From a virus, in the IMG/VR virus record IMGVR_UViG_3300017751_000145, positions 1-29,106 of that record: a stretch of 29,106 nucleotides of DNA; one strand, given 5' to 3'. The position numbers were made by a program, and so were the translations under genes. Positions 1 through 29,106 of this stretch are shown here, in pieces. Each line of letters opens with the position of its first letter. Positions within the stretch are counted from its first letter, which is position 1. Under the pieces are notes generated by a model. The model was not told where the DNA came from. It saw only the letters and a list, made by a program, of their open reading frames with translations, and made no database searches.

Positions 1-917
1 CCGCTCATTGAACGTCTGTTTGGTCTTCCGCTCCACCACTTTTCGAACCAACCGATTGTGTTTTGACACATACTACCTGTCTTGACGAACTTGTTGAAGT
101 CTTTTGCCAACTCAATGACCGCATCGGTCTTGGTCTCGTTCTTGTCGTACATTCCCATTAGGATTGGTCTGACTGCATTCCAAAACCCTCGTATGCTCTT
201 ACCATTGACTCCATAGTCAAGTATCAAGTACATTAGCTCGTATCGTCTCATCATCTGCTTAACTGACTGCACTCTGCTCGGTATACGGAACTCGATGCAC
301 TCGTCAACGATTTTGCAAACAGAGTATTTTACAACTTGGTTTTGGCTTCTGTCCAAACGAAACTCACTCATCATTCTTGGATTCCAATGACAATAGTGAT
401 TCGACAAACGATGTCTGAACACTGACAACAGGATTGATGCATATGGAGCAACTTTATCAGCCAACTCTTGACCTGTCAACCCTTGACAAGCAACTGTGAT
501 GTGACCACCACAACTGCTATCACTCGGACTGAACTCATCATTGATGATGTGCTTGGCTTCAACAAACATATTGAACACCTTTGTTCGCCACATTGACTTA
601 CCTACCAAAGGTAGAACGTGTGTGACTGCTTCATAACCGCAACTGCTATCAGTCTCAAACCCACAAAATAATGGGTACTCCTTGATTGAACTCCTGTGCA
701 ACCTCGTTTTCTCGATTTCAAAACCGATAGTGAACTTGCTCTCGAACTCGTCTCCGTCTACAACAACATTGGTTCTGTCTGTAGATTGCAACCCTTTGAT
801 TTCAGATTGCTTTGCTTTGGTTCTGAAGATTGGACTTGGTTTGCTATGGTAGGATGATACACTACCACGTCTGTCTGTATCTCTAACTTCTTCGAACCTT
901 GTTACTAAATTATTCAT
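1..917 (-). CDS. Amidoligase-like (COOH-NH2 ligase fold) enzyme, C-terminus cut by window edge
   Basis: A leftward frame starts at ATG 917 and stays open to base 1 (305 codons seen). Motifs fit the Amidoligase_2 family, which joins an amine to a carboxylate using ATP: IGFEIEK (residues 64-70), CGYEAVTHVLPL (93-104), SSCGGHITVA (134-143, like the family's CGxHVHV), RHRLSNHY (168-175) and IEFRIPSR (208-215). These are the usual acidic, His and Arg positions of the fold in the usual order. The family is known from bacterial and phage peptide or cell-wall modification clusters; the substrate here is unknown. It lies 36 bases downstream of the gene at 954-1586, probably in one transcript, with a copy of the 16-bp palindrome between them. 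Codons end in G or C more often than in the rightward genes. Family assignment is from motif memory only. Confidence 0.55.
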   Translation of the reverse strand, partial: MNNLVTRFEEVRDTDRRGSVSSYHSKPSPIFRTKAKQSEIKGLQSTDRTNVVVDGDEFESKFTIGFEIEKTRLHRSSIKEYPLFCGFETDSSCGYEAVTHVLPLVGKSMWRTKVFNMFVEAKHIINDEFSPSDSSCGGHITVACQGLTGQELADKVAPYASILLSVFRHRLSNHYCHWNPRMMSEFRLDRSQNQVVKYSVCKIVDECIEFRIPSRVQSVKQMMRRYELMYLILDYGVNGKSIRGFWNAVRPILMGMYDKNETKTDAVIELAKDFNKFVKTGSMCQNTIGWFEKWWSGRPNRRSMS

Positions 918-934
918 TGTGCTACGTGTTTTTT

Positions 935-950
935 GTGTCTTTGAAGACAC
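935..950. repeat. 16-bp palindrome, copy 1 of 5 (centre TG)
   Basis: GTGTCTTTGAAGACAC lies between the two leftward genes. It is perfect apart from the centre and is followed by T, as in all five copies. As RNA it could form a 6-bp stem with a four-base loop, but there is no U-tract on either side, so a terminator role is not supported here. Confidence 0.9.
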
Positions 951-953
951 TGA

Positions 954-1586
954 TTAAGAATTGATTTGTTCTAACTGATTAACTAACGAAATAAACAAAA
1001 GGTCAATTTTGCTTTGGATGTTCTCGTCTTCGATTGAACCGCTAACTTTCACACCGCTCTCGGTCAACCTTACAGAGTAACCGCTCTCGCCATTCAAACC
1101 ATTCTTTGCGATGCTGAATGTGGCAAAGGTTTTTTCACTTGCAACTTCGGTTTCCTCTCCATTGATTTCTGCTTTCGCAAACTTCAATAAACTCTCGATA
1201 CTTCTGTTAGCATCCTCGCCATTATTCTCTGACTTGGTGCATTCTCTTTTAAACTTCGTAACGATTCTTTGGTTTTCTTCTTGCAGTTTACCCGCCTTGA
1301 CCATTTTGTAACCGAACGACTTCTGCCAACCGAATACCCTGTTGAAAAAGACTTCTGTGTTACTCCATTCGATACCATTGTCTTCGAGTAGTGACTTGGT
1401 CTCACTTGACTTGAACCACTCTACTGATTGGCTTACTAACTTCGCTAACTTTAGCGACTTGTCGAACTTCGACTTCTTTGCATCGGCAACCTCACTCTGT
1501 AGATTGAAGATTGATTGAAAGTTTACATTCGAACGTACTTCGGCAGTGTTTAAAAAGTCTGCCTCGATTTGCATTAAATTACTCAT
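954..1586 (-). CDS. Unknown 210-aa protein of the leftward module
   Basis: The frame runs from ATG 1586 to the stop at 954-956 and gives a soluble, charged protein with no signal peptide or membrane segment. Residues about 35-100 are helical and rich in Lys and Glu; the stretch around VFGWQKSFGYKMVKAGKL (about residues 84-101) resembles a helix-turn-helix of the kind in which a short turn is followed by a Tyr/Lys-rich recognition helix, so DNA binding is possible but not shown. The C-terminal third (about 150-210) looks beta-rich and then helical. I do not recognise the family. It is first in a leftward transcript with the amidoligase-like gene and starts at the edge of the 1587-2128 control region. 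Its codon choice (many TTC, AAC, AAG, GAC) differs from the AT-ending codons of the rightward genes. Confidence 0.75.
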   Translation of the reverse strand: MSNLMQIEADFLNTAEVRSNVNFQSIFNLQSEVADAKKSKFDKSLKLAKLVSQSVEWFKSSETKSLLEDNGIEWSNTEVFFNRVFGWQKSFGYKMVKAGKLQEENQRIVTKFKRECTKSENNGEDANRSIESLLKFAKAEINGEETEVASEKTFATFSIAKNGLNGESGYSVRLTESGVKVSGSIEDENIQSKIDLLFISLVNQLEQINS

Positions 1587-1704
1587 AACTATTTGATTTT
1601 TAAGTGTTTACGTTTAATTGAGGACTATTCCTCGTTCATTCATAGTGCAATATAAGTATAATAATCCGTTCTACAATAGGTTTTGTTTCGTTTTTTCTCA
1701 TCCT

Positions 1705-1842
1705 GTGTCTAATTCTCTTTTGTCTTTTGATTGTCAACAGGTTACGTCAAACGTGTTCCTTGTCTTTTGTAATGGCTTAAAAAATATCGCTGAGGGGTTA
1801 AGGGGAATGTCTTTGTATGTGTCTTCAAAGACACTTGTCTTT
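1705..1842. repeat. Iterated TGTCTT half-sites around palindrome copy 2 (1819-1834)
   Basis: The full palindrome GTGTCTTCAAAGACAC sits at 1819-1834. Copies of its half-site surround it on the same strand: GTGTCT at 1705-1710, TGTCTTTT at 1721-1728, TGTCTTTT at 1761-1768, TGTCTTT at 1809-1815 and TGTCTTT at 1836-1842. Clustering of half-sites around one full site suggests binding of a dimeric or cooperative DNA-binding protein. Confidence 0.65.
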
Positions 1843-1859
1843 ACTCTGTGGGACAGGGG

Positions 1860-1900
1860 AAGGTGGAACGAGGGAAGGTGGAACAGGGAACGAGGGAAGG
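1860..1900 (+). repeat. Purine-rich imperfect tandem repeat
   Basis: AAGGTGGAACGAGGG (1860-1874) is followed directly by AAGGTGGAACAGGG (1875-1888), and ACGAGGGAAGG occurs at both 1868-1878 and 1890-1900. The top strand stays almost free of pyrimidines to about 1980, with recurring ACAGG elements. No protein-coding logic explains it. Confidence 0.7.
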
Positions 1901-2104
1901 CAAACGAGAAACGACAGGAGGGTAACAGGTCCAAAGGAGGTCAACAGGTTAGCGACAGGGGTACAGAAAAAAGGCAAAAAAATCAGAACCGCAGATACAA
2001 AATGCCGACCCCCCCGCTCAAAAAAAAATGGGTTTCGTTTGTGGGGTGTGCAGACGTAGGGTGGGGGGAACCCAAACAGTATATACACCTAAAGAAAAAT
2101 TTAC

Positions 2105-2112
2105 TATCTTTG
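2105..2112 (+). promoter_or_regulatory. Bacteroidota-type -7 promoter element for the 2129 gene
   Basis: TATCTTTG followed by TAGAAAA matches the TAnnTTTG element recognised by the Bacteroidota primary sigma factor. It ends 16 bases before ATG 2129. No clear -33 TTTG is visible. Confidence 0.7.
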
Positions 2113-2128
2113 TAGAAAAGCAACAGAT

Positions 2129-2329
2129 ATGAAAAATTTCAATATCCCTCCAAGTATGATAGGCTATGATGTAAAGGATGGTCGTTTGATTAATAACGCT
2201 CCTGAGCCGGAGATGGGTATAGCCAAGCTGATTAAAATGAAGAACTCTATCAAAAGGTACGACAAAGTACAAATGATAGCAGAAGGTAATGAAATAGCTA
2301 AGGCTAACATAGACCTATTCAAAAGATAA
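2129..2329 (+). CDS. Small orphan protein, 66 aa
   Basis: The frame starts at ATG 2129 and is followed by a good intrinsic terminator 50 bases downstream, so it forms a monocistronic unit with its own promoter. The protein is hydrophilic: a Pro/Gly-containing N-terminal half (NIPPSMIGYDVKDGRL at residues 5-20) followed by a Lys-rich helix ending in DLFKR. No membrane segment or known domain is seen. A gene with its own promoter and terminator beside a control region is a typical setting for an early or moron-type phage gene, but its function is unknown. Confidence 0.6.
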   Translation: MKNFNIPPSMIGYDVKDGRLINNAPEPEMGIAKLIKMKNSIKRYDKVQMIAEGNEIAKANIDLFKR

Positions 2330-2377
2330 AAAGAACTATAAGTGTCGTAAATTATAGTGTTTGATGTTTGATAAGAA

Positions 2378-2407
2378 GAGGGGAACCCATATGGTTCCTC
2401 TTTTTTT
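2378..2407 (+). terminator. Intrinsic terminator after the 2129 gene
   Basis: GGAACC and GGTTCC pair around the loop CATAT (2382-2398), the stem can extend with flanking AGAG/CTCT, and seven T follow (2401-2407). It insulates the chaperonin promoter from upstream transcription. Confidence 0.8.
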
Positions 2408-2428
2408 GTGTTTATATTTTATATATAG

Positions 2429-2461
2429 TGTTAACTTTGTGTTGACTTTGTGTTAAGTTTT
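2429..2461 (+). repeat. Three 11-bp tandem repeats upstream of groEL
   Basis: TGTTAACTTTG, TGTTGACTTTG and TGTTAAGTTTT follow each other without gaps. The first unit contains TAACTTTG, a match to the -7 promoter element. The 11-base period is close to one helical turn, so bound proteins would line up on one DNA face. Confidence 0.65.
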
Positions 2462-2529
2462 ATTATAATAACTTATTGATAATCAGTTAGTTAGATTAAA
2501 AAGTGTTGAAATGTTAAGTTTAAAGCCTC

Positions 2530-2579
2530 GTATATAGAAAAAAGTATATAGACAATAGGAGGTAGTAGTAGTATATAGA
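2530..2579 (+). repeat. Three GTATATAGA elements upstream of the groEL promoter
   Basis: GTATATAGA occurs at 2530-2538, 2544-2552 and 2571-2579, within 20-100 bases upstream of the groEL -7 element. The 2330-2653 gap otherwise contains only the terminator, the 11-bp repeats and the promoter. An operator for chaperonin control is possible. Confidence 0.45.
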
Positions 2580-2597
2580 ACACTGAACTCGTCACAA

Positions 2598-2628
2598 TTT
2601 TGATATTAAAATATATTTCTTACTTTTG
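2598..2628 (+). promoter_or_regulatory. groEL promoter (-33 TTTTG, -7 TACTTTTG)
   Basis: TTTTG at 2598-2602 and TACTTTTG at 2621-2628 are 18 bases apart, matching the two-part Bacteroidota promoter. It is the only promoter in the window with both boxes clear, and it ends 25 bases before the groEL ATG, suggesting recognition by unmodified host polymerase. Confidence 0.75.
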
Positions 2629-2653
2629 TGCAAAGTAATTTAATTAAATAAAT

Positions 2654-4261
2654 ATGCAACAAGGATTCACTCCCAAAGAGCTTCACTTCTCTGATGACGG
2701 TCGAGGCAAACTAATCAAAGGAATAAACCAAATATCTAACGCAGTAAAGTCCACACTTGGACCAAGAGGTAATACTGTACTAATAGAATCTCCTGAACAC
2801 TTACACGGAATCACAGTTACAAAAGATGGTGTAACTGTAGCTAAGTCCATATCGCTTATGGACCCGGTCGAGAACCTTGCGGTTCGTATGATGAAAGAGG
2901 CTGCAGACCGAACTGCTTCCGCAGCAGGGGATGGTACAACAACGGCTATCGTATTAGCCGAAGCAATTGTAAATGCAGGAACCGAATTAATTGACGACAC
3001 AGTCAATCGAACGGAGATTCTTAGACACCTTGTAGATGAAACCAAAGAGATAGGCAAGACGCTAAAGCTGAAAGGCAAAAAGTTAGACGACAAGAGGCTA
3101 CGTGATGTTGCCGTTATTTCAGCTAACAACGATGCCAAGATAGGCGGTATCATTGCAGACGTATACGAAAGCGTAGGGAACGATGGTGTAGTCACGGTAG
3201 AGAAAAGTAAAACATCAGCCACATATTTTGAAACCACAAAGGGGATAAAAGTAAAACGAGGATACGCATCTACTTTATTTATCAATGACCAAAAGCGTGA
3301 TGAGTGTGTCTTCGAAGACACTTATGTTTTGGTATGTGATACTGAGATTAGTAATATACTACAAATAGAAAACATTTTAAAACCAATCATTCAAGAGGGT
3401 AAGAAACTTTTGATGATTGCTCCAACCTCAACTAATGTAACAAATACATTAGCAGCTAACGTAATCAAGAATGGTCTGAAGATATGTACTATCAATCCAC
3501 CTGATTTTGGATACCGCCAACACGAACTAATGCAAGACATTGCAATTAGCGTGGGTGCTACTTACTTCAGCGAAAAAACAGGCGATGATTTGAGCTTGAT
3601 TAGTTTCAACGATTTGGGTCACTGTGCTAAGGTGATAGTTAGTCGGGACTCAACGGTCATCGTCAAAGACGATAAGGAAACCTCCACTGAAGTCTTGGAT
3701 AGAGTAGCTCAGTTGCAGGATACTCATAAAAACACCAAGAAGAAAGAAGACAAGGAATTTATCAATCAGAGGATAGCTTCCTTGTCAGGAGGTATAGGTG
3801 TAGTTTATGTGGGTGGAAATACAGACCTTGAGCAAAAAGAATTATATGACCGTGTTGATGATGCGGTATGTGCAGTTCGCTCCGCACTTGAAGAAGGTAT
3901 ACAACCCGGTGGAGGACTCACGTTATTTAATCTTCATAAAACATATTCAATCAAAAAAGATGCTGAAAAAAATTCAGCGAAAAAAATCGCTTATGCGATT
4001 TTAGATGAATCATTGAAGGCTCCACTATATCAGATTTTAGAAAACGCAGGATTAGATGCTGAAGAAGTATATAAAGACTGTAAAGGTGCATTGTATGGAT
4101 ACGATGTGAAAAACGAGAAGTACGGATACTTGATGACACTCGGAGTCATAGACCCTGTGAAAGTTACAAGACAAGCTCTGCAAAATGCAGTATCAGTAGC
4201 CGTTACTATATTATCAACCAATGCTATCGTGACTATGGCACGTAGCTATGAAAAAGAATAA
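2654..4261 (+). CDS. groEL: Phage-encoded GroEL-type chaperonin (Cpn60, group I)
   Basis: A 535-residue chaperonin, close to the 548 of E. coli GroEL. Equatorial ATP-site motifs are intact: LGPRG (35-39), VTKDG (55-59, Asp58 for Asp52), AAGDGTTTA (90-98, Asp93 for Asp87) and RVDDAV (400-405, Asp403 for the hydrolytic Asp398), then GGG at 419-421. The apical domain keeps RGY.S..F (202-209), but the residue matching Tyr203 is Leu, so substrate choice may differ. The C-terminal end DPVKVTRQALQNAVSVA (500-516) is typical; the protein stops at SYEKE and lacks the GGM tail that lines the folding chamber. It is probably a full ATP-driven folding machine for virion proteins. It is followed by a 47-codon gene and a GroES-like gene. 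Palindrome copy 3 lies within codons 218-223. Confidence 0.95.
   Translation: MQQGFTPKELHFSDDGRGKLIKGINQISNAVKSTLGPRGNTVLIESPEHLHGITVTKDGVTVAKSISLMDPVENLAVRMMKEAADRTASAAGDGTTTAIVLAEAIVNAGTELIDDTVNRTEILRHLVDETKEIGKTLKLKGKKLDDKRLRDVAVISANNDAKIGGIIADVYESVGNDGVVTVEKSKTSATYFETTKGIKVKRGYASTLFINDQKRDECVFEDTYVLVCDTEISNILQIENILKPIIQEGKKLLMIAPTSTNVTNTLAANVIKNGLKICTINPPDFGYRQHELMQDIAISVGATYFSEKTGDDLSLISFNDLGHCAKVIVSRDSTVIVKDDKETSTEVLDRVAQLQDTHKNTKKKEDKEFINQRIASLSGGIGVVYVGGNTDLEQKELYDRVDDAVCAVRSALEEGIQPGGGLTLFNLHKTYSIKKDAEKNSAKKIAYAILDESLKAPLYQILENAGLDAEEVYKDCKGALYGYDVKNEKYGYLMTLGVIDPVKVTRQALQNAVSVAVTILSTNAIVTMARSYEKE
3306..3321. repeat. 16-bp palindrome, copy 3 of 5, inside groEL (centre CG)
   Basis: GTGTCTTCGAAGACAC is a perfect palindrome within codons for CVFEDT (residues 218-223 of the chaperonin). 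It begins at the second base of a codon. The amino acids fit the normal chaperonin family pattern here, so the element is accommodated by codon choice. Confidence 0.9.
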
Positions 4262-4262
4262 A

Positions 4263-4406
4263 ATGGCAATCACTAATCAAATTTTTGAACACTTCCGAAT
4301 GCAGGAAGAAAAAAAGAAACAAGCAGTAAATTTTTTAAGAAGAGACGGATACTCTGTAAAAAAAACAAAAGAGAATGAAAGCAATAGGCAAGAACATAGT
4401 AATTGA
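4263..4406 (+). CDS. Small 47-aa protein between groEL and groES
   Basis: The ATG lies one base after the groEL stop, and the frame ends at TGA 4404-4406, overlapping the start of groES by 32 bases in another frame. The protein is a charged single helix, then NFLRRDGYSVKKTKE (about residues 23-37), a pattern seen in many small phage proteins. If it is not translated, the chaperonin genes would be separated by an unexplained 113-base gap; translational coupling through this frame would account for it. Function is unknown. Confidence 0.55.
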   Translation: MAITNQIFEHFRMQEEKKKQAVNFLRRDGYSVKKTKENESNRQEHSN

Positions 4407-4632
4407 AAAGATAGAAGAAGAAGTAACCACTGATAGCGGTTTGCTTTTATCTAATGAAGATGCTAAGGCTTTCAGGTATCAAAAGGGAAAAGTTTTATTA
4501 CCCGGTACAGAAGTTTGTCATCTAAAAGAAAATGATATTATATACTACGACACACGTCAAGCATATACTCTTGTAATTGATGGAACTCAATCCACAATCA
4601 TTCAAGAGAGAGATGTCGTTGTTGTCGAATAA
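4375..4632 (+). CDS. groES: GroES-like co-chaperonin (Cpn10), 85 aa
   Basis: It follows groEL and has the Cpn10 layout. There is a first strand NIVIEKIEEE (7-16), a mobile-loop region ending in GLLL (22-25, in place of the GroES IVL tripeptide that contacts GroEL), GKVLLPG (38-44), ENDIIYYD (52-59, equivalent to VGDIVIFN) and ERDVVVVE (78-85, equivalent to ESDILAIV). It is shorter than E. coli GroES (97 aa), mainly in the loop and roof region. ATG 4375 is preceded by an A-rich GAGA stretch. It presumably caps the phage GroEL; whether it also works with host GroEL is unknown. Its last 35 bases overlap, tail to tail, the leftward gene at 4598-5032. Confidence 0.8.
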   Translation: MKAIGKNIVIEKIEEEVTTDSGLLLSNEDAKAFRYQKGKVLLPGTEVCHLKENDIIYYDTRQAYTLVIDGTQSTIIQERDVVVVE

Positions 4633-5032
4633 AATCATTCATTGACATAATTGCTTCTCGGTATCTCCTGTCCGAGTAAGAAACATTTTTTAAAAACATA
4701 GGATTTTGTGATGGCGATGTAGGCAACTCTTCGCCATTTAGTTTTTTATATATAGATGTAATCACACGTTTTGCTTTGTACGATAAACTGTACAACCCTT
4801 TAGTCTTTCCCTTTCTTTTTCTAAACACTTCAATCCATCCGTCACGCAGTAGATTGTCGAATCGGTTTTCATCCCAAGATAGAATGCGGTCAAATTCTTC
4901 GAACTTATCTTTTGAAAAATAATTTTCTGAGTTTAGGAAAAGAATCACATCAAGGTCTGATTGTGTCAATCCGTATTTTACTTTGATGTATTGACGTATG
5001 ACTCTCCAAAATTTCAAGTAGTCGTTGTTCAA
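4598..5032 (-). CDS. Winged-helix (MarR-like) DNA-binding protein candidate
   Basis: A 144-residue leftward gene inside an otherwise rightward region. Helices at about 22-34 (LTQSDLDVILFL) and 53-66 (WDENRFDNLLRDGW), then a basic wing KRKGKTKGLYSLSYKAKR (72-89), give the order expected for a MarR-type winged helix; no ligand or metal motif is seen. The start appears to be TTG 5032: no ATG lies between it and the upstream in-frame stop at 5078-5080, and a leftward -7 element (TATCTTTG, 5071-5064) would place transcription start just before it. It diverges from the late module and shares a promoter zone with it, so it is a good candidate for the switch that controls late genes or its own expression. 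The regulatory role is inference. Confidence 0.65.
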   Translation of the reverse strand: MNNDYLKFWRVIRQYIKVKYGLTQSDLDVILFLNSENYFSKDKFEEFDRILSWDENRFDNLLRDGWIEVFRKRKGKTKGLYSLSYKAKRVITSIYKKLNGEELPTSPSQNPMFLKNVSYSDRRYREAIMSMNDFIRQQRHLSLE

Positions 5033-5053
5033 AATTAAATAGATTAAAATTAT

Positions 5054-5071
5054 TAACTTTGTACAAAGATA
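5054..5071. promoter_or_regulatory. Near-palindromic divergent promoter (late module / winged-helix gene)
   Basis: TAACTTTG at 5054-5061 reads rightward to ATG 5080. TATCTTTG reads leftward from 5071 to 5064 toward TTG 5032. The two -7 elements face each other with only the bases TA between them, making the whole 18-base site almost symmetric. Confidence 0.7.
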
Positions 5072-5079
5072 AAAAATCT

Positions 5080-5244
5080 ATGGCAAAGGGTAGAACTAAG
5101 AAAAAAGGCAACAAGATTTGTTCAGCAGGAATCGCTTGGGCAAAAAGAACTTTTGATACCTACCCATCTGCTTATGCTAATATGGCAGCGAGTAAGTATT
5201 GTAAAGACCCCAACTACGCTAAAAAAGCTAAAGGAAAAAAGTAA
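5080..5244 (+). CDS. Small basic protein with YPSAYAN motif, 54 aa
   Basis: The start is set at ATG 5080, 18 bases after the promoter element; an earlier in-frame TTG at 5059 lies within the promoter and is rejected. The protein opens with a Lys-rich tail, then AGIAWAKRTFDTYPSAYANM (residues 16-35) and a second Lys-rich tail. The KR.F..YPSAYAN pattern with two Cys (14 and 41) recurs in small proteins of marine phages as I remember them; no function is known. It is first in a run of tiny late genes, and its stop overlaps the next ATG. Confidence 0.8.
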   Translation: MAKGRTKKKGNKICSAGIAWAKRTFDTYPSAYANMAASKYCKDPNYAKKAKGKK

Positions 5245-5360
5245 TGGATGCAAAAAAATTAAAACAGATAGCTTCTGAGCTAAGAAAGGCTTCAGCTATG
5301 CACAAAGGTCAAGCAGCAAAAATTGACCGTATGCTAAAATCATTAAAGAAAAAGAAATGA
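5244..5360 (+). CDS. Tiny lysine-rich helical protein, 38 aa
   Basis: ATG 5244 overlaps the previous stop (TAATG), and its own stop overlaps the next start (ATGA at 5357). The product is one amphipathic helix with a basic tail, KIDRMLKSLKKKK at the C-terminus. Tight overlaps on both sides support translation. Function is unknown; DNA or RNA contact by the basic tail is possible. Confidence 0.65.
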   Translation: MDAKKLKQIASELRKASAMHKGQAAKIDRMLKSLKKKK

Positions 5361-5464
5361 GTAAGCTAAGTAAAAAGCAACGTAAAATCGCAAGAGCAGC
5401 TATGCCTTTAAATAAAATAACAAAGGCAGACTTTGATGTCCTTAAAAAAAGAAAAAAGAAATGA
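5357..5464 (+). CDS. Tiny basic protein with NKITKADF motif, 35 aa
   Basis: It is linked by ATGA overlaps to its neighbours at both ends. The sequence KKQRKIARAAMPLNKITKAD (residues 6-25) followed by F and a Lys/Arg tail is a pattern I have seen repeatedly in short proteins of uncultured marine phages. The function is unknown. Confidence 0.7.
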   Translation: MSKLSKKQRKIARAAMPLNKITKADFDVLKKRKKK

Positions 5465-5664
5465 GCAAGTTAAGTCCGGGTAGTAAACACAGAAAACCAA
5501 AGGTAGTAGGGGAAGTGAGACCTATATCTGATTTAGGAATAACCCCTGAAAGCACAAGGCTTACAGGCACTATTCCTGTTGGAGGTAAAGGAATTAAAGG
5601 TGCAATAAAATATGGAGCTAAAGCAGTAAAGTATATTAGAAAGAAAATAAAAAATAAAAAATAG
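5461..5664 (+). CDS. Small basic protein, 67 aa
   Basis: ATG 5461 overlaps the upstream stop. The protein has a Lys/Pro/Gly-rich, probably disordered first half and an alternating Gly/Ala/Lys second half (GIKGAIKYGAKAVKYIRKKI at 42-61) that could form a basic amphipathic helix. There is no signal peptide or acidic patch. Strong positive charge and late-operon position suggest contact with packaged DNA or with a membrane, but this is inference. Confidence 0.6.
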   Translation: MSKLSPGSKHRKPKVVGEVRPISDLGITPESTRLTGTIPVGGKGIKGAIKYGAKAVKYIRKKIKNKK

Positions 5665-5669
5665 AAATT

Positions 5670-5831
5670 ATGCCAACAGTAAGTTATAGTTGTCCTGATA
5701 CGGGCAAGAAAATGAAAAAGTCTTTTCCATATAATGCTATGGGGAAAGCACAAGCTCACACATTCGCTAAAACAATGGGTGGTTCGCTTAAAAATAATCC
5801 TAATAAAAAGATGACCGAAGGAGGTTACTAA
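5670..5831 (+). CDS. Small protein, 53 aa
   Basis: ATG 5670 lies five bases after the previous stop, behind an A-rich leader (ATAGAAATT) of the type also found before the capsid gene. The protein begins PTVSYSCPDTGKKMKKSFPY (2-21); one Cys near a turn and a strand-rich start are visible. The stop overlaps the next ATG at 5831. No family is recognised. Confidence 0.65.
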   Translation: MPTVSYSCPDTGKKMKKSFPYNAMGKAQAHTFAKTMGGSLKNNPNKKMTEGGY

Positions 5832-6082
5832 TGGGAGAGTTAAAAAAATGGCGAGACGAAAAATGGGTCCGCATAGGACTTGATGGTTCTATTAAAGGTG
5901 CTTGTGGAACAAGCAAAGATAAAAAGAACCCTGACCGTTGTTTGCCGTTAGCTAAAGCTAAGTCAATGACTAAAGCTGAACGAGCAAAGACTGCTCGAAA
6001 AAAGAAACGTGCCGGAGCAAAAGGTAAAACAGTAGTAGCCAACACAAAGGCAGGTAGAGTAACAAAACGATATACGACTTAA
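5831..6082 (+). CDS. Basic conserved phage protein (DUF6321-like), 83 aa
   Basis: It begins GELKKWRDEKWVRIGLD (2-18), then GACGTSKDKKNPDRCLPLAK (23-42) and a Lys/Arg/Ala-rich C-terminal half (MTKAERAKTARKKKRAGAKG at 46-65). The order W..EKWV, CG.S, C.P.AKA, MT..ER matches a family I recall as DUF6321, shared by marine phages and some giant viruses; the DUF number is from memory. The two Cys could bind a metal. A very basic tail suggests nucleic-acid binding, perhaps inside the virion. Confidence 0.75.
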   Translation: MGELKKWRDEKWVRIGLDGSIKGACGTSKDKKNPDRCLPLAKAKSMTKAERAKTARKKKRAGAKGKTVVANTKAGRVTKRYTT

Positions 6083-6088
6083 AAGATA

Positions 6089-6379
6089 ATGGCTGATAAA
6101 AGTAAAATGAAATGCAACAAAGTAGTTGCATCAGATAGAGCCGGTAAGAAGAGAATGGTAAAAGCCTGTGAGAACGGCAAAGAAAAACTAATTCACTTCG
6201 GAGCAAAAGGATATGGACATAACTATTCTTCTGCTGCTCGTAAATCTTTCAAAGCTCGACACAAGTGTAATACTGCAAAATCAAAACTAACTGCAAGGTA
6301 TTGGGCGTGTAAAAACTTATGGGCAGGTAAGGGCGGTTCAACCAAGTCAAGTCCAAAAAGTAAGCGAGGAAAATACTAA
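6089..6379 (+). CDS. Basic conserved phage protein (DUF5754-like), 96 aa
   Basis: The core IHFGAKGYGHNYSSAARKSF (about residues 35-54), then KARHKCNTAKSKLTARYWAC (55-74), is characteristic of a small family I recall as DUF5754: FG, S.ARKSF.ARH.C and K.TA.YW.C in the same order. The family occurs in marine phages and large eukaryotic viruses and has no known function. Cys and His positions (H57, C59, C74) could bind a metal. The tail is Gly/Ser/Lys-rich. It is the last gene before the 6391 promoter. Confidence 0.75.
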   Translation: MADKSKMKCNKVVASDRAGKKRMVKACENGKEKLIHFGAKGYGHNYSSAARKSFKARHKCNTAKSKLTARYWACKNLWAGKGGSTKSSPKSKRGKY

Positions 6380-6390
6380 AAAAACTTTAG

Positions 6391-6398
6391 TATCTTTG
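6391..6398 (+). promoter_or_regulatory. -7 promoter element for the 6420 gene
   Basis: TATCTTTG followed by TAAAATATAAAA, ending 21 bases before ATG 6420. The core is the same as at 9870, including the preceding TAG. No -33 box is evident. Confidence 0.65.
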
Positions 6399-6419
6399 TA
6401 AAATATAAAATTAGAAGTT

Positions 6420-7013
6420 ATGGCAATACCAATCGGAACAAAGTTTCACGGAGTCGCACCTGATGTGGAAACTAAAAATTTAGGCTCCCAACAGTCAAAT
6501 GCTCAGCGTGATGTTTATACTTTTCCTGATGATTTCAAATCTTTGTCATATTTATCCTTTGCAGGTACTATGATTAATATGGGAAGTCTTGCTACCGCAA
6601 GTCCACTTGGTGGAGACACTGCTGACTTTGGTACTACGAAGTCAACTGCACAAGACCACATTGGATTTGTAATTCTAAGTGTTCCTTGCAAAGTAGTTTC
6701 TGCCGGTTGGCAATGGGCATCAAATAACCCAATTCAGAATGCAGCAGGTCAAGGCTCAGTAAAAACTTTATCATTCAAACTTTCTTCAGCTCCATTAGGA
6801 GTAAAAATGACAGACGCATCTCAATGGACTGATTATCCTATGAGCACAACAGTACCTTCAAATCAGCTCTATCCCGGATTCACGGAAGATGTTTCGGGTT
6901 TAGGAATTGAACTACCTGCAGGTAGTGTTATTACTATTACTGCAACTACTGATACTCAGTTCGCAGATACAGGGGAAGAAGCTAACGTAAGTATAACCCT
7001 TCAACCTGTATAA
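6420..7013 (+). CDS. Beta-rich virion protein candidate (head fibre/decoration type), 197 aa
   Basis: The protein is Ser/Thr/Gly-rich, with few Lys or Arg and no cleavable signal, as expected for an extracellular virion protein. Its middle and C-terminal parts resemble those of the protein at 10128-10745: VILSVPCKVVSAGWQWAS (about 86-103) aligns with the other's PLFKVPCDMQLQKVGYIWCG, and the closing strands (LPAGSVITITATT) align with LQQGDNLAVIATE. This suggests a shared beta-sandwich domain. It has its own promoter and an A-rich leader, implying strong expression. Surface decoration or a fibre is likely; the name is inference. Confidence 0.7.
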   Translation: MAIPIGTKFHGVAPDVETKNLGSQQSNAQRDVYTFPDDFKSLSYLSFAGTMINMGSLATASPLGGDTADFGTTKSTAQDHIGFVILSVPCKVVSAGWQWASNNPIQNAAGQGSVKTLSFKLSSAPLGVKMTDASQWTDYPMSTTVPSNQLYPGFTEDVSGLGIELPAGSVITITATTDTQFADTGEEANVSITLQPV

Positions 7014-7014
7014 G

Positions 7015-7203
7015 ATGGCGAAGAAAGCAGATATAGAAATTAAAAAAAGCAACGCAGGTAAATTTACCTCGTGGGCAAAAAAGAATATGCCGGGAAAATC
7101 GGTATGTGACGCTGCATCAGCAGTAATGAAAAGTAAAAATAATTATAAACCCAATGTAGTTAAGATGGCGAACTTCGCTAAAAACTTTGGCTGCAGTAAA
7201 TAA
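7015..7203 (+). CDS. Small basic protein, 62 aa
   Basis: It starts one base after the previous stop. The body reads GKFTSWAKKNMPGKSVCDAA (16-35), then Lys/Asn-rich sequence and MANFAKNFGCSK at the end. The GKFT.WAK pattern followed by a helix and a closing FAKNFG resembles small proteins of marine phages and giant viruses, function unknown. Two Cys are present. Confidence 0.7.
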   Translation: MAKKADIEIKKSNAGKFTSWAKKNMPGKSVCDAASAVMKSKNNYKPNVVKMANFAKNFGCSK

Positions 7204-7211
7204 GTAATGTT

Positions 7212-7418
7212 ATGAAACAAGGTTACAACGCAAGACTTGATGAGTCTATCGGAAACAAGCACAAGGGTTCGCATTCTCAATCACTAAAAGATAGAAGAGA
7301 CGAATCAAAAGGAATGGCAAAAGCTATGACAGGTCACGCTTATAGTGGAGACCACAATATGGATAAACACTATCCATCAAGTGTAAAAGGACATTTATCT
7401 AAACTTATAAAAAAGTAA
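7212..7418 (+). CDS. Small conserved protein with SQSLKDRRDES motif, 68 aa
   Basis: GYNARLDESIGNKHKG (4-19) is followed directly by SHSQSLKDRRDESKGM (20-35), then a His-rich segment. I recognise the ARLDES and SQSLKDRRDES sequence from many uncultured marine phage genomes, always in late small-gene clusters and without a function. The protein is highly charged and probably helical or disordered. Confidence 0.75.
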   Translation: MKQGYNARLDESIGNKHKGSHSQSLKDRRDESKGMAKAMTGHAYSGDHNMDKHYPSSVKGHLSKLIKK

Positions 7419-7424
7419 AAATAA

Positions 7425-7565
7425 ATGGGTAAGTTATTTGTAAAAATTGGATTATGGATACAAGGCATTTGGTGTAAGTTCCAATGCAATTGGAATTGGC
7501 TTATAGCAAAGTTTTTGTTCAAGGTAGAATCCTGTCCAAATAAACTATGTACTTGTAAGAAATGA
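7425..7565 (+). CDS. Small Trp- and Cys-rich protein, 46 aa
   Basis: The frame from ATG 7425 ends in an ATGA overlap with the next gene. The first 32 residues alternate Ile/Leu/Phe with five Trp and look membrane-associated; the end carries CPNKLCTCKK with three Cys, which could bind a metal or form a disulfide. A small holin-like or membrane-anchored role is possible but not shown. Confidence 0.65.
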   Translation: MGKLFVKIGLWIQGIWCKFQCNWNWLIAKFLFKVESCPNKLCTCKK

Positions 7566-7729
7566 ATTGGAATGAAAAATCAAAAGGCTTTGGCGACACA
7601 GTTGCTAAGGTAACTCAAATAACAGGTATTAAGTCTGTTGTTGATACAGTCGCTAAAAAAGTAGGGAAGGACTGTGGATGCGGAAAAAGACGTGATACAC
7701 TAAATCGTATAATTCCCTATAAAGATTAA
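7562..7729 (+). CDS. Small conserved protein with GFGDTVAKVT and CGCGKRR motifs, 55 aa
   Basis: ATG 7562 overlaps the previous stop. The protein reads GFGDTVAKVTQITGIKSVVD (9-28), then DCGCGKRRDTLNRIIPY (38-54). The pattern G.GDT..K.T..TGI..-CGC..R...LN...PY is one I associate with many marine and gut phages of Bacteroidota. The CGC pair near a basic turn suggests metal binding. Function is unknown. Confidence 0.75.
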   Translation: MNWNEKSKGFGDTVAKVTQITGIKSVVDTVAKKVGKDCGCGKRRDTLNRIIPYKD

Positions 7730-7731
7730 TT

Positions 7732-8199
7732 ATGGCATATCAAAAGTTACAACAAACAAGAGCTATTCAGGTTATACCTGCTGATGGTGTAGTTGTTCCA
7801 AATCCGGGCGGAGAAGTTGCTTCAGGTCAAAACACCTCGTTGCTACAAGACCACCTTGTTGATAGTAATGCTTCGTTTGCCGGAAAGGTAAATGTAGGTG
7901 CCACTGTGTATAACATTAATGGAGCTAATGCTGCTACTGTTACTGCAGTATCAGAAAACTCTTTAAGGTTATCTGCTGATATATTTGTAGGTGCTGCCGG
8001 AAAGCAGTACATAGTTTACAATATAGACAGTATTGGTCCTGTATTATATACAGGCTCAGGTGGGCAGATTAATGTTTACACTGCAGGGAATGATTTTGTA
8101 TCACTCAAAAATGTTCAACCGGGTGTAGTTTTACCATTGATGGTAAAAACTGTAGAAGATACAGGAACAAACGCAACAGGAATAATAGCACTTTGGTAA
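7732..8199 (+). CDS. Beta-rich virion protein, 155 aa
   Basis: The sequence begins MAYQKLQQTRAIQVIP and ends with hydrophobic strands and IIALW, a pattern I associate with structural proteins of marine phages. Residues 41-97 (from HLVDSNASF to QYIVYN) match residues 126-188 of the connector protein at 20056-21015 (from ALVDNNANF to GYVIYD), so the same beta domain was used in two virion proteins. The rest (LYTGSGGQINVYTAGNDFVS, 105-124) is strand and turn. Few charged residues and no signal peptide fit a virion surface part, perhaps a spike or decoration protein. Confidence 0.7.
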   Translation: MAYQKLQQTRAIQVIPADGVVVPNPGGEVASGQNTSLLQDHLVDSNASFAGKVNVGATVYNINGANAATVTAVSENSLRLSADIFVGAAGKQYIVYNIDSIGPVLYTGSGGQINVYTAGNDFVSLKNVQPGVVLPLMVKTVEDTGTNATGIIALW

Positions 8200-8200
8200 A

Positions 8201-8314
8201 ATGGATTATAAACTCACAACAACTTTAGGTATAGAAGACATTGAAGTTGTTTACGAAATTGTAGAAGAGAATGGCTCAGATAGACAAAAATTCGACTTTC
8301 AGTTTAACGATTAA
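8201..8314 (+). CDS. Small acidic protein, 37 aa, overlapping the next gene
   Basis: ATG 8201 follows the previous stop by one base, and the frame closes at TAA 8312-8314, inside the gene that starts at 8271 (44-base overlap). The product begins MDYKLTTTLGIEDIEVVYEI and ends in an acidic/aromatic tail. The immediate start after the previous stop suggests it is translated; the long overlap is the main doubt. Confidence 0.5.
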   Translation: MDYKLTTTLGIEDIEVVYEIVEENGSDRQKFDFQFND

Positions 8315-8564
8315 AGACGCAGCAGGATTGGGAGTATTTGTGGTGGGCATATTAAGCGTCTACTTTTCATTAAAATCAGACATTGCATTAGCAATGGAAA
8401 AACCCGAGCCGGTTATTTCGGAACAAGAGTACCATTATAAAGATGAGATTGTAAGAAAAACAATTATGCTTACTCAACAAGATGTTGATGGGATAAAAGA
8501 CGATGTAGAAGAAATAAAAGAAACATTAAAAACACTTGAACAACGATTATATGAAATTCAATAA
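8271..8564 (+). CDS. Membrane-anchored coiled-coil protein (spanin-like), 97 aa
   Basis: One hydrophobic segment (about residues 17-35, AAGLGVFVVGILSVYFSL) precedes a charged helical C-terminal half with heptads (DVDGIKDDVEEIKETLKTLE at about 71-90). This layout, a single N-terminal membrane anchor plus a periplasmic coiled coil, fits an inner-membrane spanin subunit or another lysis accessory. It is near the amidase and holin. No lipobox partner was found nearby, so the spanin label is only a suggestion. Confidence 0.7.
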   Translation: MAQIDKNSTFSLTIKDAAGLGVFVVGILSVYFSLKSDIALAMEKPEPVISEQEYHYKDEIVRKTIMLTQQDVDGIKDDVEEIKETLKTLEQRLYEIQ

Positions 8565-8567
8565 GTG

Positions 8568-8918
8568 ATGAAAAAGATTGCTCCTTTATTAGTTTTGTTA
8601 GTAGGAACTTTATTAGTTTCTCCTGCAAAACCTATCGAGGAAGAGAAATTAATTAACACGCATAAATTAACTGTACTTCAAATTAATGCAAAATGGAACT
8701 CTGCCAATGCAATAGATATAGACAAGTTGAAATACTGTAATATCGAATGGGCATATATCGAAGACCAAAAACAAAGTGTCAGGCAAAAGTTCAAAAAGAT
8801 TCCCTTTATAATTATCAAAGAAGACGATGAACCATTATTAGTGTGGGAAGGTAACATTATGTTTGAACCAACAGTTACCTTAGAACAATTACAAACACAC
8901 GTAAATAATTTTAAATAA
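8568..8918 (+). CDS. Exported thioredoxin-fold protein lacking the CxxC site, 116 aa
   Basis: The start is taken at ATG 8568; a GTG three bases earlier would add one residue. An N-terminal signal peptide (KK, hydrophobic 5-18, SPA at 18-20) predicts export to the periplasm. The mature part follows the thioredoxin pattern: VLQINAKW (36-43), then NSAN (44-47) where thioredoxins have CGPC; strand WAYIED (61-66); KKIPF (76-80) with the cis-Pro position; and strand PLLVWEG. With W-N-S-A-N replacing W-C-x-x-C it cannot do dithiol exchange; a lone Cys (57) remains. It sits between the coiled-coil membrane gene and the amidase, so a lysis-related or binding role is possible. Confidence 0.7.
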   Translation: MKKIAPLLVLLVGTLLVSPAKPIEEEKLINTHKLTVLQINAKWNSANAIDIDKLKYCNIEWAYIEDQKQSVRQKFKKIPFIIIKEDDEPLLVWEGNIMFEPTVTLEQLQTHVNNFK

Positions 8919-9043
8919 TGGCTAAACTACACATCGCCACTTATATCAAAAAGACTTATAAGAAAAGACCGGGAGTGCATTCAAAGAATGCATCAAAAGG
9001 TCAATCCGGTTATAAAAAAAAATATAGAGGGCAAGGAAAATGA
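8918..9043 (+). CDS. Tiny basic protein, 41 aa
   Basis: It is joined by start/stop overlaps on both sides (TAATG at 8916-8920, ATGA at 9040-9043). The sequence KRPGVHSKNASKGQSGYKKK (16-35), then YRGQGK, matches the RPG.HSK...GY.KKYRGQG pattern I recall from many marine phage late modules. It is very basic and has no known role. Confidence 0.75.
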   Translation: MAKLHIATYIKKTYKKRPGVHSKNASKGQSGYKKKYRGQGK

Positions 9044-9474
9044 TACCATCAGAAATTAGAAAAATTATAATACACTGTTCTGCGACAAGAGCAGGAGACG
9101 ATTCCGTAGATGCTGAAGTTATTGATAAATGGCACAAAGCAAGAGGATGGAAAGGAATAGGATACCACTTTGTAATTCTTATAGACGGAACAATTCAAAC
9201 AGGTAGAAAAATAAATGTTGTTGGAGCTCACACAAAAGGTTTGAATAGTGAATCTTGGGGGATATGTTACGTAGGTGGAGTTGAACAAAATGGCAAAACT
9301 CCAAAAGACACAAGAACTGAAAAACAAAAAGACTCTTTAGCATACCTTTTGTACTTCCTGAAGTTACTTGCACCTAACGCTACCATACACGGACACAGAG
9401 ATTTTTCAGATAAAGCGTGTCCAAGTTTTGATGCTACTGAAGAGTACAAATCAGAAAATTGGAAAAAGCTATGA
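9040..9474 (+). CDS. Endolysin: N-acetylmuramoyl-L-alanine amidase, T7 lysozyme type
   Basis: An Amidase_2 (PGRP-like) domain fills the whole 144 residues. Zinc ligands fit T7 lysozyme: His12 (IIHCSAT), His119 (HGHRD) and Cys127 (KACPSF), with the same eight-residue spacing from His to Cys. Catalytic Tyr42 (GIGYHF) and Lys125 are present. GAHTKGLNSESWGICYVGG (62-80) is the conserved core. It cleaves the bond between MurNAc and L-Ala of peptidoglycan at the end of infection. It has no signal peptide, so it needs the holin encoded immediately downstream, whose ATG overlaps its stop. In T7 the homologue also inhibits phage RNA polymerase; no such polymerase is seen here. Confidence 0.93.
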   Translation: MIPSEIRKIIIHCSATRAGDDSVDAEVIDKWHKARGWKGIGYHFVILIDGTIQTGRKINVVGAHTKGLNSESWGICYVGGVEQNGKTPKDTRTEKQKDSLAYLLYFLKLLAPNATIHGHRDFSDKACPSFDATEEYKSENWKKL

Positions 9475-9869
9475 AAGAGATATTAAAAAAGATATTTGGA
9501 CTTGATAACTTAGGTCAGAAAGTTGGAGACCTTGTTGATAGGTTTGTTCAAACCAAAGAAGAAAAAGCTGAGTTTGAAAAAGAACTTACACAGATATTCA
9601 TTGAAGCTGAAAAAGATATGCAACAAAACGTAACGGAACGATGGAAGGCTGATATGGCTTCAAGCGGTTCGTGGCTTTCAAAGAATGTAAGACCATTGGT
9701 TTTGTTGTTCTTAGTAGTATCAACTGTAGTGATGGTGTTTATAGATTCAGGTGCTATAAAATTTAACGTAGAAGAAAATTGGGTGGACTTACTTCAGATA
9801 GTTTTAATCACTGTGATTTCAGCATATTTTGGTGGAAGGTCGTTCGAAAAGATTAAAAATAAAAAATAG
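9471..9869 (+). CDS. Holin (three-TM/GTA-type family candidate), 132 aa
   Basis: ATG 9471 overlaps the endolysin stop (ATGA); an upstream in-frame TTG at 9459 is rejected. A charged amphipathic N-terminal half (EEKAEFEKELTQIFIEAEKD, 29-48) leads to RWKADMASSGSWLSKNVRPL (about 57-76), typical of the family of three-TM holins, then two clear membrane segments (about 75-92 and 104-122) and a basic tail. It probably makes the inner-membrane lesion that releases the amidase. The stop codon abuts the next promoter. Confidence 0.75.
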   Translation: MKEILKKIFGLDNLGQKVGDLVDRFVQTKEEKAEFEKELTQIFIEAEKDMQQNVTERWKADMASSGSWLSKNVRPLVLLFLVVSTVVMVFIDSGAIKFNVEENWVDLLQIVLITVISAYFGGRSFEKIKNKK

Positions 9870-9877
9870 TATCTTTG
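9870..9877 (+). promoter_or_regulatory. -7 promoter element for the head/packaging genes
   Basis: TATCTTTG followed by TAAAA begins directly after the holin stop codon and ends 19 bases before ATG 9897. The leader AAAATTAAATCAAATG is shared exactly with the 16511 gene. Confidence 0.7.
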
Positions 9878-9896
9878 TAAAACAAAATTAAATCAA

Positions 9897-10124
9897 ATGA
9901 CAAAGTTAAGTACAGAAGAGTTAGATGAACTTCAAAATTTAAACACGGAGTTTACAAAACTAAAAATATCTCTTGGGGATTTAGAAATTCAAAAGAGTCA
10001 AATCATTTCTGAAATCGCAGCTATAAAAATTAAGTTCGGTCAGAATGAAAAGAAGTTAATTGAAAAATATGGACAAGATTCTGTTATCAATATACAGACA
10101 GGAGAGGTCCAACAAAAAAAGTAA
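9897..10124 (+). CDS. Small coiled-coil protein, 75 aa
   Basis: A continuous helix with Leu/Ile heptads (residues about 5-55) ends in KLIEKYGQDSVINIQTGEVQ (53-72). The closing EKYG...INI.tGe pattern is common in short proteins ahead of packaging genes in phages of Bacteroidota. It is first in the operon after the 9870 promoter. It could be an assembly adaptor; function unknown. Confidence 0.75.
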   Translation: MTKLSTEELDELQNLNTEFTKLKISLGDLEIQKSQIISEIAAIKIKFGQNEKKLIEKYGQDSVINIQTGEVQQKK

Positions 10125-10127
10125 AAG

Positions 10128-10745
10128 ATGTCAAAGATAAGTTCATATCCTATTGTTACTGCTACCGAGCAAGACCTTATTGTTATAAGTGAAGTAAATG
10201 GAAACCCATCTGATGTAACTAAAAACATTCAGGTTAAATCTATTATTGATTTAGCAGGAACTGCAATTATTACAGGGATGATAAACAACTTTGCATCTCA
10301 GGGGTCAGGTGGATATGACTTTATGGAATGGACTTCAAATGTTACTCCTGACACACAAATACCTTTGTTTAAAGTACCTTGTGATATGCAACTTCAAAAA
10401 GTTGGATACATTTGGTGTGGTGCTGCACCTTTGACTATTACAGGTACAGACAATATAACTATAAGTATTGGTCAAATACCTGACGACCCACTTATGCCGG
10501 GTTCAGGTCAAGACGCAGTTATTGGAAATTATGTAGAAGACCACAAGATTGTTACTTTTGATAATACCAATGATGGCACAAGACCTTCAGGAATCAGAAA
10601 CTTTACGAGTTTGCAAACTCCATATAATCTCCAACAAGGAGACAACCTTGCAGTTATAGCAACAGAAGTAGGTACAATTATGCCGATGGATGGAGAACTT
10701 TCATTGTCTTTTTACTTTAGATTAATAAATAGTTCCGGCTACTAA
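10128..10745 (+). CDS. Beta-rich virion protein (head fibre/decoration candidate), 205 aa
   Basis: The N-terminus KISSYPIVTATEQDLIVISE (3-22) is the short anchoring module often found at the start of phage fibre and decoration proteins of Bacteroidota phages (K-I-S-x-x-P..T....L). The remainder aligns with the protein at 6420-7013 (VPC, GY/GW-W and closing-strand positions), suggesting a common beta-sandwich. Charged residues are few. It lies among packaging genes, so attachment to the capsid is likely. No enzymatic motif is seen. Confidence 0.65.
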   Translation: MSKISSYPIVTATEQDLIVISEVNGNPSDVTKNIQVKSIIDLAGTAIITGMINNFASQGSGGYDFMEWTSNVTPDTQIPLFKVPCDMQLQKVGYIWCGAAPLTITGTDNITISIGQIPDDPLMPGSGQDAVIGNYVEDHKIVTFDNTNDGTRPSGIRNFTSLQTPYNLQQGDNLAVIATEVGTIMPMDGELSLSFYFRLINSSGY

Positions 10746-10754
10746 TATAATGAA

Positions 10755-10982
10755 ATGGATATACGTAAAATCTCAGTTGGTCCTGATTACAAGTCAGGAG
10801 CAATGCACTACTTGATAGGACAAAGTGTTTTAAATGCAACACATAGCATTCACTTAATAAAACATTACGAAGAGACAGATTCTATAAAAATATGGATAGA
10901 AGATGAGGATGGAGTAGTAACGTGTTGGAAAGAGTTTAATTCCAATATGCCTATATCCATTGAGTACAATATAAACTTCTAA
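10755..10982 (+). CDS. Conserved small protein, 75 aa
   Basis: The start is ATG 10755; a nearer ATG at 10750 is out of frame. The sequence MDIRKISVGPDYKSGAMHY (1-19) is followed by alternating strands (IKIWIEDEDG) and ends ISIEYNINF. The DIRKISVG.DYK..AMHY opening is one I recall in related phages immediately before the GroES-like and terminase genes. The protein appears to be a small beta domain. Its stop overlaps the next ATG. Function unknown. Confidence 0.75.
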   Translation: MDIRKISVGPDYKSGAMHYLIGQSVLNATHSIHLIKHYEETDSIKIWIEDEDGVVTCWKEFNSNMPISIEYNINF

Positions 10983-11545
10983 TGAAATCCATATATCAGT
11001 TTATAGTTAAACCTGTAGACAACAAAAGATACAACAATACTAAAAATATAGGCGGTATTGACTTTGTTGTCAGCACATCTGAAGAAGATGTATCAGCTTC
11101 AAATCGTGAAGCAATAGTCATAGAGACTCCACTAAGTTACAACGGACCAATATCAAAAGGAGATACATTGTTAGTACATCACAATGTATTTAAGTTCTAT
11201 AATGATATGTATGGTAGAAGGCAAAGTGGAAAAAGTTTTTTTAAAGAAAACATTTTCTTTGTAGACTACGACCAATTTTTTGCATACAAAAAAGAAGACA
11301 AGTGGTACGGTTATGACAGGTATTGCTTTTTAAAACACATACCTCCAAAGGATAGCTACATATATAAACCTCTTACTAAAGAGCCACTTATGGGAAAAAT
11401 TGTTATATTAAATGATACATTAAGAGAGAAAGGACTCAAAGAAGGAGATACCGTTTGTTATAAGCCTGAGCAAGAATATGAGTTTAGAGTAGATGACGAA
11501 ATTTTATGGAGGATGTATGACCATTCAATTACATTAAAATTATGA
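10982..11545 (+). CDS. Tandem GroES-like (double Cpn10) protein, 187 aa
   Basis: Two Cpn10-like units are visible. The first has GGIDFVVST (44-52, where GroES has GGIVLTG), REAIVIE (62-68), KGDTLLVHH (79-87) and FFVDYDQFFAYKK (about 112-124). The second has GKIVILND (158-165 region), LKEGDTVCYKPEQ, and an ending ILWRMYDHSITLKL that fits the GroES ending. No obvious IVL mobile loop is seen in the second. Members of this family are sometimes annotated as co-chaperonins in marine phages. It lies directly before the terminase genes, so it might cap a chaperonin or serve as a virion part using the fold. It is distinct from the 4375 GroES-like protein. Confidence 0.6.
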   Translation: MKSIYQFIVKPVDNKRYNNTKNIGGIDFVVSTSEEDVSASNREAIVIETPLSYNGPISKGDTLLVHHNVFKFYNDMYGRRQSGKSFFKENIFFVDYDQFFAYKKEDKWYGYDRYCFLKHIPPKDSYIYKPLTKEPLMGKIVILNDTLREKGLKEGDTVCYKPEQEYEFRVDDEILWRMYDHSITLKL

Positions 11546-11820
11546 ATACAAAAGAAACTAAATTAAAAATAATTGAAGCAGGTCATCAGGCAGTAGAGCA
11601 ACTTATAAAGGTAGCAAAAGAAAAAATAATAAAACCTGACCCTGAAGATGATTTAGCTGCAGACAGATTAAAGAACGCAGCAGCTACAAAAAAACTTGCA
11701 ATCTTTGATGCTTTTGAAATACTCAAAAGAGTTGAAGAGGAAAGAGAGATTCTTGAGGGAGGCACAAGTAATTCTAAGATAGATACAAAACAAGGGTTTG
11801 CAGAAAGAAGGTCTAAATAA
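11542..11820 (+). CDS. Small helical protein; terminase small subunit candidate, 92 aa
   Basis: An all-helical, charged protein (IIEAGHQAVEQLIKVAKEKI at 10-29, then DDLAADRLKNAAATKKLAIF at about 36-55). It overlaps the preceding stop by four bases and ends one base before the terminase large subunit start. The position right before terL and the helical make-up are the only reasons to suggest the DNA-recognition subunit of the packaging motor; no helix-turn-helix is convincing. Confidence 0.5.
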   Translation: MNTKETKLKIIEAGHQAVEQLIKVAKEKIIKPDPEDDLAADRLKNAAATKKLAIFDAFEILKRVEEEREILEGGTSNSKIDTKQGFAERRSK

Positions 11821-11821
11821 T

Positions 11822-14026
11822 ATGTATAAGGTAGTCCAAGATTGGATACCTAAAAGCGTTGTAACCAACAAGAATAGAAATAAGTCTTGGATATATGGTT
11901 ACAATCAACAGTACGATGTTATTATTATATCAAAGACCGGAGAGATAGGAGATGTAGTCGATATTGCATCACTTAAAATAGCTCTACCCAAAGAACCAAA
12001 AGAGTGTCTTCAAAGACACTCAGATAAAAAGAAACAGTATTGGGAAAGACAAGAGCTACCAAAACCTTTAAATAGAATATCATCCATCTTTCAGTGGAAT
12101 GAAATGCCATCTGACTTCAAGTCAAGATGGGTGGATTATATAGAAGCTGAGTTTGACAATAGAGAGCTTGGCTTTTGGTTTATGAATAATGGTAAACCAA
12201 CTTATATAACCGGAGCTCATTATATGTATTTGCAATGGACTAACATTGATGTTGGTTATCCTGAATACAGAGAAGCTAATAGATTATTATATATTTTTTG
12301 GGAAGCGTGTAAAGCAGACAAAAGAAGTTTCGGAATGATATATCTAAAAATTAGACGTTCAGGATTTTCTTTTATGTCTTCTTCAGAGTGTGTGAACACA
12401 GGTACTTTAGTTAAGGATTCTCGTGTAGGTATTTTATCTAAAACAGGAGCAGATGCTAAAAAAATGTTTACTGATAAAGTTGTTCCCATCAACAGTAGAC
12501 TTCCATTCTTTTTCAAACCTATAATGGATGGAATGGATAAACCTAAAACAGAGTTAGCTTACAGAGTACCTGCGTCAAAGATTACTAAAAAGAATATGTA
12601 TGATGTAGAAGATGATGAGATTCAAGGACTTGATACTACTATAGATTGGAAAAATACAGACGACAACAGTTATGATGGAGAGAAACTTTTGTTACTTGTA
12701 CACGATGAAAGTGGTAAATGGTTGAAACCAAATAACATCCTTAACAATTGGCGAGTTACAAAAACCTGTTTGCGTTTAGGTAGTAAGATTATTGGCAAAT
12801 GTATGATGGGGTCTACATCAAATGCGTTAAGCAAAGGTGGAGATAATTTTAAAAAACTATTTTACGATTCTGATATAACAAAACGAAACGCTAATGGTCA
12901 GACTAAAAGCGGTTTATATTCGCTATTCATTCCTATGGAATGGAATATGGAAGGATTCATTGACAGGTATGGAATGCCTGTTCTTGACAATCCTATTGAA
13001 CCCATTGAAGGAGTAGATGGAGAATACATAGACCAAAGTGCATTGAACTATTGGGAGAATGAAGTTGAGTCTTTAAGGAACGACCCTGATGCATTAAATG
13101 AATACTATAGACAATTCCCACGAACTGAGTCTCACGCTTTTAGAGATGAAAGTAAACAATCATTGTTTAATTTAACTAAGATATACCAACAGATAGATTA
13201 TAATGACGCAATGATTACAGAACAATATGTAACACGTGGTTCTTTTTCGTGGAAAAATGGAATCAAAGATACACAAGTAATTTTTTCTCCTGATAACAGG
13301 GGAAGGTTTTACATAACTTGGGTTCCAAATAAAAATTTACAAAACAACTATTACACTAAACACGGAGTTAGGTATCCGGGCAACGAACATATAGGTGCGT
13401 TTGGGTGTGACTCTTACGATATTAGTGGAACAGTTGGAGGTGTAGGTTCTAATGGAGCTTTACACGGATTAACTAAATTTAGTATGGAAGAGGCACCATC
13501 TAATGAGTTTTTTTTAGAATACATTGCAAGACCTCAAACGGCTGAGATATTTTTTGAAGACGTATTGATGGCTTGTGTATTTTACGGAATGCCTATATTA
13601 ATAGAGAATAACAAACCAAGATTACTATACCATTTTAAAAACAGAGGGTACAGAGGATTTGCTATGAACAGACCTGATAAGATATTTACTAAACTATCTA
13701 AAACAGAAAAAGAGTTAGGAGGGATACCAAACTCAAGTGAAGATGTAAAACAAGCTCACGCTGCTGCAATAGAATCATATATAGAAAATTTTGTAGGTTT
13801 AAGGTCTGATGAAGATATGAGTTCAATGGCTTTTAATAGAACCTTAGAAGATTGGGCAAAGTTTGATATTAGCAACAGAACTAAATATGATGCTTCTATA
13901 AGCTCAGGTTTAGCAGTAATGGCTTGTCAAAAGCACCTTTATCAACCTGAAAGAAAAGAGTCAAGAATTATGATTAACTTTGCAAGGTATAGTAATACAG
14001 GCAAAACAAGTCAGATAATTAGATGA
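11822..14026 (+). CDS. terL: Terminase large subunit (packaging ATPase/nuclease)
   Basis: The start is set at ATG 11822, one base after the upstream stop, giving 734 residues; an upstream in-frame start (11798) would overlap the previous gene. ATPase motifs: KIRRSGFSF (176-184, Walker A-type), LLLLVHDE (289-296, Walker B with catalytic Glu) and GSTSNALSKGG (330-340, coupling). RNase H-like nuclease motifs: GAFGCDSYD (525-533), ILIENN (592-597) and SSEDVKQAH (638-646), giving the expected Asp/Glu/Asp. FMNNGKPTYITGAHYMYLQW (120-139) is a conserved N-terminal feature in related marine phages. It drives DNA into the capsid through the portal encoded next, with an ATGA overlap. Palindrome copy 4 lies in codons 61-66. 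Confidence 0.93.
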   Translation: MYKVVQDWIPKSVVTNKNRNKSWIYGYNQQYDVIIISKTGEIGDVVDIASLKIALPKEPKECLQRHSDKKKQYWERQELPKPLNRISSIFQWNEMPSDFKSRWVDYIEAEFDNRELGFWFMNNGKPTYITGAHYMYLQWTNIDVGYPEYREANRLLYIFWEACKADKRSFGMIYLKIRRSGFSFMSSSECVNTGTLVKDSRVGILSKTGADAKKMFTDKVVPINSRLPFFFKPIMDGMDKPKTELAYRVPASKITKKNMYDVEDDEIQGLDTTIDWKNTDDNSYDGEKLLLLVHDESGKWLKPNNILNNWRVTKTCLRLGSKIIGKCMMGSTSNALSKGGDNFKKLFYDSDITKRNANGQTKSGLYSLFIPMEWNMEGFIDRYGMPVLDNPIEPIEGVDGEYIDQSALNYWENEVESLRNDPDALNEYYRQFPRTESHAFRDESKQSLFNLTKIYQQIDYNDAMITEQYVTRGSFSWKNGIKDTQVIFSPDNRGRFYITWVPNKNLQNNYYTKHGVRYPGNEHIGAFGCDSYDISGTVGGVGSNGALHGLTKFSMEEAPSNEFFLEYIARPQTAEIFFEDVLMACVFYGMPILIENNKPRLLYHFKNRGYRGFAMNRPDKIFTKLSKTEKELGGIPNSSEDVKQAHAAAIESYIENFVGLRSDEDMSSMAFNRTLEDWAKFDISNRTKYDASISSGLAVMACQKHLYQPERKESRIMINFARYSNTGKTSQIIR
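12004..12019. repeat. 16-bp palindrome, copy 4 of 5, inside terL (centre CA)
   Basis: GTGTCTTCAAAGACAC, extended by A.GAG/CTC to nine-base arms, lies over codons for ECLQRH (61-66). It begins at the third base of a codon, a different phase from the copy in groEL, so protein sequence does not explain the match. Confidence 0.9.
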
Positions 14027-16458
14027 AAGATATTAAAATAAACATTTCATCTGCAGGATTTCCAAGTCAATTTGTGTCAGATGCAGAAAAAGCTACTGAC
14101 GAGTATGGATTGATGATAGGTCAAGCTATTCAATATGAATGGTTTCGTAAAGACGGAAACGGTTGCAGATTCTATGACCAATGGCGAGAGTTTCATAGGT
14201 TAAGACTTTATGCAAGAGGCGAACAATCCATAAGAAAATATAAAGATGAATTAGCTATTGATGGCGATTTATCTTACTTAAACTTAGATTGGACTCCTGT
14301 TCCGGTAATTCCAAAGTTTGTTGATATTGTTGTCAACGGAATGGCAGACCGTTTATTTAAAGTAAAGGCATATGCACAAGATGCAATGTCTCAAGCCAAG
14401 CGTTCTAAGTATCAAGATATGATAGAAGGACAGATGGCAGCTAAAGACCAATTGGAAATTATTCAAAAGAAAAGTGGGTATGACCCATTTATAATGCCTT
14501 CAGAAGAACTTCCTAAAAGCGATGAAGAGCTTTCCCTGTATATGCAGTTAAACTATAAACCTGCAATTGAGATTGCTGAAGAAGAAGCAATCAATACTAT
14601 ATTAGATGAGAATCATTATATAGATTTAAGAAAAAGATTTGATTATGACCTTACCACATTAGGAATTGGTGTAGCTAAACATGAGTTCTTAAAAGGTTCA
14701 GGGGTTGAAGTTTCATATGTTGACCCTGCAAATATCGTTTACAGTTATACGGAGGACCCTCATTTTAAAGATTGTTTTTATTGGGGAGAAGTAAAAACTC
14801 TACCGATTACAGAGCTGCTTAAAATAGACCCTTCATTAACTACATCTGACTTAGAAGAAATATCTAAGTATAGTCAATCGTGGTATGACTATTACAATGT
14901 AGCACAGTTTTATGAGAATGATATTTTCTATAGAGATACTGTAACGCTTCTTTACTTTAATTATAAAACCACTCAAAAGATGGTTTATAAAAAGAAAGTA
15001 ATGGCTACAGGTGGTAATAAAGTTATTGAGAAAGATGATAGTTTTGACCCACCGGTTGAAGTAATGGAAGAGGGTAACTTTGAAAAGTTTGAAAAAACTA
15101 TTGACGTATGGTATGATGGGGTAATGGTAATGGGAACAAACATTGTTTTGAAGTGGGAACTTGCTAAGAATATGGTCAGACCAAAATCTACAAGCCAACA
15201 CGCTTTACCTAATTATGTAGCAGTTGCACCAAGAATGTACAAAGGTGTGTTAGAGTCTTTAGTAAGACGTATGATTCCATTTGCGGATTTAATACAAATG
15301 ACACACTTGAAGTTACAACAAGTTATTGCAAGAGTAGTTCCTGATGGAGTTTACATTGACGCAGACGGATTGAGTGAAGTTGACTTAGGAACCGGAGCTG
15401 CCTATAATCCTGAAGATGCATTAAGATTATATTTCCAAACCGGTAGTGTGATTGGCAGAAGCTATACTCAGGATGGAGATTACAATCAAGGTAAAACTCC
15501 TATTCAACAACTTACTTCAAACTCAGGTGCATCAAAAACACAAATGCTTATTACTAATTATAATCATTATTTGAATATGATTAGAACCGTAACAGGACTT
15601 AATGAAGCACGAGACGCAAGTACACCTGACCCTAACTCTTTAGTAGGTCTACAAAAACTTGCAGCATTAAATTCAAATGTAGCTACAAGACATATACTCG
15701 ATGGTAGCTTGTATATATTTAGAAGTTTAGCAGAAGCTCTTACTTATAGAGTAGCTGATATTTTAGAATATGCAGACTTTAAGGATGACTTTGCTAATAA
15801 AATTGGAAAGTATAATGTTTCATTATTAAATGAAATAACTGACCTATACATATATGACTTTGGTATATTCATTGAAGTAGCACCTGACGAAGAACAAAAA
15901 GCTCAACTTGAGCAAAACATTCAAATGGCATTGTCTAAACAAGATATTAATTTAGAAGACGCTATTGACATTAGAGAAATTAAAAATCTAAAACTTGCTA
16001 ATCAGTTGTTGAAATTAAAACGTCAACAAAAGAAAGATAGAGAAGAGCAGATGAAAATGCAGCAACAAGCAATGACTGCACAACAAAATCTAAAGTCTCA
16101 AGAGATGGCTGCACAATTAGCTATGAAGAAACAAGAGATGGAGCTTCAGGGTAAGATGCAGTTAAAACAAGCAGAGATTGCATTTGAAATCGAAAAGATG
16201 AATAATGAAGCTAAGTTAAAATCTCAATTAATGGCGGAAGAGTTTAATTACAATCAGCAGTTGAGAAACATTTCAGAAACTGCTTTACAACAGAGAGAAT
16301 CAGAAAGAGAAGGAGCAAAAGAAAAAAGAATCTCTCAACAAAACACACAACAGTCAAAATTAATTAATCAACGTAAAAACAATTTGCCACCTCAAGTATT
16401 TGAATCAAATGAGGATAGTTTAGACGGCTTCGATTTAGCCGAGTTTTCTCCAAGATAA
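14023..16458 (+). CDS. Portal protein, 811 aa
   Basis: It is placed between terL (four-base overlap) and the capsid genes. Large size, the N-terminal RFYDQWREFHRLRLYARGEQ (49-68) and VPVIPKFVDIVVNGMADRLF (93-112) match the portal type of crAss-like and related marine podoviruses. Portals form a dodecameric ring at one capsid vertex, where terminase docks and the tail joins. The C-terminal region (about 640-775) is a long Gln/Lys/Met-rich coiled coil, longer than the barrel seen in many portals; it may extend into the capsid or contact internal proteins. The final 30 residues are acidic. Function assignment is firm by position and moderate by sequence. Confidence 0.82.
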   Translation: MKDIKINISSAGFPSQFVSDAEKATDEYGLMIGQAIQYEWFRKDGNGCRFYDQWREFHRLRLYARGEQSIRKYKDELAIDGDLSYLNLDWTPVPVIPKFVDIVVNGMADRLFKVKAYAQDAMSQAKRSKYQDMIEGQMAAKDQLEIIQKKSGYDPFIMPSEELPKSDEELSLYMQLNYKPAIEIAEEEAINTILDENHYIDLRKRFDYDLTTLGIGVAKHEFLKGSGVEVSYVDPANIVYSYTEDPHFKDCFYWGEVKTLPITELLKIDPSLTTSDLEEISKYSQSWYDYYNVAQFYENDIFYRDTVTLLYFNYKTTQKMVYKKKVMATGGNKVIEKDDSFDPPVEVMEEGNFEKFEKTIDVWYDGVMVMGTNIVLKWELAKNMVRPKSTSQHALPNYVAVAPRMYKGVLESLVRRMIPFADLIQMTHLKLQQVIARVVPDGVYIDADGLSEVDLGTGAAYNPEDALRLYFQTGSVIGRSYTQDGDYNQGKTPIQQLTSNSGASKTQMLITNYNHYLNMIRTVTGLNEARDASTPDPNSLVGLQKLAALNSNVATRHILDGSLYIFRSLAEALTYRVADILEYADFKDDFANKIGKYNVSLLNEITDLYIYDFGIFIEVAPDEEQKAQLEQNIQMALSKQDINLEDAIDIREIKNLKLANQLLKLKRQQKKDREEQMKMQQQAMTAQQNLKSQEMAAQLAMKKQEMELQGKMQLKQAEIAFEIEKMNNEAKLKSQLMAEEFNYNQQLRNISETALQQRESEREGAKEKRISQQNTQQSKLINQRKNNLPPQVFESNEDSLDGFDLAEFSPR

Positions 16459-16486
16459 CTGAATAAAATGAACAAAAATTTATTAT

Positions 16487-16494
16487 TAACTTTG
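16487..16494 (+). promoter_or_regulatory. -7 promoter element for the scaffold/capsid pair
   Basis: TAACTTTG followed by TATAAA, ending 16 bases before ATG 16511, with the leader AAAATTAAATCAAATG shared with the 9897 gene. Confidence 0.7.
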
Positions 16495-16510
16495 TATAAA
16501 ATTAAATCAA

Positions 16511-17644
16511 ATGGAAATTAAAGTAAGAGCAGTTGAGGGAACTGAACAAAAATCCCAAGCAGAAATAGAAGCAAAACTATTAGAAGATGCCGAAGCTAAA
16601 AATGAGGCAACTAACGTGGAGAGAGTGGAAGTTAGCAACGAGAGTTCCACCCCCACAGAAAAGCAAGAAGGTGTACAGTCGGAAGACGAAGCACCAAAAG
16701 AAACAACTCAACCCTCAGAGTTAAAAGAGGAAGACGTTCTTTCATTTATTAAGAATAGATACGAAAGAGATTTTACATCGGTAGACCAACTGTTTGACCA
16801 AAAGGAATCAAACGAGGAACTACCCGAAGATGTAAAGGCTTATTTCGAATATAAAAAGACTACAGGTAGAGGAATGGATGATTATGTAAAACTTAATCGA
16901 GATTTTTCTACTATGGAGGAAGACCAACTTTTGTCTGAATATCTTATTTCAAGTGGCGAAGCTACAGATTTAGAAGATGTAGATGTCCTAATGGATGACT
17001 ACAGATTTGATGAAGAGCTTGACGAGCAAAAGGATATAAAGAAAATAAAGTTGGCAAAGAAAAAAGCTATTGCTAAAGCTAAAAAGTTTTTTACGGAGCA
17101 AAAGGAAATGTACAAACAACCCCTTGAGTCAAGTACGGTTGGAGTTTCTGAAGAGCAACAAAAAGAACTTGATAGCTATAAGCAGTATTTAGCTGAGGCT
17201 AAAAGCAACCAAGAGGAGTTGCAAAGAAGAAGAGATTGGTTCGTCAATAAGACGGATGAAGTATTTCAGGATTTCAAAGGTTTTGATTTCAATATAGGAG
17301 ATACTACTTTGACTTTCAATCCGGGCGAAGCTGATAAAATTAAGAGTGCTCAATTGGATACTAATTCTTTTATAAAGAAATATGTAGACGAAAAATCAGG
17401 ACTTGTTAATAATGTCAGTGGATACCACAAAGCGTTAGCCGTAGCAATGAATCCGGACAAATTTGCTTCGTTCTTTTATGAGCAAGGCAAAGCTGATGCA
17501 ACGGAAAGTGTAACACGTAAAATGAAGAATGTCGATATGACAGAACGTAAAGCACCGCAGTTGTCAAGCCGTAAGGATGGTTTGCAAATTAGGTCTATTT
17601 CCACAGCGAGTGGAAGAGGCTTAAAGATTAAAAGTAAAAAATAG
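16511..17644 (+). CDS. Scaffold protein candidate, 377 aa
   Basis: The protein is acidic and probably disordered in its first 75 residues (Glu/Ser/Thr/Pro-rich), then helical with coiled-coil segments (DEQKDIKKIKLAKKKAIAKA at about 171-190, and Gln/Glu-rich 210-245) and a basic C-terminus (RSISTASGRGLKIKSKK). An acidic, helical protein with a basic end, encoded directly before the major capsid protein, is the standard profile of a phage scaffold that guides capsid assembly and then leaves or is cut. No protease motif is seen. It has its own promoter at 16487 and shares a transcript with the capsid gene. Confidence 0.65.
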   Translation: MEIKVRAVEGTEQKSQAEIEAKLLEDAEAKNEATNVERVEVSNESSTPTEKQEGVQSEDEAPKETTQPSELKEEDVLSFIKNRYERDFTSVDQLFDQKESNEELPEDVKAYFEYKKTTGRGMDDYVKLNRDFSTMEEDQLLSEYLISSGEATDLEDVDVLMDDYRFDEELDEQKDIKKIKLAKKKAIAKAKKFFTEQKEMYKQPLESSTVGVSEEQQKELDSYKQYLAEAKSNQEELQRRRDWFVNKTDEVFQDFKGFDFNIGDTTLTFNPGEADKIKSAQLDTNSFIKKYVDEKSGLVNNVSGYHKALAVAMNPDKFASFFYEQGKADATESVTRKMKNVDMTERKAPQLSSRKDGLQIRSISTASGRGLKIKSKK

Positions 17645-17674
17645 TAAAGTTTAAAAATTTAAAAATTAGAAATT
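17645..17674 (+). promoter_or_regulatory. A/T-rich leader of the major capsid gene
   Basis: The gap holds a direct repeat of TTTAAAAA and ends TTAGAAATT before ATG. Similar endings precede the 6420 (TTAGAAGTT) and 5670 (ATAGAAATT) genes. In Bacteroidota, an A-rich, unstructured leader supports strong translation in place of a Shine-Dalgarno site. Confidence 0.5.
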
Positions 17675-19165
17675 ATGGCAGGTAATTTTACAGGTCCCGG
17701 TTTTGACCTTCAGCCATCCGCACAACAAGTGCCATTGGCAACAAACTACATCCAAAATTTCGACTTCTTGAATCAGTATCTTCCTGATACATATGAAAAA
17801 GAATTTGAAAGATATGGAAACAGAACGATTAGTTCGTTCTTGAGATTAGTAGGAGCAGAGCTTCCTTCTAATTCAGATTTAGTAAAATGGGCAGAGCAAG
17901 GTAGACTTCACGTGAAGTATTCAGAAGTTGGTTCGGCTGCAGCACAAGGTGCAGGAGAAGCAGTATTCCAAATTAATGACCCGGCTGCTCCGGCAAACAC
18001 GGTAACTACAGGACAGAATCCATTCTCAGCACAAGGCGGTATCGCACTTAGAGAAGGACAAACTGTTGTTGTACACCAAAATGACGGTTCAGGCGAGAAC
18101 AAAGGAATCGTAACTGATGTTGACTTAACTGTTTCTCCAATCACTGCGACTGTTGCTTTTTATGAAGCAGGTGGTCTTGTGACTGCAGGTACAGGTGCAG
18201 GTAACTCAGATGTAACTATCTTTATCTATGGTTCTGAATTTAAAAAAGGAACTGTTGGAATGGATGGTTCACTTGAGTCTGATGACTTCATTTTCGAAAA
18301 CTCTCCAATCATTATCAAAGATAAGTATGCAGTATCAGGTTCTGATATGGCACAAATTGGTTGGATTGAAGTTACAACTGAAAACGGAGCAACAGGATAC
18401 CTATGGTATATGAAGTCTGAGCACGAAACAAGATTGCGTTTCGATGACTATCTTGAAACTGCAATGGTAGAAGCAGTTCCTGCAGAAGCAGGTTCAGGTG
18501 CAGCTACTGCAGCGACAAACCCTAACTTTGGTAACAAAGGTTCAGAAGGTATTTTCTACACAGTTGGACAAAGAGGAAATCTTTGGACAGGTGGTGTGCC
18601 TGATGCATTAGCAGATTTTGATACTATTATCGGAAGGCTTGATGCTCAAGGTGCGATTGAAGAAAATGTTATTTTCTTGGATAGAGATTTCGGTTTTGCA
18701 ATTGACGATATGTTGGCTGCTCAAAACTCTTATGGTGCAGGTGGTACTTCTTTCGGATTGTTTGACAATGACGAAGAAATGGCACTTAACTTAGGATTCT
18801 CAGGATTCCGTAGAGGATATGACTTCTATAAGACTGATTGGAAATATCTAAACGACCCAACAATGAGAGGTGGTTTAGCAGTTGGAGCACCCGGTGTTGG
18901 TGGTTCAGGTGCAATCAACGGTCTTCTTGTTCCTGCAGGTTCTACATCTGTGTATGACCAAGTTCTTGGTAAAAATGCTAAGAGACCTTATCTACACGTA
19001 AGATATAGAGCTTCAGAAACTGAAGATAGACGTTATAAGACTTGGATTACAGGTTCTGCAGGTGGTGCAGCTACAAGTAGCTTAGATGCTATGGAGGTAC
19101 ACTTCCTATCAGAAAGATGTGTTTGTACAATGGGTGCAAACAACTTCGTACTGTTTGAAGATTAA
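17675..19165 (+). CDS. Major capsid protein, 496 aa
   Basis: It follows the scaffold candidate and has the length (about 490-500) of crAss-like capsid proteins, which have the HK97 fold. The N-terminus (FDFLNQYLPDTYEKEFERYG, 29-48, then ISSFLRLVGAELPSNSDLVK, 52-71) is helical and matches the capsid type I recall from related marine phages; the middle is Gly/Ala-rich beta structure; the end MEVHFLSERCVCTMGANNF closes the fold. Codons are regular and the leader strong, as expected for the most abundant protein. A terminator hairpin built on the 16-bp palindrome follows at 19181-19212. Confidence 0.85.
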   Translation: MAGNFTGPGFDLQPSAQQVPLATNYIQNFDFLNQYLPDTYEKEFERYGNRTISSFLRLVGAELPSNSDLVKWAEQGRLHVKYSEVGSAAAQGAGEAVFQINDPAAPANTVTTGQNPFSAQGGIALREGQTVVVHQNDGSGENKGIVTDVDLTVSPITATVAFYEAGGLVTAGTGAGNSDVTIFIYGSEFKKGTVGMDGSLESDDFIFENSPIIIKDKYAVSGSDMAQIGWIEVTTENGATGYLWYMKSEHETRLRFDDYLETAMVEAVPAEAGSGAATAATNPNFGNKGSEGIFYTVGQRGNLWTGGVPDALADFDTIIGRLDAQGAIEENVIFLDRDFGFAIDDMLAAQNSYGAGGTSFGLFDNDEEMALNLGFSGFRRGYDFYKTDWKYLNDPTMRGGLAVGAPGVGGSGAINGLLVPAGSTSVYDQVLGKNAKRPYLHVRYRASETEDRRYKTWITGSAGGAATSSLDAMEVHFLSERCVCTMGANNFVLFED

Positions 19166-19180
19166 TATGTTTTGAAAGGG

Positions 19181-19212
19181 GGAGTGTCTTTGAAGACACT
19201 CCTACCTTTTTT
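19181..19212 (+). terminator. Terminator/attenuator after the capsid gene, built on palindrome copy 5 (19184-19199)
   Basis: GGAGTGTCTT (19181-19190) and AAGACACTCC (19193-19202) form a 10-bp arm pair, followed by TACCTTTTTTA. The T-tract starts four bases after the stem, so termination may be partial. It would raise the ratio of capsid mRNA to downstream tail mRNA. The core is the same palindrome as in groEL and terL. Confidence 0.75.
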
Positions 19213-19238
19213 ATTGTTTAAAATCAAATTGAATAAAA

Positions 19239-19976
19239 ATGAAATTTGAATTAAAAGATAGAGTTTATAAACTCACAAGAGACCGAGCACCTTTATCGTG
19301 TATTATTCCTTCACGAAGCTCACGAAACGCAGCCTTATTACACTTTGATGAGGAGAAAGGAATTAACCGTGCAATAAGATATTCCATAAATCAAAAGAGT
19401 TGTTTTGAAGATGAACAAGACGGTAATGTTGTAGTTACCCCTGTTATCTTTGAAGATGGAATGTTACGTGTTCCAAAAAATAATCCCGTATTACAAGAAT
19501 TTTTACATTACCATCCTTTGAATGGTAGAAAGTTTGTAGAGGTAGATTATGGTAAAGACGCACAGGAAGAGGTTGACCAACTTAATGCAGAAGTAGACGC
19601 ATTGGTAGAAGCTAAATCTCTAAGCATAGAACAACTTGAAAACATAGGAAGAGTTGTCTTCACTAAAGATGTAAGTACAATGACTACATCTGAACTACGT
19701 AGAGACATCTTGGTTCTTGCAAAGAAAAATCCTGAAGCGTTTTTGAACTTAATTTCTGACCCAAAACTAAAATTACATTCTACTGTACAACAGTTTTTTG
19801 ACGCAAAACTTCTTTCATACAGAAACAAAAAGCGTGATGTATATTTTAACTTGGAAGGAAACAAAAAGAAATTAACTACAATTCCGTTTGGTGCTGACTC
19901 CATTGAGTATTTAGCAGATTGGTTTCAATCCGATGACGGTGTTGACACATTAGTTTTTTTAGAGAAACAATTGTAG
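19239..19976 (+). CDS. Conserved head/connector-region protein, 245 aa
   Basis: It starts 74 bases after the capsid gene, beyond the attenuator, and is followed by a strong terminator. The N-terminal half looks beta-rich and includes NPVLQEFLHYHPLNGRKFVE (about 87-106); the middle has a Gln/Leu/Asp coiled segment (QEEVDQLNAEVDALVEA) and the last 100 residues are mixed helix and strand. The LQ.FL..HPLNG..F pattern is familiar from other Bacteroidota phages in the same position, but no function is established. It is likely a virion or assembly protein. Confidence 0.7.
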   Translation: MKFELKDRVYKLTRDRAPLSCIIPSRSSRNAALLHFDEEKGINRAIRYSINQKSCFEDEQDGNVVVTPVIFEDGMLRVPKNNPVLQEFLHYHPLNGRKFVEVDYGKDAQEEVDQLNAEVDALVEAKSLSIEQLENIGRVVFTKDVSTMTTSELRRDILVLAKKNPEAFLNLISDPKLKLHSTVQQFFDAKLLSYRNKKRDVYFNLEGNKKKLTTIPFGADSIEYLADWFQSDDGVDTLVFLEKQL

Positions 19977-19997
19977 TGAATTAGTCTATTGTCAAGA

Positions 19998-20029
19998 AGG
20001 GGGGTTTAACGACCCCTCTTTTTTTTTGT
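19998..20029 (+). terminator. Intrinsic terminator before the connector genes
   Basis: AGGGG (19998-20002) pairs with CCCCT (20013-20017), with weaker extension, and a long T-tract follows (20019-20027). A promoter element begins two to four bases after it, so a complete transcription boundary lies here. Confidence 0.8.
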
Positions 20030-20030
20030 G

Positions 20031-20038
20031 TATCTTTG
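20031..20038 (+). promoter_or_regulatory. -7 promoter element for the tail/connector genes
   Basis: TATCTTTG followed by TAACAAAG, just after the terminator and 17 bases before ATG 20056. The T-rich terminator tail ending in TTTTG occupies the upstream region. Confidence 0.7.
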
Positions 20039-20055
20039 TAACAAAGTATTTACAG

Positions 20056-21015
20056 ATGATAAATTCGGTTAGGAACACAGTATTGTCTATACTTAATAAA
20101 AATAATTACGGATACATTTCTCCCTCTGATTTTAATTTGTTTGCCAAACAAGCACAGTTAGATATATTTGAGGATTATTTTTATCAGTATAACTATCAGC
20201 TTAATAAAGAAAACCAAAGAGCGTCAGGTACAGGATATGCTGATATTACTAAAGGTTATGAAGAAGTGATAAACATTTTTTCAGAAACCAAGTTTCTATT
20301 GCACAATGTAAATAACAAATTTTTTACACCAAGTTTAGTCACTACAAATGATGACTATTACCTTTTAAATAAAGTATTAGTTTACACTCGACTATTAACA
20401 TCAGGTGTAAATACCGCAACACAGTTAGGAGCTTTAGTAGATAATAACGCTAACTTTGTAGCAGCAGGAGTACAGGTTGGAGATATAGTGGGAAACACCA
20501 CAAATAATCAAACTGCATTTGTTTCTAATGTTACTATAAGTACACTTATCTTGGTAGATGAGTTTGGAAATGCTGCAGACATATTTGCCAACTTTCCTGA
20601 AGGCTATGTAATATATGATGATAGTGTTGTTAACGAAGCTGAAAAGGTAACGCAAAGTAAAATTACAATGCTTAACAATTCTTTGTTAACTGCTCCATCT
20701 ACAATGTTTCCTGCATATACTCAGCAAGAACCTGTTTTATCTTTATTTCCTGCAAGTATAAATACTATCGGTGCAGTTCTATGTCAATACATAAGGTATC
20801 CAAATGACCCCAAGTGGACATATATTAACCTTTCAGGTGGAGAGCCTACGTTTGACCAATCGCAACCGGACTTTCAAGATTTTGAGTTAACTATATCTGA
20901 TGAACCAACATTGGTATTGAAGATATTGCAGTATTCAGGTATGTCAATAAGAGAAGTATCTGCGGTGCAGTTTGCTCAAGGATTAGAACAAAAAGAAGAC
21001 CAAGACGAAAAATAA
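20056..21015 (+). CDS. Connector/tail protein with inserted beta domain, 319 aa
   Basis: The start is ATG 20056, after the promoter; earlier in-frame starts lie on or before the -7 element. The helical N-terminus (MINSVRNTVLSILNKNNYG, 1-19; then SPSDFNLFAKQAQLDIFEDY, 22-41) and the acidic Gln/Glu C-terminus (LEQKEDQDEK) frame a central beta domain at 126-188 that matches residues 41-97 of the 7732-8199 protein. Position between capsid and tail genes suggests a head-tail connector or ring component of a podovirus-type tail. I cannot assign it to a precise ring. Confidence 0.7.
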   Translation: MINSVRNTVLSILNKNNYGYISPSDFNLFAKQAQLDIFEDYFYQYNYQLNKENQRASGTGYADITKGYEEVINIFSETKFLLHNVNNKFFTPSLVTTNDDYYLLNKVLVYTRLLTSGVNTATQLGALVDNNANFVAAGVQVGDIVGNTTNNQTAFVSNVTISTLILVDEFGNAADIFANFPEGYVIYDDSVVNEAEKVTQSKITMLNNSLLTAPSTMFPAYTQQEPVLSLFPASINTIGAVLCQYIRYPNDPKWTYINLSGGEPTFDQSQPDFQDFELTISDEPTLVLKILQYSGMSIREVSAVQFAQGLEQKEDQDEK

Positions 21016-21021
21016 TAAACT

Positions 21022-21945
21022 ATGCCTTATATATCACAATATCAGTATTACGAAAATGGTGGGAACGCACCCGAAAACGAAAATTGGGGTTCTTATCAAT
21101 ATGTTTCGTTGTACGATATAGTTAACAACTTTATGTTGATGTATGCAGGTAATCATTCTTTAATTAACAACGAGGAAAGATATAAGGTTTTATTTCACGC
21201 AAAACGAGGAATACAAGAACTAAATTATGATGCGTTTAAAGAAATAAAAATTTTACAACTTACTGTATGTAACACATTAAGGTATGTGCTTCCATCAGAC
21301 TTTGTTAATTGGGTTAGAATATCTGTGTATAAAAACGGTTTGCTCTATCCTTTGACTGAAAACATACAAACAAATTGGAGCAGTGCTTATCTACAAGATA
21401 ATGACTGTAGAATTTTATTTGACCAAGATGGGAACGCATTAAGTCCTCAGTATTCAAACATAGATGTTGATAGAATAATGGGTAGTAAAAAATCCATATA
21501 CCTAAATGCTAACAATCCGTTTCACGGATATGAAGGGTATTGTTGTGATGGGATGTGGTATTTTGATTATGAGATAGGTGCACGTTTTGGTTTGAACACT
21601 GAAACGGCAAACGCAAACCCTACTTTCAAGATTGACAAAAAAGGTGGAGTAATAAACTTTAGTTCGGATATGGCTAATCAAAGTGTTATTCTCGAATATG
21701 TATCTGATGGAATGGAAAATGGAGACAATACAGAAATCAGTGTAAATAAATTATTTGAGGATTACATATATGCTTATATAGAATATGCCATACTTAACTC
21801 TAAGTTAGGAGTGCAAGAATACATTGTTGCAAGAACAAAAAAGAGACGAGCTGCACTTTTAAGAAACGCAAAAATTAGAATGAGTAACATACATCCGGGA
21901 AGACTCTTAATGAATTTAAGAGGTCGGGATAAATGGCTAAAGTAA
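21022..21945 (+). CDS. Ring/tail tubular-type connector protein, 307 aa
   Basis: It starts six bases after the previous stop. The segment NEERYKVLFHAKRGIQELNY (about 49-68), then LPSDFVNWVRIS (about 90-101), and a basic C-terminus (RTKKRRAALLRNAKIRMSN, then HPGRLLMNLRG) fit the family of ring or tail-tube adaptor proteins of crAss-like phages, functionally like P22 gp4 or T7 gp11. It would join the portal to the tail nozzle encoded next. The middle has aromatic- and Cys-containing strands (GYCCDGMWYFDYE). Assigned by position and pattern, not by search. Confidence 0.7.
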   Translation: MPYISQYQYYENGGNAPENENWGSYQYVSLYDIVNNFMLMYAGNHSLINNEERYKVLFHAKRGIQELNYDAFKEIKILQLTVCNTLRYVLPSDFVNWVRISVYKNGLLYPLTENIQTNWSSAYLQDNDCRILFDQDGNALSPQYSNIDVDRIMGSKKSIYLNANNPFHGYEGYCCDGMWYFDYEIGARFGLNTETANANPTFKIDKKGGVINFSSDMANQSVILEYVSDGMENGDNTEISVNKLFEDYIYAYIEYAILNSKLGVQEYIVARTKKRRAALLRNAKIRMSNIHPGRLLMNLRGRDKWLK

Positions 21946-21946
21946 T

Positions 21947-24900
21947 ATGGCTAACGTACAAAGAAACTTTATAAAAGGTGTAATGAATAAAAGTCTCGAT
22001 GAGAGACTTTTGCCTAATGGTCAATACGTTGACGCATTAAACGTACGTTTAGGTTCTACAGAAGATTCTGAAATAGGTTCTGTAGAAAACAGTAAAGGTA
22101 ACTCTCAACTTACCTCTCTTGAATACAACGGAAATGTAGTTGGTCAAACAGGTCAAGCCAAATGTATTGGTGCTTATGAAGACGGTGCAAATGAAACTTT
22201 GTATTGGTTTGTTCACGACCCTGATTTTCAATCGAGTCCTACAAAAAAAATTGATTTAATAGTTTCTTTAAATGTACAAACAAATGTATTGACATACCAC
22301 ATTATAAGCGTGGATGATGGGGGTGGTATCAATACAACTTTAAATTTTAACGACACATATTTAATCACAGGTGTAAATCTTGTAGACAACACACTATTGT
22401 TTTTTACTGATGATTTGAATCCTCCTCGTGTAATAAACAGAACTAAAAACTACCCTAACCCTGTAGCGTTAGTAGATGGGTTTACACCTAACTCTATTCT
22501 TGTTATTAAAAAACCACCTTTAAATTCTCCTAATGTAGTAGCTCAACCCACTTCTTCTCAGAACAATTTTTTAGAAGATAGGTTTGTTTGCTTTGCATAC
22601 AGATACAAATATGCAGATGGAGAATACTCTGCAACTTCACAGTTTTCAAACCCTGCGTTTTTACCCGGTGCATTTGATTATAGTTTTGCTACAGGATTAA
22701 ATGAGGGTATGTTAAACATTGCAAATCAAGCTGCCATAGAATATAATTCAGGAGATGATTTGGTTGTAGGTATAGATTTATTGTGGAAGGACAATGCCAC
22801 AGGATTAATACGTGTAATAGAAAAGTTAGATAAAAGTGTGTTAGGCTTAATTAATAACACCAACTATACTTACACATTTAGCAACAGTAAAGTATTTACA
22901 GTTCTACCTGATAGTGAAATTTTAAGATTATATGATAATGTTCCACGTTTAGCACAGGCTCAAACTATTATGGGCAACAGGTTAATGTATGGAGATTATT
23001 TAGAGCAATATAATTTAGTATCAAAATCAGGGTTTCCACTTAACTTAGATTATACAGTAGAAAAAATATCTGCTGATGTTGGATTGTCTGAATTAGAAGA
23101 TGAACTAACGACAGGTAATTATTTAATAGATGGTAATCAATCTTCAAACAATGCGGTAATTACTTTCAAAGACATAGGTACATTTGACTTAAAAGCCGGT
23201 GGTTCTCTCGACTTTCAAATAGTTTTTGAGCATTCTGCATTCTCAGGTCAAGCACCTTTCCCTACACAAGAAACAGGACAGTCTGAGATAAACTTTCAAT
23301 ATGTTTTACCTCAAGATTTTGCAAGTGCTTTTGAACTCGCAACAAGTACAGACTTTATTGAGAAAGTAGGAACCATAACTAACATTGAGCCTGTTTCAAC
23401 GTCTTGTGATGGAAGTACCTTTACGGATTTATTTAATTGTATCATCCCTCAAACATTAGACACTTTAGAAAAATATGAAAGCGGTATAGACGCAGTGGGA
23501 GAACCAATTAGAATTATTTCAAGTCCGGGTTCAGATGATATAGGTTTCCAACTACTTGCAATGAGTTTTGTAGACGACCCTACAGGAGCTGCTATAACTC
23601 AAACTGTGTATGAATACTATAGTGTAATAAGTGCAGGTGGAACATACCAAGAATTAGGAGACCCAAAAAGTTTACATAGTAACAGAAGTTACGAGGTTGG
23701 CATAATTTATATGGATGAGTTTAATCGTGCCACAACCGCATTAGTGAGTGATAACAATACTATTCACGTTCCTTGTTCAGATTCAGAACGTGCAAATTCA
23801 ATTAGAGTAACTATCCCTCCAACACAACAAGCTCCTGAGTGGGCACGTAGATATAAGTTTTGTATAAAAGCAAACAAAGAAAATTACTTTAATGTGTTTT
23901 CTTCTTTCTTTTTCAGAGACCCAACAACTTCAGCAGATTACTTTTTATTAGAAGGTCAAAACTCTCGTAAAGTAGAGGAGGGAGATATACTTACAGTAAA
24001 AGCAGACACAAATGGACCTTTACGTAGATGTGCTAATGCAACAGTATTAGAAAAGAAATCACAAGCTGCAGACTTTTTAGGAACTGAAGATGAAGGAGCT
24101 CCACCTCTTGACCCCGATGGTGCGGTCATCCCTATACCGGCAGGAGTGTATATGAAGTTGAGGGCTAATGAGTTTTCTACTACAGTACCTGAATTACCTA
24201 CAGTAAACTTTGGAGAAATAAGTAGTAAAGGAAGTGGTTGTAGAACTGTTCGCTATCCTATACAAATAGAAGACCCTCAGACTGCCGGTACTTTTATTGA
24301 TTACACGATACCTGCAGGTAGTAGAATTAGAATCGTTATTGACAACTACAGAAGAGGTAACACAGATAAACCATTTGGTGGAGTAAGTAAAAAAATATGG
24401 TTTGTAGATGCAACTTTTACTGCTTCTCAAGACTATCCAAATTTTAGAGATTGGTTTAATGGAGACAATGTATCATTGGCTTTAGAACAACAAAGCGATA
24501 ATGAAGGAACAGGTGTTTCCGGACCAAACTACAACCCTGTACTTGACGGAGCTTTGGGTAGTTGTGAAGCAAGTGAAATCTCTTGTGTGTTTCAAACTGC
24601 TGCTGCTTCAGGACAAGATACAGACACTTTCACAGTAAAAAGCTCAAAAGGTTATTCAGGTAGTAATAAAAACGCAAGGTTAAAAGTAAGAATAGAGGTT
24701 TTAAGAAGCACCTCTTTTATTGCTTTTGAAACAGAACCTCAAGACGCTCAACCTGATGTTTGGTTCGAAAGCTCACAATCTTATGAAATTGCTCAAGCAA
24801 ATAGTTGTGTGTTTACATTTGACGTATCAGGAGCAGAAACAAATCCTATACAATTTGACTATACAGATTTAGCAGGACTTCCTGCATCTGTAATTTTACA

Positions 24901-27900
24901 ACCGGGAACAAACGGACAAGCAGTTGGAGAGTGTGGCTCTGCTTCTATAAACCCATCTACTCCGGCATCTCAAGCAACCACAACAATTACAAGTGCATCT
25001 CAAGCTGAAGGAACGCATCTTGGTAACGTACAAAATCAAACTACAACAGACCCTGCAATTATAGACACGGCATTCTTTAACTGCTATGCTTTTGGTAATG
25101 GAGTTGAAAGCTATGTTATTAGAGATGCTATCGCTAAAAATGAAATAGCTTTAGGAAACAGAGTTACATCTACATCTGCTCAAGACTATCAAGAAATTAG
25201 AAGGTTTTCAGATATTACATATAGCGGTGTATTTAATGACGAATCAAACGTCAACAAACTAAATGAGTTTAACTTAGGTTTATTAAACTTCAAATCATTA
25301 GAAGAAACCTATGGTCCTATCTATCTTATAGATGGAAGAGAAACAGACATATTGGTTTTACAGGAAGATAAAATATCTTATGTTTTAACCGGAAAAAATT
25401 TATTATCCGATTCAACAGGGGGTGGAAGTGTATCTTCTGTACCTGAAGTGTTGGGTACTCAGATAGCTCGTATTGAAGAATATGGTATTAGCTTTCATCC
25501 TGAAAGTTATGCTAAATGGGGAGCTAACAAATTCTTTACTGATGCCAAGCGAGGAGCAGTTATTCAGCTGAGAGGTTCATCTGCACAAAACGAACAATTG
25601 TCCGTAATATCTGAAGCAGGGATGCGTGGTTGGTTTAGGGATTTATTTTCTTCATCTTTTAATACACAAAAATTAGGTGGGTTTGACCCATATATGAATG
25701 AATATGTATTAAGCTCAAACACTGAGCTTGTGCCTGAAATTGTTGAATGTATTGATTGTGGTATATCGAGAACTGTTATAGCAACAATCACACAAGATGT
25801 AAACTTCTGTGTAAATGTAGGTGCATTGGTTGGAGACTCAATAGTTACATATAATGTTATTGGTGCTAATCAAGACAACTTTAGCATATCTGCTACGTAT
25901 GACGGAACCACAGTAACTTCCGGTCCAACAGGAGTTTCAGGAAGTCTTACTGTAGTTAAAGATGATATTGCAGTTGATGAAGTAGAAATACAAGTTACAT
26001 CTACCGGTTCTACGCAATTAGAAATTACAGTCGAGTGTCCGTTTGCTCAAGAAATAACTATAATTCAAGTTTGTTACTCTCTTGATGCGGATGCCGGAGA
26101 ATTTATTCATAATGAATATAGGTGGGCAGATGGAGCATTTAACTCTCCATTACAATCTGAGCAAGTAGAATTAGTATCGGGTGTAAGCAACCCACTTATT
26201 TCTCAATACTCACAAGTTACAGGACCACAAGGCGGAGGATTTATTCCGGCTGATGGTGCTACTATTAGTATAATATCTAACAGAATACCTCCTATTGATG
26301 ACTATGTATTTGACCCTGCAGTTGATGAGCTTAGATATTTAAGAACCAACACGTTCTTTGCTAACACTCCGAATGATATGGCTGCATTACTTACTGCTTC
26401 AAACAATGCAACTCCGATTACAGGAGGACCAAATCAATTTGAAGCACAATTCACTATGCCGTCAACTAATGACGAGTATTTGTATTTAATATACAATTAT
26501 CGTAGAGCTACAGAAGTTCAATTATGTGCAGGTACAAATATATTCTCAGTTTGTTGCGAGTGTACTGAAGAGAATTTAATTGTAAGACAATGTCGTCAAG
26601 ATGTTCCTGCGGTAAGTAATCAATATATAATAGCTCAAACTGCCGGTTTAGTTCCCGGAGTGTTTGTAACTATTGACCAAGCTGATTCTGATTGTGTATT
26701 TGAAGTTATTACCACAACTGAAGACAGTGTGAATGCTACTGTAACTTCAGTAAGAAACGACATAACAGATTGTGATGAAGTCTGTCAGCAGTATATAATT
26801 ACAAACAATAGCACAACAAGTTCGTTAGGAGCTACATATGTAGACTGTGATGACGATGATGTTTCATTTGCATTGAATCCTCAACAATCCGAAACGGTGT
26901 GTGCCAAAGTGTTTAACATCACTCCCGGTCCGGGCATAAATTACTCTATAAGTCTACAAAATTGTGAATGTCAAACCCCTGAGCCACCTAATAATTTTGA
27001 CGTAAGACAATGTAGATTAGATGGTGTGATAGTAAATGAAGTTGTTTCAGGAATACCGGGTGTACAAACAGGCTCGTTTGTAACCCTTACTTCTCCGGCA
27101 GATTGTGTATATGAAGTGTTGGGTCAAACAGGTCAAACTCCAAGTGCAAGTATAAATCAACTATTAAACATTACATCTTGTACAGATGTATGTCAACAAT
27201 ACACAGTATTCAATAATAGTCCTGACCAATCTCACACTCTTGATTTTATTACTTGTGAAGATGAGGGAGACCAAGTTGTTGTTGGTATTGGTCAAACAGT
27301 AGTGTTATGTATGAAGGATATTATTGGAACTCCTTCTGCGGAACTTGACATAACTTTAGACAACTGTCTGTGCAATCAAAACTTTTATGACGCTCAACTT
27401 TGTGAGATAAGTGCAGTCACTGATGTCCCTCTAAATGTTGACCCTCTTGTTGTTGTGGCAGACCCAAATAATGAATTAGCGATAGGATACCACGTATTTA
27501 TTAATGGTTGTACCTATGAAATACAAGCTACTTCAAGTGGTCCTGCAACCGCTACATATTCTTCGTTTAGTGCTTCATTTAATTGTAATGACGCTTGTAA
27601 TACTTATTTAATAAATAACGTAACCGCATTCACGTGGACATTAAATTATAAAGATTGTAACGGAGCTTCTCAAACCGAAAACATATCTCCGGGTGCAACA
27701 ATAGATAGATGTATAAGCGAATGGACAGGAGGACAACCTGCAGGAGTTGTGATTAGACATAAATCTTGTGGTTGTAATTTAGAACAAAACTTAGTTTTAA
27801 GAAAGTGTAGAGAAGATGGTGTAATTACAGAAGTTATTGCTCCGAACGACACAGGTGCTATAGTTGTAGGAGACTTTGTTATCATAGCAAGTGACCCTGA

Positions 27901-29106
27901 TTGTCCTTATGAAGTGGTTGAAGTAACTTTTGATTTTCCAAATGCAACAATACAAGGCTCACTAAGTATAACAGATTGTAGTGATGTTTGTCAAACTTAC
28001 ACATTAGAAAATACAACTAACAGTGTAAAAGCGTTAGAGTACAAAGACTGTAATGGTGTAACTACAGGTACTTCTATAGACCCTTTTAGCACTATTACTC
28101 TTTGTTTAACTGAAATGGTAACAGACCCAACTATTGATTGGTTAAATATAAATCTTGTTGGATGTTCTTGTTTAAATATAAAAATTCAACAGTGTAGATT
28201 AGATGGAGTTGTTGAGCAAGAGATTTTGACCAACACTCTCAACGCAAGTGTAGGAGACTTTATATCTATTGATGCTGACCCTAATTGTGCTTGGGAAGTA
28301 ATCGAGTTAACTATTGATGGAGTTACAGGTCCTGATGCAGTGGCTTTACTAAACATAAACGACTGTAATGAAGTTTGCCAAACTTACACTTTAACAAATG
28401 TAGGCACCGGTATAATTTCAGTTACTTATATTGATTGCGATAACAATTCACAAACCATTGGTGTTGAAGCAGGAATCCCTCAAACCATCTGTGCTAAAGA
28501 TATAACTAATGTACCTGATATTACAGTTGCTTTAACTGATTGTACTTGTACAATTGTTCCAAACGACAAATGGTTAATTCAACTTTGTTTAGACTCTGTA
28601 TTATTCCCTTCAGGTGGAATAACTAAGGTAATAGAGGCTCCAAGCGGTTTGCTTTCTGTAGGAGATTTTGTTTCAATACAAAACTTTAGTCCTCAACCAC
28701 CTCAACCAAACAATGCAGACTGTGCGTGGCAGGTTATTGGAACTTCTGAAAGCAATCCAACTGAAACACTTAAAAACAAATTAAGTATAACTGATTGTAC
28801 AGACAACTGTGTAACTTACGCATTTGCTCTTAATCAAGGTGCTCAACCTGTAACAATAGAATACATAGATTGTGACGGTAATACGCAAATAAATACTCTT
28901 GTTAGTGGACAACCACAACAAAACTTTATTTGTCTGAAGTCTGTTGTTTCTCTATCAGGAGACACAAATAACTTAAACGCTTCTCTTTATAATTGTGGAT
29001 GTTTGACTAAAAAACAACTTCTACTTTGTGAGGGAGGTACAACTTCTGCTCCTGTTCCAACTCAATCCGTAATAGTGGATGACCCTACATTTGCTATTGA
29101 CATAGG
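21947..29106 (+). CDS. Giant tail protein: nozzle-like core with Cys-rich repeats, open at right edge
   Basis: An uninterrupted frame from ATG 21947 reaches the window end (at least 2386 residues). The N-terminus NFIKGVMNKSLDERLLPNGQ (7-26), then YVDALNVRLGSTEDSEIG, is the opening of podovirus tail-nozzle or stabilising proteins (functional counterparts of P22 gp10 and T7 gp12). The first ~1270 residues are beta-rich with aromatic and Asp turns, including GGFDPYMNEYVLSS near 25676-25718. Next come beta domains (about 25740-26550), and from 26573 onwards Cys-rich tandem repeats of 129-147 residues. Fusing a nozzle core with long surface repeats would put host-contact modules on the tail. The ATG lies one base after the previous stop. 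Confidence 0.8.
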   Translation, partial: MANVQRNFIKGVMNKSLDERLLPNGQYVDALNVRLGSTEDSEIGSVENSKGNSQLTSLEYNGNVVGQTGQAKCIGAYEDGANETLYWFVHDPDFQSSPTKKIDLIVSLNVQTNVLTYHIISVDDGGGINTTLNFNDTYLITGVNLVDNTLLFFTDDLNPPRVINRTKNYPNPVALVDGFTPNSILVIKKPPLNSPNVVAQPTSSQNNFLEDRFVCFAYRYKYADGEYSATSQFSNPAFLPGAFDYSFATGLNEGMLNIANQAAIEYNSGDDLVVGIDLLWKDNATGLIRVIEKLDKSVLGLINNTNYTYTFSNSKVFTVLPDSEILRLYDNVPRLAQAQTIMGNRLMYGDYLEQYNLVSKSGFPLNLDYTVEKISADVGLSELEDELTTGNYLIDGNQSSNNAVITFKDIGTFDLKAGGSLDFQIVFEHSAFSGQAPFPTQETGQSEINFQYVLPQDFASAFELATSTDFIEKVGTITNIEPVSTSCDGSTFTDLFNCIIPQTLDTLEKYESGIDAVGEPIRIISSPGSDDIGFQLLAMSFVDDPTGAAITQTVYEYYSVISAGGTYQELGDPKSLHSNRSYEVGIIYMDEFNRATTALVSDNNTIHVPCSDSERANSIRVTIPPTQQAPEWARRYKFCIKANKENYFNVFSSFFFRDPTTSADYFLLEGQNSRKVEEGDILTVKADTNGPLRRCANATVLEKKSQAADFLGTEDEGAPPLDPDGAVIPIPAGVYMKLRANEFSTTVPELPTVNFGEISSKGSGCRTVRYPIQIEDPQTAGTFIDYTIPAGSRIRIVIDNYRRGNTDKPFGGVSKKIWFVDATFTASQDYPNFRDWFNGDNVSLALEQQSDNEGTGVSGPNYNPVLDGALGSCEASEISCVFQTAAASGQDTDTFTVKSSKGYSGSNKNARLKVRIEVLRSTSFIAFETEPQDAQPDVWFESSQSYEIAQANSCVFTFDVSGAETNPIQFDYTDLAGLPASVILQPGTNGQAVGECGSASINPSTPASQATTTITSASQAEGTHLGNVQNQTTTDPAIIDTAFFNCYAFGNGVESYVIRDAIAKNEIALGNRVTSTSAQDYQEIRRFSDITYSGVFNDESNVNKLNEFNLGLLNFKSLEETYGPIYLIDGRETDILVLQEDKISYVLTGKNLLSDSTGGGSVSSVPEVLGTQIARIEEYGISFHPESYAKWGANKFFTDAKRGAVIQLRGSSAQNEQLSVISEAGMRGWFRDLFSSSFNTQKLGGFDPYMNEYVLSSNTELVPEIVECIDCGISRTVIATITQDVNFCVNVGALVGDSIVTYNVIGANQDNFSISATYDGTTVTSGPTGVSGSLTVVKDDIAVDEVEIQVTSTGSTQLEITVECPFAQEITIIQVCYSLDADAGEFIHNEYRWADGAFNSPLQSEQVELVSGVSNPLISQYSQVTGPQGGGFIPADGATISIISNRIPPIDDYVFDPAVDELRYLRTNTFFANTPNDMAALLTASNNATPITGGPNQFEAQFTMPSTNDEYLYLIYNYRRATEVQLCAGTNIFSVCCECTEENLIVRQCRQDVPAVSNQYIIAQTAGLVPGVFVTIDQADSDCVFEVITTTEDSVNATVTSVRNDITDCDEVCQQYIITNNSTTSSLGATYVDCDDDDVSFALNPQQSETVCAKVFNITPGPGINYSISLQNCECQTPEPPNNFDVRQCRLDGVIVNEVVSGIPGVQTGSFVTLTSPADCVYEVLGQTGQTPSASINQLLNITSCTDVCQQYTVFNNSPDQSHTLDFITCEDEGDQVVVGIGQTVVLCMKDIIGTPSAELDITLDNCLCNQNFYDAQLCEISAVTDVPLNVDPLVVVADPNNELAIGYHVFINGCTYEIQATSSGPATATYSSFSASFNCNDACNTYLINNVTAFTWTLNYKDCNGASQTENISPGATIDRCISEWTGGQPAGVVIRHKSCGCNLEQNLVLRKCREDGVITEVIAPNDTGAIVVGDFVIIASDPDCPYEVVEVTFDFPNATIQGSLSITDCSDVCQTYTLENTTNSVKALEYKDCNGVTTGTSIDPFSTITLCLTEMVTDPTIDWLNINLVGCSCLNIKIQQCRLDGVVEQEILTNTLNASVGDFISIDADPNCAWEVIELTIDGVTGPDAVALLNINDCNEVCQTYTLTNVGTGIISVTYIDCDNNSQTIGVEAGIPQTICAKDITNVPDITVALTDCTCTIVPNDKWLIQLCLDSVLFPSGGITKVIEAPSGLLSVGDFVSIQNFSPQPPQPNNADCAWQVIGTSESNPTETLKNKLSITDCTDNCVTYAFALNQGAQPVTIEYIDCDGNTQINTLVSGQPQQNFICLKSVVSLSGDTNNLNASLYNCGCLTKKQLLLCEGGTTSAPVPTQSVIVDDPTFAIDI
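26573..29106 (+). repeat. Six full and one partial Cys-rich protein repeats
   Basis: Units start at 26573, 26996, 27383, 27791, 28178, 28571 and 29012, with lengths of 141, 129, 136, 129, 131 and 147 residues. The shared order is C-R-x-D-G-V, then VGDFV.I, DC.YEV, an ITDC.DVCQTYTL.N segment, Y.DC, IC.K and a closing C.C. About eight Cys recur at fixed places. DNA similarity between units is low, so they are old duplications kept at protein level. The array continues past the window. Confidence 0.85.

Follow-up and report, generated by a model that had tools for sequence, protein, structure and literature searches.

The open reading frame at the right end of the window (the whole 29,106-nucleotide stretch analysed) encodes a crAss-like tail muzzle, which would be the main chain of a split protein and the distal gate of a podoviral tail. 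The array of cysteine-rich repeats attached to it probably forms a set of adhesive appendages, stiffened by disulfides, that surround the tip of the tail. The C-terminus of the muzzle, located at a break in its propeller, would bear a string of about 12 to 13 eight-cysteine all-beta domains, while a separate gene, two genes downstream, would supply the missing propeller segment. With six muzzle copies per tail, a number taken from crAss001, six flexible strings would be displayed around the tail tip and would attach to the surface of the bacterium or to the glycans that coat it, like the LamG lectin and Big_9/cadherin domains present at this site in sister phages. We infer the hexamer, the disulfides, the exposure of the array, its adhesive function and the target of adhesion.

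The muzzle gene (21947..29104, plus strand) is a single open frame of 2386 codons, starting with an ATG at 21947 and still open at its 3' end, the same length as given in the earlier note. Since the window is the whole virus record, the truncation is caused by the contig end. The full gene is found in L002, a phage from IMG/VR with 93% identity across the window. The muzzle core (residues 1–1262; 21947..25732, plus strand) was delimited by PF25731, phrog_14478 and alignment. The Pfam family PF25731 (crAss_MUZ) matches residues 5–235 with an E-value of 3.2e-11 and 42.5 bits (curated cut-off 27), and phrog_14478 matches residues 5–764 (E 2.9e-231, 771.8 bits). Judged by these matches, the first 1540 residues form a tail muzzle of the crAss-like type, the counterpart of the T7 nozzle, which bears out the nozzle-type N-terminus noticed earlier. 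Cultured Cellulophaga phages encode homologues with the annotation of virion structural protein.

In crAss001, the muzzle sits at the end of the tail as a hexamer and comprises a ring-joining domain and a propeller similar to those of the T7 nozzle, and a gate (PMC10172136). This protein, gp44 (1371 aa, PF25731), resembles the muzzle described here in its N-terminal sequence, its position in the tail block and its C-terminal propeller segment, which is recognisable as gene C (see below). The window muzzle is instead divided between two genes and carries a PPC-like domain and the eight-cysteine array at the break; length variation of gp44 was reported in its crass and IG2 domains (PMC10172136). 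The T7 nozzle gp12 and tail tubular protein B are alike in their ring-joining domain and beta-propeller, a likeness drawn by way of gp44 (PMC10172136), but have no array. Between window and L002, the protein has evolved fastest at residues 801–1040 of its core (24347–25066 of the window; dN/dS 0.43), a stretch possibly located in the crass domain, which is thought to touch the cell surface.

The muzzle gene follows the terminase large subunit (11798..14026; phrog_6681, E 4e-175), the portal protein (14023..16458; phrog_6547, E 2e-134), capsid-region genes and, directly upstream, two virion structural genes (20026..21945; phrog_14543 and phrog_13977), the coordinates given all being on the plus strand. 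It is found in the block of TerL, portal, ring-type structural genes and muzzle. The block order matches that of the Manatee Spring phage ctfjg026 and elemovirus and is shared only in part with Cellulophaga phage phi13:2; the two upstream structural genes and the muzzle are also arranged as in elemovirus and ctfjg026 (L082, L084). The muzzles of both the Flavobacterium elemovirus and ctfjg026 have a homologous core; the former is unsplit and without array, the latter is 46% identical and has a single half unit. The nearest cultured relatives (Pachyviridae, Pervagoviridae, Elemovirus) are placed outside the order Crassvirales in the NCBI taxonomy, and the source phage is of the flavobacteria type. 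A phage-encoded GroEL-like chaperonin (2654–4261, plus strand; Cpn60, E 2.9e-59), 60% identical to the ctfjg026 copy and 38% to the elemovirus copies, may help giant virion proteins to fold. A lysis pair is encoded at 9040–9869 (plus strand), in which an Amidase_2 endolysin (E 1.6e-13) precedes a GTA_holin_3TM-like protein (E 1.2e-5). Muzzle genes of the clade were also found in a record labelled as an Aenigmatarchaeota MAG chromosome (L087, CP070801.1) and in one labelled as an Aliivibrio MAG contig (L086, JAAGZR010000248.1), which are probably mis-binned or mis-joined phage contigs.

The muzzle core ends with a conserved FDPYMNEYVLS region. At this point, unsplit muzzles (elemovirus, phi38:1, Gundel_1 and crAss001 gp44) run into the last propeller segment, which is missing from the main open reading frame of the clade and is found as a separate gene, gene C, two genes downstream (L002:20738-21553). 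The gene C family profile matches the C-termini of unsplit muzzles, namely elemovirus residues 1238–1471 (E 3e-43), phi38:1 (3e-51), Gundel_1 (3e-30) and crAss001 gp44 residues 1199–1289 (3e-13; hhalign probability 94%). L002 and some 60 relatives have a separate gene C; it is separate in every fetched relative where it was found except L014, in which it is fused to gene B. On this evidence from sequence, the muzzle gene of the clade is split into two genes; the window ends before gene C, so the split of its own muzzle is deduced from L002. The term "fused tail protein" of the earlier note is not supported by the comparison with unsplit muzzles. In the second structural model the propeller part has a poor pLDDT, and the geometry of the break is derived from sequence. 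An origin of the extension by stop-codon recoding or readthrough was rejected, as the muzzle genes nearly all end in TAA and the frame that follows begins at an ATG of its own, as a separate gene. In L050 (2228-6907), one in-frame TAA breaks the muzzle frame; it may stem from an error in sequencing or mark a genuine break.

Gene B (L002:19782-20705 and equivalents; 160–730 aa) has a conserved start, MATxxxYYLNxPSLxxATAVF, and a highly variable, often cysteine-rich C-terminus, which in L002 is without Pfam match. In L071 and L076 the start of gene B is joined to the muzzle, and in L014 genes B and C are fused; from these fusions it is argued that the muzzle and the products of genes B and C form one assembly. 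The muzzle of Cellulophaga phage phi13:2 (Baltivirus, Pachyviridae; gp120) is split at the same place and has an adhesin-type domain at its C-terminus, with gp121 as gene C. It differs in that a Big_9/cadherin domain replaces the cysteine units, identity is about 29%, and gene C follows directly, without gene B. No description of such a split, with its break serving as an adhesin site, turned up in a limited literature search.

Between the core and the array, two further segments are found. In an AF2 model of the break region (residues 1041–1677), residues ~1267–1368 (25745..26050, plus strand) form a beta-sandwich with a pLDDT >90, resembling PPC and collagen-binding domains. The VIA matches (Z 10–12, rmsd 2.2–2.6 over 93–100 aa) include the ColG CBD, the Tk-SP C-terminal domain and SIDT1 and GOLD domains; the modelled likeness to PPC domains is one of shared fold only. 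The second segment (residues ~1369–1539; 26051..26563, plus strand) is beta-rich and ends in a conserved CCxC, which is the end of the protein in many relatives. Among 82 muzzles, the CCxC is followed by nothing in 46, by full cysteine units in 14, by half units in 5 and by other modules in 17, counts that are approximate, since a few of the "nothing" cases are contigs ending at that point and the 14 include L039, whose single unit is located in its downstream gene B. A LamG lectin domain is found at the site in L010 (E 1.3e-13) and Big_9/cadherin in phi13:2 (E 7e-21), each in one phage among those examined, the other modules being mostly uncharacterised. In L062, the muzzle extension module is also present in its own gene B (86% identity over 107 aa). 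On the core tree, the four module labels require 19 or more changes, a count made approximate by contig ends and near-copies. A short recurrent module, SYNCxxGxCxDPGDGxGxYxxLxxCxxxC, without Pfam match, is found at the C-termini of both muzzle and gene B; muzzle extensions of this type occur in L029, L030, L049, L051, L052, L057, L062, L063, L067 and L068. As far as these comparisons go, one site of the muzzle exchanges modules among relatives, and because sister phages swap different sticky domains there, the site probably determines which surface is grabbed. Since the array hangs from the propeller break and is replaced by LamG, Big_9 or nothing in sister phages, it would be an appendage and not part of the tube, so that tuning of tail length by repeat number is unlikely.

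The array in the window consists of six full units on the plus strand, R1 (residues 1540–1677; 26564..26977), R2 (26978..27373), R3 (27374..27775), R4 (27776..28171), R5 (28172..28549) and R6 (28550..29002), and the start of a seventh, R7 (29003..29104), which is cut by the contig end and goes on in L002. First cysteines at residues 1549, 1689, 1819, 1954, 2083, 2214 and 2361 give spacings of 140, 130, 135, 129, 131 and 147 residues, in exact agreement with the six full repeats, the seventh beginning and the 129–147 residues counted before. A profile built from units of other phages alone, leaving out window and L002, detects all six units (E 1.6e-29, 3.1e-32, 1.2e-24, 5.6e-35, 3.5e-33 and 6.4e-24 for R1 to R6), so the array is not a product of chance. 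After residue 1500, 53 of the 71 residues of cysteine in the protein are found. Across 38 units taken from 12 loci, each of the eight cysteine columns is filled in 35 or more units (at least 92%), and three columns are filled in every unit; the cysteine positions are conserved in relatives, so the outcome that the earlier note named as speaking against its proposal did not arise.

Reading past the window end, as had been suggested, the L002 muzzle has 3256 aa and 13 profile matches, of which about 10 are near full length and the distal ones degenerate; the whole array can be estimated at about 12–13 units. Full-unit copy number among relatives is 0, 1, 2, 3, 4 or about 13. Repeat number varies widely, as had been expected, and may plausibly tune host range. 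Window units are only 45–54% identical to each other in DNA and 23–39% in protein, and TRF reports no tandem array in the window; the units are therefore old and not fresh slippage products. In the group of L008, L011, L012, L014 and L018, first, middle and last units tend to cluster by position. Between window and L002, the array has 75 residue substitutions, none at a cysteine, and a dN/dS of 0.24 (core 0.14); the ratio indicates purifying selection, with no positive selection seen in the array. Substitutions are not concentrated in loops (30/399 loop versus 39/412 strand or helix positions, p 0.38), and the variable host-contact loops proposed earlier find no support in this comparison. Among the other proteins of the fetched loci, the array was found only in gene B of L039 and as a fragment in a broken frame of L069.

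AF2 modelling of R4–R5 with 27 two-unit rows gave a mean pLDDT of 92.7 and a pTM of 0.66, and the units are predicted to be well-defined all-beta domains. Each unit has two parts, an N-half with two cysteines and a six-cysteine C-half, which is also found on its own in L019, L059, L064, L082 and L042 (E 8e-8 to 3e-12). Solitary N-half-like stretches have weaker support (E 0.0003–0.01). Fold searches with the R4–R5 model gave weak, jelly-roll-like half-unit matches (best VIA Z 4.3 over 58 aa) and no Foldseek match at E <= 0.001. No consistent match was obtained for 43 units searched member by member against Pfam and PHROGs (best scattered E 0.0018), and none for the unit profile against PDB sequences. 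Searches of 50,697 phage records by tblastn, with the array and with a single unit as queries, and of 84,980 prokaryote genomes with the array returned nothing convincing. The units share no conserved stretch of 7–10 residues. Going by the libraries searched, the eight-cysteine unit is an undescribed domain family.

Most likely, the eight cysteines form four disulfides outside the cell, which is suggested by their near invariance, the lack of cysteine changes among the 75 substitutions and the precedent of the crAss001 tail, which is stabilised by disulfides (PMC10172136). This precedent also speaks against the view that cysteine-rich repeats are unusual in phage virions. Six cysteines per half unit and eight per full unit would fit three and four disulfides; cysteine co-loss in the degenerate L002 units is too sparse to infer pairings. 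The search for a thiol oxidoreductase near the array gave only an insignificant AhpC/TSA match in a 329-aa structural protein (E 0.057), and no other candidate among the window frames tested. Binding of zinc or an Fe-S cluster, which the earlier note had allowed, would suit the number of cysteines and the CxxxC and CxC spacings of every unit, but is improbable: histidine makes up 0.4% of the array, no zinc-ribbon or Fe-S family was matched, the modelled unit is an extended beta domain and disulfides are a known feature of crAss-like tails (PMC10172136).

That the array is adhesive has to be weighed against a purely mechanical or protective function, as a flexible spacer, stability collar or ruler without a ligand of its own and with cysteines for stability only. 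Units that diverge freely outside the cysteines and core positions, the lack of hypervariable loops and the absence of the array from many sister phages would all fit such an element. It is nevertheless rather unlikely, as LamG and Big_9, domains typical of adhesion proteins, occupy this site in other phages, and a required structural part would not tolerate the swap or loss seen in sister phages. Instead of a host receptor, the target of adhesion could be a surface or glycan in the environment, such as algal polysaccharide, mucus or particles. Such a role has been proposed for Ig-like phage adhesins, and binding to mucus or epithelium has been reported for Crassvirales that carry them (PMC13370021); the acidic, Thr/Val/Asn-rich composition of the array points the same way. 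Its location on a tail-tip protein and not on the capsid speaks against this reading, which is somewhat less probable still than a mechanical role. The gut-phage adhesins are likewise modular chains of beta-domains on crAss-like and other Bacteroidota phages, but consist of BACON, PKD and Ig domains and not of the eight-cysteine unit (PMC13370021). For nozzle-type proteins, receptor binding has a precedent in TTPA and TTPB of Vibrio phage OWB, which bind a bacterial receptor (PMC7241545). An assembly chimera of a muzzle with an unrelated repetitive gene, conceivable where a contig end cuts the frame, is refuted by L002, where the gene is built alike and continues to a stop codon, and by at least 10 loci with muzzle and full units in frame; it can practically be dismissed.

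The muzzle family as such is already known, and the split with its adhesin site and the eight-cysteine unit appear to be the new parts. Tentatively, and with the odds rather against it, this environmental crAss-like clade might be seen as having a two-chain propeller whose break is a docking site, which would make the tail gate a plug-in adhesin platform with lectin, cadherin-like and eight-cysteine domains exchanged with the neighbouring gene. If so, the same protein would gate the genome and recognise a surface, and binding could directly trigger opening. Little is known about the host receptors of crAss-like phages or about the triggers at their tail tip. Exchange of adhesive domains at one muzzle site would make surface recognition by the muzzle directly testable, and the cultured phi13:2 has a recognisable domain at this site.
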